Origin: Ensifer canadensis
GTDB taxonomy: Bacteria; Pseudomonadota; Alphaproteobacteria; Rhizobiales; Rhizobiaceae
Reading direction: 5' to 3'
Assembly (NCBI RefSeq): GCF_017488845.2
Contig: NZ_CP083370.1
Span: 372,001-436,000 of the forward strand
Length of the DNA stretch: 64,000 nt
The notes under the pieces were generated by a model. The model did no database searches. It was given only the letters and a program-made list of their open reading frames with translations, and had not been told where the DNA came from. Position numbers and translations under genes: made by a program. Below are positions 1 to 64,000 of this stretch, piece by piece (position 1 is the first letter of the stretch; each line of letters begins with the position of its first letter).

Positions 1-1
1 G

Positions 2-1309
<1,308 letters not shown>

Positions 1310-1533
1310 GGGGCCGTTAACTTGTTCGCGCTTTCGGAATTAACCAAGGCTTCAGACTTGCTGATAAATCCCTAAAATTGTCGGATCGGCTGGTAAGGTC
1401 TTGTTAACGATTGGGGGCGCATGGTCATGTCAACTTGAGGCCGGCCGATGAGTGGTCGGCGCCTGGCAGCGATGCCGCCGCAGACATGATGTCATTACTT
1501 CTCGAGCATTTGTTGGTTTAGCATTGAATTATC
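1310..1533. other. Intergenic stretch, possible sRNA body or long 3' UTR
   Basis: No open frame here looks coding. The stretch is AT-richer than its neighbours, contains several TTAAC words and runs into a strong intrinsic terminator at 1534-1563 that lies about 225 nt behind the acetoacetyl-CoA synthetase stop. That distance fits either a long 3' UTR or an independent small RNA. No promoter is convincing by eye. Confidence 0.3.
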
Positions 1534-1563
1534 GAGGTGGCCTCCCAGCCACCTCTTTTTTTG
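1534..1563 (+). terminator. Intrinsic terminator
   Basis: The stem GAGGTGG / CCACCTC has a short loop and is followed by a run of seven T. It would end transcripts coming from the acsA2 side or from a small RNA in the preceding gap. Confidence 0.85.
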
Positions 1564-1574
1564 CCTTCGGGACA

Positions 1575-1671
1575 GAGCGTTTTGGGCGGAGGTGCGGAAA
1601 CGCTCTATCTCTTTGTTTTCCCGTATTTCCAGACGGAAAACCGCTTCGCACTTTTCCTGGAAATGCTGTTA
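1575..1671 (+). repeat. Second-family mosaic repeat (GAGCGTTT...AAACGCTC type)
   Basis: The unit has an outer arm GAGCGTTTT with partner AACGCTC, then CTATCTCTTTGTTTT, then a second palindrome running from TTTCCAGACGGAAAACCG to CTTTTCCTGGAAATGCT. Close copies lie at 27077-27179 and 52141-52242, inverted or partial ones at 26006, 26604, 30768 and 50183. It resembles the intergenic mosaic elements described in Sinorhizobium (ABC-type), though I name that family only from memory. Confidence 0.75.
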
Positions 1672-1722
1672 AGCGCGTTGCGATTTCCAGGATTCCCTTG
1701 TTGCGCTTTAAGCTCTTTTCTT

Positions 1723-1773
1723 AACGCATGTCCTTATCGCAAAACCGCTGCGCACTTTTGCGCGACCTGCGTT
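1723..1773. repeat. Short palindromic mosaic motif overlapping the permease stop codon
   Basis: AACGCATGTC at the left end pairs with GACCTGCGTT at the right end (one mismatch), with an inner arm around GCAAAACCGCTGCGCACTTTTGC. The right arm contains two bases of the TTA (TAA on the minus strand) that ends the neighbouring iron permease gene. It probably belongs to the same mosaic repeat system as the element at 1575. Confidence 0.6.
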
Positions 1774-3454
1774 AGGGCCGACGCTCCATCGATCTCGAAA
1801 CCAGGATCACGGGGATCATGCCGGCAACGACGATGATCATCGCAGCCACCGATGCATCCTCGACCTTGGCACGCGATGCGTCCTCGTAAACAAGCGTCGC
1901 AAGCGTGTTGAAGTTGAACGGGCGCAGCATGATCGTCGCCGACAGTTCCTTCATGGTCTCGATGAAGACGAGAAGTGCTGCGGTCAACACGGCGGGGCGC
2001 ATCATCGGCAGAAGCACGGTTCGCAGCGTCTGCCCTCCGGTGCGGCCAAGCGCACGTGCAGCCATGTCGAGGTGCGGCGACAGCTTCTGGAAACCCGCCT
2101 CCAGCGTGCCTTCGGCCATGGTGAGGAACCGGACGGTGCAGGCGTAGATGATGGCAAAGCCCGTTCCCGTCATCAGTAGCCCGGTGGATATGCCCAAGGT
2201 GCTGCGAAAGCCGGCGTCGACCAGATTGTCTAGCGCTGCCAGCGGGAAGAGCACGCCGATCGCCAGAACCGTGCCGGGCACGCCATAGCCGAAGGAGGCG
2301 AGGCGGCCGGCGGTATCGGTGAAACGCGAGCGTCCGGTACGCGCGGCATAGGCAAGCACGAAACCGAGCAGCACCGTGACCAGCGCGGTTGCACCGGAAA
2401 CCAGGATGCTGTGGAAGAGTGCGTTCAGCAACCGCGGTTCGATGAATTGATCGAGGCGCTTCAGCGCGTAATTGCCGAGGATCAGGAACGGGACCGCGAA
2501 GCCGGAGAGCACCGGAAGCAGGCACGCAATCGTCGCGGCCCACTTCTTCCAGCCGGAAAGCGGAAGCCTGGTCGCATCATGGACTGCCGACGTCGTCTTC
2601 TGGCTGGAGAAGCGCTGCCTTCGCCGGGCAGCCCGCTCGATCATCATCAGCCCGATGACGAAGACGAGCATGATGCAGGCGATCTGCGCCGCGCCGGCAA
2701 GGCTGCCGCGGTTGAGCCAGGTGTCGAAGATCGAGAAGGTCAGTGTCTGCACGCCGAGGAATTCGACGGCACCGATGTCGTTCAGCGTCTCCATCGCCAC
2801 CAGCGTCAGACCGATCATGATCGCCGGTCGCGCCATCGGGATCTGGATGCGGAAGAACACCTTGAGCGGCCCGGCGCCGAGCGTGCGGGCAACATCGGCC
2901 GCCGCGCGCCCTTGCATCAGAAACATCGAGCGACAGGCGAGATAGATATAGGGATAGAGCACGGAACTCAGCACCAGGACGGCGCCGCCGAGCGAGCGGA
3001 TATCGGGAAACCAGTAGTCGCGGCTGGTCTTGAAGCCGAAGATAGCGCGGATCAGCCCCTGCACCGGCCCGGTGAAGGTGAACAGCTCACCGAAGGCGTA
3101 GGCGGCGAGATAGGCGGGAATGGCAAGCGGCAACACCAGCGCGGCGGACAGAAACCGGCGCAAGGGAAACTCGCAACTCGCCACCAGCCACGCGGTCACG
3201 ATGCCGACGACGGCCGTCGTCATCCCGGTGAACGCGATCAGCAGCAACGTGCGGATGGTGGCGCGCGGGATGACGTTTTGCATGAGATGCGGCCAGTCGG
3301 AACCGCCGCCGGAAATCGCCAGCCATGCAATGGCGAGGATCGGCATCAGCACGATCAGCGATGCGCCCCCGGCCCATACGGCGAGCAGCGGATGCGAAAG
3401 ACCGGTTTTCGCGCCGGTTGGGCGCCGCTTGAGGATTTGTGACGTGGACTGCAA
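1772..3454 (-). CDS. fbpB: Fe(3+) ABC transporter permease, two fused domains
   Basis: This 560-residue inner-membrane protein has two consecutive binding-protein-dependent permease domains (about 60-270 and 340-550), each with several hydrophobic helices and an EAA-type cytoplasmic loop, for example ARTLGAGPLKVFFRIQIPMA and ARALGRTGGQTLRTVLLPMM. That layout is the FbpB/AfuB/SfuB type of ferric-iron importer. No ATPase or binding-protein gene is adjacent. The only matching binding protein here is at 16847-17887, next to rirA. The gene lies downstream of cbrA on the same strand with a RIME copy between, so it probably has its own promoter. The stop codon lies in a repeat. Confidence 0.85.
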   Translation of the reverse strand: MQSTSQILKRRPTGAKTGLSHPLLAVWAGGASLIVLMPILAIAWLAISGGGSDWPHLMQNVIPRATIRTLLLIAFTGMTTAVVGIVTAWLVASCEFPLRRFLSAALVLPLAIPAYLAAYAFGELFTFTGPVQGLIRAIFGFKTSRDYWFPDIRSLGGAVLVLSSVLYPYIYLACRSMFLMQGRAAADVARTLGAGPLKVFFRIQIPMARPAIMIGLTLVAMETLNDIGAVEFLGVQTLTFSIFDTWLNRGSLAGAAQIACIMLVFVIGLMMIERAARRRQRFSSQKTTSAVHDATRLPLSGWKKWAATIACLLPVLSGFAVPFLILGNYALKRLDQFIEPRLLNALFHSILVSGATALVTVLLGFVLAYAARTGRSRFTDTAGRLASFGYGVPGTVLAIGVLFPLAALDNLVDAGFRSTLGISTGLLMTGTGFAIIYACTVRFLTMAEGTLEAGFQKLSPHLDMAARALGRTGGQTLRTVLLPMMRPAVLTAALLVFIETMKELSATIMLRPFNFNTLATLVYEDASRAKVEDASVAAMIIVVAGMIPVILVSRSMERRP

Positions 3455-3479
3455 TCGATCTGATCCGGAGCGAAACGGC

Positions 3480-3590
3480 CACAGCGCCGCGCGTCTGACA
3501 TGACGCTCTAAGGATGCTGTAACGCTTTAAACTCGCTGCATAATCTTCCCCTTGGATCGCCTCCGATTTCAAGAAGAGGATTATGCAGCA
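3480..3590 (-). repeat. RIME1-like element (divergent copy)
   Basis: Read on the minus strand the copy has the palindrome around TGCATAATC...GATTATGCA followed by AGTTTAAAGCGTTACAGC and the degraded GCGTC/GACGC palindrome ending GGCGCTGT. It sits between cbrA and fbpB. It belongs to the CTGCATAATT subtype rather than the GCATGTTT subtype. Confidence 0.75.
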
Positions 3591-3656
3591 GGAATTGCCG
3601 TGAGGATGCCAACAAACTGGTTTCCCCAAGTCAACATTTCCTTACAGCATCTGTCG

Positions 3657-6600
3657 TCAGTTCGCCAAGACGCGTTGTGACGGGAAGGAGATTTCCACCA
3701 GCGTGCCCTCGTTCGGTGCCGAGGTGATGGCGAACTGCGCACGGTTGGCTTCGGCCATGGCTTTGGTCAGCGGCAGCCCGAGGCCGGTGCCGTCGCCACG
3801 CTTGCGGCCACCGGTCGTCACCTGCCGGAAGGGCTTCATCGCCTGGTCGAGTTCGCTGCGCGTCATGCCGACGCCGGTGTCGCGGATACGCAGGATCACG
3901 CTGCCGTTCGGCTCATAGGAGGTCGACACCACGATCTGTCCGCCCGATGGCGTGAAGCGGATGGCGTTCGCCAGGATGTTGAGTGCGATCTGCTTGATCG
4001 AGCGGCTGTCGGCAACCACGTTCGGCACAGCTGTCGAAAGCGACGTGCGGATGATGACGCGCTGGCTGTTTGCCTGCGGCTGCACCAGCGACACCGCTTC
4101 GGAAACCGCATCGTTGATTTCGACCGAGCCGAAGTCGAGATCCATCTCGCCCGCCTCGATCTTCGAGATATCGAGCAAGTCGTTGACGATATCGAGCACA
4201 TGGCGGCCGGAGCGGCCGATGTCGCCGGCGTATTCGATATAGCGCGGATGGCCAACCGGGCCGAAATGCTCGCTCGCCATCATGTCGGAAAAGCCGATGA
4301 TCGCATTGAGAGGCGTGCGGATTTCGTGGCTGACGCGCGCCAGGAACTCCGTCTTGTGGGCATTTGCCGTCTCGGCCGCGCGCTTGGCGTTGCGCAACTC
4401 CTCTTCGGTCCGCTTCCACTGGGTGATGTCGCGGATGACGGCGCAATAGCCGTTGGAGGCGGACAGGCGGCCGATGGTCATGAACAGCGGCAGGAAGCCG
4501 CCTGCGGCCTCGCGGCCGATCACTTCGCGGCCGTCGTTGAGTACGCTGGCAACCCCATGGCCGGACAGGCATTGCAGATAATCGATGACCGCCTTCTGGC
4601 TCTCATGGGCAAAGAGCGCTGCAAACGGCTTGCCGCGGATTTCGCTCTCATCGTAGTTGAAGAGCGCGCTCGCTGAGCGGTTGATCGAGCGGATATCGCC
4701 GTCGTGTCCGAGAATGACGACACCATCGGTCGCCGTCTCGAGGATCGAGCGCAGCTCGTCGATTTCGGTCTTGAGCTTGCCGACCTGTTCGTCGGCGACG
4801 GGAGCCGGAGCGGTTTCGACCGGGCTCGCTTCGCTCTCTTGGGGCTGCGCGACTTCCGTCGATGCCAGGGCCAGCATCAGCGCGCTCTTTCCGTCCCAGC
4901 GGATCGAGTGCAAGTGGGCCGTTACCGGAAGCAACTGCCCGGTCTTGCGGATCAGCGTCATCGTGCCGTCCGGCTCCGTGTCGCCGACCTCCTCGTCATT
5001 GGCAAAGAGCGCGTCGATGCCGCCTTCCTCTTTGAAATCATCGAGCGTGTCGTAGCCCGTCAGTCGCAGGAATTCCGGATTGGCGTGCAGCAGGTCGTCG
5101 CCGAGATGCACGAGCAGGCCGACAGGCAGGCTATCGAGGATCTCGCCGCTGAAACCGACGGTCGCGATCGTCGCCGGGTCCATGCTCGCCTCGGCCAGGT
5201 CGTCGGATCGAGGTTTGGCTGCGGCCACCTCGCTCGAAGCTTCTGGCGTCTCGAACTCAGACTCGCTGGTCGCGGTCGGCGCGGCCTCAAGAGCTGCTTC
5301 GTCCAGGGTTTCAGATACCGGTTGTTCCGCTTCGCCTTGGATGGCGTCGTCTGAAGCCTCGTCCGACCGGGTCTCGTGCGCCTCTGGGCGTCCCACAAAA
5401 TTTTCGCCGAGCTGCCGCGCGATTTCGCGAAAAGCCGCCTGCTCGCCGCGGGTGAGCGCGCTTGAACCGGCCGGGCGGTGTAGCTCGAGTTCGATGATCT
5501 TGTCGGAAGCCCGGCGTCCGGGCGTCTCGACGATGCGAAGTGCTGGGCGCTCACCAAGGAAGGGATCGGCCGGCACCGCGGGCTGGTCGGTCGTTACTGC
5601 CTCGGTCGGCTGCGGCTCGTCGGAAAAAAGTGCAGGTTCGTCGGCTTCATTCGCGCCGGCGGTCGCGATCTCGTGGGTCGCCTCTTCAACGGCTGCCACG
5701 CCATTCGGCGAAGTTGGCGCCGTCAGATCGTTGGCCTCTATCGCATCCTCGTCACGATCGAGCGAAAGGCCGTTGGCGTTGTGATCTTCGACGGCATCTG
5801 CAACGCGCACGATGCCGAAGCCGCGGAAACCGTCGAACTCCCGCGAGCGCGAGTAGGTGGGCAGGGCGGCGAGGTCGACCGGGACCTTAAGGCTCGTGCC
5901 TTCGACCGGCCAGAAAATCGTCTTGCCGGACCAGGTGTCGCGGCGGTGCAGGAGCTCGTTGATCTTGTTGTCGGGGTCGAGACCATAGCGCGCCGCAAGC
6001 GAGGCGAAGCTGACACCGATCACGTCGGCGGCCTTCGGCCCGACCGCCGAGGCAAACTCCTCCGAGATTTCGCTGAACTGTCCTTCCGCGTCGATTTTCC
6101 AGACGAACCGCACCGCCCGCCCGCCGATCGCAAAGGCGAAGTCGGACTGAGCGCCGACAGGGGCGTCTTTGTGTTCGCGCGGTTCAACCGATGTAGCATC
6201 GGGGACAGGCGCTGCCTCGGCGACAATTGCCGTCTCGGCGGACGGCAACTGCTCCGCGCCTTCTGGTGCGGCGTCCGTCTGTTCCTGGGCCGCATCTGAT
6301 GTTTCGGCGGTCGCTGTTTCCAGCGGCGTTTCGGTATCGGTGTCGACGGCGAGGTCGGGTTCCTCTGCTTCGACTGCGGCGACGACGTCGTCGGCTTCCG
6401 CAAGCGGCTGCTCGATTTCACGTTCGGCGACGATCCGCTGATCCGCCGAAGCCAGCTCGTCGGGAGCCGATTGCTCGACGACCGTTTCCACCGCGCCAGT
6501 AGCCATCGCCGCTTCCGTTTCGACGACAGCGGGTGCGACGTCGGTCACAACATCGGCCTCGACGACCTCCGCGACGGCTGTCGGCGGCAAGACAGCCTCG

Positions 6601-7295
6601 GCCGGTGCTTCATCCGGGTCGAGGTTGCCGAGGATGGTTTCCACCGCAAAGAGAAGATGAAGCGCCGGTTCGTCGGCGATCTTACCGATGGCGGCGGGCA
6701 GGTGTCCCTTTGCCGTGGCGACCGGGCGCTTGATCAGCCAGTCATGGTCGCGGGCAACGGCGGCGACGAGTTGGCGGCGCGTCTCGTCGGACATGCCGAG
6801 ATTGGCAAAGCCAGGCGACTGGGCGACGATCGTACCGTCGGCATCCAGCACGGCCATGTGCGTGTCCGGGCCGTCGAGCCCGGCGATCATGCGCGCCGCG
6901 CGATCTTCCGTCGAAAGCGGCTTGCCGGAATGGGGTGCGGTGAACAGCACGCCCAATTCGTCCGGCCGGACGCGGATCAGTTCCACCGTCGTATTGAGCG
7001 GCACGCTTCGAAAGCCCGCGGCAATGCGCATCAAGAGCTGGCGACGATCGCCGACCGAAACGAGCTGCGTCGCGGCGGCCTTCAACTGCCGCGCCGACAG
7101 GTCGTTCGCATTGGGGCCCGTGTCGATGAAGTCGTAGATCGAGTCTGCGCCGAAGAAGGCGGCACCCTGATCGTTGGCCCACAGAACGCGGTTAAGGTCC
7201 CTCGAAAACAGGATCGCCGCATCGCCGCGCGCAAAATGTTCGCGCACCCGCTCATGCACGGCAATGTCGATGAAGGGGTACTGTCTTGCGGGCAT
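3657..7295 (-). CDS. cbrA: Multi-PAS sensor histidine kinase, CbrA-type
   Basis: This 1212-residue kinase has no obvious membrane segment. It has a degenerate N-terminal PAS-like region, a long Ala/Glu/Pro/Thr-rich acidic linker (about 225-375), further PAS-like regions near 385-500, 735-845 and 860-975, a HisKA domain with phosphoacceptor His at about 990 (SHEIRTPLNAIIGFSDMM), and an HATPase_c domain with N, G1 (DTGVGM) and G2 (GTGLGLPL) boxes. The HisKA signature, with IEYAGDIGRSGRHVLDIVND after the H-box, is that of the DivJ/PleC/PdhS/CbrA group that controls DivK and hence CtrA. In S. meliloti cbrA also lies next to phaP1 (from memory) and affects cell cycle, succinoglycan and symbiosis. 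The symbol rests on architecture plus neighbourhood. Confidence 0.8.
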   Translation of the reverse strand: MPARQYPFIDIAVHERVREHFARGDAAILFSRDLNRVLWANDQGAAFFGADSIYDFIDTGPNANDLSARQLKAAATQLVSVGDRRQLLMRIAAGFRSVPLNTTVELIRVRPDELGVLFTAPHSGKPLSTEDRAARMIAGLDGPDTHMAVLDADGTIVAQSPGFANLGMSDETRRQLVAAVARDHDWLIKRPVATAKGHLPAAIGKIADEPALHLLFAVETILGNLDPDEAPAEAVLPPTAVAEVVEADVVTDVAPAVVETEAAMATGAVETVVEQSAPDELASADQRIVAEREIEQPLAEADDVVAAVEAEEPDLAVDTDTETPLETATAETSDAAQEQTDAAPEGAEQLPSAETAIVAEAAPVPDATSVEPREHKDAPVGAQSDFAFAIGGRAVRFVWKIDAEGQFSEISEEFASAVGPKAADVIGVSFASLAARYGLDPDNKINELLHRRDTWSGKTIFWPVEGTSLKVPVDLAALPTYSRSREFDGFRGFGIVRVADAVEDHNANGLSLDRDEDAIEANDLTAPTSPNGVAAVEEATHEIATAGANEADEPALFSDEPQPTEAVTTDQPAVPADPFLGERPALRIVETPGRRASDKIIELELHRPAGSSALTRGEQAAFREIARQLGENFVGRPEAHETRSDEASDDAIQGEAEQPVSETLDEAALEAAPTATSESEFETPEASSEVAAAKPRSDDLAEASMDPATIATVGFSGEILDSLPVGLLVHLGDDLLHANPEFLRLTGYDTLDDFKEEGGIDALFANDEEVGDTEPDGTMTLIRKTGQLLPVTAHLHSIRWDGKSALMLALASTEVAQPQESEASPVETAPAPVADEQVGKLKTEIDELRSILETATDGVVILGHDGDIRSINRSASALFNYDESEIRGKPFAALFAHESQKAVIDYLQCLSGHGVASVLNDGREVIGREAAGGFLPLFMTIGRLSASNGYCAVIRDITQWKRTEEELRNAKRAAETANAHKTEFLARVSHEIRTPLNAIIGFSDMMASEHFGPVGHPRYIEYAGDIGRSGRHVLDIVNDLLDISKIEAGEMDLDFGSVEINDAVSEAVSLVQPQANSQRVIIRTSLSTAVPNVVADSRSIKQIALNILANAIRFTPSGGQIVVSTSYEPNGSVILRIRDTGVGMTRSELDQAMKPFRQVTTGGRKRGDGTGLGLPLTKAMAEANRAQFAITSAPNEGTLVEISFPSQRVLAN

Positions 7296-7325
7296 GGACG
7301 GGCCTATTGACGGGTCGCTGGTACG

Positions 7326-7340
7326 TTAACACTCTATTAA
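7326..7340 (-). promoter_or_regulatory. CtrA-box-like site upstream of cbrA
   Basis: On the minus strand this reads TTAATAGAGTGTTAA followed by C, an exact TTAA-N7-TTAAC match to the CtrA consensus. It lies 31-45 nt upstream of the cbrA start, where a promoter would be expected. Confidence 0.6.
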
Positions 7341-7420
7341 TACCCGCCACGCGGCTGAGGGTCCAGCAATCGGCGTCTTTCGCTCACCCCTTTCATCGCG
7401 AAGGGTTAACGCAGGCGAAT

Positions 7421-7454
7421 TTGTGCACTGCACAATTTTATTGCAATGCACAAT
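7421..7454 (+). promoter_or_regulatory. PhaR/AniA-type operator pair upstream of the phasin gene
   Basis: TTGTGCACTGCACAA is a perfect 7+1+7 palindrome, followed 5 nt later by the imperfect TTGCAATGCACAA. Both contain TGC-N3-GCA, close to the CTGC-N3-GCAG type of site known for PhaR repressors of phasin genes. The second copy overlaps the predicted -35 element, which fits repression. Confidence 0.6.
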
Positions 7455-7469
7455 AGGATCGGTTATATA
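7441..7469 (+). promoter_or_regulatory. Predicted phasin gene promoter
   Basis: A -35 element TTGCAA and a -10 element TATATA are separated by 17 nt. This is the best sigma-70-like match in the gap, about 57 nt upstream of the phasin ATG. Confidence 0.6.
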
Positions 7470-7525
7470 GTGTGCATCAATCAACGGCGCCTCAAAAGAG
7501 GGCCCTGACACCAAGGAGCGCATTC

Positions 7526-7975
7526 ATGGCTACCAAGAAGATCGACGACGCATTTTCCTTCTCCTCTTTCGACCCGGCAAAGGTTGCCGACAGCTTCCGC
7601 GACTTCGCGGAAAAGGGCGCTGCCCAGTCGAAGGACGCTTATTCCAAGATGAAGACCGCTGCCGAGGAAGCAAGCAAGACCGTCGAAGCGACGCTTGAAA
7701 GCGCCCAGACCGGTAGCGTTGAACTCGGCCTCAAGGCCATCGACGCCCTGCGCACCAATGCCGAAAACTCGCTTTCGCACATGGAAGCGCTGCTCGGTGT
7801 GAAGTCGCTGTCCGAATTCGTCGAGCTGCAGACCTCTTTCTTCCGCAAGCAGGCTGAACTTGCCGTCGAACAGACCAAGTCGATGCAGGAAGCAACCAAG
7901 AAGGTTGCTGAGAATGTTACCAAGCCTGGCAAGGAAGCCGCTGAAAAGGCGATGTCTTCTTTCAAGAAGGTCTGA
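7526..7975 (+). CDS. phaP1: Phasin (PHB granule-associated protein)
   Basis: This 149-residue soluble protein is rich in Ala, Lys, Ser and Glu, without Cys or Trp, and mostly amphipathic helix. Its central phasin-2 signature is SLSEFVELQTSFFRKQAELAVEQTKSMQ (positions about 85-112; only part is diagnostic). Such proteins coat polyhydroxybutyrate granules and limit their size. I chose ATG 7526 because it has AAGGAGCG 6 nt upstream and gives the normal family length. The TGC-N3-GCA operators upstream point to control by a PhaR/AniA-type repressor. A terminator follows at 8012. Confidence 0.9.
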   Translation: MATKKIDDAFSFSSFDPAKVADSFRDFAEKGAAQSKDAYSKMKTAAEEASKTVEATLESAQTGSVELGLKAIDALRTNAENSLSHMEALLGVKSLSEFVELQTSFFRKQAELAVEQTKSMQEATKKVAENVTKPGKEAAEKAMSSFKKV

Positions 7976-8011
7976 TCCGCGCCGGCCCCTGGCCGCGCTT
8001 GGCATGAATGG

Positions 8012-8040
8012 GACCGGGTGGCTTGCCATCCGGTCTTTTT
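8012..8040 (+). terminator. Intrinsic terminator after phaP1
   Basis: The stem GACCGG(G)TGG / CCATCCGGTC is followed by five T, and lies 35 nt behind the phasin stop. Confidence 0.8.
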
Positions 8041-8063
8041 GCAGGATAATCTCAAGTTTAGGC

Positions 8064-8092
8064 TTGCAAAGCGGCGGAAGTCTCCGTATGTG
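8064..8092 (+). promoter_or_regulatory. Predicted promoter of tRNA-His
   Basis: A -35 element TTGCAA and a -10 element TATGTG with 17-nt spacing lie about 32 nt upstream of the mature tRNA 5' end. Confidence 0.5.
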
Positions 8093-8123
8093 AGCCGCCA
8101 AGCGACTGATGTCGCTCGTTTGT

Positions 8124-8200
8124 GCGGTTGTAGCTCAGTTGGTTAGAGCGCAGGTTTGTGGCACCTGAGGTCGGAGGTTCGAGACCCCCCAACCGTACCA
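8124..8200 (+). tRNA. tRNA-His (GTG)
   Basis: The cloverleaf is complete. The acceptor stem GCGGTTG pairs with CAACCGT (one G-T pair), the D arm is GCTCAGTTGGTTAGAGC, the anticodon stem CAGGT/ACCTG encloses TTGTGGC with anticodon GTG, the T arm has GTTCGAG, and CCA is encoded. Base -1 is T and the discriminator is A. The tRNA therefore lacks the usual G-1:C73 identity pair, a feature known for alphaproteobacterial tRNA-His and their divergent HisRS. Confidence 0.95.
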
Positions 8201-8555
8201 TTCTCTTTATATCTATCTGATATTAAGCGCTTTTCGCGCACCTGCTTCCGTCTCTATCGACGTTCTCCGGATATTTGGACGACAAATGCACCACAATCGA
8301 CGGTGCGGGTTGGTGTTCCAACGCTTAAATCCGCTTAAGGCAGGAACGGAATTCCAAACGTCGCTGTGTCCATCTCCGCCATCGACCCGAACCGGTCGTT
8401 CCTGAGGCCCGGATCGCACCCTGAAGCTGACATTTTTTGGAACCGCCACACAAGTGGAGGTTGGCGCGCCCTGCCACGATGTTGGATATCGACCAATCGG
8501 CTTCAAGCCGAATGGACATGGGAGCAAGACGCCAGTAAAATTTCGCCAATGGGCG
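8201..8555. other. Intergenic region between tRNA-His and the cyclase gene
   Basis: I see no credible gene here. The first half is AT-richer. No copy of the tRNA 3' end is repeated nearby, so there is no sign of a tRNA-targeted integration. Confidence 0.4.
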
Positions 8556-8581
8556 CCAGGAAGGCGCCCCAGGAAGGCGCC
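8556..8581 (+). repeat. Tandem 13-bp duplication carrying the ribosome-binding site
   Basis: CCAGGAAGGCGCC occurs twice head to tail, just before the cyclase ATG at 8589. Each copy has the Shine-Dalgarno-like AGGAAGG. The flanks CAATGGGCGCC and GGCGCCATTG are inverted, so the RBS could be sequestered in a hairpin. Confidence 0.6.
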
Positions 8582-8588
8582 ATTGTCC

Positions 8589-10352
8589 ATGGCCAACGAA
8601 CCCATCACACGGCGGCTCGCTGCCATTTTGGCGGCTGACGTAGTCGGCTACAGCCGGCTCATGGAGCGTGACGAGAAAAGCACCTACACGCAGCTCATGG
8701 CGCGATGGAAAGAGGTGTTGGAGCCACTCGTCGCCACACATCAGGGCCGCGTCTTCAAGAGGACCGGCGACGGCGTGCTCGTCGAGTTCTCCAGCGCCGT
8801 CAACGCCGTCGAATGCGCCGCGGCACTTCAGCGGGCCATGGCAGCCGCCAACAAGGACGTGCCGGCAGACCTGGCGATCGTGCTTCGCGTCGGCGTCAAC
8901 CTGGGCGACATCATGGTCGCCGACAGCGATCTCTACGGCGATGGGGTCAATGTGGCGGCGCGTATCGAGGCGCTTGCCAGGCCTGGCAGCGTAGCCATTG
9001 CGGATGGTGTTCATGAATATGTGCATGGTCGCATCGACCTCGACTTCGTCGACAGCGGTCATCACGAGGTCAAGAACATCGAACGCCCGGTGCATATCTG
9101 GACGTGGTCGCCGGACGACCGCACAAACGATCCCGTCAAGATTGCCACCGAAGCCCCGCCGCAGCTTCCAAAGAAGCCATCGATAGCCGTTCTGCCGTTC
9201 GACAACATGTCCGGCGACCCGGAGCAGGGGTATTTCGCCGACGGCATCACCGAGGACATCATCACGGATCTCTCAAAGGTTTCCGGCCTCTTCGTGATCG
9301 CCCGCAACTCCTCTTTCGCCTACAAGGGCAAGGCGCCAGATATCCGCAAGGTGAGCCGGGAACTTGGCGTCCGCTATGTCCTGGAAGGCAGCGTACGCCG
9401 GGCCGCTGATCGAATCCGCATCAATGCCCAGATGATCGACGGCACGACCGGCGGTCATCTATGGGCCGAGCGCTACGATCGGGGAATTGAAGATATCTTT
9501 GCGGTTCAGGACGAAGTGACCCGCACCATCGTCACCGCGCTCAAGGTGAAGCTAACAACCGGCGAGGAAGAGCGACGCGGGAGCCTCGGCAAGGTCGATC
9601 CAGAAGCCTATGATCTGCTCGTCCGTTCCCGCCAGGCGATTCTGCAGTTCAACGCCGTATCGTCCGCGGAGGCGCGCAGCATGCTCGAGCGTGCCATCGC
9701 CATCGATCCGGGGCTTGCGGCTGCCTACGCTTCTCTCGCGATCATCGCCTTGACCGATTTCATCAATCGGTGGAACGGCGGGACGGCCGACGATCTTGAA
9801 CGCGCTTTGGAGCTGGCACAAAGGGCCGTCGATATCGACGATAACGAGCCGCATGGCCATCACGCTCTCTCGCTCGCGCACTGTTGGATGCGGCACTTCG
9901 ACGAAGCGGAGCATGCCGCTCAAAGGGCGATCGAACTCGATCCCAATTCCGCGAGCTGCCATACTGCACTTGGCACGATACGGGATTTCCAAGGTCGGTA
10001 CGAAGACGCGCTGCCATTCTACACACGGGCCCATCGGCTCGATCCGCAATTCGACCTGTCGCTGCATTTCCTGGGTCGGACGTTGTTGAACCTCGGCCGT
10101 TTCGGCGAGGCCGAGATCGCCTTCAAGCGCCGCCTGGCGCTTGCGCCGCGATCGGACATGACGCGCCTTTATCTCGCCTGCCTCTATGGTCGCACCGGGC
10201 GCCACGAGGAGGCGCGCCGCTACTGGCGCGAAGTGTTCGAGGTTAACCCGAACTTTTCCATCAACCACCTCAAGCGGGCCTTGCCTTACCGGGATCCCAC
10301 TGTGCTCGATCGACTGGCGGACGGACTCCGCGAGGCCGGAGTGTCTATCTAA
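8589..10352 (+). CDS. Class III adenylate/guanylate cyclase with TolB-like and TPR regions
   Basis: This 587-residue protein has a class III cyclase catalytic domain at about 5-180 with both metal-binding aspartates in context (AILAADVVGYSRLM and KRTGDGVLVEF) and the GDGVNVAARIE motif. A TolB-like domain at about 195-320 starts KPSIAVLPFDNMSGD, and TPR-type helical repeats run from about 370 to the end. No transmembrane segment is visible. This is the common rhizobial cytoplasmic cyclase architecture. The product is probably cAMP, but substrate specificity cannot be read by eye. ATG 8589 was chosen because the conserved domain begins nine residues later and a tandemly duplicated AGGAAGG precedes it. 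A start further upstream would add a non-conserved tail. Confidence 0.88.
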   Translation: MANEPITRRLAAILAADVVGYSRLMERDEKSTYTQLMARWKEVLEPLVATHQGRVFKRTGDGVLVEFSSAVNAVECAAALQRAMAAANKDVPADLAIVLRVGVNLGDIMVADSDLYGDGVNVAARIEALARPGSVAIADGVHEYVHGRIDLDFVDSGHHEVKNIERPVHIWTWSPDDRTNDPVKIATEAPPQLPKKPSIAVLPFDNMSGDPEQGYFADGITEDIITDLSKVSGLFVIARNSSFAYKGKAPDIRKVSRELGVRYVLEGSVRRAADRIRINAQMIDGTTGGHLWAERYDRGIEDIFAVQDEVTRTIVTALKVKLTTGEEERRGSLGKVDPEAYDLLVRSRQAILQFNAVSSAEARSMLERAIAIDPGLAAAYASLAIIALTDFINRWNGGTADDLERALELAQRAVDIDDNEPHGHHALSLAHCWMRHFDEAEHAAQRAIELDPNSASCHTALGTIRDFQGRYEDALPFYTRAHRLDPQFDLSLHFLGRTLLNLGRFGEAEIAFKRRLALAPRSDMTRLYLACLYGRTGRHEEARRYWREVFEVNPNFSINHLKRALPYRDPTVLDRLADGLREAGVSI

Positions 10353-10489
10353 CCAGGGAAGGCGCGTGTCAGGAGGTCCATTCGACCTCGCCGCCGTGCC
10401 GTCCCGTGGCACGGATGACGATTCGCTGTTTACTGCTTGCTCGTGGGCCAATGTGAGGCCATTCTCAGGTCGATCCTGGCTGTACGCTA

Positions 10490-10591
10490 CTGCATGTTTC
10501 CTTAAATCCTATTCGATTTAAGGAAAAAACATGCAGCAATTCAAAGTGCGACAGCGACCTTTGCGCGTCTAATAAGACGCGCGGCGCTGTA
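10490..10591 (+). repeat. RIME1-like element
   Basis: Both palindromes are intact. The first runs from CTGCATGTTTCCTTAAATC to GATTTAAGG...ACATGCAG. A linker CAATTCAAAGTGC leads to the second, ACAGCGACC...GCGCGTC / GACGCGC...GGCGCTGT. It has the same orientation as the copy at 11519 on the other side of the peroxiredoxin-like gene. Confidence 0.88.
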
Positions 10592-10755
10592 TGGCGAGAG
10601 GTCAGGCCCTGCGGCGCTTGATTTCGACCTCGGCAACATGGCGGAGGCCGAGAGCTCTCTGCGTTGGAGCAGGACGTTTGCGCCCAGTACGGGCTCTTTG
10701 AAGTACGTCTTGTGCTGCCTCTTCTTCATTGGTCCTTCGGGCGAGGAGGTTGACC

Positions 10756-11436
10756 ATGTCTGCACATTATCTGGATCATCCGTTACAACCGGGCGACCAG
10801 GCTCCGAACTTTGTGCTGGATGCGATCTCACGCGAGGGGAAGATCGCACTTGATGATTTTCGCGGCCGTCGCCCGTTGTTGGTCGGTTTGTTTCGAGGCC
10901 TGCTGTGTCCGTTCTGCCGACGCCATGTCGCGGCGATGGCACAGTTCAACACGGCTCTGCGCGAAAAAGGCGTCGAATCTCTGGCGGTGGTCAACACCCC
11001 GGTCGAGCGCGCGCGACTCTATTTCCGCTATCATCCGATACCCGGTCTTCTTGCTGCATCGGACCCGGAGCGAGCTTCACACCGCGCCTTCGGCTTACCC
11101 CTCCTCGAGTTTACGGAGAATGAGACCGACTGGCCACGCAAGGTTGGAATGGACGTGGTCATGACGATGCGGGTCGATCGGCCGGGTGAATTGCCTGAAC
11201 CGATGGATCCGGCGACCGCGGGCGACCTTCTCAGCGAGAAGGATGGGTACGAAATCACAGAAGCCGATCAGCAGGTGAGGGTACCCGGCCATATGCAACT
11301 CATTGGCCAGTTCCTGCTCGATCGAGAAGGTGTGGTGCGTTGGAGCTTCACGGAAGTTGATGGCCAGGGCCAAAATATGTGCCGGGCGCTGAATCCCGAA
11401 GAATTGATGTCGGCAGTTTCACAAGTCGCACATTGA
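10756..11436 (+). CDS. Peroxiredoxin/AhpC-TSA-like protein
   Basis: This 226-residue thioredoxin-fold protein has the N-terminal PGDQAPNFVLDAI typical of AhpC/TSA proteins and a CPFC redox motif at about residue 53 (RGLLCPFCRRH). The CxxC replaces the single peroxidatic Cys context PxxTxxC of classical peroxiredoxins, so it may act as a disulfide reductase or atypical peroxidase, probably in the cytoplasm since no signal peptide is seen. The start at 10756 has GAGGAGG upstream. The gene stands alone, bracketed by two direct RIME copies, and has no visible terminator except the palindromic repeat behind it. Confidence 0.75.
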   Translation: MSAHYLDHPLQPGDQAPNFVLDAISREGKIALDDFRGRRPLLVGLFRGLLCPFCRRHVAAMAQFNTALREKGVESLAVVNTPVERARLYFRYHPIPGLLAASDPERASHRAFGLPLLEFTENETDWPRKVGMDVVMTMRVDRPGELPEPMDPATAGDLLSEKDGYEITEADQQVRVPGHMQLIGQFLLDREGVVRWSFTEVDGQGQNMCRALNPEELMSAVSQVAH

Positions 11437-11518
11437 CAGCGAAAAACGCGCCAGACCGCCGCGTTGGATTCTGTGGGTAGAGACATTCGCCGGCGCGCAA
11501 TCGTCCGGGATCGCTCCA

Positions 11519-11621
11519 CTGCATGTTTCCTAAAATCGTTTTCGATGTAAGGATAAAAACATGCAGCCATTCAAAGTGCTACAGCGACCTTTGCGCGTCT
11601 AACAAGACGCGCGGCGCTGTA
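11519..11621 (+). repeat. RIME1-like element
   Basis: This near-identical copy of the element at 10490 has the same orientation (GCATGTTTCCTAAAATC..., then ACAGCGACCTTTGCGCGTC...GACGCGCGGCGCTGT). It ends 15 nt from the stop of the convergent LysR gene. Confidence 0.88.
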
Positions 11622-11635
11622 GCTCTGGAGCGCGG

Positions 11636-12517
11636 TCAGGCAAACATCTGGTGCTCCGCGGTCACCAGCTCCTGCAGGAAGGCCGCCACGGTGCGCACGC
11701 GCACCAGGTCGCGGGCGCTTTCGTGGTAGGTGGTCCAGTAGGCACGCCGGATTGTGGTTTCAGGCAGGATGCGCTCGAGTTCCGGCGTGTGCCGGGCGAT
11801 GTAGTTGTGCAGGATGCCGATGCCGGCGCTGGAGCGCACCGCCTCCGTCTGCCCGGTGGCGCTCGAGATTTCGAAGGCGGCATCCCAGCTGCGCATGATC
11901 TCGGCCGAAAAATTCAGCGACGGCGTGAAGATCAGGTCCTCGACATAGCCGATGCGGCGATGGTGCTTGAGGTCGTCGATCGTTTGCGGCGTGCCGTGCT
12001 GCGCAAGATAGGTCGAGGAGGCGTAGAGACCGAGCGTGTAGTCGGTAAGCTTCGATGAGACCAGGCGTCCCTGTTCCGGCCTTTCGATGGTGATGGCGAT
12101 ATCGGCTTCACGCTGCGACAGCGAGAAGGAGCGGGGCACCGGCACGAGCTGCAGCTTCAGTTCCGGATAGCGCGCCGTCAGCCGCCCGAGGCGCGGCGCG
12201 AGGAAGGAGACACCAAATCCATCCGGCGCGCCGATGCGTACCGTCCCGGCGATCGCCGTGTCGATGCGGCCGATCTGCGACTGTGCTGCCAGCATCTCCG
12301 TTTCCATGCGTTCGGCCGCCGCCAGGAAGATCTCGCCTTCGGCCGTCAGTTCGCAGCCGTTCGGCCTGCGCACCAGGAGACGGGTCTTCAGCGTTTCCTC
12401 AAGCGAGGTCACCCGCCGGCTGAGCGTGGCATGGTTGAGGCCGAGCCGCTTGGAGGCGGCAAGGATCTGCCCGGTGCGCGCGACCGCCAGAAACATTCTC
12501 ACGTCGTCCCAATTCAT
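11636..12517 (-). CDS. LysR-family regulator divergent from mmsA
   Basis: This 293-residue protein has an N-terminal winged HTH (about 1-60; MNWDDVRMFLAVARTGQIL..., LNHATLSRRVTSLEE) and a LysR substrate domain. The short N-terminus starting MNWDD fixes the start at 12517. Upstream in-frame codons would add an unconserved tail that reaches into mmsA's leader. It is divergent from mmsA with 116 nt between start codons, the usual arrangement for a LysR regulator acting on its neighbour, so the inferred target is mmsA and itself. Confidence 0.85.
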   Translation of the reverse strand: MNWDDVRMFLAVARTGQILAASKRLGLNHATLSRRVTSLEETLKTRLLVRRPNGCELTAEGEIFLAAAERMETEMLAAQSQIGRIDTAIAGTVRIGAPDGFGVSFLAPRLGRLTARYPELKLQLVPVPRSFSLSQREADIAITIERPEQGRLVSSKLTDYTLGLYASSTYLAQHGTPQTIDDLKHHRRIGYVEDLIFTPSLNFSAEIMRSWDAAFEISSATGQTEAVRSSAGIGILHNYIARHTPELERILPETTIRRAYWTTYHESARDLVRVRTVAAFLQELVTAEHQMFA

Positions 12518-12633
12518 GTTTCTGATCCCTATGGACTTCAATTTGCGCACAACGGTTGCTGAATATCGGAAATTGCTTTGTTCAAATCGTAGTGCGATCA
12601 TGCCGCCACAATCAAGATCAGGAGGAGACATCC

Positions 12634-14130
12634 ATGTACGAACTCGGTCATTTCATCGATGGCAAGCGCGTCGCCGGCACCAGCGGGCGCACGAGCAACA
12701 TCTTCAACCCGGCAACGGGCGAAGTGCAGGGCACCGTGGCGCTGGCAAGCGACGCGGAACTCGGCGCTGCCGTCGCCAGCGCCAAGGCCGCGCAGCCGAA
12801 GTGGGCAGCCACCAACCCGCAGCGCCGCGCCCGCGTGTTCATGAAGTTCGTCGAACTTCTCAACACCCACATGAACGAGCTGGCCGAGATCCTCTCGCGC
12901 GAGCACGGCAAGACGATTGAAGACGCCAAGGGCGATCTCGTGCGCGGCCTGGAAGTCTGCGAATTCGTCATCGGCATTCCGCATCTGCAGAAGAGCGAGT
13001 TCACCGAAGGTGCCGGCCCCGGCATCGACATGTACTCGATCCGCCAGGCCGTCGGCATCGGCGCCGGCATCACGCCGTTCAACTTCCCCGCCATGATCCC
13101 GATGTGGATGTTCGCCCCGGCGATCGCCTGCGGCAACGCCTTCATCCTGAAGCCGTCCGAGCGTGATCCGTCCGTGCCGGTCCGCCTGGCCGAACTGATG
13201 ATCGAGGCAGGTCTGCCGGCCGGCATCCTCAACGTCGTCAATGGCGACAAGGGCGCGGTCGACGCGATCCTCACCAACCCCGACATTTCGGCCGTATCCT
13301 TCGTCGGCTCGACCCCGATCGCCCGCTACGTCTACGGCACGGCTGCCATGAACGGCAAGCGCGCCCAGTGCTTCGGCGGCGCCAAGAACCACATGATCAT
13401 CATGCCGGACGCCGATTTGGACCAGGCCGCCAACGCGCTGATGGGCGCCGGCTACGGCTCGGCCGGCGAGCGCTGCATGGCTATCTCGGTTGCCGTTCCC
13501 GTTGGCGAGGACACTGCCAACCGCCTGATCGCCAAGCTGACGCCGATGGTCGAAAGCCTGCGCATCGGCCCCTATACCGACGAGAAGGCCGACATGGGCC
13601 CGGTTGTCACCAAGGAAGCGGAGAAGCGCATCAGAAGCCTGATCGACAGCGGCCTCGAGCAGGGTGCGAAACTCGTGGTCGACGGCCGCGACTTCAAGCT
13701 CCAGGGCTATGAGGACGGCTACTTCGTCGGCGGTTGCCTGTTCGACCACGTCACCCCGGATATGGATATCTACAAGACCGAAATCTTCGGACCGGTCCTT
13801 TCGGTTGTTCGCGCCAAGAACTACGAGGAAGCCCTCGACCTGCCGATGAAGCACGAATACGGCAATGGCGTCGCGATCTATACCCGCGATGGCGATGCTG
13901 CCCGTGACTTCGCCTCGCGCATCAACATCGGCATGGTCGGCGTCAACGTTCCGATCCCGGTTCCGCTCGCCTACCACTCCTTCGGCGGCTGGAAGTCCTC
14001 GTCCTTCGGCGACCTCAACCAGCACGGCACGGACTCGATCAAGTTCTGGACCAAGACCAAGACGATCACTGAGCGTTGGCCGTCAGGCATCAAGGACGGT
14101 GCCGAGTTCGTCATGCCGACGATGAAGTAA
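12634..14130 (+). CDS. mmsA: Methylmalonate-semialdehyde dehydrogenase (CoA-acylating)
   Basis: This 498-residue aldehyde dehydrogenase converts methylmalonate semialdehyde or malonate semialdehyde to propionyl-CoA or acetyl-CoA with NAD+ and CoA, in valine and myo-inositol catabolism (iolA in inositol operons). Family marks are GITPFNFPAMIPMWM, FVGSTPIARYVY, the catalytic Cys in AGERCMAISVAV and the C-terminal WKSSSFGDLNQHG. ATG 12634 has AGGAGGA at 12620-12626 and gives the canonical length. Three stacked terminator hairpins follow. The divergent LysR gene is the likely regulator. Confidence 0.92.
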   Translation: MYELGHFIDGKRVAGTSGRTSNIFNPATGEVQGTVALASDAELGAAVASAKAAQPKWAATNPQRRARVFMKFVELLNTHMNELAEILSREHGKTIEDAKGDLVRGLEVCEFVIGIPHLQKSEFTEGAGPGIDMYSIRQAVGIGAGITPFNFPAMIPMWMFAPAIACGNAFILKPSERDPSVPVRLAELMIEAGLPAGILNVVNGDKGAVDAILTNPDISAVSFVGSTPIARYVYGTAAMNGKRAQCFGGAKNHMIIMPDADLDQAANALMGAGYGSAGERCMAISVAVPVGEDTANRLIAKLTPMVESLRIGPYTDEKADMGPVVTKEAEKRIRSLIDSGLEQGAKLVVDGRDFKLQGYEDGYFVGGCLFDHVTPDMDIYKTEIFGPVLSVVRAKNYEEALDLPMKHEYGNGVAIYTRDGDAARDFASRINIGMVGVNVPIPVPLAYHSFGGWKSSSFGDLNQHGTDSIKFWTKTKTITERWPSGIKDGAEFVMPTMK

Positions 14131-14158
14131 TGACGGGATAAAGATCCTCCCGCCTCCA

Positions 14159-14253
14159 GGGCCTCCTTCGGGAGGCCCTTTTTTGTTGCGTGCCCGAGGC
14201 CTCCTTCGAGAGGCCTTTTTTTGCATGCCGGGGCCCCTTCGAAAGACCCTTTT
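14159..14253 (+). terminator. Three tandem terminator hairpins after mmsA
   Basis: Three units of about 35 bp follow each other. The stems are GGGCCTCC/GGAGGCCC with six T (14159-14184), AGGCCTC/GAGAGGCCT with seven T (14197-14222), and a degraded GGGGCCCC/AAGACCC with four T (14230-14253). All have TTCG-type loops. They look like a tandem duplication that is decaying. Confidence 0.8.
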
Positions 14254-14267
14254 CTGTTGCATGTCAT

Positions 14268-14280
14268 GTTGCACTGCAAC
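14268..14280. promoter_or_regulatory. Palindrome sharing the phaP operator core
   Basis: GTTGCACTGCAAC is a perfect 6+1+6 palindrome with the same TGCACTGCA core as the site upstream of phaP1. It lies about 205 nt upstream of the DUF898 gene. Whether it works is unknown. Confidence 0.3.
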
Positions 14281-14484
14281 TAATTTGATATGCCCGAGGC
14301 GGCGGAAAATTGATTCGCGCCTTGGTCGAATATTGCAGGCATTTCGACCGTTCATTTGCATGGAAGGCTCATCCGGGGGATAGCCACAGTTCGCTGGGTT
14401 CACAATTGACGTCAATCTGTCGCAACGCGGCGCCTGTGTGATGGCGGGCTGCCGCAAGCTGATTTCATTGAGAGAGGTTTTATC

Positions 14485-15591
14485 ATGGTCGTGGCCGAAA
14501 CGGCGTCGATGCAAGGGACGTTGACGCAGAGGGTACCGGACAATTTCCACCGTCTGTCGTTTACCGGTAGCGGAAAAGAGTATTTTGGCATCTGGATCGT
14601 CAACGTGCTGCTGACGATCATCACGCTCGGCATCTATTCCGCCTGGGCGAAGGTCCGCCGCAACCGCTATTTCTACGGTAACACGGTGCTTCTCGGGCGC
14701 GCCTTCGAATATCACGCAAAGGGTAAGCAGATCCTGATCGGTCGGGTGATCGTTTTCGCTTACCTGATCTTCTACAACGTCATGCTGAACGTCGTGCCGA
14801 TCGCCGGCATCATTCTTGCCCTGTTGCTGGTGGCCTTCGTGCCATGGCTGGTCGTCAGGGGCCTGCGCTTCAGTGCCCGCGTGACCAGCTATCGCAATGT
14901 GCGGTTCGATTTCGTCGGCGGCGTCGGCGGTGCGTTTCTCGCCTTCATCGTCGGTCCGGTTATTTCGGTCCTCACACTTGGCATCCTGGTGCCGCTCGCC
15001 AGCCGCTGGTCCTATCGCTACATCGGCAGCAACCTGCGTTATGGGCAACGGGCATTCGCGACCGATCCTTCCGTCGGTGCGATCTACAAGTCGTGGTTCC
15101 TGTCGGCGGCCATCATCGTCGCTGGCCTGCTGATCATTGCCTTTATTGGTTTCCTCAATCTGGCCGTGATCATGTCGTTGTTCGACGGCTCCATTGAGGC
15201 AACGCTGGGAATGCACGTTTCGATGATTGCCTTGTTCGTCATCGCCTACATTGCATTCCTCTCGATCTTCGGGGTCGCGGCGCTGTTCTACCGTGCCGGC
15301 GTGCGCAACGTCGCCTGGTCGGCAACGACCTTCGACGGCAAGCATCAGTTGACGAGCGACCTGTCGCGGGGCCGTTACGCCTGGATCGCGATTACCAACA
15401 TGATCGTCACCATCTTCACGCTGGGCCTTATGCGTCCCTGGGCAGCCGTGCGCATGGCGCGTTATGTCAATGAACACACGGGCGTCCATTTCGAAGGCAA
15501 TGTCGGCGAGATGTTCGACCGGATCGCCCAGGAAGGTTCGGCCGTCGGTTCGGAGTTCATGGACTTCGAAGGGTTCGACTTTGGCTTCTAA
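14485..15591 (+). CDS. DUF898 (YjgN-type) multispanning membrane protein
   Basis: This 368-residue protein has about eight hydrophobic helices and the repeated DUF898 signatures GIWIVNVLLTIITLGIYSAW and NMIVTIFTLGLMRPWAAVRM. The motif AWAKVRRNRYFYGNT follows the first pair of helices. The biochemical role of the family is unknown to me. It starts at ATG 14485 behind GAGAGAGG. Its last 11 bases overlap the start of an M48 peptidase gene, a pairing that suggests a shared role at the inner membrane. Confidence 0.82.
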   Translation: MVVAETASMQGTLTQRVPDNFHRLSFTGSGKEYFGIWIVNVLLTIITLGIYSAWAKVRRNRYFYGNTVLLGRAFEYHAKGKQILIGRVIVFAYLIFYNVMLNVVPIAGIILALLLVAFVPWLVVRGLRFSARVTSYRNVRFDFVGGVGGAFLAFIVGPVISVLTLGILVPLASRWSYRYIGSNLRYGQRAFATDPSVGAIYKSWFLSAAIIVAGLLIIAFIGFLNLAVIMSLFDGSIEATLGMHVSMIALFVIAYIAFLSIFGVAALFYRAGVRNVAWSATTFDGKHQLTSDLSRGRYAWIAITNMIVTIFTLGLMRPWAAVRMARYVNEHTGVHFEGNVGEMFDRIAQEGSAVGSEFMDFEGFDFGF

Positions 15592-16636
15592 CGGCACGGA
15601 GATTGCTGTTGGCGAGTGGCATCCGGCCGGTTCCAGCCGGTCGGTGCCCTCGCGGCTGATCGAAGATGGCGGTGGCCTCAAGGCTTTGGATGAGGCCGGC
15701 GCCGAACTTGCAGGTGGAGCACTTGCTGCCGTCGATATTTCTGCGCGCGTCGGCGCCATTCCGCGTCGCATCGAGTTTCCCGATGGTTCTCTGTTCGAGA
15801 CGACCGACAACGACGCCGTCGATCGTTTCCTGAAACGCAAGGGAAAAACCAATCTCGTCCACGAATGGGAGCGTTTTCACCCGCGCCTGATCGCGGTCGT
15901 CCTGGCGACCGTGCTCAGCGGCGTGGCCATCTATCGTTATGCCGTACCGGCGCTGGTCGAAATCGCCGTGCTGGTGACGCCGCCGATCGTGCCGAAGATC
16001 ATGTCGGCAAGCACCATGGAGACGATGGATCGCACGCTGCTCGACACGTCGGCGCTTGCAATTGAGCGCCAGGACAAGATCCGTGAGGGGTTCAACGCGA
16101 TCGCACGGCTGTCCGATCGCGGCGAGGGTGGCTACACCCTCAACTTCCGCATGGGCGGGACCATCGGCCCGAATGCTTTCGCGCTGCCCGACGGCACGCT
16201 GATCGTTACCGATGAGCTGATCGAGCTTGCCGGCGACGATACCGAAATGATCGTCGGCGTGCTGGCGCACGAGATCGGTCATGTCGAACTCGAGCATAGC
16301 CTGCGCCAGATCTACCGCGCCGCGGGCGTCGCTGGGCTGGTCATGATGATCGGTGGCGACATCGGCTCCGGTGCTGAGGACATTCTGGTGCAGGGTGCCG
16401 GTCTCCTTACGCTCTCCTTTTCGCGTAGCGCGGAAGCGGCAGCAGATCGGCATTCGGTGGAACTGATGCTGAAAGCCAGGCGGGATCCGACGGCAATCGC
16501 ACGGTTCTTCGACCTGCTCGAAAAGGAGCTTGGCGACAGTTCCGACACCAGCATCCTTGCGACCCATCCCGGCACACCGGAACGGCGCAAGGCGATCCTC
16601 GATTATGCCGGCGAACTGAGGGCGCAGGCTCAGTAG
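15581..16636 (+). CDS. M48-family membrane-associated zinc metallopeptidase
   Basis: This protein of about 351 residues has an N-terminal cytoplasmic segment, one hydrophobic helix near residues 103-130 (LIAVVLATVLSGVAIYRYAV), and an M48 peptidase domain with HEIGH in VLAHEIGHVELEHS and the third zinc ligand in AAADRHSVEL. I place the start at TTG 15581, preceded by GAAGGG at a 7-nt spacing and overlapping the DUF898 stop by 11 nt. A GTG at 15644 is the alternative. The overlap implies translational coupling with DUF898. It is probably a quality-control protease of the HtpX/BepA class, with substrate unknown. Confidence 0.8.
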   Translation: MASNGTEIAVGEWHPAGSSRSVPSRLIEDGGGLKALDEAGAELAGGALAAVDISARVGAIPRRIEFPDGSLFETTDNDAVDRFLKRKGKTNLVHEWERFHPRLIAVVLATVLSGVAIYRYAVPALVEIAVLVTPPIVPKIMSASTMETMDRTLLDTSALAIERQDKIREGFNAIARLSDRGEGGYTLNFRMGGTIGPNAFALPDGTLIVTDELIELAGDDTEMIVGVLAHEIGHVELEHSLRQIYRAAGVAGLVMMIGGDIGSGAEDILVQGAGLLTLSFSRSAEAAADRHSVELMLKARRDPTAIARFFDLLEKELGDSSDTSILATHPGTPERRKAILDYAGELRAQAQ

Positions 16637-16693
16637 CCCTCTGGTCCGTCGAGCGGCTTCCCCACACAAGGCGCGACGCTGTCATCAAAACGA

Positions 16694-16720
16694 AAACAGC
16701 GGGCACACGGCCCGCTGTTT
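16694..16720 (+). terminator. Intrinsic terminator (bidirectional stem)
   Basis: AAACAGCGGGC / GCCCGCTGTTT is a perfect stem with loop ACACG, 58 nt behind the M48 stop. Confidence 0.75.
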
Positions 16721-16737
16721 CCAATTCACGCGATGGC

Positions 16738-16841
16738 TACAGCGCCGCGCGTCTTAATTTGACGCGCAAAGGTCGCTGTAGCACTTTGAATTGCTGCATG
16801 TTTTGATCCTTAAATCGAATGGGATTTAAGGAAACATGCAG
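16738..16841 (-). repeat. RIME1-like element
   Basis: This complete copy is in reverse orientation: ACAGCGCCGCGCGTC...GACGCGC, then AAAGGTCGCTGTAGCACTTTGAATTGCTGCATG, then the second palindrome ending ACATGCAG. It ends 6 nt from the stop of the iron-binding protein gene. Confidence 0.88.
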
Positions 16842-16846
16842 TAGGA

Positions 16847-17887
16847 TCAGTCCTGCGGGCCGTCGTTGTAGCCGACCTTGTCGACCAGTTCCGATGCCTT
16901 CTTGCGGTTGGCTGCAATGTCGGCCAACGGCAGTTCGTCGGGCTTGATCGTGCCGAACGACTTGACCACGTCGGAGGGCTCGGCACCCGGCAGCACCGGA
17001 TATTCGTATACCTGCTCGGCGTAGATCTTCTGCGCTTCGCCTTCCGACAGGAATTCCATCAGCTTCAACGCATTGTCCTTGTTCGGGGCGTTCTTGGCGA
17101 GTGCCATGCCCGAAATGTTCACATGCGTGCCGCGGTCCTTGGCGTTCGGGAAGAGCACCTTGATAGCCGCCGCCCATTCCTTCTGTTCCGGCTCCTTCTC
17201 GTTGGTCAGCATCAGACCGACATAGTAGGTGTTGCCAAGCGCCAGATCGCATTCGCCGGCAAGGATCGCCTTTGCCTGGTCGCGGTCGCCGCCATCGGGC
17301 TTCTTCGCCAGATTGTTCTTCAGGCCAGTCAGCCACTTCTCGGTCTCGGCTTCGCCGTTGTGGGCGATCATCGAGGCGAACAGGCCGATATTGTAGGAGT
17401 GCTGGCCATCACGGGTGCAGATCTTGCCCTTCCACTTGGGATCGGCGAGTTCCTCATAGGTGATGTCGTTTTCGGCGACGCGGTCCTTGGAGGCGTAGAC
17501 AACGCGTCCGCGGGTCGTCAGGCCGAACCAGTTGCCATCGGGGTCGCGGAAGTGCGCCGGGATGTCCTTGTTGATCGTCTCGTTGGCGACCGGCTGCGTC
17601 ACGCCCGCATCCTTGGCTTCAGTGAGGCGGCTGATGTCGACGGTGAGGATCACGTCCGCAGGCGAGTTGGCGCCTTCGGCCTGGATGCGCTCGACGAGGC
17701 CCTTGTCGAGGAAGAGCACGTTCGTCGTGATGCCGGTTTCCTTGGTAAAGGCATCAAGCAATGGCTTGATCAGATCGGGCTGACGATAGGAATAGATGTT
17801 GACCTCGCCATCGGCCCAGGCAGCAGTGGACGCGAACAGGCTGGCGGTGAGGGACAATACGCCCATTGCAGCTCTTGAAACGGACAT
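16847..17887 (-). CDS. fbpA: Fe(3+) ABC transporter periplasmic binding protein
   Basis: This 346-residue protein has a signal peptide (cleavage probably after FASTAAWA, residue about 25) and a mature start DGEVNIYSYRQPDLIKPLL typical of FbpA/AfuA/FutA ferric-binding proteins. Later motifs include RGRVVYASKD and, near the C-terminus, QVYEYPVLPG, which carries the tyrosines that usually bind iron. ATG 17887 has AGGAAACC upstream. It is divergent from rirA with an IRO-like site in its own leader, so repression by RirA when iron is plentiful is expected. The permease partner is probably the gene at 1772-3454. No ATPase gene is in the window. Confidence 0.88.
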   Translation of the reverse strand: MSVSRAAMGVLSLTASLFASTAAWADGEVNIYSYRQPDLIKPLLDAFTKETGITTNVLFLDKGLVERIQAEGANSPADVILTVDISRLTEAKDAGVTQPVANETINKDIPAHFRDPDGNWFGLTTRGRVVYASKDRVAENDITYEELADPKWKGKICTRDGQHSYNIGLFASMIAHNGEAETEKWLTGLKNNLAKKPDGGDRDQAKAILAGECDLALGNTYYVGLMLTNEKEPEQKEWAAAIKVLFPNAKDRGTHVNISGMALAKNAPNKDNALKLMEFLSEGEAQKIYAEQVYEYPVLPGAEPSDVVKSFGTIKPDELPLADIAANRKKASELVDKVGYNDGPQD

Positions 17888-17909
17888 GGTTTCCTCCATT
17901 TTTTTGGTT

Positions 17910-17934
17910 TGAGCTAAGTTAACAAAATCGCTCA
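17910..17934 (-). promoter_or_regulatory. IRO-like (RirA) operator candidate upstream of fbpA
   Basis: The site is a 25-bp inverted repeat whose ends are TGAGC and GCTCA, fitting the TGA-N19-TCA outline I recall for rhizobial iron-responsive operators. It lies 23-47 nt upstream of the fbpA start. The consensus is from memory. Confidence 0.5.
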
Positions 17935-18009
17935 TCTTTTTGATCGGCAGCCACCAAACAGTCAACTGGGAAACCGTTAACGATCAAGCAGATGTGACTT
18001 TTTTGGTAT

Positions 18010-18045
18010 TTTGGAATTGTTCCAAACTACGATCCGTCCTATATG
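18010..18045 (+). promoter_or_regulatory. Irr-box (ICE)-like palindrome on the rirA promoter
   Basis: TTTGGAATTGTTCCAAA at 18010-18026 is a perfect 7+3+7 palindrome, close to the ICE motif recognised by Irr (TTTAGAA-N3-TTCTAAA, from memory). It contains the predicted -35 TTGTTC. A -10 TATATG follows after 17 nt at 18040-18045. Binding here would block rirA transcription at low iron, as reported for Agrobacterium. Confidence 0.65.
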
Positions 18046-18080
18046 AAGGTTTGATAAACCTCTCGATTTCGGAGTGAATG

Positions 18081-18554
18081 ATGCGACTGACGAAACAAAC
18101 GAACTACGCGGTTCGCATGTTGATGTACTGCGCTGCAAACGGCGAGAAGCTCAGCCGCATTCCTGAAATCGCCAGGGCCTATGGCGTCTCAGAGCTGTTT
18201 CTGTTCAAGATTCTCCAGCCGCTGACCCGCGCTGGCCTGGTCGAGACTGTTCGTGGCCGCAACGGCGGCGTACGGCTGCCGAGGCCCGCTTCCGCAATCA
18301 CCCTGTTCGACGTGGTCAAGGTCACGGAAGACAGCTTCGCGATGGCCGAGTGCTTCGAAGCCGGTGAAATCGATTGCCCGCTGGTTGACAGCTGCGGCCT
18401 CAATACCGCTCTGCGCAAGGCTTTGAACGCTTTCTTCGAGGTGCTTCAGGGCTACACCATCGACGATCTGGTCAAGGCGCGTCCCCAGATCAACTTCCTG
18501 CTCGGCCTGGAAGAGACCAAGCGTCCGCAGGCCCCGCAGACGACTGCGGCCTGA
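18081..18554 (+). CDS. rirA: Iron-responsive Rrf2-family regulator RirA
   Basis: RirA is the main iron-sufficiency repressor of rhizobia. It represses uptake genes when its Fe-S cluster is present. The 157-residue protein has the Rrf2 winged HTH (MRLTKQTNYAVRMLMYCA..., SELFLFKILQPLTRAGLV) and the three cluster cysteines C91, C99 and C105 in CFEAGEIDCPLVDSCGL. Two ATGs are adjacent (18078 and 18081). I chose 18081 because GGAG at 18071-18074 is better spaced and the family begins MRLTKQ. The gene is divergent from fbpA, with an Irr-like palindrome on its -35. Confidence 0.95.
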   Translation: MRLTKQTNYAVRMLMYCAANGEKLSRIPEIARAYGVSELFLFKILQPLTRAGLVETVRGRNGGVRLPRPASAITLFDVVKVTEDSFAMAECFEAGEIDCPLVDSCGLNTALRKALNAFFEVLQGYTIDDLVKARPQINFLLGLEETKRPQAPQTTAA

Positions 18555-18649
18555 TCCGACGTTTGCGGCGCCGCGTATCAGTCATGACCTCGGCGCCGTA
18601 GCTCTACCGCTCATGATTTAGCCGCTCAAAGCGGCCGCCGGCCGCCCCT

Positions 18650-19039
18650 TCAGTTCGGTGCCAGATATTCCCTCAGGATGAACTCTATTGCCGTCGGATC
18701 GATCTCGGACTTGTCGATCCGGAAATCCGCGCCGTACTCTTCCAGACTCTGGAAATAGGGCTCGACGAGCGACCCCGAGATCACGCCGATCGGGCCGATG
18801 AAGCCCTGGTACCGGAGTGCCGGCACGGTTTCGCGAAAGTCGCGCTGCGGCTGAAGGCGATTGTCCATCAACACCATCGACACCGGTTTGCCCGAACGAA
18901 GGAATTCGAGGGCGCTTTCGATCGTCTGGCAATAATGCAGTTCGATCTCGATGGTGCTGACCTTCTTGATCAGCCCGCGCAGAATGAGGTTCTCCGCAGG
19001 GTCGTCGTCAACGAGCAGGATATGGGCTTTTTGTGTCAT
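18650..19039 (-). CDS. Stand-alone response-regulator receiver
   Basis: This 129-residue protein is a single REC domain: acidic DDD pocket (ILLVDDDPAEN), probable phosphoacceptor Asp in VLMDNRLQ, the conserved Ser in GVISGS and Lys in FRIDKSEID. There is no output domain. The upstream LuxR-type gene is on the same strand with a 158-nt gap and may be co-transcribed. Phosphodonor and target are unknown. ATG 19039 is chosen because it lies just before the first beta strand of the domain. Confidence 0.82.
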   Translation of the reverse strand: MTQKAHILLVDDDPAENLILRGLIKKVSTIEIELHYCQTIESALEFLRSGKPVSMVLMDNRLQPQRDFRETVPALRYQGFIGPIGVISGSLVEPYFQSLEEYGADFRIDKSEIDPTAIEFILREYLAPN

Positions 19040-19197
19040 GATCGTCCAAGTACCTGAGTGACCGGGAGCCATTCTGCTGCGCGCGCCTGTCATCGGCAAG
19101 CGGGTGGGGTGGCGAGTTTGCATCGTTTCTGCGGCGCCTGCTGTCAGCGGGGCCGCCTTGCGACGCCGCCAGGTTCAGATCGCCCCGTCGATCGGCT

Positions 19198-19911
19198 TCA
19201 CTGAATGATCTGTTCGCGTATCGCCTTCGCCACCATTTGGGTCCGATTGACGACATCCAGCTTCTTCAGGATTGTCGCCGTATGCGAATTCACGGTGTGT
19301 TCGGACACCGATACGATCAGCGCGATCTCGCTTGCCGTCTTGCCATGGGAGATCCACTTGAGGATCTCCGTCTCGCGCGGCGTCAGGCCCATGCCGGCCT
19401 TGTTGGAAAGCGCGATGCGATAGAAATAGTCGAAGGCGCAGACGGCGTCATAGGTCAGCTCGAAATGCTCGGAGCGGCCGATGTCGTTGCCGTCGCCCAG
19501 AAACAGGACGGCGTATCGCGCGCCGGTCGCTGCCGCGTGCACCGGCACGCTCAAGAGCAGCTCGAAGCCGAGCTGGACCAGCAGGTTCTGGCCATTGGCG
19601 CAGCCGGGATCGCCTGACCTCCAGACGGAGGAAATGATCGATGTGTGCAGGGTTTTGTAGAAAAGCGAATCGCCGAAGCGGTGGCGCTTGTCGTATTCTT
19701 CCGCGAGGCCCGACGGAAGATCGTGCAGGACGAGCCGGGTGGACAACATGCAGGCGTCGTTCTCGTTGCCGAGCTGCAGAATGCCGAAATGGTTGAAGCC
19801 GAACCGCAATGCCATCGTGTGAAAGATGCGGAAGAAGTCGACGCGGTTGAGCGCTTTCTCCAGATCGTCGCGGAGATCGTAACGCCTGTGATTTTCCAGC
19901 AAACGTGCCAC
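19198..19911 (-). CDS. LuxR-family regulator (solo, autoinducer-binding-like domain)
   Basis: This 237-residue protein has an N-terminal autoinducer-binding-like domain (about 10-160) and a C-terminal GerE/LuxR HTH (LTPRETEILKWISHGKTASE, then VSEHTVNSHTATILKKL). No luxI-type synthase is in the window. In the ligand pocket the tryptophan equivalent to TraR W57 is Leu (PSGLAEEY) and the DP pair after it reads DS, so binding of a classical AHL is doubtful. It starts with GTG 19911. It lies upstream of a receiver-only gene on the same strand. Confidence 0.8.
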   Translation of the reverse strand: MARLLENHRRYDLRDDLEKALNRVDFFRIFHTMALRFGFNHFGILQLGNENDACMLSTRLVLHDLPSGLAEEYDKRHRFGDSLFYKTLHTSIISSVWRSGDPGCANGQNLLVQLGFELLLSVPVHAAATGARYAVLFLGDGNDIGRSEHFELTYDAVCAFDYFYRIALSNKAGMGLTPRETEILKWISHGKTASEIALIVSVSEHTVNSHTATILKKLDVVNRTQMVAKAIREQIIQ

Positions 19912-20568
19912 GCGTGCGCTACCCTTTTGTCGCGAGGCGGCAGTCTACTCGCAAGGCCGGCTCAATCAACGGCATGAAGCCGGTGACGAAATTGCGGATC
20001 GGCATCATCATGGTCGTCTCGCGGTCGCGTCGCCGCGATGTTGAAAGCGCCGAGTGGCGGATGCCGCCCCCTCCCAAGGACGTTTTGGCACGTCGATTGT
20101 CTCCCCCGAGATTTTGTCCAGGTTCTATTGCACGATCGCATAGGGGATTTCTACCCAACTATCTTGGGATTGACCGTTTCTTGCGATTTTCGTCGAATCG
20201 CCGATCGCCCGGCCGGAGCGACACACGCAAGGCGGGTGCACGATGGATGCGGTCGGCACATGTGACCTGCTCCACACTCCCGCCTGTCACCGTCGCACTT
20301 CGGTCACGCCGTCACCGATAAGCCGGATCGGGATGTTGCACGCCGGCCGAGCAGCGGCCGAAAAAGCCCCTGGAAATGTCAGGGTATTCTAAAACAGTGG
20401 ACAGATTTCCGGCTCCGCCATAGGAGGAATTTTTCGCATAGACAAATTTGTTTGGCGACTTATTGCAATGCGACGCCAAATGTCGTTCCATCCGGCCTTG
20501 ACCGGGGGCAAACGTCATTCCGCGTCAGGAAAATACGAGAACAAGAACAAATCTGGGAAGCAAAGCTC
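19912..20568. other. Long intergenic region upstream of dppA
   Basis: No convincing gene is visible in 657 nt between the divergent LuxR-type gene and dppA. The last 200 nt are AT-richer and probably hold the dppA promoter and leader, including an AGGAGGAATTTTTCGCATAG stretch at about 20421-20440 that looks like an RBS without a good following ORF. A small RNA cannot be excluded. Confidence 0.35.
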
Positions 20569-22164
20569 ATGAAAAAGCTCACTACACTCTTCGCAGCGAC
20601 GGCGCTTGCCACGCTGATGGCCGGCTCCGCCTGGTCGAAAACGTTCGTTTACTGCTCGGAAGGTTCGCCTGAGGGTTTTGATCCGGGCCTCTACACCGCC
20701 GGCACGACGTTCGACGCAGCGGCGCACACGGTCTACAACCGCCTGCTCGAGTTCAAGAAGGGCACGACCGAAACCGAGCCGGGCCTCGCTGAGAGCTGGA
20801 CCATTTCCGATGACGGCCTTGAATACACGTTCAAGCTGCGTCCGGGCGTGAAGTTCCAGACGACGGAGTTCTTCACTCCCACTCGCGAGCTGAACGCCGA
20901 CGACGTCGTGTTCTCGTATGAGCGCCAGCTCAAGGCCGACAATCCCTGGAACAAATACGTGACCGGCGCTTCGTGGGAATACGCAGCCGGCATGGGCTTC
21001 CCGGAAGTCATCAAGTCGGTCGAGAAGGTCGATGACCTGACGGTCAAGTTCACCCTGACGCGCAAGGAAGCACCGTTCCTCGCCAACATCGCCATGCCGT
21101 TCGCTTCGATCCTGTCGAAGGAATATGCCGACAAGCTGCAGGCCGAAGGCAAGATGAACCAGATGAACCAGATGCCGCTCGGCACCGGTCCGTTCGCGTT
21201 CGTCGCCTACCAGCAGGATGCCGTCATCCGCTACAAGGCAAACCCCGACTACTGGGGTGGCAAGCAGAAGATCGACGACCTCGTCTTCGCGATCACCACC
21301 GACGCTTCGGTTCGCTTCCAGAAGCTGCAGGCCGGCGAATGCCACCTGATGCCGTACCCGAACTCGGCCGACGTACAGGCCATGAAGGCCGATCCGAACC
21401 TGAAGGTCATGGAACAGGCCGGTCTGAACGTTGCTTACCTCGCCTACAACACGACGCAGGCTCCGTTCGACAAGCCGGAAGTCCGCAAGGCGCTGAACAA
21501 GGCGATCAACAAGCAGGCGATCGTCGATGCCGTATTCCAGGGCGCTGCCCAGCCGGCAACGAACCCGATCCCGCCGACGATGTGGTCGTACAACGACACG
21601 CTCCAGGACGACACCTACGATCTCGACGCAGCCAAGAAGATGCTCGAAGACGCAGGCGTCAAGGATCTGTCGATGAAGCTGTGGGCGATGCCGGTTTCGC
21701 GCCCGTACATGCTCAACGCCCGCCGCGCTGCCGAATTGATGCAGGCTGACTTCGCCAAGATCGGTGTCAAGGTCGAGATCGTGTCCTACGAATGGGCCGA
21801 ATACCTCGACAAGTCGAAGGCAAAGGACCGTGACGGTGCCGTCATCCTCGGCTGGACCGGCGACAACGGCGACCCGGACAACTTCCTCGACACCCTTCTC
21901 GGCTGCAACGCTGTCGGCGGCAACAACCGCGCTCAGTGGTGCAACCAGGAATTCGACACCCTGGTCAAGAAGGCCAAGGAAACGTCCGACCTGGCAGAGC
22001 GCACCAAGCTCTACGAAGAGGCGCAGGTCGTCTTCAAGCGCGAAGCGCCCTGGGCAACGCTCGACCACTCGCTGTCGGTCGTTCCGATGCGCAAGAATGT
22101 CGAAGGTTTCGTCCAGAGCCCACTCGGCGATTTTGCCTTCGACGGCGTGGATATTGTCGAGTAA
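20569..22164 (+). CDS. dppA: Dipeptide ABC transporter periplasmic binding protein
   Basis: This 531-residue SBP family 5 protein has a Sec signal peptide (LMAGSAWS, mature start KTFVYCSEGSPEGFDP), the family signature in AESWTISDDGLEYTF and the conserved WGGK, with a C-terminal ending GVDIVE. It delivers di-/oligopeptides to DppBCDF. ATG 20569 is chosen because the signal peptide starts MKKLTTLFAATALA; an upstream frame extension is unlikely. A strong hairpin and a RIME element separate it from dppB, which should raise dppA mRNA over that of the downstream genes. Confidence 0.93.
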   Translation: MKKLTTLFAATALATLMAGSAWSKTFVYCSEGSPEGFDPGLYTAGTTFDAAAHTVYNRLLEFKKGTTETEPGLAESWTISDDGLEYTFKLRPGVKFQTTEFFTPTRELNADDVVFSYERQLKADNPWNKYVTGASWEYAAGMGFPEVIKSVEKVDDLTVKFTLTRKEAPFLANIAMPFASILSKEYADKLQAEGKMNQMNQMPLGTGPFAFVAYQQDAVIRYKANPDYWGGKQKIDDLVFAITTDASVRFQKLQAGECHLMPYPNSADVQAMKADPNLKVMEQAGLNVAYLAYNTTQAPFDKPEVRKALNKAINKQAIVDAVFQGAAQPATNPIPPTMWSYNDTLQDDTYDLDAAKKMLEDAGVKDLSMKLWAMPVSRPYMLNARRAAELMQADFAKIGVKVEIVSYEWAEYLDKSKAKDRDGAVILGWTGDNGDPDNFLDTLLGCNAVGGNNRAQWCNQEFDTLVKKAKETSDLAERTKLYEEAQVVFKREAPWATLDHSLSVVPMRKNVEGFVQSPLGDFAFDGVDIVE

Positions 22165-22183
22165 GCTAATGAACTGATCCGAA

Positions 22184-22215
22184 AGGGGGCGTTTGCCACG
22201 GGCAAACGCCCCTCT
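22184..22215 (+). terminator. Hairpin between dppA and dppB (partial terminator or stabiliser)
   Basis: The stem AGGGGGCGTTTGCC / GGCAAACGCCCCT is nearly perfect, but only a short T stretch follows. It probably attenuates transcription or protects the dppA 3' end rather than ending the operon. Confidence 0.65.
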
Positions 22216-22223
22216 TTGCATCT

Positions 22224-22327
22224 ACTACAGTGGCGCGCGTCCTGTCAGACGCGCAAAGGTCGCTGTAGCAATTTGAGTTGCTGCATGTTTTTGCCCTCGA
22301 ATCCGAAGGGTTCAAGGAAACATGCAG
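22224..22327 (-). repeat. RIME1-like element inside the dpp operon
   Basis: This complete reverse-orientation copy (ACAGTGGCGCGCGTC...GACGCGC, AAAGGTCGCTGTAGCAATTTGAG, then GCATGTTT...AAACATGCAG) sits between dppA and dppB. Confidence 0.85.
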
Positions 22328-22378
22328 TGGTGCCAGCGCCGGGAGACAACGGCGCGGCAACGTGGCGCGGGGTAAAAC

Positions 22379-23383
22379 ATGTTTCGATTTCTCTTGGGGC
22401 GTTTGGCGGTCCTGATCCCGACTTTCATCGGGGTCTCCATCATTGCCTTCTCCTTCATTCGCATGCTTCCGGGCGATCCTGTCGCCCTGCTTTCGGGCGA
22501 GCGTGTCATGTCGCCGGAGCGGCATGCGGAAATTTCACACGCGCTCGGTTTCGACCGGCCGTTCGTGATCCAATACTTCGATTATCTCTTGGGCGTCGTC
22601 CAGGGCGACTTCGGCACGTCGATCGTGACGAAGAAGCCGGTGATCGACCAGTTCTTCGAACTGTTCCCGGCGACGCTGGAGCTTTCGCTCTGCGCGATCA
22701 TCTTCGCGATCGTGCTCGGCATTCCCGCCGGCGTCATCGCGGCGATCAAGCGCGGCTCCTTCGTCGACCAGACGATCATGGGCACCGCACTCGTCGGTTT
22801 CTCCATGCCGATCTTCTGGTGGGGCCTGCTGTTGATCATGCTGGTCTCCGGCATCCTGCAGTGGACGCCGGTTTCGGGCCGCATCTCGCTGATGTACTTC
22901 TTCCCGCCGGTTACAGGCTTCATGCTGATCGACTCGTTGTTGTCGGGGCAGGCGGGTGCGTTCAAGTCTGCGGTGAGCCATCTCATCCTGCCGACGATCG
23001 TGCTTGGCACCATCCCGCTGGCGGTGATTGCGCGCCAGACCCGATCGGCGATGCTTGAAGTGCTTTCGGAAGACTATGTGCGCACGGCGCGCGCCAAGGG
23101 CCTCTCGACCTTCCGTGTCGTCGGTGTCCACGCGCTTCGAAACGCGATGATCCCGGTCATCACGACGATCGGCCTGCAGGTGGGCGTCATGCTCGCCGGC
23201 GCGATCCTGACCGAGACGATCTTCTCCTGGCCGGGCATCGGCAAGTGGATGGTCGATTCCGTCTTCCGGCGCGACTACGCCGTCATTCAGGGTGGCCTCT
23301 TGGTCATTGCTGGCATCATCATGCTGGTGAACCTTGCCGTCGACCTGCTCTACGGTCTCATCAACCCCCGCATCCGGCACTAA
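22379..23383 (+). CDS. dppB: Dipeptide ABC transporter permease
   Basis: This 334-residue permease has six predicted helices, the N-terminal oligopeptide-permease region MFRFLLGRLAVLIPTFIGVS, and the EAA loop ending in VHALRNAMIPVITTIGLQVG. It forms the channel with DppC. There is no strong Shine-Dalgarno sequence, only CGGGGT. Its stop codon carries the RBS of dppC. Confidence 0.92.
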   Translation: MFRFLLGRLAVLIPTFIGVSIIAFSFIRMLPGDPVALLSGERVMSPERHAEISHALGFDRPFVIQYFDYLLGVVQGDFGTSIVTKKPVIDQFFELFPATLELSLCAIIFAIVLGIPAGVIAAIKRGSFVDQTIMGTALVGFSMPIFWWGLLLIMLVSGILQWTPVSGRISLMYFFPPVTGFMLIDSLLSGQAGAFKSAVSHLILPTIVLGTIPLAVIARQTRSAMLEVLSEDYVRTARAKGLSTFRVVGVHALRNAMIPVITTIGLQVGVMLAGAILTETIFSWPGIGKWMVDSVFRRDYAVIQGGLLVIAGIIMLVNLAVDLLYGLINPRIRH

Positions 23384-23393
23384 GGAGGGCGAT

Positions 23394-24302
23394 ATGTCTC
23401 AAGCTGCTGCAACGAGCGCCGTTTCGACAGATCCGTCCCGCCGGGCGCGACTGGCCGAATTCTGGTACTATTTCTCCGAGAACCGCGGTGCCGTCATCGG
23501 CCTTGTGTTCTTCCTGTTCCTCGTCCTGCTCGCGATCTTCGCGCCGATCATCGCGCCGCATGACCCGACCGCCCAGTACCGCGATGCGGTGCTGATCCCG
23601 CCAGTGTGGCAGGAAGGCGGCCGTGCCGAATTCCTGCTCGGGACCGACGCCGTTGGTCGCGACATGCTCTCGCGCCTGATCTACGGCACCCAGTTCTCGC
23701 TGTTCGTCGGCGTCATCGTCACCACGCTCTCGCTGGTCGGCGGTATTTTCGTCGGCGTGATCGCGGGTTACTTCCGTGGATGGGTCGATACCGTCATCAT
23801 GCGTGTGATGGACATCATCCTGGCCTTCCCGTCGCTGCTGCTGGCCCTCGTGCTGGTCGCCGTTCTCGGACCGGGCCTGACCAATGCGATGATCGCCATC
23901 GCACTGGTCTTCCAGCCGCACTTCGTGCGCCTGACGCGTGCTGCCGTCATGAGCGAGAAGAGCCGTGACTACGTCATTGCCGCGAAGGTGGCGGGTGCCG
24001 GCCACGGCCGCCTGATGTTCAAGACGATCCTGCCGAACTGCATGGCGCCGCTGATCGTCCAGGCGACGCTGTCGTTCTCGAGCGCGATCCTCGACGCCGC
24101 CGCTCTCGGCTTCCTCGGTATGGGTGCACAGCCTCCGACACCGGAGTGGGGCACGATGCTCGCCGAAGCGCGTGAGTTCATCCAGAGCAAGTGGTGGGTA
24201 GTGACGCTTCCGGGCGTTGCAATTTTGGTCACGGTGCTGGCGATCAACCTGATGGGTGACGGCCTGCGCGATGCTCTCGATCCCAAGCTGAAGAGGTCCT
24301 GA
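23394..24302 (+). CDS. dppC: Dipeptide ABC transporter permease
   Basis: This 302-residue permease begins MSQAAATSAVST, with the OppC N-terminal region (FWYYFSENRGAVIGLVFF) and a family motif LLGTDAVGRDMLSRLIYGTQ, five to six helices, and an EAA loop around VAGAGHGRLMFKTILPN. ATG 23394 is preceded by AAGGAGGG overlapping the dppB stop, so the two are translationally linked. Confidence 0.92.
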   Translation: MSQAAATSAVSTDPSRRARLAEFWYYFSENRGAVIGLVFFLFLVLLAIFAPIIAPHDPTAQYRDAVLIPPVWQEGGRAEFLLGTDAVGRDMLSRLIYGTQFSLFVGVIVTTLSLVGGIFVGVIAGYFRGWVDTVIMRVMDIILAFPSLLLALVLVAVLGPGLTNAMIAIALVFQPHFVRLTRAAVMSEKSRDYVIAAKVAGAGHGRLMFKTILPNCMAPLIVQATLSFSSAILDAAALGFLGMGAQPPTPEWGTMLAEAREFIQSKWWVVTLPGVAILVTVLAINLMGDGLRDALDPKLKRS

Positions 24303-24304
24303 TC

Positions 24305-25159
24305 ATGGCGCTTCTCGAAATTGAAAACCTGGTCGTCGAATTCCAGACGGCCACCGGTCCCTTCCGCGCCGTCGACGGCGTGTCGATGAAGGTTCATGAA
24401 AAGGAAGTGCTGGCGATCGTCGGCGAGTCCGGCTCGGGCAAATCCGTGTCTATGTTGGCGGCCATGGGTCTCCTGCCCTGGACGGCCAACGTTACGGCCG
24501 ACAAGCTGACGTTCAACGGACGCGACCTGCTCGGCATGTCGTCGTCCGAGCGCAAGAAGATCATCGGCAAGGATATCTCGATGATCTTCCAGGAGCCGGT
24601 CGCAAGCCTCAATCCGTGCTTCACGGTCGGCTTCCAGATCGAGGAAGTGCTGCGCATTCACCTCGGTCTCGACAAGGCTCAGCGGCGCAAGCGCGCCATC
24701 GAACTGTTCGAGGCGGTCGGCATTCCCGATCCGGCCGAACGGCTTGGGCACTATCCTCACCAGATGTCGGGCGGTCAGTGCCAGCGCGTGATGATCGCGA
24801 TTGCCATTGCCTGCAACCCGAAGCTCTTGATCGCCGACGAGCCGACGACCGCGCTCGACGTGACGATCCAGAAGCAGATCCTCGACCTCCTGATGCGGCT
24901 TCAGGCCGAGCATGGCATGGGCCTGATCATGATCACGCACAATATGGGCGTGGTCGCCGAGACGGCCGACCGCGTCGTCGTGCAGTACAAGGGTCGCAAG
25001 ATGGAAGAAGCCGACGTCCTGTCGCTGTTCGAATCGCCGAAGAGTAACTACACGCGCGCGCTTCTGGCAGCCCTGCCGGACAATGCGACCGGTGACCGGC
25101 TGCCGACCATCTCCGAACTTTTCGTCGATGAGCCGAGCCTTCAAGGAGCCGCCCGATGA
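24305..25159 (+). CDS. dppD: Dipeptide ABC transporter ATPase
   Basis: This 284-residue ATPase has Walker [10 protein letters not shown]-loop [11 protein letters not shown], signature [14 protein letters not shown], Walker [15 protein letters not shown] and H-loop MITHNMGV. The oligopeptide-type C-terminal extension is shorter than in many DppD proteins (about 325), so the Cys-rich tail that often carries an Fe-S-like motif is missing. It starts 2 nt after dppC and overlaps dppF by four bases (ATGA). Confidence 0.92.
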
Positions 25160-25983
25160 CCGTCGTTCTCGAAGCGCGCAATCTGGTGCGCGACTACCAT
25201 ATCCCCGGCGGCCTGATAAAAAAGGCCAAGACCGTGCATGCGCTCAAGGGCGTGAGCTTCTCGGTCGAACAGGGCAAGACGCTGGCGATCGTCGGCGAAA
25301 GCGGCTGCGGCAAGTCAACGCTTGGCCGCATCCTGACGCTGATCGATCCGGCGACATCAGGCGACCTGCTGATCGATGGCAACAAGATCGACATCACCAA
25401 GGGTGACCTGACGCCGGAGATGCGCCGCAAGGTGCAGATCGTCTTCCAGAACCCCTATGGCTCGCTCAACCCGCGCCAGAAGATCGGCGACATCCTCACC
25501 GAACCGCTGATCATCAACACCAAGACGCCCGCCGACGAACGTCGCGAGCGAGCGATGGCGATGCTGAAGAAGGTCGGTCTCGACGAGCGGCACTACAATC
25601 GTTACCCGCACATGTTCTCCGGCGGCCAGCGCCAGCGTATCGCCATTGCGCGCGCGCTGATGCTCAACCCGAAGCTTCTGGTGCTGGACGAGCCGGTCTC
25701 GGCGCTCGACCTGTCGGTTCAGGCGCAAGTGCTGAACCTGCTCGCGGACCTGCAGGACGAGTTCCAACTGACCTACGTCTTCATCAGCCACGACCTCTCG
25801 GTGGTGCGCTATATCGCCGACGACGTGATGGTGATGTATTTCGGTGAGGCCGTCGAATACGGCAGCCGCGACGAAGTCTTCGCTGATCCCAAGCACAGCT
25901 ACACCAAGACGCTGTTTGCCGCGACGCCGCGCGCCGACGTTGCCAGCATCAAGGCACGGCTCGCCAAGAAACAGGCGGCCTGA
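25156..25983 (+). CDS. dppF: Dipeptide ABC transporter ATPase
   Basis: This 275-residue ATPase has Walker A GESGCGKSTLGR, Q-loop VFQNPYGSLNPRQ, signature FSGGQRQRIAIARAL, Walker B LLVLDEPVSALDLS and H-loop FISHDLSVVRYIA. It is the last gene of dppABCDF and overlaps dppD by ATGA. It pairs with DppD to power uptake. A mosaic repeat and a hairpin follow. Confidence 0.92.
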   Translation: MTVVLEARNLVRDYHIPGGLIKKAKTVHALKGVSFSVEQGKTLAIVGESGCGKSTLGRILTLIDPATSGDLLIDGNKIDITKGDLTPEMRRKVQIVFQNPYGSLNPRQKIGDILTEPLIINTKTPADERRERAMAMLKKVGLDERHYNRYPHMFSGGQRQRIAIARALMLNPKLLVLDEPVSALDLSVQAQVLNLLADLQDEFQLTYVFISHDLSVVRYIADDVMVMYFGEAVEYGSRDEVFADPKHSYTKTLFAATPRADVASIKARLAKKQAA

Positions 25984-26005
25984 GCCTTTCGGCGCCGTGT
26001 AACAA

Positions 26006-26100
26006 GAGCATTTCCAGGAAAAGTGCGGAGCGGTTTTCCGTCCGGAAGTGCGTAGGAGATGGAGCGTTTCCATGACTCTATCTAAAGTGGAAGCGCTCTA
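26006..26100 (-). repeat. Second-family mosaic repeat
   Basis: In reverse orientation: GAGCATTTCCAGGAAAAGTGCGGAGCGGTTTTCCGTCCGGAA, a spacer, then GAGCGTTTCC...GGAAGCGCTC. It lies directly behind the dpp operon. Confidence 0.75.
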
Positions 26101-26104
26101 ATAG

Positions 26105-26134
26105 GAGGCCGGGGAAAGAACGCCCCGGCTTCTT
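26105..26134 (+). terminator. Hairpin ending the dpp operon
   Basis: GGCCGGGG / CCCCGGCTTCTT forms a GC-rich stem (loop AAAGAACG) with a short T/C-rich tail, about 120 nt after dppF. Confidence 0.6.
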
Positions 26135-26254
26135 GGCCTTGCCGGGCCGATGGTGTAGAGCTTTCGCGCCGCCATTCACTTCTCGCCTTCCGGCGGCGGG
26201 CAGCCGCTTTTCGGTCGAACCATCAGCGTTCGACCCAACTTCAGGAACACGATC

Positions 26255-26602
26255 ATGGAAATCAAGCGTTTCGAAACCGGCCCCCGGATGAGCCAGGCCG
26301 TGGTTTACAACAACACCGTCTACCTCGCCGGCCAGGTCGGCAATGCCGGTGACGATGTCGTGACCCAGACGAAGCAGGCGCTTGCCGAAGTCGACCGTCT
26401 TCTGGCGCTCGCCGGCACCGACAAGACCCGCATTCTCTCGGCCACCATCTGGCTCGCGGACATGGCCGACTTCCCGAAGATGAACTCGGTCTGGGACGCC
26501 TGGGCACCGCAGGGCAACACCCCGGCACGCGCCACCGGCGAAGCCAAGCTTGCAACGCCGGAATACCTCGTCGAAGTAATCGTCGTCGCGGCCGCTGCCT
26601 AA
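26255..26602 (+). CDS. RidA/YjgF-family protein
   Basis: This 115-residue protein is of the YjgF/YER057c/UK114 type: AVVYNNTVYLAGQVG, then VDRLLALAGTDKTRILSATIWLADM (only part diagnostic) and the end PEYLVEVIVVAA. Canonical RidA hydrolyses reactive enamine/imine intermediates from PLP enzymes. The conserved catalytic Arg region here reads TPARATGEAKL, as in a non-RidA subfamily, so the substrate is uncertain. It is monocistronic, with AGGAAC before the ATG. Confidence 0.85.
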   Translation: MEIKRFETGPRMSQAVVYNNTVYLAGQVGNAGDDVVTQTKQALAEVDRLLALAGTDKTRILSATIWLADMADFPKMNSVWDAWAPQGNTPARATGEAKLATPEYLVEVIVVAAAA

Positions 26603-26603
26603 A

Positions 26604-26664
26604 GCATCTCTCGCAAAAATTGCGCGGCGCTGTTACGGTTCCGTCTAAACCGGAAACGCTTTAA
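26604..26664. repeat. Partial second-family mosaic repeat
   Basis: AGCATCTC...GCGGCGCTGT joined to TTCCGTCTAAACCGGAAACGCTTTAA looks like a recombinant of pieces of the two intergenic repeat families. Confidence 0.5.
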
Positions 26665-26708
26665 GGCGCTTGGCGAAGCCGAGAAGGCTTTGCGTGATGT
26701 TATCTTTC

Positions 26709-26744
26709 CGCCGCCGTGCCCAACGCACGGCGGCGTTTTCTTTT
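26709..26744 (+). terminator. Intrinsic terminator
   Basis: The perfect stem CGCCGCCGTGC / GCACGGCGGCG with loop CCAAC and the tail TTTTCTTTT terminates the RidA-family transcript. Confidence 0.85.
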
Positions 26745-26776
26745 GTCGCGACCGCCCCACCTGCGGCTCCCAGGCA

Positions 26777-26801
26777 GGAACCATTCGCCAGTCCGCACGT
26801 T
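26777..26801 (+). promoter_or_regulatory. EcfG/RpoE2-type promoter
   Basis: GGAAC and CGTT are separated by 16 nt, matching the general-stress sigma consensus of alphaproteobacteria (GGAAC-N16/17-CGTT). It lies 37 nt upstream of a small membrane protein start. Confidence 0.7.
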
Positions 26802-26837
26802 TACCTGTGGTTCCATAAAAAAACGGGAGGGCTGTCG

Positions 26838-27008
26838 ATGCTCTACTGGCTACCGCGGGTCTGCGTGGTTGCTTTTGCAGGTCTGTTGATCGGTTTTGGG
26901 TTCATCCCGCATACAGCCGTCGGCGTGGCGCACACATTGCTCATCATCGTCCTCGGCCTGGGGCTTCTGTCGCTGACCCTGCATGTGTTTCCGCCTGAAC
27001 GGCACTGA
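26838..27008 (+). CDS. Small membrane protein, 56 residues
   Basis: It starts MLYWLPRVCVV and has two hydrophobic helices (about 5-24 and 28-48) ending HVFPPERH. GGGAGG lies 7 nt before ATG 26838, and an EcfG-type promoter lies just upstream. I do not recognise a family beyond small stress-induced membrane proteins of rhizobia. The promoter argues that it is a real stress-regulated gene. Confidence 0.65.
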   Translation: MLYWLPRVCVVAFAGLLIGFGFIPHTAVGVAHTLLIIVLGLGLLSLTLHVFPPERH

Positions 27009-27021
27009 GTGATCCGGTCCG

Positions 27022-27179
27022 CAATTCAAAGTGCTACAGCGACCTTTGCGCGTCTAATAAGACGCGCGGCGCTGTAGAGCGTTTCCAGTTTGGACGGAGC
27101 CGCAGACGCACTCTATCTCTTTCCTTTTACGTATTTCCTGACGGAAAACCGTTTCGCACTTTTCCTCGAAAATGCTCTA
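27022..27179 (+). repeat. Compound repeat: half RIME1 fused to second-family mosaic element
   Basis: ATTCAAAGTGCTACAGCGACC...GGCGCTGTA (the right half of RIME1, 27022-27076) runs without a gap into GAGCGTTTCCAGTTTGGACGG...GAAAATGCTC (27077-27179). Confidence 0.82.
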
Positions 27180-27215
27180 GGCGTGACGCATGACAAACAA
27201 CGGCGAGGGACGGCA

Positions 27216-28346
27216 TTGGACACATCCGGGCACACGGCTGCTTACTACAAGCTGAAGCGCATCGCCGAGGAGGAAAAGGCCTCGGTCGAGGCGGCACTTC
27301 CCGCCGAGCCGAAGCGGGACGGCATCGACCTGATGGTGGCCTGGAGCATCATCGGCCTCTTCGTGATCGCCGGCTCAGCCGCCGTCTACTCGATGGAAAC
27401 GATCCTGATGCCGATCACGCTCGCCGTCGTCGTCGGCATCGTGCTCGGACGCGCGGCCGACAGCCTGGCAAAGTTCGGCCTGCCGCCGATCATGGGTGGG
27501 CTGCTGCTGGCACTGTTCTTCGTGCTTGGGCTCGCCTCGGTGGTCAGCGCCCTGCTCGGACCAATGACGGACTTGGCGCAAAAGGCACCGGCCCTGGCGG
27601 AGGGGGTCGTCGAACGTGTGTTACCCTTCATCGAGCGTTTCGAATGGCTGCGCCTGGCGGTGGCGCGAGGAACCGGCAACGGAGCCCTTGCCGACACCGT
27701 CATGAAGAACGCTGGTCCGGTTCTCGGCGTTGTCGCCGCCGGGCTGACGCCGGCCCTGGTCCAGACGCTGATTTTCCTTGCAGCACTCGGGCTCTTCCTG
27801 CTGGGTCGCCTGCATCTGCGCAGGACCATCATCCTTGCCTTCAACAGCCGGGAGCGACGTCTGAGCACGATCCGGATCATGAACGCGATCGAAACCGCAC
27901 TGGCGCAGTATTTTTCGATCGCGAGCCTAATCTATCTGGCGCTCGGCGTCGTCACCATGCTCATCGCGCTGGTCGGCGGCCTGGCCATGCCACCGCTCTG
28001 GGGGTTGTTTGCCTTCGTCTCCAGCTTCATACCCTATCTCGGCGTGACCATGATGACGCTGGCCCTGCTCGTCGGCGGGCTGATGACGCACGAAGCCATC
28101 CTCCTGGCGCTGGCGCCGGCGGCCGTCTTTTTCGTCGTGCATCTGGTCATGGAAAATCTGGTGATCCCGTCGATCCTGGGCAACAGGCTCGAAGTCAACC
28201 CGTTCCTCGTCTTCGTCGCCATCATCTTCTGGACATGGATGTGGGGCGCGGTCGGCGCGATGCTGGCGCTGCCGTTGTCGCTGATCGCCATGACGATCTT
28301 CGAGGAGGTGCGCGAGCAGCAGCCGGAACGGCAGCTGCCGGCCTAA
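27216..28346 (+). CDS. AI-2E family (YdiK/PerM-like) transporter
   Basis: This protein of about 376 residues has a cytoplasmic N-terminus and about eight hydrophobic helices, with family motifs around LGVVTMLIALVGGLAMPPLWG and VIPSILGNRLEVNPFLVFV. Members export small molecules or ions; the name AI-2E comes from a debated role in autoinducer-2 export. I place the start at TTG 27216 because GAGGGA precedes it by 5 nt. The in-frame sequence further upstream is the mosaic repeat and so is unlikely to be coding. Confidence 0.8.
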   Translation: MDTSGHTAAYYKLKRIAEEEKASVEAALPAEPKRDGIDLMVAWSIIGLFVIAGSAAVYSMETILMPITLAVVVGIVLGRAADSLAKFGLPPIMGGLLLALFFVLGLASVVSALLGPMTDLAQKAPALAEGVVERVLPFIERFEWLRLAVARGTGNGALADTVMKNAGPVLGVVAAGLTPALVQTLIFLAALGLFLLGRLHLRRTIILAFNSRERRLSTIRIMNAIETALAQYFSIASLIYLALGVVTMLIALVGGLAMPPLWGLFAFVSSFIPYLGVTMMTLALLVGGLMTHEAILLALAPAAVFFVVHLVMENLVIPSILGNRLEVNPFLVFVAIIFWTWMWGAVGAMLALPLSLIAMTIFEEVREQQPERQLPA

Positions 28347-28357
28347 GGCGTGTGCGC

Positions 28358-29155
28358 TTATCCGCGTGTCGAGCGGGCGTGTTCGTCGAAGAACAGGGCC
28401 TGGCTGATCAGCGCCTTGACCATGTCCGGGTTGAACGGCTTGGTCACGAGGAAGGCGGGCTCCGGCCGCTTGCCTGTCAGCAGCCGCTCGGGGAAGGCGG
28501 TGATGAAGATCACCGGTACCGCCGCATCCTTCAGGATCTCGTTGACCGCGTCGATACCGGAGCTGCCGTCGGCCAGCTGTATGTCGGCGAGAACCATCTT
28601 CGGCGCCGTCTTGCGGTAAAGATCCAGCGCTTCCTTATGCGTGCGGGCAATGCCGGTCACGCGATGGCCGAGGCTCGTCACCATATCTTCGATATCGAGC
28701 GCAATCAGCGGCTCATCCTCGATGATCAGGACTTCGGTTGCCACCTGGCGCGAAATGTCTTCCGAGGCCACCGTCAGCAGCTTGGAAAACGCCGCCTGGC
28801 TCTGCCCCATGATCTCGGCGGCATCGGCAATCGAGAAACCTTCGACCGAAACGAGCAGAAAGGCCTGCCGTGCCGCGGGCGCGATCAGCGAAAGATTGGC
28901 GGCAGCCTGCTGTTCCCAGGCGAATGGAGAGACGTTCTCCGTCCGGTCGACGGAGACTTTCTCGAACAGCGAGCAGAACAGCTTGTAGAGGGAAATGCGG
29001 TCGTTGGAACCCTCCGGGAAAAGGCTGATGTCCTCGATCAATGCTTCCAGAATTGCAGCCACATAACCGTCTCCGGCCGCCTGCGAACCGGTCACGGCGC
29101 GGGAGTAACGGCGGAGAAAGGGAAGGTGTGGTGCAATACGGGTCGAAAGTGACAT
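28358..29155 (-). CDS. rsiB2: PhyR/RsiB-type general stress response regulator
   Basis: This 265-residue protein has a sigma-factor-like N-terminal half (about 1-125; sigma-2-like then sigma-4-like, AARQAFLLVSVEGFSIADAA) and a C-terminal receiver domain (VLIIEDEPLIALDIEDMV, phosphoacceptor Asp in VLADIQLADGS, Lys in VTKPFNPD). When phosphorylated, PhyR proteins bind NepR and release the sigma factor EcfG/RpoE2. ATG 29155 has AAGGAAG upstream. It is divergent from a nepR-type gene. By position it corresponds to S. meliloti rsiB2 as I remember it; rpoE2 itself is not in this window. Confidence 0.88.
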   Translation of the reverse strand: MSLSTRIAPHLPFLRRYSRAVTGSQAAGDGYVAAILEALIEDISLFPEGSNDRISLYKLFCSLFEKVSVDRTENVSPFAWEQQAAANLSLIAPAARQAFLLVSVEGFSIADAAEIMGQSQAAFSKLLTVASEDISRQVATEVLIIEDEPLIALDIEDMVTSLGHRVTGIARTHKEALDLYRKTAPKMVLADIQLADGSSGIDAVNEILKDAAVPVIFITAFPERLLTGKRPEPAFLVTKPFNPDMVKALISQALFFDEHARSTRG

Positions 29156-29319
29156 CAAGTACTTCCTTGGGTCTGATGTGATTCGCTTGTTTTCTGAGGA
29201 CAATGAGCATCCTGCGAAAGACGTGAATGTTTTGAACACGTTTTTCGGCCTATGGGAAGCTGGCAACAGCGATGCGTGCTCGAGGTGTTTCGAGCGCTGT
29301 CTGGCTTAGGGGTTGTGGG

Positions 29320-29544
29320 ATGGAGCATCCTGTGGACGAGCGTGGCGTAGGGGAAGAGGAAACGGCGAAGGCTGCGAGAGGCTCAGATCCGAACGGCTTG
29401 ATCGGCTCGAAGCTGAAGGCGCTCTACCGCGCGATCGAGCAGGAGCCGGTGCCTGACCTTTTCATCGACCTTCTGCAAAAGCTGGATGACGCCGAGGCGC
29501 TTGCAGCGCCGCGCGTCAAACAGGACGCACAAACGACGCGGTAA
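29320..29544 (+). CDS. rsiA2: NepR-type anti-sigma factor
   Basis: This 74-residue protein has the NepR helix pair IGSKLKALYRAIEQEPVPDL...LLQKLDDAE (about 30-58). NepR proteins hold the general-stress sigma factor inactive until PhyR captures them. ATG 29320 with AGGGG upstream is preferred to an earlier in-frame ATG. The last 13 or so residues and the stop codon are encoded by a degraded RIME element, so the tail is a recent addition. The gene is divergent from the PhyR-type gene, with 164 nt between starts. Confidence 0.85.
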   Translation: MEHPVDERGVGEEETAKAARGSDPNGLIGSKLKALYRAIEQEPVPDLFIDLLQKLDDAEALAAPRVKQDAQTTR

Positions 29545-29574
29545 CACTTTAAACCTGCTGCAATTATGCAGTAG
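29503..29574 (-). repeat. Degraded RIME1-like element overlapping the nepR 3' end
   Basis: CAGCGCCGCGCGTCAAACAGGACGCACAAACGACGCGGTAACACTTTAAACCTGCTGC keeps the order of a reverse RIME1, but the final palindrome has collapsed to GCTGCAATTATGCAGTAG. The coding frame of the anti-sigma gene runs through its first 42 bases. Confidence 0.7.
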
Positions 29575-29667
29575 CCGTGCCGACGAAAAAGTTCTCCCCG
29601 AGTTGTAAGCGCAAGACATGAGAAACGGGCCGAAGCCCGCTTCCCTGGACCTCTTGACGTTTGCGCC

Positions 29668-29916
29668 TTAGCAGGCGGCCTCGTAGCGGCGGCCGTAGCG
29701 GTCGCGATAGATGCAACGTCCCGGCTCATTGGCATTGCCAACGAGCGCGCCGGCGACACCGCCGATGGCGGCACCGACCGCAGCACCTCTGACATTGCCC
29801 GTGGCTGCACCGCCGATGATTGCGCCGCCGGTCGCGCCGATCGCCGCGCCCTTCTCCGTTTGCGTGCATGCCGCCAAGGGGAGGATCAGGCTTGCTACGA
29901 TAAGTATCTTCTTCAT
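29668..29916 (-). CDS. Glycine-zipper lipoprotein
   Basis: This 82-residue protein has a lipoprotein signal peptide MKKILIVASLILPLAAC (lipobox LAAC, Cys17), then a glycine zipper of GAAIGATGGAIIGGAA type (about 23-61), and a short C-terminal CIYRDRYGRRYEAAC with two further cysteines. It is of the 17-kDa surface antigen/SlyB-like type and is probably outer-membrane anchored. The start overlaps the stop of a possible small upstream ORF by ATGA, and an EcfG-type promoter lies further upstream. Confidence 0.82.
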   Translation of the reverse strand: MKKILIVASLILPLAACTQTEKGAAIGATGGAIIGGAATGNVRGAAVGAAIGGVAGALVGNANEPGRCIYRDRYGRRYEAAC

Positions 29917-30038
29917 GACGCGTTCCTATCCGAGGTTTGCTTTGTTGAACATTGAAGGATGCATTCGGCCGAGACCGGTTGCGGGGGACTGATGACGAAC
30001 AGAATGACGACAATGAGGCCGTTCGCCAAAGCGAACAC
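29913..30038 (-). CDS. Possible small secreted or membrane peptide coupled to the lipoprotein gene
   Basis: A GTG-initiated frame of 41 residues reads VFALANGLIVVILFVISP then a cleavage-like PVSAEC and a short Cys-containing tail. It looks like a signal peptide plus a very short mature part. Its TGA overlaps the ATG of the lipoprotein gene. Upstream, a different frame with a better start (ATG 30126, AAGGGAGA before it, MSGADPTVASIPKVVK...) leads into the same region, so the true gene may be a 66-70 residue protein interrupted by one frameshift near 30062. An EcfG-type promoter at 30179-30204 would serve either form. Confidence 0.4.
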   Translation of the reverse strand: MFALANGLIVVILFVISPPQPVSAECILQCSTKQTSDRNAS

Positions 30039-30178
30039 GCCTTGCCGACGCCAGCCCTGACCCTGGCTTCGCGCCTATCTTAACCACCTTTGGAATGCTC
30101 GCAACGGTCGGATCCGCACCGCTCATCAATGTCTCCCTTGTGGTATCGCCACGGGTGCGGCGCTTGTTATTGCTGTGG

Positions 30179-30204
30179 AAACGACGATCACGCCGATTTG
30201 TTCC
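30179..30204 (-). promoter_or_regulatory. EcfG/RpoE2-type promoter
   Basis: On the minus strand GGAAC and CGTTT are separated by 16 nt. It would drive the small ORF and the glycine-zipper lipoprotein gene. Confidence 0.65.
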
Positions 30205-30383
30205 ATTGGGCAAATTCTTCCCAGACCTGTCGTCGATCCGGGGATTTGAAGGGCCGCCAGCGGCAATTGCTCCGACGTGCGCCTGCGACCTGTTTCGCCA
30301 GCCGCAACCATCGCGCTGGGCATGAAATACCGCGTCGAGTGCTCGCTCCAGCGAAGGCATCGACGAAATTTGATTCGGCCCAT

Positions 30384-30409
30384 GGAACTTCGCGCCGTTC
30401 ATAACCGTT
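30384..30409 (+). promoter_or_regulatory. EcfG/RpoE2-type promoter
   Basis: GGAAC and CGTT are separated by 17 nt, 35 nt upstream of the ATG at 30444. Confidence 0.7.
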
Positions 30410-30443
30410 TGCTGTTCACGTTTTTGATGGAAGGAGCATGCGG

Positions 30444-30767
30444 ATGGAACATATCGCTGCCATCATGGTCCTCGTCGGTTGCATGCAGGGCGACGCCGCC
30501 TGCCGTGAAGTCCCGACACCGGTCGTCGGTTTTGAGACTGTCGAGGAATTTCATGAATTGCTTTCGCCGTCGATCGAGGAGGTCGGCAAGGCGTTCAAGA
30601 GCGCCTATGGCAAATGTGCCGAAGTCGATCCCGCCCTGTTTGTCGAGGATGCGACGATAGAATGGTGGATCACGCCTTCGCGTCAGCTTGAAGTCAATGT
30701 GATCGCTGACGACGGCACCTACGCTGTTGCTGCCCGCACGGACGACAAGCCGAAGTTCCGCAACTAA
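30444..30767 (+). CDS. Hypothetical secreted protein, 107 residues
   Basis: It begins MEHIAAIMVLVGCMQGDAAC. The short hydrophobic N-terminus may be a signal peptide, but it is unusually brief. The remaining sequence has VGFETVEEFHELLSPSIEEV and two further Cys. I do not recognise a named family. ATG 30444 is preferred to 30438 because AAGGAG at 30431-30436 is then 7 nt away. A clear EcfG-type promoter precedes it, so stress induction is expected. Confidence 0.65.
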   Translation: MEHIAAIMVLVGCMQGDAACREVPTPVVGFETVEEFHELLSPSIEEVGKAFKSAYGKCAEVDPALFVEDATIEWWITPSRQLEVNVIADDGTYAVAARTDDKPKFRN

Positions 30768-30803
30768 AGCATCTCCAGGAAAAGTGCGAAGCGATTCTCC
30801 GTC
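30768..30803. repeat. Fragment of second-family mosaic repeat
   Basis: AGCATCTCCAGGAAAAGTGC and AAGCGATTCTCCGTC correspond to one arm of the repeat at 26006. It begins one base after the preceding stop codon. Confidence 0.55.
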
Positions 30804-30825
30804 GCCGCGCTGAAAGGATCAAGGC

Positions 30826-31023
30826 ATGAACTGGGACATCATTCAGGGCAAATGGGCGGAGTTGAAGGGCAAGGCTCAGATCGAATGGGGCAAGCTGACC
30901 AATGACGATCTCGATGTCATCGACGGGCGGCGCAAGGAACTTGCCGGCCGTATCCAGGCCCGCTACGGCATCGCCCGCGATGAAGCCGAACGCCAGATCG
31001 ACGACTGGGCTTCCCGCCACTGA
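30826..31023 (+). CDS. CsbD-family stress protein
   Basis: This 65-residue protein is MNWDIIQGKWAELKGKAQIE followed by WGKLTNDDLDVIDGRRKEL (family signature) and a charged helix. CsbD-like proteins are abundant general-stress proteins of unknown mechanism. GAAAGGATC precedes ATG 30826. No good EcfG promoter is visible in the 58-nt gap, so it may be co-transcribed with the gene at 30444, whose promoter is EcfG-type. Confidence 0.88.
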   Translation: MNWDIIQGKWAELKGKAQIEWGKLTNDDLDVIDGRRKELAGRIQARYGIARDEAERQIDDWASRH

Positions 31024-31049
31024 GAGGCGAACCCGACCGAGCCGAAAGG

Positions 31050-31100
31050 CCAAAAGCAAACGCCGCCGTGGTGATCGACCGTCGCGGCGTTTGCTTTTGG
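31050..31100 (+). terminator. Strong terminator hairpin after the CsbD gene
   Basis: A perfect 17-bp inverted repeat (CCAAAAGCAAACGCCGC at 31050-31066 and its complement at 31084-31100) is followed by TTTTTG. The A/T-rich ends make it usable in both directions. Confidence 0.88.
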
Positions 31101-31111
31101 TTTTTGAGCCC

Positions 31112-31216
31112 CCACAGCCCCGCGCGTCTTATTAGACGCGCAAGGGTCGCTGTAGCACTTTGAATTGCTGCATGTTTTTATCCTTAATCGAATAGGATTT
31201 AAGGAAACAGGCAGTA
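31112..31216 (-). repeat. RIME1-like element
   Basis: This complete reverse-orientation copy reads ACAGCCCCGCGCGTC...GACGCGC, GTCGCTGTAGCACTTTGAATTGC, then TGCATGTTTTTATCCTTAA...TTAAGGAAACAGGCAG. Confidence 0.88.
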
Positions 31217-31238
31217 GCGGAAGAACGGCGCTGCGCAA

Positions 31239-31433
31239 TTATCTCTTCGGTTTCGGCTCGGTCTTTTTCAGTTTTTCGAGAAGATTGTTTAAGTTCTGGC
31301 TCGGTTTGTCTGTGTTGTGCGCGTAGAGATCACGCATCGTTCTACCGATGTGAAGATTACTGTCCGGCGTTTCGGCGTTTCGGTGCGCTGTTTCAGCTGC
31401 GGACTTCCAAATATGTGACATTGGCATCTTCAT
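31239..31433 (-). CDS. Second NepR-like small protein
   Basis: This 64-residue, Lys-rich and Asn-rich protein aligns by eye to the neighbouring NepR over the whole sigma-binding helix pair. IGRTMRDLYAHNTDKP and IGSKLKALYRAIEQEP match in spacing and hydrophobic pattern, followed by NNLLEKLK versus IDLLQKLD. The PVPD motif is replaced by PSQN with one residue fewer. No strong RBS is seen; GCGGG lies upstream of ATG 31433. A near-perfect EcfG-type promoter 30 nt upstream supports expression. It could be a diverged anti-sigma factor, a PhyR decoy or a relic. Confidence 0.6.
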   Translation of the reverse strand: MKMPMSHIWKSAAETAHRNAETPDSNLHIGRTMRDLYAHNTDKPSQNLNNLLEKLKKTEPKPKR

Positions 31434-31462
31434 GTCGAACCCGCTTCATTCCTTGAGGGAAC

Positions 31463-31487
31463 AACGTAAGACTATCACGAAGGTTCC
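31463..31487 (-). promoter_or_regulatory. EcfG/RpoE2-type promoter of the NepR-like gene
   Basis: On the minus strand GGAAC, 16 nt, then CGTTG, ending 30 nt upstream of the start codon. A NepR-like gene under the sigma factor it may inhibit would form a negative feedback loop. Confidence 0.7.
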
Positions 31488-31603
31488 TGGCGAATTTCGC
31501 CTCGGCTGTGCCAAATCGAGACTGTTTTGGCGATCATGGTTAACAGATGGTTTCGAACCTCCGGGGCGGGATTGAAGATTTCATCGTTGCTTGCGTCGGT
31601 GCT

Positions 31604-31629
31604 GGAACAAAATAGGCGGTCATGACGTT
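31604..31629 (+). promoter_or_regulatory. EcfG/RpoE2-type promoter
   Basis: GGAAC, 17 nt, CGTTT, 34 nt upstream of the UPF0391 start. Confidence 0.75.
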
Positions 31630-31662
31630 TCATTTCCAGCGACGCATACAAGGAGATATCCT

Positions 31663-31827
31663 ATGCTTTACTACGCTCTCGTCTTTCTGGTAGTAGCAAT
31701 TATCGCAGGTGTACTTGGTTTTGGCGGTATTGCCGGTGCTTCCGCAGGTATTGCACAGATCCTGTTCTTCCTATTCCTCGCCTTCCTGGTGATCTCGCTG
31801 GTCGTGGGGCTCATGCGCAGAACCTGA
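31663..31827 (+). CDS. UPF0391/DUF1328 small membrane protein
   Basis: This 54-residue protein [20 protein letters not shown] then [16 protein letters not shown] is the usual YtjA/UPF0391 sequence, with two transmembrane helices in the inner membrane. The role is unknown, but members are often stress-induced. ATG 31663 has AAGGAGAT upstream, and an EcfG-type promoter precedes it. Confidence 0.88.
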
Positions 31828-31839
31828 TCCAGGCGCTGG

Positions 31840-31906
31840 TAACGCATTAAACCTGCTGCATAATTATCTGCTTAAATCGATTCAGCTTTAAGGATTTATG
31901 CAGTAG
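31840..31906 (-). repeat. Half RIME1-like element
   Basis: Only the TTTAAAC-linker and the CTGCATAATT...GGATTTATGCAG palindrome are present; the GCGCGTC palindrome is missing. It belongs to the same subtype as 3480, 49178 and 53257. Confidence 0.7.
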
Positions 31907-31916
31907 GAAATCAACA

Positions 31917-31948
31917 AGGGACGAATGTCGAAAGACTTCGTCCCTTTC
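31917..31948 (+). terminator. Intrinsic terminator
   Basis: GGGACGAA(T)GTC / GACTTCGTCCCTTTC forms a strong hairpin with a short T tail. Confidence 0.65.
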
Positions 31949-32046
31949 GCATGTCGCGATGCTCCGGTTACATCCCTTGCCCTCCCAGGTGTGCTTGGCT
32001 ATTCATGCCGAAACGGATCTGACGCGCACCAAGGAATGCGGAACAC

Positions 32047-32550
32047 ATGAAATCGCTGGAGCTCCTCGTAGAGCGGATCATTCTGTCCAGTCGCTGGCTG
32101 CTGGTCATTTTCTATCTCGGGCTTGTTGCAGCGTTGGCGCTCTACGGCATTTCGTTCATGTACAAGTTCCTGAAGATCGCCGGCATGGTCTTCGTCTACG
32201 ACGATGCCCAGATGATCCTGTCGATGCTCGGCCTGATCGATGCCGCCCTAGTGGCGAGCCTGATCGTCATGGTGATGATCTCAGGATACGAGAACTTCGT
32301 CAGCCGCTTCGACGAGGCTGATGCCGAGGTCTCCTTCCTCGGCAAGCTCGACGCCGGCAGCCTGAAGATCAAGGTCGCATCGTCGATCGTCGCGATCTCG
32401 TCCATCCATCTTCTGCAGATCTTCCTCAACACGCAGCAATATACCAGCCAGCAACTGATGTGGGCGACGATCATGCATCTCGCTTTCGTGGTTTCGGCGG
32501 TTCTGCTCGGTTATCTCGAGCAGATCATGAATGGGCTGAAGAGGAAGTAG
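32047..32550 (+). CDS. UPF0114 (YqhA-like) membrane protein
   Basis: This 167-residue protein has four predicted helices and the family pattern SSRWLLVIFYLGLVAALALY and YENFVSRFDEADAEVSFLGK. The UPF0114 family has no assigned function. It is monocistronic between a hairpin and the D-amino-acid dehydrogenase gene. The translation start is clear (KSLELLVERII), with an AAGGAATGCGG stretch upstream. Confidence 0.85.
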   Translation: MKSLELLVERIILSSRWLLVIFYLGLVAALALYGISFMYKFLKIAGMVFVYDDAQMILSMLGLIDAALVASLIVMVMISGYENFVSRFDEADAEVSFLGKLDAGSLKIKVASSIVAISSIHLLQIFLNTQQYTSQQLMWATIMHLAFVVSAVLLGYLEQIMNGLKRK

Positions 32551-32610
32551 CTTGGGCCGAGCGGCGTGCATCGCTGCTGATGGTCTTGATCGAGTAGCGG
32601 GGCACTGGAC

Positions 32611-33864
32611 ATGAAGACTGACGTAGTGGTTCTCGGCGCCGGCATCGTCGGCATATCGACCGCCATCCATCTGGCGCGGCGCGGCAAGTCGGTGGTGCTG
32701 CTTGATCGTCGCGGTGCGGGCGAAGAGACATCCTACGGCAATGCCGGCCTGATCCAGCGCGAGGGCGTGTTTCCCTACGGCTTCCCGCATGATTTCGGGG
32801 CATTGTTCCGCTACGCGCTGAACAACACCATCGACGCGCACTACCATATTCGCGCGCTGCCGGGGCTGGTGCCGTTCCTGGCGCGCTACTGGTGGCATTC
32901 CGGCTTCACCCAGCACCAGCGCATCGCCAACATGTATGCGCCGCTGATCGAAAATTCGATCGCCGAGCATGAGGATCTCATCAATGCATCCGGCGCGGGC
33001 GACCTGATCCGCAAGGACGGCTGGATGAAGGTCTTCCGCACCGAGAAGGAGCGCGACGCGGCCTACAAGGATGCCGAGAAGCTGTCGACCGGTTTCGGCG
33101 TCAATCATCAGAAACTCTCGACCAGCGAATTGAAGACCCTGGAGCCTTCGATCAGGGCCGATCTCGTCGGTGGCCTGCGTTGGAGCGACCCATGGTCGAT
33201 CCGCGATCCGCACAGCCTCAACAAGGCCTATCTCACCTATTTCCAGTCGCTCGGCGGCCGGCTGGTTTCCGGGGACGCGGCGACGGTGGAACACATTCTC
33301 GAAGGTCCGGGCTGGCGGGTCGCGACCCCGGAAGGGCCGCTCGAGGCGCATGAAGTCGTCGTCGCACTTGGTCCTTGGGCCGATACGGTCACGCGCAAGC
33401 TCGGCTACCATTTCCCGGTTGCCGTCAAGCGCGGTTATCACATGCATTACGGCATGCAGGAGGGCGCCCAGCTCAACAATTGGGTACTGGATGCCGAGAA
33501 GGGCTATTTCCTGGCGCCGATGCTGCGCGGCATCCGCCTGACGACGGGGGCGGAATTTGCCTGGCGCGATGCGCCGAAGACGCCGGTTCAGCTCACCCGC
33601 GCCGAGCGTGTAGCGCGCGAGTTCTTCCCACTGGCCGAGCGCCGCGACGAAGAACCGTGGATGGGCGCTCGCCCGTGCACGCCTGACATGATGCCGATCA
33701 TCGGCAAGGCGCCGCGTCACCAGGGCCTGTGGTTCGCCTTCGGTCATGCCCATCACGGCATGACGCTCGGCCCGGTCACCGGCCGGGCGCTCGCCGAAGC
33801 CATGACCGGCGAGAAGACGGTGATCGACATCGCCCCCTATCGCCCGGAGCGCTTCTTCTCCTGA
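32611..33864 (+). CDS. FAD-dependent D-amino-acid dehydrogenase family protein
   Basis: This 417-residue DAO/DadA-like oxidoreductase has the FAD-binding Rossmann motif VVVLGAGIVGISTAIHLARRG at residues 5-25 (GxGxxG), a DRRGAGEETSYGNAGLIQ segment and a C-terminal GHAHHGMTLGPVTGR that completes the flavin site. DadA enzymes deaminate D-amino acids, passing electrons to the quinone pool; the exact substrate (D-Ala, hydroxyproline or other) cannot be told. It ends before a convergent terminator shared with the SDR gene. Confidence 0.85.
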   Translation: MKTDVVVLGAGIVGISTAIHLARRGKSVVLLDRRGAGEETSYGNAGLIQREGVFPYGFPHDFGALFRYALNNTIDAHYHIRALPGLVPFLARYWWHSGFTQHQRIANMYAPLIENSIAEHEDLINASGAGDLIRKDGWMKVFRTEKERDAAYKDAEKLSTGFGVNHQKLSTSELKTLEPSIRADLVGGLRWSDPWSIRDPHSLNKAYLTYFQSLGGRLVSGDAATVEHILEGPGWRVATPEGPLEAHEVVVALGPWADTVTRKLGYHFPVAVKRGYHMHYGMQEGAQLNNWVLDAEKGYFLAPMLRGIRLTTGAEFAWRDAPKTPVQLTRAERVAREFFPLAERRDEEPWMGARPCTPDMMPIIGKAPRHQGLWFAFGHAHHGMTLGPVTGRALAEAMTGEKTVIDIAPYRPERFFS

Positions 33865-33883
33865 TCGTTTATCCGATCGCCAA

Positions 33884-33914
33884 AAGGGGCCGGGAGCATC
33901 GCTTCCGGCCTCTT
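33884..33914. terminator. Bidirectional terminator between convergent genes
   Basis: AGGGGCCGG(G)AGC / GCTTCCGGCCTCTT forms a stem flanked by AAAA and TCTTCT, between the dehydrogenase and the SDR gene. Confidence 0.7.
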
Positions 33915-33931
33915 CTGCATTTGGTCGCCGG

Positions 33932-34672
33932 TCAGGCGTTCGTGCCGCCGTCGATGGTGAATTCGGCGCCGGTCACGCCCCGGCCTTCGGGCCCGGCAAG
34001 CCAGGCGACGAGGCTCGCCACCTCGCTCGCATCGTTGAACCGGGGGATTGCCATCAAGCCGCGTTGCGGATCCGCATGCGCGCCGTCCTGCGGATTCATG
34101 TCAGTATTGGTCGAGCCGGGATGGACGATGTTGACGGTGATGCTCTTCGGTCCGAGGTCACGCGCGACCGCCTTGGTAAAGCCGACGAGCGCTGACTTGC
34201 TGAGCGCATAGAGGCTGATGCCCGGAAAGGGAACGCGCTGCGCCAGATTGCTGCCGATCGAAATGATGCGTCCGCCTTCCGGCATATGTTTTGCCGCAGC
34301 GCTCGTGGCCAGTACCACCGCCTTCACATTGACATCGACCGTACGGTCGAAATCGTCCGCGGTCACGTCCGTAATGGCGGCTGCTTCATAAATGCCAGCA
34401 TTGTTGACCAGAATGTCGATGTGGCCGTGCCGCTCGACGACCGTCTGGACGGCGGTCTCCAACGCCTTTGCATCTCGATTGTCGGCGCGTACGGCGAGCG
34501 CCTTGCCGCCCGCGCGCTCGATTTCGGCGACCAGTGCATCGGCCTTTGCCTGCGACTGCCCGTAGGTGATGGCGACAATGGCGCCCTCACTTGCCAGCCG
34601 CCTGGCGATCGCCGCACCAATGCCGCGTCCGCCGCCTGTCACCAACGCGACCTTGTTTTTCAGATTCGACAC
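33932..34672 (-). CDS. Short-chain dehydrogenase/reductase
   Basis: This 246-residue classical SDR has the NAD(P)-binding TGGGRGIG, the NNAG motif, the catalytic Ser in SIGSN, and the YALSK catalytic Tyr/Lys pair, ending in FTIDGGTNA. It is similar to 3-oxoacyl-ACP-reductase-like proteins often paired with TetR repressors. The start is GTG 34672 (MSNLKNKVALVTG after initiation), with GGAG about 9 nt upstream. Upstream and in front of the divergent tetR gene are two copies of TGTA(G/T)TGATCGATACA, presumably TetR operators. Confidence 0.88.
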   Translation of the reverse strand: MSNLKNKVALVTGGGRGIGAAIARRLASEGAIVAITYGQSQAKADALVAEIERAGGKALAVRADNRDAKALETAVQTVVERHGHIDILVNNAGIYEAAAITDVTADDFDRTVDVNVKAVVLATSAAAKHMPEGGRIISIGSNLAQRVPFPGISLYALSKSALVGFTKAVARDLGPKSITVNIVHPGSTNTDMNPQDGAHADPQRGLMAIPRFNDASEVASLVAWLAGPEGRGVTGAEFTIDGGTNA

Positions 34673-34688
34673 GCTCTTGCTCCGTATT

Positions 34689-34704
34689 TGTAGTGATCGA
34701 TACA
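34689..34704. promoter_or_regulatory. TetR operator copy 1
   Basis: TGTAGTGATCGATACA is an imperfect palindrome, 41 nt from the copy at 34745 and in the same orientation. It lies next to the SDR start. Confidence 0.6.
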
Positions 34705-34744
34705 TATATACGCGGCGACTTGCCTCCCGCTGTCAAGTCATTTA

Positions 34745-34760
34745 TGTATTGATCGATACA
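34745..34760. promoter_or_regulatory. TetR operator copy 2
   Basis: TGTATTGATCGATACA is a palindrome with one mismatch, directly upstream of the tetR RBS AAAGGAG. Confidence 0.65.
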
Positions 34761-34778
34761 AAAAAAGGAGTTCATGCG

Positions 34779-35399
34779 ATGTCCAGCCGTGGCCGGCCGC
34801 GCAATTTTTCGCGTGAGGAAGCGCTGAGGAGCGCGATGGAAATCTTCTGGGACAAGGGTTTCGACAACACCTCGCTTGCCGATCTGACGCGGGTGATGGG
34901 GCTCAATCCGCCGAGCCTTTACGCTGCCTTCGGCAGCAAGGCGAAGCTTTTCCTCGAGGCCGTCGACCTCTATGGCCGGACCGATGGCGCCGGTATCTGG
35001 GAGTTTCTGGACAGCGCACCGACGGCAAAGGAGGCGGTGCACGACCTATTGCGCCGGTCGGCCGAGAATTTTACCCAATGGGCCGAGCCACGCGGCTGCA
35101 TGGTGGTGCTCTCTGCCCCGCAGATGGAGGGGGTCGACCCGGCGGTGTGCAACGGTCTGAAGGCGCGCCGGCTGGAAAAGCAGGCGGCATTAGAGCAGCG
35201 TCTCGAGCGTGGCGTGGCGGAAGGTGATCTGCCCGCGGGAACGGCCTGCGACGACATCGCCGCCTATGTCACGTCGATCCAGCATGGAATGTCGATCCAC
35301 GCCCGCGACGGAGCCTCGCGTCAGACCCTGATGGCAATCGCCGATTGTTGCGCGGCGGGGTGGGACGCGATGGTCAAGGCGTCATCGACGAGAGAATGA
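34779..35399 (+). CDS. TetR-family repressor
   Basis: This 206-residue protein begins MSSRGRPRNFSREEALRSAM with the TetR HTH (about 10-55; LADLTRVMGLNPPSLYAAFG) and a helical ligand domain. It is divergent from the SDR gene and shares the 106-bp intergenic region with two operator-like palindromes, so it most likely represses both itself and the SDR. ATG 34779 has AAAGGAG 8 nt upstream. Confidence 0.88.
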   Translation: MSSRGRPRNFSREEALRSAMEIFWDKGFDNTSLADLTRVMGLNPPSLYAAFGSKAKLFLEAVDLYGRTDGAGIWEFLDSAPTAKEAVHDLLRRSAENFTQWAEPRGCMVVLSAPQMEGVDPAVCNGLKARRLEKQAALEQRLERGVAEGDLPAGTACDDIAAYVTSIQHGMSIHARDGASRQTLMAIADCCAAGWDAMVKASSTRE

Positions 35400-35507
35400 C
35401 GAGATCTGCTGTCGATGACGGCCGATAAGCGTCGTCTCAATTGATCGCGGTCGCCCCAATGCGCGCGCTCTTCGGCACAACCACGTCCTGGTGCGATCAA
35501 CACTCGA

Positions 35508-35539
35508 CCTTTGCCGGAAGAACGCTCTTCCGGCAAAGG
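35508..35539. terminator. Bidirectional hairpin after tetR
   Basis: CCTTTGCCGGAAG / CTTCCGGCAAAGG is a perfect 13-bp inverted repeat with loop AACGCT, between the convergent tetR and the gene at 35561. Confidence 0.7.
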
Positions 35540-35560
35540 CAAGCCATTGCGACAATACCG

Positions 35561-35962
35561 TTACTGGGCCGGTGCCGGCTGTGTTGTCGTTCCGTTCGTT
35601 GCCGGCGGGGTCGTGCCCTGCTGCGGCGTCGTTTCCGGGGCGGTCATCGTTCCGCCGGAAGGTGCGGTGGTCGTATCGGCCGGCGGCGTGGCCGTCGTAT
35701 CCGTTGCTGGCGGTGTCGCCGTCTGCCCTGATGTCGACTGGTCGGTGGTGGCCGGTGGCGTTGCCGTCTCGGTCGTATCCCGCGTCAGTTCTGCCGGGAG
35801 CCAGGCGATCAAAGCGAGCACGAGGCCGGCAAGCAGGATGATGACGAGCGGCCAGCTGCTGCGCCCGGAGCGGACCGGTGCCGGATCTGTCGGCATGGGT
35901 GTCGGCTGACCTGTCACCGGGTCGATGAGCGGCTTTTCCTTGAACTCTTCACGTTGATTCAT
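35561..35962 (-). CDS. Thr/Pro-rich single-pass membrane protein
   Basis: This 133-residue protein has a cytoplasmic N-terminus MNQREEFKEKPLIDPVTG, one helix at about 34-54 (WPLVIILLAGLVLALIAWLP) and a Thr/Pro/Ala-rich tail (about 60-133; repeats of the ATPPATTD type). The tail would extend into the periplasm and looks disordered. No family is recognised beyond short rhizobial membrane proteins of this shape. An EcfG-type promoter lies 146 nt upstream. The tail codes for low-complexity sequence, so its length probably varies between strains. Confidence 0.7.
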   Translation of the reverse strand: MNQREEFKEKPLIDPVTGQPTPMPTDPAPVRSGRSSWPLVIILLAGLVLALIAWLPAELTRDTTETATPPATTDQSTSGQTATPPATDTTATPPADTTTAPSGGTMTAPETTPQQGTTPPATNGTTTQPAPAQ

Positions 35963-36107
35963 CGCGTTCACATCCTTTCTGGGCGTCCTCCGGCCTACGG
36001 GTCTTGCCGGCCGGAACGGCCTCGGCAAAGGCAGAGGACCGGGTTGTGCGGTTGCAAACTAACGTTGCGAACCTCGCATGCTCGACTGGACGCGCTCTGC
36101 AACAGGA

Positions 36108-36132
36108 AACGCGCGAAAACTTGCAATGTTCC
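36108..36132 (-). promoter_or_regulatory. EcfG/RpoE2-type promoter
   Basis: On the minus strand GGAAC, 16 nt, CGTTT. It would drive the Thr/Pro-rich membrane protein gene with a leader of about 140 nt. Confidence 0.6.
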
Positions 36133-36216
36133 ATCGGGTACAACCCACCCAAATCGCATGCGCTTTACAGCCCGCTGTTTTCGCTGCAAGAAAATCATCT
36201 CTTTGGGGGAGCGATC

Positions 36217-37356
36217 ATGACGCTTGAGGCATACCGAAGCGGAACCTTTGTCGGGCGCGTCTGGCGATCTGATATTGACGGGCCGGCGCTCGTGACCGTC
36301 AGGGACGGCGCGATTGTCGACATCACCTCGAAAATGGCGCCCACCATGCGCGATCTGTTGGAGCTTCCCGACCCGGTTGCCCACATCCGTCAGCTCGATG
36401 GCGAACGTCTCGCGTCGGTGACCGACGTACTCACGGGGGAGGGCAAGATCTCGACCCTTCGCCTGCTTGCGCCCTGTGACCTCCAGGCCGTGAAGGCCTG
36501 TGGCGTCACCTTTGCGCGCTCGATGATCGAACGCGTCATCGAAGAGCGGGCGGCCGGCGATGCCGCCCGCGCCGAGGCGATCCGCACACGCGTCACTGCC
36601 GTCATCGGCGACAGCCTGCGAAACCTTAAGGCCGGCTCACCGGAGGCAGCCCGTGTCAAGGCCGCGCTGATCGAGGAGGGCGTCTGGTCGCAATATCTGG
36701 AAGTCGGCATCGGTCCGGATGCGGAAGTTTTTACCAAGGCACAGGTGTTGTCATCGGTCGGTTCGGGTGCCGATGTCGGCCTCCACCCGATTTCGCGCTG
36801 GAACAATCCGGAACCGGAAATCGTGCTGGCCGTTGCCTCTGACGGCGCCGTCAAGGGCGCGGCGCTCGGCAATGACGTCAACCTGCGCGATGTCGAGGGC
36901 CGGTCCGCTCTGCTTCTCGGCAAGGCGAAGGACAATAATGCCTCCTGTGCGATCGGCCCGTTCATCCGCCTGTTCGACGAGACCTACACGGTCGATCATG
37001 TGCGCAGGGCCGAACTCGAGCTGCTGGTCGAAGGCGCCGATGGCTACCGCCTGAAGGGAATGAGCAGCATGGCGGAGATCAGTCGTGACCCGCTCGACCT
37101 CGTCGCCCAGACGATCGGGCCACACCATCAATATCCCGATGGGTTGATGCTGTTCATGGGCACGTTGTTTGCCCCGGTCGAAGACCGCGACGAGAAGGGG
37201 CAGGGCTTCACCCACAGGATCGGCGATTTGGTGACGATTTCAAATGCTGAACTTGGTAGCCTGACCAACGTGGTGCGCCTGTCGACGGATTGCCCGCCCT
37301 GGACGTTCGGCATGGCCGCGCTGATGCGCAATCTCGCCAGCCGTGGTCTGATTTAG
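36217..37356 (+). CDS. Fumarylacetoacetate-hydrolase-family protein
   Basis: This 379-residue protein has a C-terminal FAH-fold domain (about 140-375) with the EPE metal triad region NNPEPEIVLAV and GRSALLLGKAKDNNASCAIGP. Members hydrolyse or decarboxylate 2-oxo acids or act as dehydratases on sugar acids. The N-terminal domain resembles that of sugar-acid dehydratases or fumarylacetoacetases, so substrate is uncertain. ATG 36217 has GGGGGAGCG upstream; about 70 in-frame residues further upstream lack conservation. Confidence 0.82.
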   Translation: MTLEAYRSGTFVGRVWRSDIDGPALVTVRDGAIVDITSKMAPTMRDLLELPDPVAHIRQLDGERLASVTDVLTGEGKISTLRLLAPCDLQAVKACGVTFARSMIERVIEERAAGDAARAEAIRTRVTAVIGDSLRNLKAGSPEAARVKAALIEEGVWSQYLEVGIGPDAEVFTKAQVLSSVGSGADVGLHPISRWNNPEPEIVLAVASDGAVKGAALGNDVNLRDVEGRSALLLGKAKDNNASCAIGPFIRLFDETYTVDHVRRAELELLVEGADGYRLKGMSSMAEISRDPLDLVAQTIGPHHQYPDGLMLFMGTLFAPVEDRDEKGQGFTHRIGDLVTISNAELGSLTNVVRLSTDCPPWTFGMAALMRNLASRGLI

Positions 37357-37423
37357 CCGCGGCTCATCAGCCGGAAATAAGCGCCCGGATTGCGCGCTAG
37401 GCAAGTGCCCGCCTTAAAGGAAA

Positions 37424-37453
37424 GAGGCCCGCCGATCCTCATCGGCGGGCCTC
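37424..37453. terminator. Bidirectional terminator
   Basis: GAGGCCCGCCGAT / ATCGGCGGGCCTC is a perfect 13-bp stem with loop CCTC, between convergent genes. Confidence 0.85.
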
Positions 37454-37466
37454 TCATGGAATTTAG

Positions 37467-37649
37467 TTAAGCTTGGCTGTTGTCTTCGACAGGCGCGTTC
37501 GGTCCGTTCTTCTTGATCGAATCGATGGCGTTCTGAGCGCTTGCCTTGCTCGAATAGCCTTCGGTCGAAAACATCACTTCGCTGTTGTACTTGAAGCGAA
37601 CCCGATATTCGCCAGCCTTGTCTTTGTAGATCTCGAACTTATGAGCCAT
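37467..37649 (-). CDS. YegP/DUF1508 family protein
   Basis: This 60-residue protein MAHKFEIYKDKAGEYRVRFK plus GYSSKASAQNAIDSIKKN is the typical single YegP (UPF0339) repeat; many homologues have two. Its function is unknown. It starts at ATG 37649 behind GGAGGG. Confidence 0.88.
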   Translation of the reverse strand: MAHKFEIYKDKAGEYRVRFKYNSEVMFSTEGYSSKASAQNAIDSIKKNGPNAPVEDNSQA

Positions 37650-37838
37650 GTGCCCTCCCATATGTAATCGTGAATCACGCAGGGACTAGCGTGGCAGTTG
37701 CAAGCGGCGTTGACAAGATGTCGGCGGTCTCATTCAAATCTACACGTCCGCTTCACCTGACCTTGATCCTCGTATGGACGATGGAGCAATTTCCCACACA
37801 GCGGACCGGCCCCGCACTGGAAAGGCAGAAAACCCACC

Positions 37839-38477
37839 ATGAGCATGGAGACTGACGCCCGCTTCTGGGACCGGAGCGCGCGCAAATACGCCATGGGCAA
37901 GATTGCCGATCAAGCCGGATATGAGCGCACGCTGGAGCGAACCCGCGCCCTTTTGAGACCAAGCGACCGGGTGCTGGAAGTGGGTTGCGGGGCAGGAACA
38001 ACGGCGCTCCGGCTTGCGAGCCATGTGCAAAGCTATCTTGGGACGGATATTTCCAAAGGAATGGTAGCGATTGCCGAAGAAAGGTGTGCCGCCGATCCCA
38101 TCCCGGGGCTAGCCTTCCGGGTCGCAACCGTCGAGGCGCTGACGCCCGAAGAAACACAGTTCGACGTCATCATGGGGTTCAACTATCTGCATCTGGTTCG
38201 CGACTTGGCCGGCACGCTGGGCCACATTCACGCCCTGCTGGCGCCGCAGGGTCTGTTCATTTCCAAGACGCCCTGCGTCGGGGATATGAACCCGCTCATT
38301 CGGCTTGTCCTGCTGCCCGCGATGCGAGCGCTCGGGCAGGCGCCTTACGCCGGCATCTTCCGGGCGGCTGAATTGGGTCAGATCATCCATGCTGCCGGTT
38401 TCGACGTGCTTGCCACGGAAAACCACGCGACCAAGGGCAACGACAGCCGTCCCTATATCGTCGCGCGCAAGAGATGA
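37839..38477 (+). CDS. Class I SAM-dependent methyltransferase
   Basis: This 212-residue protein has motif I VLEVGCGAGTTALRLA (about residue 46-61), an acidic YLGTDISKGM motif II and a FDVIMGFNYLHLVRDL region. Substrate unknown. It is monocistronic, with a weak AAAGG element before the ATG and no clear terminator within the following 200 nt. Confidence 0.82.
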   Translation: MSMETDARFWDRSARKYAMGKIADQAGYERTLERTRALLRPSDRVLEVGCGAGTTALRLASHVQSYLGTDISKGMVAIAEERCAADPIPGLAFRVATVEALTPEETQFDVIMGFNYLHLVRDLAGTLGHIHALLAPQGLFISKTPCVGDMNPLIRLVLLPAMRALGQAPYAGIFRAAELGQIIHAAGFDVLATENHATKGNDSRPYIVARKR

Positions 38478-38686
38478 CATGTCGGGCCGCGGCTCCGGCG
38501 TTCGTGACGATCTCCACGCCGAACTTTGCGAGCCTGATCTTCGCGGTATGTCTGCCGGCAGACTGCGTCAGCCTTCGACATTCGGGCGCAGCCACGCCGA
38601 GGTCTGGGGAGAGCCGGCGCGGTGTTCGGTATGCGATTTGCCGGCACACAGCGACCCGACCGCTATTTGCGAGATAGGTCTCGTGA

Positions 38687-39526
38687 TCAAAACGCTCGGC
38701 TGTTGTTGGACCAGACCGGTCCCAGGCGCTCTTCTTCCTTGATGCTGTTCGACCCATAGGAGAACCGGAGGCCACCGAAGATCGTGCTGCTGTCGCCCGA
38801 CACCGACGAACCGAAACCGGATACCTCCTCGTCGGCGTATTTGTATCCGCCGAACAATGTGACCGGGAAGTATACCGAGCGATAGTTCGCCGTCAGCTTC
38901 AGGCTGCGGATGTCGTAGTCGATGCCGCTGTCGGTGATGCGGTCGAGAGCGCCGTCGACATCGAAGCGTACGTTGTCTGTAGCATAGAAGCGAGCGCCGA
39001 GCGCGGCCATGTAATGGTCGGCGTCGAAACCCTCCCATCCCGCCTGGCCATAACCGGCCGCACCGTGGATGGTCCATGTGTCCTGGAAATAGGCGCCCTC
39101 GATGCCGCCCATATAATCGTTGATGTGGCTGTCGAACCCTGCATCGAGACGCGCCGCCTGCACGAACACACCCGCCGCATAGAGGTTGTCTCGGTAATAA
39201 CCGTGCAGGGTGCCGTTATAAGTATTCGTGTCGGCGTCCCCGATCGAGGCGCGGGCGTAGCCGAGATCCGTCTGGAGATTGAAGCCGCCGCCTGCATCGA
39301 AGTTGACGGCGCCACGCAGCGCCCATGCGTCGGCATCAATGTCGCCGGGAGAATCGACGACGCTTCCGTAGGCGCCTTCGATATATCCCGTTACGCCCAG
39401 CGATGCCTGTTCGACCGGCGCTTCATAGTAGTCGGCCGCCCCGACCAATGGCCCATCCATATCGGCGGCCGCTGCGAGCGATGCGCTCGACAAGAGAAAA
39501 ACAAGAAAACCGTTCGTCCGAAACAT
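38687..39526 (-). CDS. Secreted barrel-like outer-membrane protein
   Basis: This 279-residue protein has a signal peptide FLVFLLSSASLAAA, then mature sequence rich in Tyr, Gly and Asp with alternating patterns typical of beta strands (YIEGAYGSVVDSPGDID, LQTDLGYARAS, DNVRFDVDGAL, ending SNNSRAF). Many strands end in aromatic residues as in small porin-like or Omp25/31-like barrels, but the C-terminal Phe context is weak. ATG 39526 has GGGGGTGGG upstream. A longer in-frame extension would run across the tRNA gene and is rejected. Confidence 0.7.
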   Translation of the reverse strand: MFRTNGFLVFLLSSASLAAAADMDGPLVGAADYYEAPVEQASLGVTGYIEGAYGSVVDSPGDIDADAWALRGAVNFDAGGGFNLQTDLGYARASIGDADTNTYNGTLHGYYRDNLYAAGVFVQAARLDAGFDSHINDYMGGIEGAYFQDTWTIHGAAGYGQAGWEGFDADHYMAALGARFYATDNVRFDVDGALDRITDSGIDYDIRSLKLTANYRSVYFPVTLFGGYKYADEEVSGFGSSVSGDSSTIFGGLRFSYGSNSIKEEERLGPVWSNNSRAF

Positions 39527-39733
39527 CTGCCCACCCCCTGAAAACCCTAGCAAAGAGTAAGCAAACATCGTTAATGCAATCTCAACGCGAATTCCGTTTG
39601 CAAGGCATCTGGATGTGAGGGTGTCGAACGCGACCGTGTCTTTCGAAAGGGGCATTCTAGGCATCGGCGCAAGGCGTGCGAAAGTCACGCGTGCCGAGGT
39701 GTTTACGCTACTGAATTTGTTTGTGAAAGAGTT

Positions 39734-39807
39734 TGGCTGGGGAACCTGGATTCGAACCAGGACTAACGGAGTCAGAGTCCGTGGGTCTACCGTTAACCTA
39801 TTCCCCA
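39734..39807 (-). tRNA. tRNA-Gln (CTG)
   Basis: On the minus strand the acceptor TGGGGAA pairs with TTCCCCA, the D arm is AGGTTAACGGTAGACC, the anticodon stem ACGGA/TCCGT encloses CTCTGAC with anticodon CTG, the T arm is CTGGTTCGAATCCAG, and the 3' end is GCCA with encoded CCA. Confidence 0.95.
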
Positions 39808-39848
39808 AAGCCGCCGTCGGGGCGAAGCCCGTCGGGTTGGTTGGCGGG

Positions 39849-39876
39849 CTTATAAACAAATCAGCGGCCGATGCAA
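39849..39876 (-). promoter_or_regulatory. Predicted promoter of tRNA-Gln
   Basis: On the minus strand TTGCAT and TATAAG are separated by 16 nt, 42 nt upstream of the mature 5' end. Confidence 0.5.
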
Positions 39877-40136
39877 ATACCTTTTGCAAAAAAAATCGCA
39901 CAGGCGGCGGCGATGGTGTGCTTGGCGGCGATGTCAACAGGCCGGCGAACCGGCAACCCCGGTCTGTCCGTTGGTGTCGGGCAGGGGAAAGCCGCGCAGC
40001 CACTTTGTTGTGCACAAGCCGTTTCTCAAAAAAAGTTTGGCGAATGGGGACTGCACTGGTACAGTCGCCCCAACGAAAAATCGAGAAAGCGCCTTGAGCG
40101 GCCGAAAGGCTTTGCGCGGCGCGATGGTTGAGACAA

Positions 40137-41687
40137 GTGAAAGACCCCGATCACGGCGAAAAGCCGTCCGAATCCGGGGCGTCGGCAGCAGGCCGTAGCG
40201 ATGGACCCAAGATGGGTCCGCGCAACGGCAAGGGCAAGCGGAAACGGCGCAAGTCGTCTGCTTTGCCGTCTGCAATTGCCAGCCAACCCGGCGGTGCCGG
40301 CATGGCAGGGCGTCCCGCAGGACCAGACGATGCGGAACCGGCGCGCAAGCGCAAACGGCGTCGTCGTTCGAAATCCGCAAAACAGCAGGCTCAGGCCGCG
40401 CCCGCTTCCGCGGGCGGTCGCGACGTGCAGCTTGTCGACCCGGCAATGGGCGACAGGAAGGGGCACAAGCGCAACAAGAAGGCGCGGCATCGCCGTGGCA
40501 TTCAGGGACGGCCGCTCACCTCGGGCGAGCGTCAGCAGCAAGCACAATCGCGCCCCAGCGAGGGCGCAACCACGTCTAGGCCCGGAGCGCCTCAGTCCGG
40601 CGGGCAGGCTGCCCCGCGGGGCGACCAGCCGCGCGCGCCGTTCGTTGCCGCCAGCGAGCCGCCGGCGCCGCTTTATGCGGCGCTGGATCTCGGTACCAAC
40701 AATTGCCGTCTGCTGATTGCGCAGCCGACCCGCCCCGGCCAGTTCCGGGTGGTGGATGCCTTCTCGCGCATCGTCAGGCTGGGTGAAGGGCTGGGTGCCA
40801 GCGGCCGGTTGTCCGAGGACGCGATGGACCGCGCCGTCGAGGCGCTGAAAGTCTGCGCTACCAAACTGGGTGCGCGGATGATTCGCCGCCGCCGGCTGAT
40901 CGCCACCGAAGCTGCGCGCGCCGCCGAAAACGGCGAAAGCTTCCTCGAGCGCGTGGCCAAGGAAACCGGGCTCGAGCTTGAGATCATCAACCGCGAGACC
41001 GAGGCGCGGCTTGCCGTGTCGGGCTGCTCGTCGCTGGTCGATCGCGAGACAAGGTCGGTCGTTCTCTTCGATATCGGCGGAGGCTCCTCGGAGATCGCCG
41101 TCATCCGCATCGGCGATAGCAGGTCTAATCGGCTCGCCAATCACATCACCCACTGGACCTCGCTGCCGGTCGGCGTCGTGACCCTTTCCGAACGCCATGG
41201 CGGCCAACATGTCACCCCGGCAAACTTCGAAGCCATGGTCCAGGAAGTCGAGGGCATGCTGTCGCGTTTCGACAGCCCGCCGGTCGAAGCGCTGGCAACG
41301 GGCATTGCCGGCAGCGGCTTCCACCTGATCGGCACGTCGGGCACGGTGACCACGCTTGCCGGCGTTCATCTGGATCTTCCGCGCTACGACCGCCGCCGCG
41401 TCGATGGTCTCTGGCTTTCCGATGACGAGGTGTCCGCCATGCAAGCGCGGCTGCTTTCGTGGGATTTTGATGCGCGGGCGGCAAACCCTTGCATCGGCCC
41501 CGATCGCGCCGATCTGGTGCTGGCAGGCTGCGCAATCCTCGAAGCGATCCGTCGCCGCTGGCCATCGACGCGCATGCGTGTTGCCGATCGCGGGCTGCGC
41601 GAAGGCTTGCTGACCGACATGATGGCGGATGATGGCGCCTGGCGGCGCTCGCGACCGCGCCGGCATCAGCGCAGCTCAACCACATAA
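40137..41687 (+). CDS. Ppx/GppA phosphatase with polybasic N-terminal extension
   Basis: This protein of about 516 residues starts with roughly 165 residues of Lys/Arg/Gln/Ala-rich low-complexity sequence (for example RKRKRRRRSKSAKQQAQ) and then the exopolyphosphatase/guanosine-pentaphosphate phosphohydrolase fold: AALDLGTNNCRLLIAQ (phosphate 1), ATEAARAAENG, FDIGGGSSEIAVI (phosphate 2) and GTSGTVTTLAGVH. Expected activity is hydrolysis of polyphosphate or pppGpp. The start is uncertain: GTG 40137, TTG 40128 and ATG 40212 are possible, none with a strong RBS. It is followed by rlmE, and its stop lies in a RIME half. Confidence 0.78.
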   Translation: MKDPDHGEKPSESGASAAGRSDGPKMGPRNGKGKRKRRKSSALPSAIASQPGGAGMAGRPAGPDDAEPARKRKRRRRSKSAKQQAQAAPASAGGRDVQLVDPAMGDRKGHKRNKKARHRRGIQGRPLTSGERQQQAQSRPSEGATTSRPGAPQSGGQAAPRGDQPRAPFVAASEPPAPLYAALDLGTNNCRLLIAQPTRPGQFRVVDAFSRIVRLGEGLGASGRLSEDAMDRAVEALKVCATKLGARMIRRRRLIATEAARAAENGESFLERVAKETGLELEIINRETEARLAVSGCSSLVDRETRSVVLFDIGGGSSEIAVIRIGDSRSNRLANHITHWTSLPVGVVTLSERHGGQHVTPANFEAMVQEVEGMLSRFDSPPVEALATGIAGSGFHLIGTSGTVTTLAGVHLDLPRYDRRRVDGLWLSDDEVSAMQARLLSWDFDARAANPCIGPDRADLVLAGCAILEAIRRRWPSTRMRVADRGLREGLLTDMMADDGAWRRSRPRRHQRSSTT

Positions 41688-41721
41688 TTCCTTCAATCGG
41701 ACAACGATTTAGGCAATTGTG
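41682..41721. repeat. RIME1-like half element overlapping the ppx stop codon
   Basis: ACATAATTCCTTCAATCGG...CGATTTAGGCAATTGTGC is a diverged CATAATTCCTTAAATCGG palindrome. The TAA at 41685-41687 that ends the Ppx frame is inside it. Confidence 0.5.
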
Positions 41722-41799
41722 CGATAACTTCTGCAGATACGGCAGGCCCGGTGCGTCCGAAGGGATGTGCGGCAGTCGCCGCCACGAAGGAAACAAGAC

Positions 41800-42537
41800 A
41801 TGACGAAACCTCCTGTTGGCGGCAACCGCAGCGGTCGAAAGCTTGGTCAGAAGGTCAAGAAGGGCAAGCTCAAGGCTTCGTCCCGCCGCTGGATCGAGCG
41901 CCATATCAACGATCCCTATGTCCAGCGCGCCCAGCTCGAAGGCTACCGGGCGCGCGCGGCCTTCAAGCTCTTGGAGATCGACGAGAAGCACAAGATCCTC
42001 AATGGCACCCGTCGCATCATCGACCTGGGTGCCGCTCCCGGCAGCTGGTCGCAGATCGCCGCCAAGGTGACCAATTCGACGGATGGCGATCCGCGTGTGG
42101 CAGCGATCGACTTCCTGGAGATGGATCCGCTGCCGGGCGTTCGCATCCTGCAGATGGACTTCCTCGACCCGCAGGCGCCTGAGAAGCTGATGGAAGCGAT
42201 CGGCGGCACGCCGGATCTGGTCATCTCCGACATGGCGGCGCCGACGACGGGACACCGCCAGACGGACCATTTCCGTACCATGCATCTCTGCGAAGTCGCA
42301 GCCCATTTCGCCGTCGACGTTCTCGCAGAAGGTGGGCATTTCCTGGCAAAAACCTTCCAGGGCGGCACCGAGCGCGATCTGCTCAACATGCTCAAACAGA
42401 ATTTCCGCCAGGTCATCCACATCAAGCCGGCGTCTTCGCGTGCCGAATCGGTGGAAATGTTCCTGCTCGCCAAGGGCTTCAAGGGACGCCGCGTCACCGA
42501 CACGGACGAACCGATGGAAGACGAGGCTGCGGACTAA
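41800..42537 (+). CDS. rlmE: 23S rRNA (uridine-2'-O-)-methyltransferase RlmE
   Basis: This 245-residue FtsJ-type enzyme 2'-O-methylates U2552 (E. coli numbering) of 23S rRNA. The K-D-K-E catalytic set is visible: K in [12 protein letters not shown] in [12 protein letters not shown] in FLAKTFQGG and E in SRAESVEMF. The SAM motif is [10 protein letters not shown]. It has a basic N-terminal extension with the start [18 protein letters not shown] at ATG 41800, preceded by GAAGGAA. It lies behind ppx on the same strand. Confidence 0.92.
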
Positions 42538-42540
42538 ATC

Positions 42541-42924
42541 ATGCTGCTTTATGTGACGGTCGGCACCAACGATCTCGACGGCGCGGGCGTGTTTTACGAC
42601 CCGGTTCTGGCGACGCTCGGATACCGCCGTCAGCGCCAGGACGAGACCGAAATCGGCTACAGCGCCGATGGCGATATCAGGTGCCGCTTCTGGGTGGTGA
42701 CACCGTTCAATGGCAAGCCTGCGACCTTTGGCAATGGAGCGACCATCGCGCTTGAAGCCGAAACGCGCGCGGCGGTCGATGCCTTCCATGCGGCAGCACT
42801 TGCCAACGGCGGCACGGACGAGGGCGCCCCCGGCCTCAGGCCGTTCCACGCGCATTTCTACGCGGCCTTCGTGCGCGACCGGGATGGCAACAAGCTGTCT
42901 GCCGTCTGCGAACGGCCGGAATAA
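42541..42924 (+). CDS. VOC (glyoxalase/bleomycin-resistance-type) protein
   Basis: This 127-residue protein has the vicinal-oxygen-chelate fold pattern: LYVTVGTNDLDGAGVFYDPV, then ARRAFHAAALANGGTDEGAPG-like central helix, and FYAAFVRDRDGNKLSAVCE. Substrate unknown. It starts 3 nt after rlmE and ends 4 nt before the convergent MFS gene. Confidence 0.82.
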   Translation: MLLYVTVGTNDLDGAGVFYDPVLATLGYRRQRQDETEIGYSADGDIRCRFWVVTPFNGKPATFGNGATIALEAETRAAVDAFHAAALANGGTDEGAPGLRPFHAHFYAAFVRDRDGNKLSAVCERPE

Positions 42925-42928
42925 TCTT

Positions 42929-44338
42929 TCACTTTCCTGCCGTCGTTTCGATTTCCCGCACGGGCAGCCTGTGGCCGGAAACGGATGCGCCGGCATTCTT
43001 CGCCATTGTCAGGAACGGGATTGCCGCCAGAAGGTTGGCGATGGCGATGATCATGAAGGCAGTATGGAAGTTGTCGAGTTGCAGCGGCCCGCCGCTGAGC
43101 GAGGTCTCGATTTCGAGGATCGCGCCGGCAACGGCCACGCCGAGCGCCAGGCTGATCTGCTGCAGAACCGCGCTCATCGATGTCGCCTTGCTGGCATCCG
43201 CATCGTCGATATCGGCAAACGACAGTGCGTTGACGCTGGTGAAGAAGAACGAGCGGGCAAAACCGGCGATCAAGAGAATGGTGACCATCACCAGATAGGG
43301 CGTTGCCGGCGTGAAGAAGCCGTTGGCGAAGGTGGTGACCGCTGCAATGATGGCGGCGATGATCAGCGTCGTGCGGAAGCCGGCGAAGGCGAGCACGCGG
43401 CGCGCATAGAATTTGGTGGTGATCGCGCCGACCGCGCCGATGAAGGTGATCATCCCGGACTGGAACGGGTTGAGGCCGAAACCGACCTGCAGCATCAGCG
43501 GCATCAGGAAGGGCACCGCGCCGACGGAAATGCGGAATACCGTGCCGCCGATCTGGGCGGCGCGAAACGCGCTGTCCTGAAACAGTTTGAGGTCGAGGAT
43601 CGGGTGCGGATGGCTTCGGGCATGGACGATGTAAAGCAGGGTGGCGATCACACCCGTGATGACCGAGCCGATACCGATGATCGGCGGCAGCGCCGGCAGG
43701 CTGATGACCGACAGGCCGAAGACGACGCCGGATGCGGCGATGCCGCCGAGCAGGAAGCCGACAATGTCGACCGGCGGCGGATTGCGGGGTTCCATGTGGG
43801 GCAGGTAGATGCCGGAGAGGATATAGCCGGCGATGCCGACAGGCACGTTGATCAGGAAGATCCAGTGCCAGGAGAAATAGGTGGTGATGAAGCCGCCGAG
43901 CGGCGGCCCGGCAAGCGGCCCCACCAGCGCCGGGATCGTGAGCAGCGCCATGGCCGAGACGAGCTCGCTGCGCGGTGCGCTGCGCACCAAGACGAGGCGG
44001 GCGACGGGCGTCATCATCGCACCGCCCATGCCCTGCAGGAACCGTGACAGCACGAAGGCGAGCAGGCTGTCGGAGATGGCGCAAAGGATTGAACCAGCGA
44101 TGAAGACGAGGATCGCCGCGCGAAAGATCTTCTTGGCGCCGAAACGGTCGGCCATCCAGCCGCTCAAGGGGATGAAGATCGCCAGCGACACCATATAGGC
44201 GGTCAGCGCCAGCTTGAGCGTGATCGGCCCGACGCCGATGTCGCGGGCGATAGCCGGCAGCGATGTCGAAATGACGGTGGAATCCATCTGCTCCATGAAG
44301 AGCGCGACGGCTAGGATCATCGGGACGATACGGTTCAT
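42929..44338 (-). CDS. MFS multidrug efflux transporter (DHA2/EmrB type)
   Basis: This 469-residue protein has about fourteen hydrophobic segments. Motif D1-like ISTSLPAIARDIGV, motif A GWMADRFGAKK at the 2-3 loop and motif C-like GPLAGPPLGGFI in helix 5 identify the drug:H+ antiporter-2 branch. It is probably an inner-membrane exporter of lipophilic drugs. It is divergent from a secreted beta-lactamase-fold gene, and no adjacent membrane-fusion gene is seen. Confidence 0.87.
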   Translation of the reverse strand: MNRIVPMILAVALFMEQMDSTVISTSLPAIARDIGVGPITLKLALTAYMVSLAIFIPLSGWMADRFGAKKIFRAAILVFIAGSILCAISDSLLAFVLSRFLQGMGGAMMTPVARLVLVRSAPRSELVSAMALLTIPALVGPLAGPPLGGFITTYFSWHWIFLINVPVGIAGYILSGIYLPHMEPRNPPPVDIVGFLLGGIAASGVVFGLSVISLPALPPIIGIGSVITGVIATLLYIVHARSHPHPILDLKLFQDSAFRAAQIGGTVFRISVGAVPFLMPLMLQVGFGLNPFQSGMITFIGAVGAITTKFYARRVLAFAGFRTTLIIAAIIAAVTTFANGFFTPATPYLVMVTILLIAGFARSFFFTSVNALSFADIDDADASKATSMSAVLQQISLALGVAVAGAILEIETSLSGGPLQLDNFHTAFMIIAIANLLAAIPFLTMAKNAGASVSGHRLPVREIETTAGK

Positions 44339-44515
44339 GCGAATTTGCCTTGGGCGTGGTCAGCGTCAGCTCGGCTCCAAGCTAGCGCTTGCGATGGCTT
44401 TGTCGGGACCAAACCGACGATTGTGGATCAAAAGCCTGTGATCCCGCCTGTCCGTTGCTGTCAAGACGCTAGTTCTGGCCGGGTGATGGAACCGAAGCTG
44501 CGATTTCGGGAGAAA

Positions 44516-45511
44516 ATGATGACGAGCGACATGTCGATGAACCGCCGCACCTTGATGACGGCGGGGACAACGGGTGTATTGGCGGCACCCTCAATCATGG
44601 TGGGATCTGCCGCAGCGCAGGAAAAAGCGGACAACCGGAACATGCAATCAGCACAAACGCCCATCCGGGCTCTCAAACTCGGCGCGCTCAAGGTTGTTGT
44701 CATCAGCGACGGCACGCGCGTCTCTGCCAGGCCGCATGAGACCTACGGCACGAACCAGTCGGAACAGGCCGTATCCGAATTGCTGGCCAAGAATTTTCTT
44801 CCAACCGACGCGCTGCTCAACAGCTATTCGCCTGTTCTCGTCGATACCGGGAGCGAGGTGATCCTGTTCGACACCGGCCTGGGCGAAGCCGGACGGGAAG
44901 CGGGTTCCGGCCGCCTCATCGACGGCATCCGCGCGGCTGGCTACGCGCCCGAGCGCGTCTCCGTGGTGGTGCTGACGCATATGCACGGCGACCATATCGG
45001 CGGCCTGATGGAGGGCGGCAAGCCGGCCTTTGCCAATGCCCGTTATATCATCGGCGAGGCCGAATATGCCTTCTGGAAGGACCCGGCCCGGGTCGGCACG
45101 CCGGCCGAGGGTGGCCATAAGGGTGTGCTGGAAAAGGTCGTGCCGCTCGCCGAGAAGGCGACGTTCATCGGCGACGGCGCCGACGTGGCGCCGGGCATTT
45201 CGGCGATGGCTGCCTTCGGCCATTCCCCCGGACACATGGTGTTCCGTCTCGAATCGGACGGCAAGGCGATGATGCTGACGGCCGATACCGCCAATCATTA
45301 TGTCCTGTCGCTGCAGCGGCCGGACTGGGAGGTGCGCTTCGACATGGACAAGGCAGCGGCTGCCGTCTCGCGCCGCAAGGTCTTCGACATGATTGCGAAC
45401 GAAAGACTGCCCTTCATCGGCTACCACATGCCATTCCCGGCCGTCGGTTTCGTGGAAGTGCACGACCAGGGCTATCGCTTCGTGCCGGCGAGCTACCAGC
45501 TCGATATCTGA
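44516..45511 (+). CDS. Exported metallo-beta-lactamase-fold hydrolase
   Basis: This 331-residue protein has a twin-arginine-like signal peptide (MNRRTLMTAGTTGVLAAPS, cleavage near VGSAAAQ) and the MBL-fold domain with the zinc motif LTHMHGDHIGGL, GHSPGHMVF and the later D/H of LTADTANHYV. Related proteins hydrolyse lactones (quorum signals) or organophosphates, but no specific substrate can be assigned. ATG 44516 follows CGGGAGAA. A terminator follows at 45558. Confidence 0.82.
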   Translation: MMTSDMSMNRRTLMTAGTTGVLAAPSIMVGSAAAQEKADNRNMQSAQTPIRALKLGALKVVVISDGTRVSARPHETYGTNQSEQAVSELLAKNFLPTDALLNSYSPVLVDTGSEVILFDTGLGEAGREAGSGRLIDGIRAAGYAPERVSVVVLTHMHGDHIGGLMEGGKPAFANARYIIGEAEYAFWKDPARVGTPAEGGHKGVLEKVVPLAEKATFIGDGADVAPGISAMAAFGHSPGHMVFRLESDGKAMMLTADTANHYVLSLQRPDWEVRFDMDKAAAAVSRRKVFDMIANERLPFIGYHMPFPAVGFVEVHDQGYRFVPASYQLDI

Positions 45512-45557
45512 GCTTTGCGGACGGGCAAAAATGTTGCCATGCAACAACAATGGGTCG

Positions 45558-45580
45558 AGCCCGGGACATTTCCCGGGCTT
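45558..45580 (+). terminator. Intrinsic terminator after the MBL-fold gene
   Basis: AGCCCGGGA / TCCCGGGCT is a perfect stem with loop CATT(T), followed by TTGC. Confidence 0.75.
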
Positions 45581-45708
45581 TGCTATTTTCATCCTGACAT
45601 ATCCGTGTTACGAGCCCTCGCCAACTTCCAAGAAAAGCTTTGAAGTCACCCGGTGGGCAAATCGCAGCCCGTTTCCCGGGGATTTTCGTTTATTGAAGGG
45701 AATTGGCC

Positions 45709-47211
45709 ATGGCGCGTATCATCGAAACGGCAACCGGTCTGGAGGCTCTGACCTTCGACGACGTTCTGCTCCAGCCCGGGCATTCCGAAGTCATGCCGGG
45801 ACAGACGAACATCTCTACCCGCATCGCGCAGGATATCGACCTCAACCTCCCGATCCTTTCCTCGGCCATGGATACCGTGACCGAAGGACGCCTGGCGATC
45901 GCCATGGCACAGGCCGGCGGCATCGGCGTCATCCACCGCAACCTGACGCCGGTCGAGCAGGCCGAAGAGGTCCGCCAGGTCAAGAAGTTCGAAAGCGGCA
46001 TGGTCGTCAATCCGGTGACGATCGGTCCCGATGGCACCCTGGCGGACGCCCTCGGCCTGATGAAGATCCATGGCATTTCCGGTATCCCGGTCGTTGAAAA
46101 CGGCGGCAACGGTGGCCAGAAGCAGGGCCGTCTCGTCGGTATCCTCACCAATCGCGACGTGCGTTTCGCCTCCGATCCGAACCAGAAGATCTACGAGTTG
46201 ATGACGCGTGAAAACCTCATCACCGTCAAGGAAAGCGTCGACCAGCAGGAGGCCAAGCGCCTGCTGCACATGCACCGCATCGAAAAGCTTCTGGTCGTCG
46301 ACGGCGACGGCCGTTGCGTCGGCCTCATCACCGTCAAGGACATCGAGAAGTCGCAGTTGAACCCCAACGCCTCCAAGGATGCGCAGGGCCGTCTTCGCGC
46401 CGCCGCCGCCATCTCCGTCGGCGATGATGGCTTCGAGCGCGCCGAACGTCTGATCGACGCCGGCGTCGACCTTATTGTTGTCGATACCGCGCACGGCCAT
46501 TCGCAGCGCGTTCTCGATGCGGTCACCCGCGTCAAGACGCTGTCGAACTCGGTTCGCATCATGGCCGGCAACGTCGCCACCGCTGATGGCACCAAGGCGT
46601 TGATCGACGCCGGTGCCGATGCGGTCAAGGTGGGTATCGGTCCGGGCTCGATCTGCACCACGCGTATCGTGGCCGGCGTCGGCGTTCCGCAGCTGGCCGC
46701 GATCATGGCTGCTGTCGAAGCCGCTCAGGCCGCGGACATTCCCGTCATCGCCGACGGCGGTATCAAGTTCTCGGGCGACCTGGCCAAGGCGATCGCCGCC
46801 GGCGCTTCCGCCGTCATGGTCGGTTCGCTGCTTGCCGGTACCGACGAAAGCCCAGGTGAAGTGTTCCTCTACCAGGGCCGCTCGTTCAAGGCCTATCGTG
46901 GCATGGGTTCCGTTGGCGCGATGGCGCGGGGCTCGGCCGACCGCTATTTCCAGGCCGAAGTGCGCGACACGCTGAAGCTCGTACCGGAAGGCATCGAAGG
47001 CCAGGTTCCCTACAAGGGCCCTGTGTCCGGCGTTCTGCATCAGCTCGCCGGCGGCCTCAAGGCGTCGATGGGTTATGTCGGCGGCGCGACGATCAAGGAC
47101 TATCAGGAGCGCGCCACCTTCGTGCGCATCTCCGGCGCCGGCCTTCGGGAAAGCCATGCGCATGATGTCACCATCACCCGCGAAAGCCCGAACTATCCGG
47201 GCTCGCACTAA
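45709..47211 (+). CDS. guaB: Inosine-5'-monophosphate dehydrogenase
   Basis: This 500-residue enzyme oxidises IMP to XMP with NAD+, the committed step of guanine nucleotide synthesis. It has the TIM barrel (start [14 protein letters not shown]), two CBS domains inserted at about 97-210 and the catalytic loop [16 protein letters not shown] with the nucleophilic Cys. The flap RGMGSVGAM is intact. ATG 45709 has GAAGGG 8 nt upstream. A double terminator follows. Confidence 0.96.
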
Positions 47212-47220
47212 GAGTCCTCC

Positions 47221-47284
47221 CGGGGGCGCCGGCCGGCGCCCCCGTTTTTCCTGATGGGGGGTGCCATCCGGCGCCCCCGTTTTC
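47221..47284 (+). terminator. Two tandem terminators after guaB
   Basis: GGGGGCGCC/GGCGCCCCC with TTTTT (47222-47249) is followed by GGGGGTGCC/GGCGCCCCC with TTTT (47256-47284). The second hairpin is a near copy of the first, which suggests a tandem duplication. Confidence 0.88.
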
Positions 47285-47315
47285 CTGTTTGGTTGTGTCG
47301 AGTGGAGTAAGAGCG

Positions 47316-47732
47316 GTGACGGGCTTCGAGATCTTCCGGCCGATGGTGGCGCATGTGCTGCTCGTTTTCGTCCTCTATGCCCTGCTGTCGATCCGCCGCG
47401 TCGGTCTCGTGCGGGCCGGCAAGGTTTCGGTTTCGCAGTTTCGCGAGAACCGCGACGAGCCGGGCGAGAGCCTGGTCGTCCGCAACAGCATCGCCAACCA
47501 GTTCGAACTGCCGGTGCTTTTCCACGTCTGCTGCGTGCTTCTCTACATCACCGAGGCTGACAATATCGTCTCGCTGGCGCTCGCCTGGGTGTTCATTGCT
47601 TCGCGCTATCTGCATGCCTTCGTCCATGTCACCAGCAACCGCATCCGCTACCGCCGACCGCTGTTCATGGTCGGCGTGGCTGCACTCGGTGGGATGTGGA
47701 TCTGGCTTTCCGTCTGGATGGCGATGAACTGA
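47316..47732 (+). CDS. MAPEG-family membrane protein
   Basis: This 138-residue protein has four helices and an MAPEG-like pattern: FRPMVAHVLLVFVLYALLS, then VRNSIANQFELPVLFHVCCV, and YLHAFVHVTSNRIRYRRPLF. The start is GTG 47316 (MTGFEIFRP) with GGAG 8 nt upstream. Membrane-associated eicosanoid/glutathione-type enzymes belong here, but bacterial members have unknown substrates. Confidence 0.82.
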   Translation: MTGFEIFRPMVAHVLLVFVLYALLSIRRVGLVRAGKVSVSQFRENRDEPGESLVVRNSIANQFELPVLFHVCCVLLYITEADNIVSLALAWVFIASRYLHAFVHVTSNRIRYRRPLFMVGVAALGGMWIWLSVWMAMN

Positions 47733-47739
47733 TGGCTGC

Positions 47740-47834
47740 GTGTTTCCTTAAATCGCAGCCGGTTTCAGGACAAAACAGGCAGCAATTCAAAACGCTACAG
47801 CGACCTCTGCGCGTCTGGTAAGACGCGCGGCGCT
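47740..47834 (+). repeat. RIME1-like element
   Basis: TGTTTCCTTAAATC...ACAAAACAGGCAGCAATTCAAAACGC and ACAGCGACCTCTGCGCGTC...GACGCGCGGCGCT: both palindromes are present, the left arm slightly shortened. Confidence 0.85.
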
Positions 47835-48036
47835 TTGGGTCGGGTGCCGCTCCGGCACGACTGACGCAAATCTGCGACACTTTCCGACATGAACTTCGCG
47901 CCTTGATGCGTATCAAGTACCCGTCACGACTTTGCGGATAGTCTGGCTGTCGTTAGCGTAGCTTTGTCGCTGGCGCCTCGCGTGCCCGGCAAAGGCCTTT
48001 GCGCCGACGTCGAACAAGACAGCATCGGAGATCGAT

Positions 48037-49065
48037 ATGACCGCAACGATGAAAGCCGCCGTGGTGCGCGAATTCCGCAAGCCGCTCGTGATCGAGGAAA
48101 TGCCGATACCAGTGCCCGGTCCCGGCCAGGTGCTGATCAAGTTTCAGGCGACCGGCGTCTGCCATACCGACCTGCATGCGGTGAACGGTGACTGGCCGGT
48201 AAAACCCAATCCACCATTCATCCCCGGCCACGAGGGCGTCGGTTATGTCGCCAAGCTCGGCTCCGGCGTCAAGCGGCTGAAGGAAGGCGACCGCGTCGGC
48301 GTGCCGTGGCTGCACACCGCCTGCGGTGGTTGCACGCCATGCCGGACCGGATGGGAGACGCTCTGCGGCAGCCAGCAGAACACCGGCTATTCGGTCAACG
48401 GCACGTTCGCGGAGTATGGCCTGGCCGATCCGGACTTTGTCGGCCGGCTGCCTGATAAGCTCGAGTTCGGCCCGGCGGCGCCCGTCCTTTGCGCCGGCGT
48501 CACGGTTTACAAGGGTCTCAAGGAAACGGAAGTGCGCCCCGGCGAATGGGCGCTGATCTCCGGCATCGGCGGTCTCGGTCACATGGCGGTTCAATACGCC
48601 AAGGCCATGGGCATGCATGTCGCAGCCGTCGATATCTTCCCCGACAAGCTGGCGCTGGCGGGAAAGCTGGGCGCCGATCTCGTCGTCGATGCGCGCGACA
48701 AGGATGCGGTCGAGCAGGTGCAGAAGGCGACCGGCGGCGTGCACGGCGCGCTGGTGACGGCCGTGGCACCCAAGGCGATGGAGCAGGCCTTCAACATGCT
48801 GCGCTCCAAGGGAACGATGGCGTTGGTCGGTCTGCCGCCTGGCCAGATGTGCGTGCCGATCTTCGATACGGTCCTGAAGCGCATCACCATCCGCGGCTCT
48901 ATCGTCGGCACCCGCCAGGACCTCGAGGAGTCACTGGAGTTTGCGGGCGAGGGCAAGGTCGCCTCCCACTTCACCTGGGACAAGATCGAGAACATCAACG
49001 CCATCTTCCAGCGCATGGAAGAGGGCAAGATCGATGGCCGCATTGTGCTTGATCTCGCCGGCTGA
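48037..49065 (+). CDS. adhP: Zinc-dependent alcohol dehydrogenase
   Basis: This 342-residue medium-chain dehydrogenase has the catalytic-zinc ligand motif GVCHTDLHAV, then GHEGVGYV, the structural zinc tetrad in CGGCTPCRTGWETLC and the NAD-binding GIGGLGHMAVQYAK. It matches bacterial AdhP/AdhA proteins acting on ethanol and other primary alcohols. ATG 48037 has CGGAGAT upstream. It is monocistronic between repeats. Confidence 0.92.
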   Translation: MTATMKAAVVREFRKPLVIEEMPIPVPGPGQVLIKFQATGVCHTDLHAVNGDWPVKPNPPFIPGHEGVGYVAKLGSGVKRLKEGDRVGVPWLHTACGGCTPCRTGWETLCGSQQNTGYSVNGTFAEYGLADPDFVGRLPDKLEFGPAAPVLCAGVTVYKGLKETEVRPGEWALISGIGGLGHMAVQYAKAMGMHVAAVDIFPDKLALAGKLGADLVVDARDKDAVEQVQKATGGVHGALVTAVAPKAMEQAFNMLRSKGTMALVGLPPGQMCVPIFDTVLKRITIRGSIVGTRQDLEESLEFAGEGKVASHFTWDKIENINAIFQRMEEGKIDGRIVLDLAG

Positions 49066-49177
49066 TCCGCCTGCTGCGAAGTGTGCCTTTCCGCCAAGCG
49101 GTAACGCAAGTTTGTATGTTCGATGCCGCCCGCTGACCTATTCTGTCGCGGGCGGTAATCTTTCGCGCTGCCGCCAC

Positions 49178-49280
49178 TGCATAATTCCTTAAATCGGAAC
49201 CGATTTGTGGGAGAAATCATGCAGCGAGTTTAAAGCCTTACAGCGCCCTTGGCGCACCATATCTAACGCGCGGCGCTGTT
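49178..49280 (+). repeat. RIME1-like element
   Basis: TGCATAATTCCTTAAATCGG...CCGATTTGTGGGAGAAATCATGCAGCGAG, then TTTAAAGCCTTACAGCGCCC...GCGCGGCGCTGT. This is the CATAATT subtype, with the second palindrome degraded. Confidence 0.8.
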
Positions 49281-49307
49281 GAGGAGAAGAAACCGAAGGA
49301 GGCCGTC

Positions 49308-50183
49308 ATGAACAAACCCGTCATCACGCAGGCAATGATCGACGCTTACGACGAGTACACCCATCTCAGTCTTGATCGCCGCCGTTTCATGGAAACGCTG
49401 ACCGCACTTGCCGGCTCTGCCGCGGCCGCAGCATCAATTGCCCCCTTGCTTGCTGCTAGCAGCGCCAAGGCCGAAATGATCGCAGATACCGACAATCGCA
49501 TCATCGGCGAGGACATTTCCTATCCCGGCGCCGACGGCGACATGAAGGGCTATCTGGTCCGCCCGGCAAACATGACCGGAAAGCTGCCGGCCGTCATCGT
49601 CATCCACGAGAACCGCGGGCTCAATCCACATATTCGCGATGTCGCCCGCCGCATGGCGCTCGAGGGCTTCATCGCGCTCGCCCCGGATTTTCTGTCGCCA
49701 TCGGGCGGCACGCCGGCGGATGAGGACAAGGCACGCGAGATGATCGGCGCGCTCGATGCCGCCGAAACCAATGCGGATGCTGTGGCAACCGTCGCATTCC
49801 TCGAAGAGCACGCGCAGTCGACCGGCAAGGTCGGCGCCATCGGCTTTTGCTGGGGCGGTGGACTGGTCAATCGGCTTGCGGTCAATGCGCCCGATCTCAA
49901 GGCGGGTGTCGCCTATTATGGCGCGCAGCCCAAGGCCGAGAACGTGCCGAAGATCAAGGCGGCGCTGTTGCTGCATTATGCCGGCCTCGACGAACGCATT
50001 AATGCGGGTATCGAAGCCTATCGCAAGGCGCTGACCGACAATGGCAAGGACGCGACGATCTATGTCTATGACGGCGTCAACCACGCCTTCAACAACGACA
50101 CGTCGGCCGCCCGCTACGACAAGGCCGCAGCCGATCTTGCCTGGAGCCGCACTGTCGAATTTCTGAAGGCGAAGCTCGGCTAG
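49308..50183 (+). CDS. Exported dienelactone-hydrolase-family protein
   Basis: This 291-residue protein has a twin-arginine-type leader (DRRRFMETLTALAGSAAAA, cleavage probably after SSAKA) and an alpha/beta hydrolase with the DLH triad: nucleophilic Cys in IGFCWGGG, Asp in AGLDERI, His in GVNHAFN. Cytoplasmic DLHs hydrolyse dienelactone in aromatic degradation. With the Tat signal this one belongs to the periplasmic branch of unknown substrate. Confidence 0.87.
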   Translation: MNKPVITQAMIDAYDEYTHLSLDRRRFMETLTALAGSAAAAASIAPLLAASSAKAEMIADTDNRIIGEDISYPGADGDMKGYLVRPANMTGKLPAVIVIHENRGLNPHIRDVARRMALEGFIALAPDFLSPSGGTPADEDKAREMIGALDAAETNADAVATVAFLEEHAQSTGKVGAIGFCWGGGLVNRLAVNAPDLKAGVAYYGAQPKAENVPKIKAALLLHYAGLDERINAGIEAYRKALTDNGKDATIYVYDGVNHAFNNDTSAARYDKAAADLAWSRTVEFLKAKLG

Positions 50184-50284
50184 AGCAATTCCAGGAAGAG
50201 TGTGAAACGGTTTCCCGTCCGGAATTGCGTTATTTCAACGAGTTAGATCATTTCACTGTTTCGATGAAACAGTGAAATGATCTA
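50183..50284 (-). repeat. Second-family mosaic repeat with perfect 18-bp inverted repeat
   Basis: AGCAATTCCAGGAAGAGTGTGAAACGGTTTCCCGTCCGGAATTGC matches the reverse unit at 26006. It is followed by the perfect palindrome AGATCATTTCACTGTTTC (50245-50262) with its complement at 50266-50283 around a 3-nt loop. Confidence 0.75.
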
Positions 50285-50335
50285 GCCGCTCACGCCTATG
50301 AAGGCGGCGCGATCAGCAGCGCTACCTTGTAAGCG

Positions 50336-50427
50336 GGGAGAAGAGGCGGGCACTGGGTCCGCCTCTTCCCTCCCGTCTCGTTTCGCGTAAAAAAGGCCGC
50401 GCCTCCCACGGGAAGCGCGGCCTTTTT
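50336..50427. terminator. Two adjacent terminator hairpins
   Basis: GGGAGAAGAGGCGG / CCGCCTCTTCCCTCCC (50337-50374) is followed by the A/T-flanked AAAAAAGGCCGCGC / GCGCGGCCTTTTT (50389-50427). The second works in both directions, here for the LysR gene on the minus strand. Confidence 0.82.
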
Positions 50428-50446
50428 GCTAAGTGTCGAAAAATGC

Positions 50447-51397
50447 TTACCAGCCCGGCAGCATGTGGCTTTGCCGCAGCCGCGGATAGCGCGGAAAACC
50501 CTTGATATCGCCGTCGATGTCGTCGTTGACGGTGATCGGCGTGATGTTGTCCAGGCAGGCGGTGATGTGGTTGGTGATCGCATTCGATAGCGATGGCGAC
50601 AGACCCGGCCGCTTCATGATGCCGATCTGCACTGGAGCCAGCGCCGGGAAGCCGTCCGCAAGCGTCAGCACCTTCATGCCCGGACGCAGCGCCGATTCCG
50701 GCAGGACCGAAACCGCCATGCCGGCAAGCACGGCGGCCGCGACCACGGTCGAGGACCAACTGGTAAACAGGATCTGGTATTCCTTGCCGGTCGCATCGAG
50801 CGCGGCGCAGGCCGCCTGCCGCCACTGGCAGTCGCGTCGGCCGACCGCAAGCGGGATTGGCGCATTTTCCGGCAGCGGATGGTTGATCGAACTTACCCAA
50901 CAGAGCGGCTCTGTGCGCACCACGTCCGAGGCTCGGGCACGTGGATTGTGCGTAACCAGTGCGATGTCGAGATCGCCCTTGGCCATCTTCTCCGCAAGAT
51001 CCACCGAAGGTTCGCAGATGATGTAGAGCTCGACGTTCGGATGCGTCTTGGCAAACCGCACGATGATCTCCGGCATGTAGCGGTCGGCATAGTCATCAGG
51101 CGTGCCGATGCGCAGCGTGCCCTCGAGGCGATTGTCGTCGAAGGAGGCCATCGCCTCGTTGTTGAGACGGATCATCCGGCGGGCGAAGTTGAGCAGCCGG
51201 TCACCCTCGACGGTCAGGCGGTTGCCGCGCCCGTCCTTCATGAACAACGGCTTGCCGATGCGCTCTTCCAGGCGCCGCATCTGCATGGATACGGCCGACT
51301 GTGTCTTGAAAACCCGGTCGGCGGCCTTGGTGAAGCTGCCCGTGTCGGCGATCGCGACAAAGGTTTGCAGCTGATCAATGTCAAGCGGTGCGGACAT
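50447..51397 (-). CDS. LysR-family regulator
   Basis: This 316-residue protein has the HTH at about 6-65 (LDIDQLQTFVAIADTGSFTK, then TQSAVSMQMRRLEERIG) and a LysR effector domain. ATG 51397 gives the canonical MSAPLDIDQLQTF start. It is divergent from the DUF1127 gene with 208 nt between, so that gene is a possible target. The C-terminal region is about 20 residues longer than in most relatives. Confidence 0.85.
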   Translation of the reverse strand: MSAPLDIDQLQTFVAIADTGSFTKAADRVFKTQSAVSMQMRRLEERIGKPLFMKDGRGNRLTVEGDRLLNFARRMIRLNNEAMASFDDNRLEGTLRIGTPDDYADRYMPEIIVRFAKTHPNVELYIICEPSVDLAEKMAKGDLDIALVTHNPRARASDVVRTEPLCWVSSINHPLPENAPIPLAVGRRDCQWRQAACAALDATGKEYQILFTSWSSTVVAAAVLAGMAVSVLPESALRPGMKVLTLADGFPALAPVQIGIMKRPGLSPSLSNAITNHITACLDNITPITVNDDIDGDIKGFPRYPRLRQSHMLPGW

Positions 51398-51605
51398 GGC
51401 CGTGATACACCCATAAGATTGTTTGATGAATATCATTAAAAACATTCGTTGGACTGATCAATAAGGATTTGCGATCTATCAGGGGCAAATTTCATTGATC
51501 CCGGCCGGCACAGGTGCCGGCTAATCCCAACTTCCCTGGCCCACCCCTGCGTTTGACCTCGCGCAGGGGACGGGTCCCTTCGTGCCTGAAAAAAGGAGTA
51601 CCGTC

Positions 51606-51896
51606 ATGCGCACGACCGACCACGTCCTCGACCTCGTTGCCGGAAAGCAGGCCTATGCCTCCCGCGCCGCTGGCGTTATCGGCGTGATGACGGCTGCATG
51701 GCGCCTGTTTCGAAGCCGATGCCAGATTGCGCGTCTGAATGAGCTGGATGACCGCCAACTGCTCGATATGGGGCTACGGCGCGAAGATGTGCACGAGGCG
51801 ATCACCTCGCCCTTCTTCGACAATCCCGCCAGCTATCTGACGCGTGCGTCGCGAAACCGCGTGAGCCTCTTCTACAAGGGGATCCGTCACGATTGA
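51606..51896 (+). CDS. DUF1127 protein
   Basis: This 96-residue protein has the YjiS-like motif CQIARLNELDDRQLLDMGL followed by RREDVHEAI. DUF1127 proteins are small Arg-rich proteins that bind RNA in some alphaproteobacteria. ATG 51606 has AAGGAG 7 nt upstream. Divergent LysR upstream; hairpins and a terminator downstream. Confidence 0.87.
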   Translation: MRTTDHVLDLVAGKQAYASRAAGVIGVMTAAWRLFRSRCQIARLNELDDRQLLDMGLRREDVHEAITSPFFDNPASYLTRASRNRVSLFYKGIRHD

Positions 51897-51904
51897 TTTC
51901 CCTA

Positions 51905-51976
51905 TGGCGCATCCCGCCGCTTGAGATGCGCCAGTCGAGCATGATCCGCGCAAGCTGCCGCCAACGCGGGTCATGC
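51905..51976 (+). other. Two hairpins behind the DUF1127 gene
   Basis: TGGCGCATC / GATGCGCCA (51905-51932) and GCATGATCCGCG / CGCGGGTCATGC (51939-51976) lie in the 3' region, before the true terminator at 52062. They give the DUF1127 transcript a highly structured 3' UTR. Confidence 0.55.
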
Positions 51977-52061
51977 TACGAATTTCGAAGTTTCGGTGCT
52001 GCTGCCTCTATCGCGCGCCCAAACGTTCCCCGCAGGGTAGAGCCAATAGACCCTGCCGCTT

Positions 52062-52105
52062 GGCCCGGTACATGAACCAAGACATGTACCGGGCCTTTTT
52101 CTTTT
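52062..52105 (+). terminator. Intrinsic terminator
   Basis: GGCCCGGTACATG / CATGTACCGGGCC is a perfect 13-bp stem followed by TTTTTCTTTT. Confidence 0.92.
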
Positions 52106-52140
52106 CCAGCAGGTGCCGGATTGGTGAGGGTAGCGTCGTC

Positions 52141-52242
52141 GAGCGTTTCCGGTTTAGACGGAGTCGCAGAAACGCTCTATCTCTTTGTTTTTACGCATTT
52201 CCAGGCGGAAAACCACTTCGCACTTTTTCTGGAAATGCTCTA
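52141..52242 (+). repeat. Second-family mosaic repeat
   Basis: GAGCGTTTCCGGTTTAGACGG...GAAACGCTC, CTATCTCTTTGTTTTTACGC, then TTTCCAGGCGGAAAACC...TTTTTCTGGAAATGCTC. This is one of the most complete copies. Confidence 0.82.
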
Positions 52243-52249
52243 ATCCAGC

Positions 52250-53077
52250 TCAGGCCTTGTCGCCGGTGCCGGTCTTGTAGCTGTCGAACAGCGCCTCGAT
52301 GTTCTTCTGATATTCCTTCTGCATTTCCAGCCCGCTGTCGAACATGCTGTTCATCATCTGCGAAAACTGGGCGACGGCAGGATTGTCAGCAGCCGGCTTG
52401 GCTGTCGTGCCGGCGCCGGTCTGCATCATGTCCTGGAACGCCTTCATGAAGGGATTATCGGCGAAGAGGTCGGGCGCCTTGGCCTTCTCTTCTTTCTTGC
52501 CGGCACCGAAGAAGTCCTGCATCGCCTGCGTAAACGGATTGTCGAAGGGGTTGGCCTGCGGCTCCGGCTTCCTGGCAAGGCCGGCCGCCTGCATCCACTG
52601 CTGCATCATCGTTGCCATCGGATTGTTGGCAAAGGCGACGTTCGCGCCTGCAAACTGGCCCGTCGCCTGCTTGAACAGCCCGCCCATCAACGTATCGGCC
52701 ATGGCCGGCAGCATCTGCTTGTAGATCTCCTGGCTGATGCCGGTGACCTGGGCTGCCTGGGCCGCGATCGCGCGCGACATTTCCTTGGAGCCGAAGAGCT
52801 GGCCGAGGATGCCGTTGCCGTCGGCCATGCCTTGCGGCGTGAATGCCTGGCTCACGTCCTCGAAGTATTTGGCATAGCTGCCGCTGGACATCGCCGTCAG
52901 CAGCGCGCCGAAATCGTAGGGGTTTGTGGTGTTGCGCTTGAAGGCGGCGGAAAAGGCCGGGAGCAGCGCTGCGGTAGCTTTCGCCATCTGCTCCTGCGCA
53001 AGCCCGAATTGTCGAGCCATCAGCTCCGTGGCCTGTCCGTTCTGCGCCTGCGTGAACATGTCAAAAAGCGGTGCCAT
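52250..53077 (-). CDS. DUF937 domain protein
   Basis: This 275-residue protein is MAPLFDMFTQAQNGQATELM followed by a Gln/Ala/Met-rich helical region. The DUF937 signature lies around GNGILGQLFGSKEMSRAIAA with several downstream MATMMQQW-type amphipathic repeats. No membrane segment. Its function is unknown; the Met/Gln-rich composition resembles granule-associated helical proteins, but I do not claim a link. ATG 53077 has GGGAACCGGGG upstream. It is followed by a repeat-rich gap. Confidence 0.75.
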   Translation of the reverse strand: MAPLFDMFTQAQNGQATELMARQFGLAQEQMAKATAALLPAFSAAFKRNTTNPYDFGALLTAMSSGSYAKYFEDVSQAFTPQGMADGNGILGQLFGSKEMSRAIAAQAAQVTGISQEIYKQMLPAMADTLMGGLFKQATGQFAGANVAFANNPMATMMQQWMQAAGLARKPEPQANPFDNPFTQAMQDFFGAGKKEEKAKAPDLFADNPFMKAFQDMMQTGAGTTAKPAADNPAVAQFSQMMNSMFDSGLEMQKEYQKNIEALFDSYKTGTGDKA

Positions 53078-53096
53078 CCCCGGTTCCCTTCGGCTG

Positions 53097-53199
53097 CTGC
53101 CTGATTCCTTAGATCGGAACGATTTAAGGGGAAAATGATGCAGCAAGTGTAAAGCGTGGCAGCGTCCTTTGCGCGTCATGTCTGATGCGCGGCGCTGCA
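53097..53199 (+). repeat. RIME1-like element, first of a tandem pair
   Basis: CTGCCTGATTCCTTAGATCGG...CGATTTAAGGGG...TGATGCAGC, then GTGTAAAGCGTGGCAGCGTCC...GATGCGCGGCGCTGC. Both palindromes are present with substitutions. Confidence 0.8.
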
Positions 53200-53256
53200 A
53201 GCGACGCATATCGTTGCACTATACCGGGAAATTGGAGGCTGGAAACCGCTTTTTAC

Positions 53257-53361
53257 TGCATAATTCCTTAAATCCGGCTCGATTTAAGGACGAAATTATG
53301 CAGCAAGTTTAAGCGGTTACAGCGTCCTTGGGCGCGTCATGCCTGACGCGCGGCGCTGTAA
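53257..53361 (+). repeat. RIME1-like element, second of a tandem pair
   Basis: CTGCATAATTCCTTAAATC...GATTTAAGGACGAAATTATGCAG, AAGTTTAAGCGGTTACAGCGTCC and CGCGTC...GACGCGCGGCGCTGTA. It has the same orientation as the copy 57 nt upstream and ends 17 nt from the gshA stop. Confidence 0.85.
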
Positions 53362-53377
53362 TGGCAGGCTTACCGGC

Positions 53378-54751
53378 TCAGTACTGGTACTCGGCAAAGA
53401 CCGGATCGACGGAGCCATTCCAGCGGCCGTTGTAGAGCGACAGCAGATCCTCGGCGAGCGTTGCCTTCTTGGCAAGCACTTCGTCGAGCGGTGCGAGGAA
53501 CTGGCTTTCGTCGATGCCGTCGCCGTTCAGCCGGTTGCGTCGCTTCAGGCCGCCGCGCGAGATCGAAACGACTTCGCGGGCGATGTCGTAGAGGCTGCCG
53601 GCGCGGAATTTTGTGTTGAGCGCCTGGGCGGGCACTGTGTCACGCAGTGAGCCGACCTCCTCGAAGGTCCAGTCGCGCGTGAGTGCTTCGGCGGCAGAGA
53701 GCGCCTCGCCGTCGTAAAGCAGGCCGACCCAGAAGGCAGGCAGAGCGCAGATCCGACGCCAGGGGCCGCCGTCGGCGCCCCGCATCTCCAGGAAGCGCTT
53801 GAGGCGCACGTCGGGGAAGAGGGTCGAGAGATGATTGGTCCAGTCGCCCATGTTCGGCTGCCAGTCGGCGATCTCGCCCTTGAGCGCTCCGCCCATGAAC
53901 TGACGGAAGGTGACATGGGTACAGTCGTGATAGTGGTCGTCGCGAACGACAAAATACATAGGCACGTCGAGCGCCCATTCGACATAGTCCGCAAAGCCGA
54001 AGTCCGGCTTGAAAGCGGAAGGCAGAAGGCCGGAGCGCTGGTTGTCTGTGTCGCGCCAGATATCGCCGCGCCAGGACAGGAGCCCGTTCGGCTTGCCATC
54101 GGTGAAGGGGGAGCTTGCAAACAGAGCGGTCGCCAGCGGCTGCAGCTTCAAGGACACCTGCATCTTGCGGCGCATGTCCTCTTCCGAGGAGAAGTCGAGG
54201 TTCACTTGGATCGTGCAGGTGCGATACATCATGTCGAGACCCTTGGTGCCGACCTTGGGCATGTAGCGGCTCATGATGCCATAGCGCGATTTCGGCATGC
54301 GCGGCGTTTCGTCAAACGTCCATTTCGGGCTGCCACCGATGCCGAGGAAGCGAATGCCGAGTGGCTCGGCCACTTCGCGCAGGACGGCGAGGTGCTGGTT
54401 CGATTCCTTGCAAGTCTGGTGGAGGTTTTCGAGTGGCGCACCGGAGAGCTCGAACTGACCGCCCGGCTCCAGCGAGATCGCCCCGTTGCCGGAATGCTCG
54501 GCAAGACCGATGATATTGCCCTCGTCAACGATCGGATCCCAGCCGCTCTTTGCAGCCATACCGTTGAGCAGCGCCTGGATGCTGGCGTCGCCGTAATAGG
54601 GCACGGGGCTGTTGTCCGCCTTAAAGAAGGCAAACTTTTCGTGCTCCGTTCCGATCCGGAACCGCTCCTCCGGTTTCGAGCCCTCCGCCAGATAAGCGGT
54701 CAGGTCAGCGACAGAGGTTACCGGCGTCTGGTCGGTGGTATCTCGGGCCAT
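53378..54751 (-). CDS. gshA: Glutamate-cysteine ligase
   Basis: This 457-residue GCS2-type enzyme makes gamma-glutamylcysteine, the first step of glutathione synthesis, in the plant/alphaproteobacterial form: RFRIGTEHEKFAFF, then EPGGQFELSGAPLENLHQTC, and WRDTDNQRSGLLPSAF. Glutathione is needed for stress tolerance and nodulation in Sinorhizobium. It is the last of three same-strand genes pit-rsmE-gshA, with a 144-nt gap after rsmE. Confidence 0.93.
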   Translation of the reverse strand: MARDTTDQTPVTSVADLTAYLAEGSKPEERFRIGTEHEKFAFFKADNSPVPYYGDASIQALLNGMAAKSGWDPIVDEGNIIGLAEHSGNGAISLEPGGQFELSGAPLENLHQTCKESNQHLAVLREVAEPLGIRFLGIGGSPKWTFDETPRMPKSRYGIMSRYMPKVGTKGLDMMYRTCTIQVNLDFSSEEDMRRKMQVSLKLQPLATALFASSPFTDGKPNGLLSWRGDIWRDTDNQRSGLLPSAFKPDFGFADYVEWALDVPMYFVVRDDHYHDCTHVTFRQFMGGALKGEIADWQPNMGDWTNHLSTLFPDVRLKRFLEMRGADGGPWRRICALPAFWVGLLYDGEALSAAEALTRDWTFEEVGSLRDTVPAQALNTKFRAGSLYDIAREVVSISRGGLKRRNRLNGDGIDESQFLAPLDEVLAKKATLAEDLLSLYNGRWNGSVDPVFAEYQY

Positions 54752-54895
54752 GAGCGTCTTCTTTTGCTTGAGCGGTTCCGCCGGTCAGCGGAAGTGGATG
54801 GGGCTGCTTGAACCGTATTCAGGTGCGGTGCAAGTCAATTTCTTTCAAGATCTGTTCAAAAAAAGTATGCGCCGCGCTTGCGTGCGAACGACCGG

Positions 54896-55633
54896 TTAGT
54901 GCCAATCACCGACCGTTGCCTGTATGACCGCCATGGCCGCAACCGCTGCGGTATCGGCCCTGAGAATGCGGGGGCCAAGAGGAATGGCGGTGACGAAATC
55001 GAGGCTGCGCAGCAGGCTTCGCTCGCTGTCGGAAAAACCGCCTTCGGGCCCGATCAGCAGTGCCAGCTTCTTTTCCTTAATGCCGTTCAGGATCGGTAGC
55101 GGATTCTGGCTGTTGCTGCCTTCGTCGCAGAAGATGATGCGCCGATCCGCGGGCCAACTTTGCAGCAGGTCCTCAAGCCGGCGGGGCTCTTCGACACTGG
55201 GTATGCCGAGCACGCCACATTGTTCCGCGGCCTCGACGACATTGGCGCGCACCCGGTCGAGGTTGCCGATCTTGCCCTGAACATGTTGCGTCATCACCGG
55301 CTGGAGCACCCCGGCGCCCATCTCGACGGCCTTCTGCACGAGGTAGTCGAGGCGGCCGACCTTTAGCGGTGCAAAGAGATAGACGAGATCGCAAGGTGCC
55401 GGCTGCGGACGTGTCTGCTCGACGGCAGTCAGGATCAGGCGCTTCTTGGTCGGGAGCGAAAGCTCGGCTCGCCATTCGCCGTCGCGGCCGTTGAACACGA
55501 GGACGGACCCGCCTTCCTCGTAGCGGAGCACGTTGATCAAATAGTTGAACTGTTCCTTGGTCGTCTCCTGGGTTGCACCGGCATGGAGTGCATGTTCCAC
55601 GAACAGTCGCTGCATGCGAAAATTGGCGCGCAT
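54896..55633 (-). CDS. rsmE: 16S rRNA (uracil-1498-N3)-methyltransferase RsmE
   Basis: This 245-residue protein has the SPOUT-type RsmE domain with [17 protein letters not shown] and the C-terminal [17 protein letters not shown] knot motifs. ATG 55633 ([16 protein letters not shown]) has AGAGGTAA upstream, overlapping the stop of the pit gene 11 nt before. The pit and rsmE genes are therefore probably coupled. Confidence 0.92.
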
Positions 55634-55644
55634 GTCGATTACCT

Positions 55645-57150
55645 CTAGATGAACAGGCTGGAAAGGATGAAGTAGACGACGGCCGAAAGCAGGGCCGAGG
55701 CCGGAACGGTGATGACCCAGGCGGCAACGATCGTCAGAAAATGCGAGCGGCGCACCAGTCGGCGGCGGCGGACCTCGGCAAAGTTGGTCTCGGTCGATCC
55801 CATGAAGTCTGCCTGCCCGGTCTTCTGGCGCACATATTCCAGGCGACGCTGCGAGTGCCGAGTATACCATTCGCGGAAGAAGCCGACGCCGAAGACGGCG
55901 CCGACCGCCGTGTGGGTCGAGCTGATCGGCAGGCCGAGGGCGGAGGCGAGCAGCACGGTTACCGCGGTTGCCAGCGCAACGCAGAAGGCGCGCATCGGAT
56001 TGAGGCGGGTGATTTCCTGGCCGACGACGCGGATCAGCCGTGGGCCATAGAGCAGCAGGCCGAGCGATATGCCGATGGCGCCGATCGCAAGTTCCCAAAG
56101 CGGTGTTGGCGATCTCTCCGTGGTGATGACACCGTCGAGCGCGGACACGATCGCCGACAGCGGACCGATGGCGTTGGAAACGTCATTGGCGCCGTGTGCG
56201 AAGGAAAGCAGCGCAGCCGCCAGGATCAGCGGCGCACGAAACAGCTTGCGTAGCGACTGATTGCGGTTGTCGAGACCCTCCGACTGACGGCGAATCCACG
56301 GTTTGCTCAGGAAATAGACGACGATGCCGACGATCAGGCCGAGGCCGAGGCCCGTCACCAGCGAGATCGAGGCAACCTGCACCAGGGCGATCACCGCGAG
56401 ATAGGCGGTAAAACAACCTGCCGTCACCCCGAGAAGCACGGGCATCCAGCGCCTGGCCGATGCGATCTTGTCCTCGCGGTAGATGATGAATTCCTTGAGA
56501 AGCGCAAGGAAGGCAGCGGCGATGACGCCGCCGAGAACAGGTGAAATCGACCAACTGGCGGTGATGCCGGCAAGTTCCCACCATTGCACGCTGGAGACGC
56601 CTGCAGCCGCAATGCCCGCTCCGACGATGCCGCCAATGATCGAATGGGTCGTTGAAACCGGCGCGCCGGAATAGGTGGCGATATTGATCCAGACGGCCGA
56701 CGAGGCGAGCGCCGCCATCATCACCCAGACGATCGTCTGGGCCCCGAGAATGTCTTCTCCGTAAATGATGCCCGCCTCGACCGTCAGTGTCACCTGACGG
56801 CCGGCGAGCATCGCGCCAGCGATTTCGAAGACGGCGGCGATTGTCAGCGCCGTTACCATCGACATCGCCTTGGCGCCAACGGCCGCGCCGACGTTGTTGG
56901 TGACGTCGTTGGCGCCGATGTTCATCGCCATGTAGCCGGCGATCGCGGCTGCGGCGATGATGATCGGCGCGGTCGCCGAGTTCGTCACGAAGCTTGCGGC
57001 AAATGCCATGCTGAGCAGCAGGAACAGGAGAGCGAGGCCCGGGGCTGCCAGACCACGCATCACCTGCTGCGATGCCTCCTCGGCAAGGCTGAACTTGTCC
57101 AGATCCTTGTCGAGCGTCTGCTTTTCAAGGCGCGTGCGCGACTTTGGCAA
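55645..57150 (-). CDS. PiT-family inorganic phosphate transporter
   Basis: This 501-residue protein has about twelve hydrophobic segments and the two PiT signature copies [20 protein letters not shown] and [19 protein letters not shown], plus a central hydrophilic loop (about 245-300). It should be an inner-membrane Na+ or H+-coupled low-affinity phosphate permease. The N-terminal 30 residues are hydrophilic. It does not lie next to a PhoU-like gene, unlike the usual pit operon. Confidence 0.87.
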
Positions 57151-57264
57151 TGGCGGTCTCCCTTTTCACCATGGCCACTACTGCCACCGCGAAATGCTTT
57201 CAAGCGGAATTGATGATGTCTGCAAAGCTGTGCAAAAGATGGCCGAAGATATCGCCCGCGGTGG

Positions 57265-57771
57265 CTAGCCGGTGACGGCCTTGGGGACCGGCGAGGGCGG
57301 TGCCGCCACGCGGCGGCCGAAGGCGAGGATAAGCTCCTTCAGTGTCGGCTCTGCGACACGGCTGGCTGCCTCCTCGCAGCTGACCCATTCCAGCTTGCGC
57401 ACACCTTCCTCGGGGAAGTGCTTGCAGAGATCGTCTACCTCGAGGGCATGCACCTGGACCTTGACCGAGATCTTCAGGCCGTGATCCATGCGCTTCTTGT
57501 AGAGATAGAAGCCGGCCGGGGCCTTCTGCACTCGGCCCTTGACGCCTGCCTCTTCATAGGCCTCGCGCTCGGCCACCTCGTGGGCACGCTTGCCTTGCAT
57601 AGGCCATCCCTTGGGAATGACCCAGCGGCCGGTATCACGGCTGGTGATCAGCAGAATCTCGAGCGCCTTGGACTTCTTGCGAACACGGAAACAGAGCGCT
57701 GCATATTGCATGCGCGCCGGTCGACGCAGCATCAGCTGCACATCGGATGCGAGCCGGTTCAGGAAGTTCAA
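57265..57771 (-). CDS. Nudix hydrolase
   Basis: This protein of about 168 residues has a Nudix box in which the first Glu of GX5EX7REUXEEXGU is Lys: PKGWPMQGKRAHEVAEREAY then EEAGV. The remaining metal-binding glutamates are intact, and the arrangement resembles rhizobial diphosphoinositol/dinucleotide-polyphosphate hydrolases. TTG 57771 (after initiation MNFLNRLASDVQ) has AGGAGAG upstream; longer in-frame sequence is not conserved. Confidence 0.82.
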   Translation of the reverse strand: MNFLNRLASDVQLMLRRPARMQYAALCFRVRKKSKALEILLITSRDTGRWVIPKGWPMQGKRAHEVAEREAYEEAGVKGRVQKAPAGFYLYKKRMDHGLKISVKVQVHALEVDDLCKHFPEEGVRKLEWVSCEEAASRVAEPTLKELILAFGRRVAAPPSPVPKAVTG

Positions 57772-57976
57772 GGTCGTTTGCTCTCCTCTTAGCGAATCAG
57801 TGTTCGTTGGACGTTCCAGCCAGTATGCCAGCGTCGCGTTGCGTGTAAACGTCGCACCGTGTCGGCTGCCGGATATGCGGTCAGCTTCGCTGCAAACTGT
57901 GGTCCCGATGCGACAGAATATGGTGCTTTCGCGCCTGTTTTGCCAGCGGGGCGGCAACCGGGCGTTGGTCCCGGCT

Positions 57977-58780
57977 TCAGCTCGCCTGATCGCGCTGCTG
58001 GAGGCGCAGCCGCGCGATGCGCGCCCACTCGCCGGTGCGCTCGGCCTCGCGGGTGGAGGCGGCAACAAAATCGATATGGCTTTGGGCAGCGGCCTTGGCC
58101 GCTTTCGGGTCTCCGGCCATGATCGCGTCGTAGATTGCCTCGTGTTGCGCGAGCAGCCGGTCACGCGCCCCTGGCGCGTCGAAGACCGAATTGCGGTGAA
58201 AAAAGATCCCCTGCGTCAGCAGCCGGTAACAGGCGCGCAGCGTGTGCATGAGGATGATGTTGTGGGCGCTTTCGCCGATCGCCTGATGCAACTCGACGTC
58301 GGAGGCTAGTTCGTCGTTGAAGTCACCACTGCGGTGGGCGGTTCGCATTCGCTCGATAATGCGCGTGAGGATATCGCGGTCGAAATCCGTTGCGCGCGTT
58401 GCCGCCAGTTCCGCGGTCAAGCCTTCGAGTTCGCGGCGATATTCGAGATAATCCTGCGTCGCCTTGTGGTGGCGGCCGATCAGCTCGATCAGCGGCTTGG
58501 AGAAGACTTCGCCGACGACATCGGCAACGAAGGTACCGCCGCCGTGGCGGCTCTCGACGAGGCCGCGCGCCTCCAGTTCCTTCAACGCTTCGCGCAGGAT
58601 CGGCCGCGACACGTCGAAACGCTTCGACAGTTCCCGTTCGCCCGGCAGCCTGTCGCCGTCGCGCAGGATGCCTTCGAGGATGAGAAGCTCGATCTGTTGG
58701 ACAACCTCGTCCGCCGTGCGGCTGTGGCTGATGCGGGCATAGAGGTCGATCTGGTCTTCGGTCACGCTTGGGTCTCCCAT
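57977..58780 (-). CDS. GntR-family regulator, FadR subfamily
   Basis: This 267-residue protein has the winged HTH (about 20-85; DRLPGERELSKRFDVSRPIL) and an all-helical FCD effector domain with its metal-ligand residues (DVELHQAIGESAHN, HEAIYDAIMAGD). Such regulators sense small organic acids (LldR, GlcC, PdhR). glcDE lies 2.4 kb away with a LysR in between, so a glycolate or lactate role is possible but unproven. ATG 58780 (MGDPSVTEDQIDLYARI) is the conserved start. Confidence 0.86.
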   Translation of the reverse strand: MGDPSVTEDQIDLYARISHSRTADEVVQQIELLILEGILRDGDRLPGERELSKRFDVSRPILREALKELEARGLVESRHGGGTFVADVVGEVFSKPLIELIGRHHKATQDYLEYRRELEGLTAELAATRATDFDRDILTRIIERMRTAHRSGDFNDELASDVELHQAIGESAHNIILMHTLRACYRLLTQGIFFHRNSVFDAPGARDRLLAQHEAIYDAIMAGDPKAAKAAAQSHIDFVAASTREAERTGEWARIARLRLQQRDQAS

Positions 58781-58936
58781 GCGCCGCAATCTAGGCATCG
58801 GCAGCCAACTGGTCAATTTCCTTGTCCACTTTGGCCGCCCTGACAAAAGTCAAACTGCGGCAATGCGTCCTTTTGCTTTTGCTCATTCGGTTGATAAGAG
58901 AGTCATGATGAACGCGTGAGGGGGATAAAGCGCTTC

Positions 58937-60211
58937 ATGGCAAAGGGAAGTTTTGCATTTCCGGTCGCGCCGATGCGAGCGCAGGCGCTGGGCGAGGTCC
59001 ATTCGCGGCCTTACGCCCTGGTGGCGACGCCGCGCGTGATCTTTCAGCTCGCCTTCATGACCGAGGGCGGCTCGATCGTCGACCACGCCGTTCTGTCGGA
59101 ATTGTCGCGTTCGCGTGGCATTGCGCCGCCTGGACGCGATGCCAACCATCATGCCATGGCCTGGGGGCAGGGCACGCTGCGCTGGGAACGGCATACGGAA
59201 TTTTCGACCTATTTTTGGGACGGCCCGGCGCCGGAGCATTTCGGTGGCGAGGTGGCGATCCACCCATTCGGCGACGGCTTTTCGCCGCCCGGCTCGCTCA
59301 TTTCGGGCATCCGCCTCGAGATCCGCGCGGACTCACCGGAGACCCGCGAGGCGATCAAGGCTTTCGACCCGACCAGCCTCTGTTACAGCGAGACGAAGAA
59401 CGGCCAGGCGATCCTCGTCACTGACTTTCGCCAGAACGGTGACGGTCTGACGCAGATCCTGGTGATCGACCGCGGCATGACCGAGGCCGGCACCGGCGCG
59501 TTGATCCAGCGTCTGCTCGATATCGAAACCTATCGGACGCTGGCGATGGTCGGCCTGCCGTTGGCGCAATCACTGTCGCCGGAGATCCGCCGCACCGAAG
59601 ACGGCCTGACGGCGATCACTCAGCGCATGAAGGAGAACGTCCGCGAAGAGGCGGACGACATGCTGGCGGAGATCACCCGGCTTGCGGCCGATCTGGAGGC
59701 GGGTGCTGCACTCAGCCTCTATCGCTTCGGCGCCAGCCGCGCCTATTACGGCATCGTCCAGGAGCGCATCCGCACCCTGGCCGAGACGGCGGTCCCCGGC
59801 TACGAGACGATCGGCACCTTTCTCGAGCGTCGGCTGGCGCCGGCAATGCGCACCTGCCAGTCGGTGGAGGAGCGGCAGGCGAACCTGTCGCGCAAGCTCG
59901 CCCGCGCCACCGCGCTCCTGCGCAGTTGGGTCGATGTCGAACTGGAGCGGCAGAACAGCGCCCTTTTGAACTCGATGGATCGGCGCGCGAAGTTGCAGCT
60001 GCGGCTGCAGCAGACTGTCGAGGGTCTGTCGGTTGCCGCGATCTCCTATTACGTCGTCGGTCTGTTCGGCTATCTCGCCAAGGCGGTCAGCCATGAGCTG
60101 CCGATCGATCCCGGTCTGTTGACCGGACTTGCCGTGCCCTTCGCGGTCGCCGTCGTCTGGCTCATCGTTCGCCGCATCCGCCACCATCACGGCGACGGCG
60201 AGCACAAATAG
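58937..60211 (+). CDS. DUF3422 membrane-anchored protein
   Basis: This protein of about 424 residues is soluble until two C-terminal helices (about 366-390 and 395-415) and a His-rich end RRIRHHHGDGEHK. Conserved DUF3422 features include VHSRPYALVATPR and the long central coiled-coil-like helices (about 225-360). Function unknown. The start is either GTG 58916 or ATG 58937; I chose the ATG because the GAGGGGG RBS fits both, but ATG is the more common start. Divergent from the FadR-type gene. Confidence 0.8.
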   Translation: MAKGSFAFPVAPMRAQALGEVHSRPYALVATPRVIFQLAFMTEGGSIVDHAVLSELSRSRGIAPPGRDANHHAMAWGQGTLRWERHTEFSTYFWDGPAPEHFGGEVAIHPFGDGFSPPGSLISGIRLEIRADSPETREAIKAFDPTSLCYSETKNGQAILVTDFRQNGDGLTQILVIDRGMTEAGTGALIQRLLDIETYRTLAMVGLPLAQSLSPEIRRTEDGLTAITQRMKENVREEADDMLAEITRLAADLEAGAALSLYRFGASRAYYGIVQERIRTLAETAVPGYETIGTFLERRLAPAMRTCQSVEERQANLSRKLARATALLRSWVDVELERQNSALLNSMDRRAKLQLRLQQTVEGLSVAAISYYVVGLFGYLAKAVSHELPIDPGLLTGLAVPFAVAVVWLIVRRIRHHHGDGEHK

Positions 60212-60214
60212 CGC

Positions 60215-61111
60215 CTATCGTTCCCAATAGGGGACAGGCCCGTAGAGGCCGGCGAGATGATCGATGAACAGGCGCACCTTGGCCGGCAGGAACTGGCGGC
60301 TCGGGTAGACGGCCGATAGCGTCAGGTTCTTCGAGCCCTCCCATTGCGGCAGCACCTGCACCAGCTGGCCGCTGCGCAGCTCCGGGCCGATATCCCAGGT
60401 GGAGCGGAGCGCGATGCCGGCGCCGGCGATCACCGCCGCCCGGACGATTTCAGAGGAATTGGTCACCAGCGGCCCTTCGGGGTGCCAGACGAGCGATCCC
60501 TCCGGCCCTTCGAGCTTCCAGTTGTCGTTGTTGTGGGCGGGCAGGCAGAAATGCCGGGCGAGGTCGCCAATCTCGTTCGGGGCGCCGTTGCTGGCAATGT
60601 AGTCCGGCGAGGCGCAGAGCAGCCGGCGGACCGGCGCGAGCTTGCGCGCTACCAGGCTCGAATCGGTCAGCTCACCGATGCGCACGGCCATGTCGAAGCC
60701 CTCGGCGACGATATCGGTAAAGTCGTCGGTGAGCACGATGTGCAGCTTGAGATCCAGATGGTCCTTCATGAAGCCGGTCAGATGCGGCGCGATATGCATG
60801 CGGCCAAAGGAGGTCGGCGCCGAAATGCGAAGCACGCCCTGCGCCTGCGACGAGCGTCCTGAGGCATAGGCTTCCGCCTCTTCGATGCCCGTGAGGATGC
60901 CGAGCACGCGGTCGTAGAAGCCCTGGCCCGCCTCGGTTAGCGAGATCTGCCGGGTGGTGCGCTGCAACAGGCGCGTGCCCAGCCGGTCTTCCAGCCGCTT
61001 GATCCGTTTGGAGATGACCGCGGGGGAAAATCCGAGCGCCCGCCCTGCTGCCGACATACTGCCGGAGGAAACGACGCGTGCAAAAATCTCAAGATCGCCT
61101 AAATTCGTCAT
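60215..61111 (-). CDS. LysR-family regulator divergent from glcDE
   Basis: This 298-residue protein has the HTH at about 2-60 (NLGDLEIFARVVSSGSMSAA, then LGFSPAVISKRIKRLEDRL) of the LTTR subgroup that acts on aromatics or organic acids. ATG 61111. It is divergent from glcD with 106 nt between starts, and so is the best candidate regulator of glycolate oxidase here. Its end lies 3 nt from the DUF3422 stop. Confidence 0.86.
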   Translation of the reverse strand: MTNLGDLEIFARVVSSGSMSAAGRALGFSPAVISKRIKRLEDRLGTRLLQRTTRQISLTEAGQGFYDRVLGILTGIEEAEAYASGRSSQAQGVLRISAPTSFGRMHIAPHLTGFMKDHLDLKLHIVLTDDFTDIVAEGFDMAVRIGELTDSSLVARKLAPVRRLLCASPDYIASNGAPNEIGDLARHFCLPAHNNDNWKLEGPEGSLVWHPEGPLVTNSSEIVRAAVIAGAGIALRSTWDIGPELRSGQLVQVLPQWEGSKNLTLSAVYPSRQFLPAKVRLFIDHLAGLYGPVPYWER

Positions 61112-61217
61112 CAATCGTTGCCATTGTTTCCGAAATGGAAAAGCTCGATAGCATTTGCGAGGGGGCTATCCTAGTGGTAAAGAAAATGAACCAATTGACA
61201 TATGGGCGGAGGATTTG

Positions 61218-62657
61218 ATGGCGGAAACGATCGGCTTTCTGCAGCCAAGGCCGGCCGTCATCGCCCGGCGCCGCGAGATCGCTGCTGACCTGGCAGACCT
61301 GCTGCCATCAGGCTGCCTCATCAGCGACGAGCGCGGCTTAAAGCCGTTCGAGACCGATGCCTTCATCGCCTATCGCCGCATGCCGCTTGCCGTCGCCCTG
61401 CCCGAGACGACCGAACAGGTGGCAGCGGTGCTTAAATATTGCAGCCGCTACGGCATTCCCGTCGTGCCGCGTGGCGCCGGCACCTCTTTGTCCGGCGGCG
61501 CCATCCCCCAGGAAGACGCTGTGGTAATCGGCCTCTCGAAGATGTCGCGCATCCTCGATATCGACTTCTTCAACCGCACCGCGACGGTCCAGGCCGGTGT
61601 GACCAATCTCAATATTTCCGAAGCCGTTTCCGCCGATGGCTTCTTCTACGCGCCGGATCCGAGTTCGCAGCTTGCCTGCACCATCGGCGGCAATATCGGC
61701 ATGAATTCCGGCGGCGCCCATTGCCTGAAATACGGCGTCACCACCAACAATCTGCTGGGCGTGAAGATGGTGCTGTTCGACGGCACGATCATTGATCTCG
61801 GCGGCAAGGCGTTCGATGCGGCCGGCTACGATCTGCTCGGCCTTGTCTGCGGCTCGGAGGGGCAGCTCGGCATCGTTACCGAGGCAACCGTGCGGCTGAT
61901 CGCCAAGCCCGAGGGCGCCCGCCCGGTGCTGTTCGGCTTTGCCTCCTCTGAAGCCGCCGGCGCCTGCGTCGCCGACGTCATCGGTTCCGGCATCATCCCC
62001 GTCGCCATGGAATTCATGGACAAGCCGGCAATCGAGATCTGCGAAGCCTTTGCCCATGCCGGCTATCCGCTGGATGTGGAGGCGCTACTGATCGTCGAGG
62101 TGGAGGGCTCGGAGGCCGAGATGGACGCGATGCTCGCAAGCATCATCGACGTTGCCCGGCGCCACGGCGTTACCACAATCAAGGAAAGCCAATCGGCGCT
62201 CGAGGCGGCGCTGATCTGGAAGGGCCGCAAATCGGCGTTCGGCGCAACCGGACGCATCGCCGACTATATCTGCATGGACGGCACCGTGCCGCTCAGCCAG
62301 CTTTCCCACGTTCTGCGCCGCACCGGCGAGATCGTCGCTTCCTACGGTCTGCGCGTCGCCAATGTCTTTCACGCCGGCGACGGCAACATGCATCCGCTGA
62401 TCCTCTACAACATCAACGACCCCGATGATGCGGCACGCGCCGAAAGCGCCGGCAACGACATCCTGAAGCTTTGCGTCGATGCCGGCGGATGCCTGACCGG
62501 CGAACATGGCGTCGGTATCGAGAAACGCGATCTCATGCTGCATCAGTTCACCCAGACCGATCTGGACCAGCAGATGGCGGCGCGCGCCGCCTTCGATCCA
62601 CAATGGATCCTGAACCCGTCCAAGGTCTTTCCGCTCGAAGGACGCCCCGCCGCATGA
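61218..62657 (+). CDS. glcD: Glycolate oxidase FAD-linked subunit
   Basis: This 479-residue FAD-binding type 4 oxidoreductase oxidises glycolate to glyoxylate with GlcE and GlcF. FAD motif PVVPRGAGTSLSGGAIPQ, then SLACTIGGNIGMNSGGAHCL-like region, and the C-terminal FHAGDGNMHPLILYN and CLTGEHGVGIEKRD. ATG 61218 follows GCGGAGGA. It overlaps glcE by four bases (ATGA). Confidence 0.9.
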   Translation: MAETIGFLQPRPAVIARRREIAADLADLLPSGCLISDERGLKPFETDAFIAYRRMPLAVALPETTEQVAAVLKYCSRYGIPVVPRGAGTSLSGGAIPQEDAVVIGLSKMSRILDIDFFNRTATVQAGVTNLNISEAVSADGFFYAPDPSSQLACTIGGNIGMNSGGAHCLKYGVTTNNLLGVKMVLFDGTIIDLGGKAFDAAGYDLLGLVCGSEGQLGIVTEATVRLIAKPEGARPVLFGFASSEAAGACVADVIGSGIIPVAMEFMDKPAIEICEAFAHAGYPLDVEALLIVEVEGSEAEMDAMLASIIDVARRHGVTTIKESQSALEAALIWKGRKSAFGATGRIADYICMDGTVPLSQLSHVLRRTGEIVASYGLRVANVFHAGDGNMHPLILYNINDPDDAARAESAGNDILKLCVDAGGCLTGEHGVGIEKRDLMLHQFTQTDLDQQMAARAAFDPQWILNPSKVFPLEGRPAA

Positions 62658-63865
62658 TCGTGCATTTCGAGCCTGCGAGCGAAGAGGGGATCGCAACCGT
62701 GGTTCGGGCGATGGCCGCGGAAAGGGCGTCGCTTACCGTCATCGGCGGCGGCACGCGCTCCGGCCTCGGCAACCCCGTGCGCGCCGACCGGGTGCTGTCC
62801 ACCCGCCGTCTCTCAGGTATTGTCAGCTACAACCCGGCGGAAATGACCGTCAGCGCGCTCGCCGGGACGCCGCTTGCCGAGGTCGAGGCGGCCCTTGCCG
62901 AAAACCGGCAGATGCTGTCATTCGAACCGATGGACCACCGCCCGATCTTTGCAACGACCGGCGAACCGACGATCGGCGGGGTTTTCGCGGCCAATGTCTC
63001 GGGGCCGAGGCGCCTCATCGCCGGTGCCGCTCGCGACAGCCTGCTCGGCGTCCGTTTCGTCAATGGCAGGGGCGACGCGATCAAGGCTGGCGGCCGGGTG
63101 ATGAAGAACGTCACCGGCCTCGATCTGGTAAAACTTTTGGCGGGCTCGCACGGAACGCTTGGAATTCTGACCGAGGTGACATTCCGCGTGCTGCCGAAGC
63201 CGCCAGCCTGCGAAACCGTCGTGGTCTCGGGCTTGAACGATGCCGAGGCGGCGGCCGTGATGGCAGAAGCCATGGCGCAAACGGTCGAGGTATCAGGTGC
63301 GGCGCATCTGGCCGAGAGCGTCCGCGGCCGGTTCATCGCCGGCGGCCTGCCCGATGGCGCAGCAACCGTTCTTCGGCTGGAAGGCTTGCAGGCCTCGGTC
63401 TCGATCCGCGCGGAAAAACTGTCGAAGGCGCTCGAAAAGTTCGGTCCGGTATCGCGGCTCGATGCGGAGCAGACGGCGGCGCTCTGGTTGGAGATCCGCG
63501 ATGTGAAGCCCTATGCAGATGGCACGGATCGCCCGCTCTGGCGTGTCTCGGTTGCGCCTTCGGCCGGCCACCAACTGGTTGCCGCGTTGCGCCTGCAAAC
63601 GGGTGTCGATGCCTTTTATGACTGGCAGGGCGGACTTGTGTGGCTGCGCATGGAGGCCGATCCGGAGGCGGCGCTGGTGCGCCGCTATATCAAGGCGCTT
63701 GGCGGCGGCCATGCGAGCCTCGTTCGCGCAGCTGACGGCTTTCGCGCGACCATTCCATCGTTCGAGCCGCAACCCGCGCCGGTGGCGCTGTTGAGCGAGC
63801 GCGTCCGGGAAAAGTTCGATCCACAGCGGATCTTCAATCCGGGCCGGATGCAGGCCGTCTCCTGA
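62654..63865 (+). CDS. glcE: Glycolate oxidase FAD-binding subunit
   Basis: This 403-residue protein has the shorter FAD-binding domain (SLTVIGGGTRSGLGNPVR, GEPTIGGVFAANVSGPRRL) of GlcE, which complements GlcD. The ATGA overlap with glcD shows translational coupling. A GlcF Fe-S subunit is expected next, but the following frame is a different small membrane protein start. Any glcF must lie outside the window. Confidence 0.9.
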   Translation: MIVHFEPASEEGIATVVRAMAAERASLTVIGGGTRSGLGNPVRADRVLSTRRLSGIVSYNPAEMTVSALAGTPLAEVEAALAENRQMLSFEPMDHRPIFATTGEPTIGGVFAANVSGPRRLIAGAARDSLLGVRFVNGRGDAIKAGGRVMKNVTGLDLVKLLAGSHGTLGILTEVTFRVLPKPPACETVVVSGLNDAEAAAVMAEAMAQTVEVSGAAHLAESVRGRFIAGGLPDGAATVLRLEGLQASVSIRAEKLSKALEKFGPVSRLDAEQTAALWLEIRDVKPYADGTDRPLWRVSVAPSAGHQLVAALRLQTGVDAFYDWQGGLVWLRMEADPEAALVRRYIKALGGGHASLVRAADGFRATIPSFEPQPAPVALLSERVREKFDPQRIFNPGRMQAVS

Positions 63866-63898
63866 GGCACGGGGAAATGACGAGAGAGGGAGGTATCG

Positions 63899-64000
63899 AT
63901 GAGTGACAATGGTCCGCAGGCTCCGCCTCCCAGAGAGACCGATCGCTGGCTGGAGCCCGGGAAGGTCAACGTCCAGGTCATTTATGTGCTCTATCTCGTC
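63899..64000 (+). CDS. N-terminal part of a DUF4870-like membrane protein (window edge)
   Basis: ATG 63899 with GAGGGAGG upstream opens a frame of 34 codons before the window ends: hydrophilic Pro-rich N-terminus (MSDNGPQAPPPRETD) then the start of a hydrophobic helix (VNVQVIYVLYLV). This is typical of DUF4870/TIGR-type small membrane proteins. Not enough is seen for certainty. It is not the Fe-S subunit GlcF. Confidence 0.55.
   Translation, partial: MSDNGPQAPPPRETDRWLEPGKVNVQVIYVLYLV

Follow-up and report, generated by a model that had tools for sequence, protein, structure and literature searches.

A Rhizobiaceae locus with six predicted EcfG/RpoE2-type promoters around a second phyR/nepR pair and a strongly diverged NepR homologue

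Why do promoter motifs of the alphaproteobacterial general-stress type crowd around a phyR/nepR pair without a sigma factor gene, and what do the small genes behind them encode? We examined this in the window (the whole 64-kb stretch of DNA analysed) and in related loci. On the strength of conservation, the 26.7–36.2 kb region is a predicted general-stress locus of Rhizobiaceae, whose six EcfG/RpoE2-type promoters surround a second pair, phyR2/nepR2.

Promoter motifs and their conservation in relatives

A pattern scan of the window returned seven exact matches to GGAAC-N16/17-CGTT. An earlier, sequence-only reading had listed six of them, at positions that proved right to one base (30179 becoming 30180); the seventh, at 36810, was unlisted and is coding. 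The sites, with the predicted target and the share of loci keeping the motif, are as follows.

26777..26801, +: P1, EcfG-type promoter of the 56-aa membrane protein gene (21/21 orthologous loci)
30180..30204, −: P2, EcfG-type promoter, now of the glycine-zipper lipoprotein gene (28/30 within 300 nt, 30/30 within 400 nt)
30384..30409, +: P3, EcfG-type promoter of the gene for the 109-aa protein and, probably, of csbD (19/22; absent from L065, L070 and L071)
31463..31487, −: P4, EcfG-type promoter of h64 (21/21; also 16/16 fetched loci, five being common to both sets)
31604..31629, +: P5, EcfG-type promoter of the DUF1328 gene (30/30; reversed control 4/30)
36108..36132, −: P6, EcfG-type promoter, followed after about 145 nt by the gene for the 133-aa protein (18/18)
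36810, +: exact match within an FAH-like coding sequence

Conservation was counted in those 31 of 80 related loci that have the phyR2 gene order; 44 loci of the canonical and 5 of the rearranged Ciceribacter type were set aside and tallied separately. Among 551 gapped patterns compared for each site (L043 and L044 being omitted as too close), GGAAC-N16/17-CGTT ranked first at all six. Across the 31 phyR2 loci (566 kb) the pattern occurred 173 times (3.06 per 10 kb) and its reversed form 15 times (0.26). Densities were 1.94 against 0.13 per 10 kb in the canonical loci and 2.79 against 0.19 in the rearranged ones; the canonical phyR/ecfG loci of relatives are likewise promoter-rich. By their conservation upstream of orthologues, the six sites are predicted to be functional EcfG/RpoE2-type promoters, the identity first proposed for them.

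Counting the motif gave a more mixed picture. Within the window the proposed enrichment over a shuffled background was borne out, as dinucleotide shuffles averaged 1.24 matches, with a largest value of 6, and 0/100 reached seven. Genome-wide, the exact pattern was not enriched (197 matches against 194 for the reversed control), so motif counts alone were not taken as proof; a tighter form, GGAACNWWN13-14CGTT, which leaves out the 30384 site, gave 67 against 20. Six of the 197 exact sites fall within 9.36 kb (a fraction of 0.001 of 5,000 Monte Carlo draws), as do 5 of the 67 tighter ones (0/5,000); this span was picked after the sites were known, yet each draw was scored by its densest window genome-wide. 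No other 9.36-kb stretch of the genome is as dense in the tighter form as the 26.8–36.1 kb block, though clusters also occur elsewhere. Trained on 117 sites from relatives, a weight matrix placed the six promoters as the top six in the window. The matrix score alone is not decisive, because the lowest-ranked of the six, 30384, lies at 15.1 bits, hardly above the 14.4 bits of the coding site 36810, and 30 block shuffles had maxima that averaged 14.9 and reached 22.3; conservation decides. The 36810 match was rejected as a promoter and is considered a chance match, the pattern recurring in 0/12 orthologous coding matches.

An accidental grouping of matches to a loose pattern, as the equal exact and reversed counts genome-wide might suggest, has a vanishingly small probability. 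It is already refuted by the sites being kept in relatives while their spacers drift, and both the excess of the tighter pattern and the loss of the coding site in orthologues speak against it.

The phyR2/nepR2 pair and the genes behind the promoters

The genes and other features of the locus are given below.

26838..27008, +: 56-aa hydrophobic protein, weakly DUF1328-like (NCBIfam PRK13682.1-3 at E 2.8e-5, its 24 bits falling short of the 71-bit cut-off; nothing above threshold in Pfam)
28358..29155, −: phyR2, RsiB2-type PhyR with sigma-like domain and receiver (PhyR_sigma2 2.5e-24, receiver 8.1e-12)
29320..29544, +: nepR2, RsiA2-type NepR anti-sigma factor (Pfam NepR 5.5e-12)
29620..29645, −: terminator-like hairpin GCGGGC-TTCG-GCCCGTTT, 3' of the lipoprotein gene
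29668..29916, −: 82-aa glycine-zipper lipoprotein (Gly-zipper_Omp 1.6e-8; lipoprotein site LPAM_1 8.3e-4)
29917..30179, −: long leader with a probable decayed DUF3309 gene (ORF intact in relatives, remnant weak in the window)
30438..30767, +: 109-aa protein, hydrophobic at its N terminus, with cysteines kept in relatives (no Pfam or NCBIfam family above cut-off)
30826..31023, +: CsbD-family stress protein (Pfam CsbD 7.4e-17)
31239..31433, −: h64, 64-aa diverged NepR homologue by profile comparison, candidate EcfG-induced feedback regulator
31663..31827, +: DUF1328 small membrane protein (Pfam DUF1328 6.8e-15)
35561..35962, −: 133-aa protein with, by sequence, a single hydrophobic segment and a tail rich in Pro and Thr (unmatched in Pfam and NCBIfam)

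Both members of the pair are clear family members: the phyR2 product scores 379.6 bits against NCBIfam PhyR, and that of nepR2 lies above the curated Pfam NepR cut-off (45.6 bits against 25.7). An EcfG-type motif was found upstream of phyR2 in 0/31 loci and upstream of nepR2 likewise in 0/31. A genome search with the PhyR_sigma2 model gave no sigma-like match near phyR2, while matching further ORFs, for example at C4:97839, C1:2078753, C4:167740 and C1:2535042. The canonical ecfG-nepR1-phyR1 set lies at C1:2.719–2.721 Mb; from this location, and from a tree for phyR2, the window pair is assigned as a second, sigma-less paralogous pair. The view of the block as a general-stress locus with the switch among its targets therefore holds as to the block lying around PhyR and NepR, but the switch is this paralogue.

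Each site had also been placed upstream of a correctly oriented small gene, which is so for five. After P2 the first intact gene is that of the lipoprotein, starting at 29916, about 260 nt off. An intact gene directly after 30180(−) was rejected: tblastn recovered its 66-aa frame in 3/80 loci, and other frames are open elsewhere. The ORF at this place is probably a decayed DUF3309 gene and not a gene now. It is intact in Shinella and several Rhizobium-group loci (the L077 copy matches Pfam DUF3309 at 3.9e-23). The remnant in the window was matched by 1/200 shuffles, and in the adhaerens-like group shuffles did as well in 0/200 (L043, L044, L045), 5/200 (L046) and 2/200 (L048) cases; the relic was unsupported at five further Ensifer loci (L050, L051, L052, L055 and L059; 13 to 175 of 200 shuffles as good). 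As for P3, csbD lacks an EcfG-type motif of its own in 17/18 relatives.

Could leftward transcripts from P4 and P2 traverse the lipoprotein gene, continue antisense to nepR2 and reach phyR2, and so provide positive feedback? The genes h64, lipoprotein and phyR2 share one strand in loci holding them, and the 5' region of S. meliloti SMc00794 (rsiB2) is reported to be raised on rpoE2 overexpression; its coding region is not. The hairpin 3' of the lipoprotein gene takes the form ACGGGC/GCCCGTTT in 15/30 relatives, with a near-identical one in the window; other hairpins occur in 8 and none in 7 (raw counts), and a scan of the window for consensus terminator types did not list the 29620..29645 hairpin. 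Given a hairpin in many though not all loci, read-through into phyR2 is disfavoured and seems very improbable.

h64, a diverged NepR homologue

The 31239–31433 product had been counted among uncharacterised envelope proteins, which profile comparison contradicts. In hhalign, first profiles of h64 and NepR aligned at Prob 90 and E 1.5e-6. Wider profiles (91 and 75 rows; h64 homologues of 55–80 aa and NepR of 45–110 aa only, exact duplicates dropped) gave Prob 96, E 2.6e-9 and a score of 44.2, against a mean of 9.2 (s.d. 2.0, maximum 18.1) for 200 permuted profiles, 12.9 for the reversed control and 6.9–8.5 for four unrelated families. The similarity spans both helices, those predicted at 23–39 and 44–58 of h64 corresponding to 24–41 and 46–62 of NepR2. 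Over 4,741 ORFs from the window and ten genome stretches, a NepR HMM retrieved NepR1, NepR2 and h64 (3.1e-4) before a next match at 0.61, and an h64 HMM picked NepR1 at 0.0023.

In every row tested h64 fell below the curated Pfam NepR cut-off: among 22 rows NepR appeared at E ≤ 1 in 2 (best 0.1), with chance-looking families better in single rows (Spore_III_AB in 4, best 0.0021; DarP in 1, 0.0031), and among 10 wider rows NepR appeared in 6 (best 0.011). NepR gave the top two of four matches in a PDB profile search, not significantly (E 0.52 and 0.74), and Foldseek returned no match to the AlphaFold model, which is weak (pLDDT 61, pTM 0.26).

h64 retains the two NepR helices and their Ile/Leu/Leu-Leu/Leu/Glu skeleton, with Leu51, Leu52 and Leu55 in 91/91 rows and E59 in 89/91. 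Missing is the EPxP between the helices, whose P43 and P45 are invariant in 17 aligned NepR2 rows; gained is a conserved N-terminal stretch, HIWK ... NLHIG.T.R.L, whose residues 26–30 and 32 (NLHIG, T) show some of the strongest conservation. Positions matching NepR L32, R33 and Y36 hold M/L/I in 91/91, R in 87/91 and Y/F in 58/91; the last is Y in the window copy, E, Q or H in 32/91 rows and G in one, the rows without Y/F including aligned meliloti/fredii-type loci. With dN/dS of 0.06–0.27 in 15 close pairs, hand-picked from 231 possible, h64 is a real gene under purifying selection. The profile comparisons show it to be a strongly diverged NepR homologue that Pfam and NCBIfam leave unnamed.

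Across the 80 loci, the h64 HMM at E ≤ 1e-3 found h64 in 23/31 phyR2 loci (a count used because tblastn overlooks it in L069 and L073), the eight others all being Shinella; in 8 of the 49 non-phyR2 loci it matched a NepR only. Of 17 fetched h64-search matches, 16 have an exact EcfG-type promoter and, on the same strand at a distance of 1.2–6.6 kb, a phyR; the remaining one is a true NepR adjoining ecfG. No ecfG lies within the 16 kb of the 16 fetched h64 loci; in a number of phyR2 loci, chiefly those of Shinella and L049, the contig stops within 2–5 kb of phyR and so bounds the absence of ecfG. In a search of 247 genomes with PhyR2 as query, the best 150 places fell in 133 genomes, and the 17 genomes with two places among them are exactly the 17 with true h64, a tally that could miss genomes with a weaker second PhyR.

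Possible role of h64 and known systems

By analogy, h64 would most likely be an EcfG-induced negative-feedback antagonist of PhyR, working like Sphingomonas NepR2. Stress would lead to phosphorylation of PhyR1 and PhyR2, which would bind NepR1 and NepR2 and free EcfG to turn on P1–P6; h64 would then build up and bind activated PhyR, PhyR2 first of all, so that NepR is released and EcfG recaptured. It would be a delayed brake that works in the manner of Sphingomonas melonis NepR2 and Methylobacterium extorquens META2_0735. The remaining targets may be envelope and general stress effectors: two DUF1328-like proteins, the glycine-zipper lipoprotein, CsbD, the Cys-bearing 109-aa protein and the membrane-anchored Pro/Thr-rich protein. 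To this full reading, a stress locus with h64 as a diverged NepR acting as delayed brake, we assign a probability of roughly 0.6.

The loss of EPxP, with the E/Q/H replacements at the Y36 equivalent in the loci affected, means that partner binding may be altered or lost, and two other roles have to be weighed. h64 could bind sigma rather than PhyR, since NepR proteins of S. meliloti bind both: canonical NepR binds sigma, RsiA1 and RsiA2 bind RpoE2 and RsiB in vitro, and the further PhyR_sigma2-matching ORFs offer candidate partners. An anti-sigma factor proper, directly binding EcfG or an ECF15 paralogue in a simple negative loop, is nevertheless unlikely, given the missing EPxP, a gene near phyR and not ecfG in 16/16 loci, and two studied EcfG-linked diverged NepR relatives that bound PhyR, with sigma binding undetected, possibly missed. 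A NepR descendant outside the partner switch, a merely stress-induced small protein whose conserved N-terminal part has a new role, would fit the strong conservation of that part and the unkept Y36 equivalent and EPxP, but the invariant leucines, the near-invariant E59 and a gene that stays within the phyR locus make it quite improbable. More tentatively, and with the odds against it, h64 might form a separate regulator class tied to the second pair. It would be a decoy descended from NepR, carrying a new N-terminal module and shutting off PhyR2 selectively once stress is over; two PhyR branches would then have different shut-off times.

The delayed-brake reading bears on a point from S. meliloti, for which PMC4814048 calls the benefit of the extra PhyR/NepR pair unknown. 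A third, probably stress-induced NepR-type protein beside that pair would give a definite answer open to experiment: a delayed brake that is part of the system. h64 was previously unrecognised and appears to be driven by the stress-type promoter P4; rsiA1/rsiA2 mutants may have been interpreted without this third player. Diverged NepR proteins escape a standard domain model, so that the number of anti-sigma factors in alphaproteobacteria may have been underestimated.

Among the closest known systems is RsiA2/RsiB2 (SMc04884/SMc00794) of Sinorhizobium meliloti, a close relative, which is likewise a second NepR/PhyR pair without a sigma gene. We infer that the window pair is its equivalent from near-consecutive tags with the DUF1328 gene SMc00796 and from the syntenic S. 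medicae locus L051. S. meliloti rsiA2 is reported, in the excerpts available, to be RpoE2-independent, as is predicted for the window pair and in agreement with its motif-free genes; the same excerpts do not treat the promoter cluster as one entity and mention no third NepR-type protein next to the two.

For h64 the likenesses are by description, not sequence. NepR2 of S. melonis Fr1 (#1448) is EcfG-regulated, binds PhyR and lowers the response, a negative feedback; like h64 it is a diverged NepR-like protein, which BLAST did not resolve there and which belongs to the EcfG regulon, as is predicted for h64, but it adjoins ecfG, whereas h64 adjoins phyR, away from ecfG. Of the NepR residues needed in S. 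melonis, L32 and Y36, the equivalent of the first is hydrophobic in 91/91 h64 rows and that of the second is Y or F in 58/91. In S. meliloti an unannotated RsiA-like ORF is reported to lie opposite SMb21687, downstream of rpoE5, and is another overlooked NepR-like ORF of a rhizobial stress network; it is placed opposite another gene, whereas h64 has its own promoter beside phyR2. MexAM1_META2p0735 of Methylobacterium extorquens AM1 belongs to another lineage and is reported to retain most PhyR-contacting residues, whereas h64 lacks EPxP; like h64 it is a NepR homologue with an EcfG-type promoter, and it binds PhyR and on overexpression raises stress sensitivity.

Clustering and conservation of the EcfG-type sites

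GGAAC-N16/17-CGTT sites were assigned to the general-stress sigma factor EcfG by its consensus. The window contains seven exact copies of the motif (1.24 expected; 0/100 shuffles reached seven), and all six sites claimed by the sequence-only reading were among them. The seventh, at 36810, lies inside an FAH-like coding sequence, and its pattern was present in 0/12 FAH coding matches of relatives. A genome-wide search (8.09 Mb) gave no enrichment of the exact motif over the same motif written backwards (197 versus 194 for this reversed control); the motif alone is therefore weak evidence. A variant with two A/T bases after GGAAC-N was enriched (67 versus 20). The proposed local density did stand out: six of the 197 exact sites fell within 9.36 kb in a fraction of 0.001 of 5000 Monte Carlo draws, and five of the 67 A/T-variant sites in 0 of 5000. 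This local clustering is unusual; the next densest place in the genome, C5:425-428 kb, has four sites.

That second dense EcfG-type cluster (C5:425351-428147; L141:7376-10561 in the fetched stretch) holds four A/T-variant sites in 2.8 kb; counting exact sites, there are five in about 3.2 kb. The replicon region C4:77-187 kb (L143-L148), a possible stress island, carries many EcfG-type sites and several ORFs matching the PhyR_sigma2 model (83427, 97839, 103897 and 167740), of which the one at 97.8 kb is a clear EcfG paralogue.

Relatives of phyR2, the phyR gene of the window (28358-29155(-)), were sought in named genomes, and 31 of the best 80 of 561 loci encoding a relative had a gene order common to the window in part or whole. 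Orthologues were located by tblastn (E <= 1e-3), and the 300 nt preceding each of them were searched for the exact motif.

Exact motif upstream of orthologues of the genes behind the six sites
26777(+), P1, before the 56-aa gene: 21/21 loci
30180(-), P2, before the lipoprotein gene: 28/30 within 300 nt, 30/30 within 400 nt
30384(+), P3, before the 109-aa gene: 19/22 loci
31463(-), P4, before the gene for h64, a 64-aa product (31239-31433(-)): 21/21 loci
31604(+), P5, before the DUF1328 gene: 30/30 loci
36108(-), P6, before the 133-aa gene: 18/18 loci

The motif was found rarely before csbD (1/18), the AI-2E transporter (3/23) and L-PSP (1/28), and within 300 nt upstream it was absent for UPF0114 (0/20), DAO (0/23), SDR (0/6), TetR (0/5), FAH (0/12) and DUF1508 (0/2). 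The reversed control gave four matches for DUF1328 and none for any other gene. Boxes were kept while spacers drifted, and, with the two closest strains dropped, the motif ranked first for conservation among 551 gapped 5+4 patterns in all six regions. At the level of sequence, this conservation settles the six sites as functional elements of the EcfG-promoter type; their use by EcfG itself is inferred from the consensus.

Exact sites per 10 kb numbered 3.06 in the 31 phyR2 loci (reversed 0.26), 1.94 in 44 canonical loci (0.13) and 2.79 in five Ciceribacter-type loci (0.19), and promoter-rich surroundings are therefore a trait of phyR loci generally. Over 19 kb, the canonical locus of Ensifer canadensis shows just the two divergent sites.

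A second PhyR/NepR pair and its neighbours

NepR and genuine PhyR are each encoded twice in the genome, with the canonical set at C1:2.719-2.721 Mb. None of the remaining eight PhyR_sigma2 matches genome-wide lies near the window pair; they are different ORFs containing sigma-like regions, and canonical EcfG is one of them. In the PhyR tree, the window PhyR clusters with 31 other rows (32 rows, support 82/92), all loci without ecfG within 4 kb, apart from the canonical PhyR1; three Hoeflea rows with ecfG neighbour this group, and five more ecfG-less rows (L076, L079, L081, L088, L090) are placed elsewhere.

The idea of a switch sitting among its targets held for the genes around the pair but not for the pair itself, the exact motif being found within 300 nt upstream of phyR2 in 0/31 loci and of nepR2 (29320-29544(+)) in 0/31. 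In not being its own target, the window switch differs from the canonical arrangement, which Ensifer canadensis also has. We infer that the pair is the counterpart of S. meliloti RsiA2/RsiB2; two reports describe rsiA2 as not RpoE2-dependent (PMC3616915; PMC4814048), in agreement with the 0/31 for nepR2. For SMc00794 (rsiB2), the first reports an rpoE2-dependent array signal upstream that did not go along with the coding region (PMC3616915); lipoprotein-gene or h64 transcripts could explain that signal.

P2 faces the lipoprotein gene across a long leader, which contains an intact DUF3309 gene in Shinella and several Rhizobium-group loci; only a remnant of that gene is visible in the window. 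A hairpin after the lipoprotein gene (ACGGGC form in 15/30 relatives) suggests a transcript ending before nepR2. Mostly, csbD is without its own motif, and it is probably co-transcribed with the 109-aa gene. In the 109-aa protein (30438-30767), the window has Phe where 22/22 listed relatives have Cys (EEF versus EEC/DEC/EDC); a conserved cysteine has therefore been lost in this strain. Two intergenic repeats were also seen: the palindromic GCGCGTCTTATTAGACGCGC and its inverse (27049-27070 and 31120-31145), and TTAAACCTGCTGCA...ATTAT (29545-29575 and 31840-31868). A DUF1328 gene also lies near canonical phyR/ecfG in Devosia, the Brucella group and Hoeflea (L072, L074, L075, L091 and other canonical loci), so its neighbourhood with phyR may be ancestral.

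h64 as a probable diverged NepR

Several of the targets had been proposed to be envelope proteins; the product h64 did not fit that description: it has no family in Pfam or NCBIfam, and its profile matches NepR. Its C-terminal half (IGRTMRDLY...LNNLLEKLKKTE) resembles IGSKLKALY...FIDLLQKLDDAE of NepR, with a profile comparison of E 1.5e-6 (22 and 17 rows) that reached E 2.6e-9, score 44.2, with wider profiles (91 and 75 rows). Control scores were 9.2 on average and 18.1 at most for 200 column-permuted NepR profiles, 12.9 for a reversed profile and 6.9-8.5 for four unrelated families. A NepR HMM built without h64 was run on 4741 ORFs, taken from the window and ten retrieved stretches of the genome, and ranked NepR1 first, NepR2 second and h64 third (E 3.1e-4), ahead of a match at 0.61. 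In the reverse direction, an h64 HMM from which NepR was left out found NepR1 (E 0.0023), then a two-piece match (0.017) and NepR2 (also 0.017). At E <= 1e-3 in the best 80 of 561 loci, the h64 HMM found h64 in 23/31 phyR2 loci, and a NepR protein and nothing else in 8/49 other loci. Single h64 rows score below the Pfam NepR cut-off, and other families sometimes outscore NepR by chance. Together, the profile comparisons support h64 as a putative NepR homologue. It is single copy (a second match, E 0.7, is chance), and a dN/dS of 0.06-0.27 across 15 chosen pairs shows purifying selection.

The h64 profile matched 18 of 247 Rhizobiaceae genomes; the weakest (G100) proved to be a canonical NepR beside ecfG, leaving 17 including Ensifer canadensis. 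In each of the other 16, h64 follows an exact EcfG-type promoter by 26-68 nt, a phyR lies 1.2-6.6 kb off on the same strand, and the 16 kb fetched around h64 contain no ecfG. DUF1328 is divergent in 15/16, and five of the 16 loci are also in the best-80 set. The best 150 places of a PhyR search of the 247 genomes fall in 133 genomes, and the 17 with two places are the same 17 that have h64. Eight Shinella loci (L062, L063, L065-L068, L070, L071) are of the phyR2 type and carry several of the promoters, with no h64 HMM match and no ecfG in the fetched stretch.

Comparison with known NepR-like regulators

In the open literature on S. meliloti locus tags, NepR paralogues and EcfG targets, we found no description of h64 or the promoter cluster; RpoE2 dependence of h64 may already be present in the S. 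meliloti regulon tables.

By analogy with the two regulators described below, h64 is most likely a PhyR antagonist that would give negative feedback; its phyR2 neighbourhood, EcfG-type promoter and kept helix residues speak for this. The equivalent of NepR L32 is hydrophobic in 91/91 rows and that of R33 is R in 87/91; a simple equivalence is weakened by the loss of EPxP and by replacement of the Y36 equivalent in 33/91. A low-confidence structure model predicts helices at 6-20, 23-39 and 44-58, of which the last two match 24-41 and 46-62 of NepR2, h64 adding an N-terminal helix. In M. extorquens, META2_0735 binds PhyR, sigma binding was not seen and overexpression raises stress sensitivity (PMC4814048); S. 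melonis NepR2, a NepR-like protein under EcfG control, is reported to bind PhyR and to lower the response (PMC6599016).
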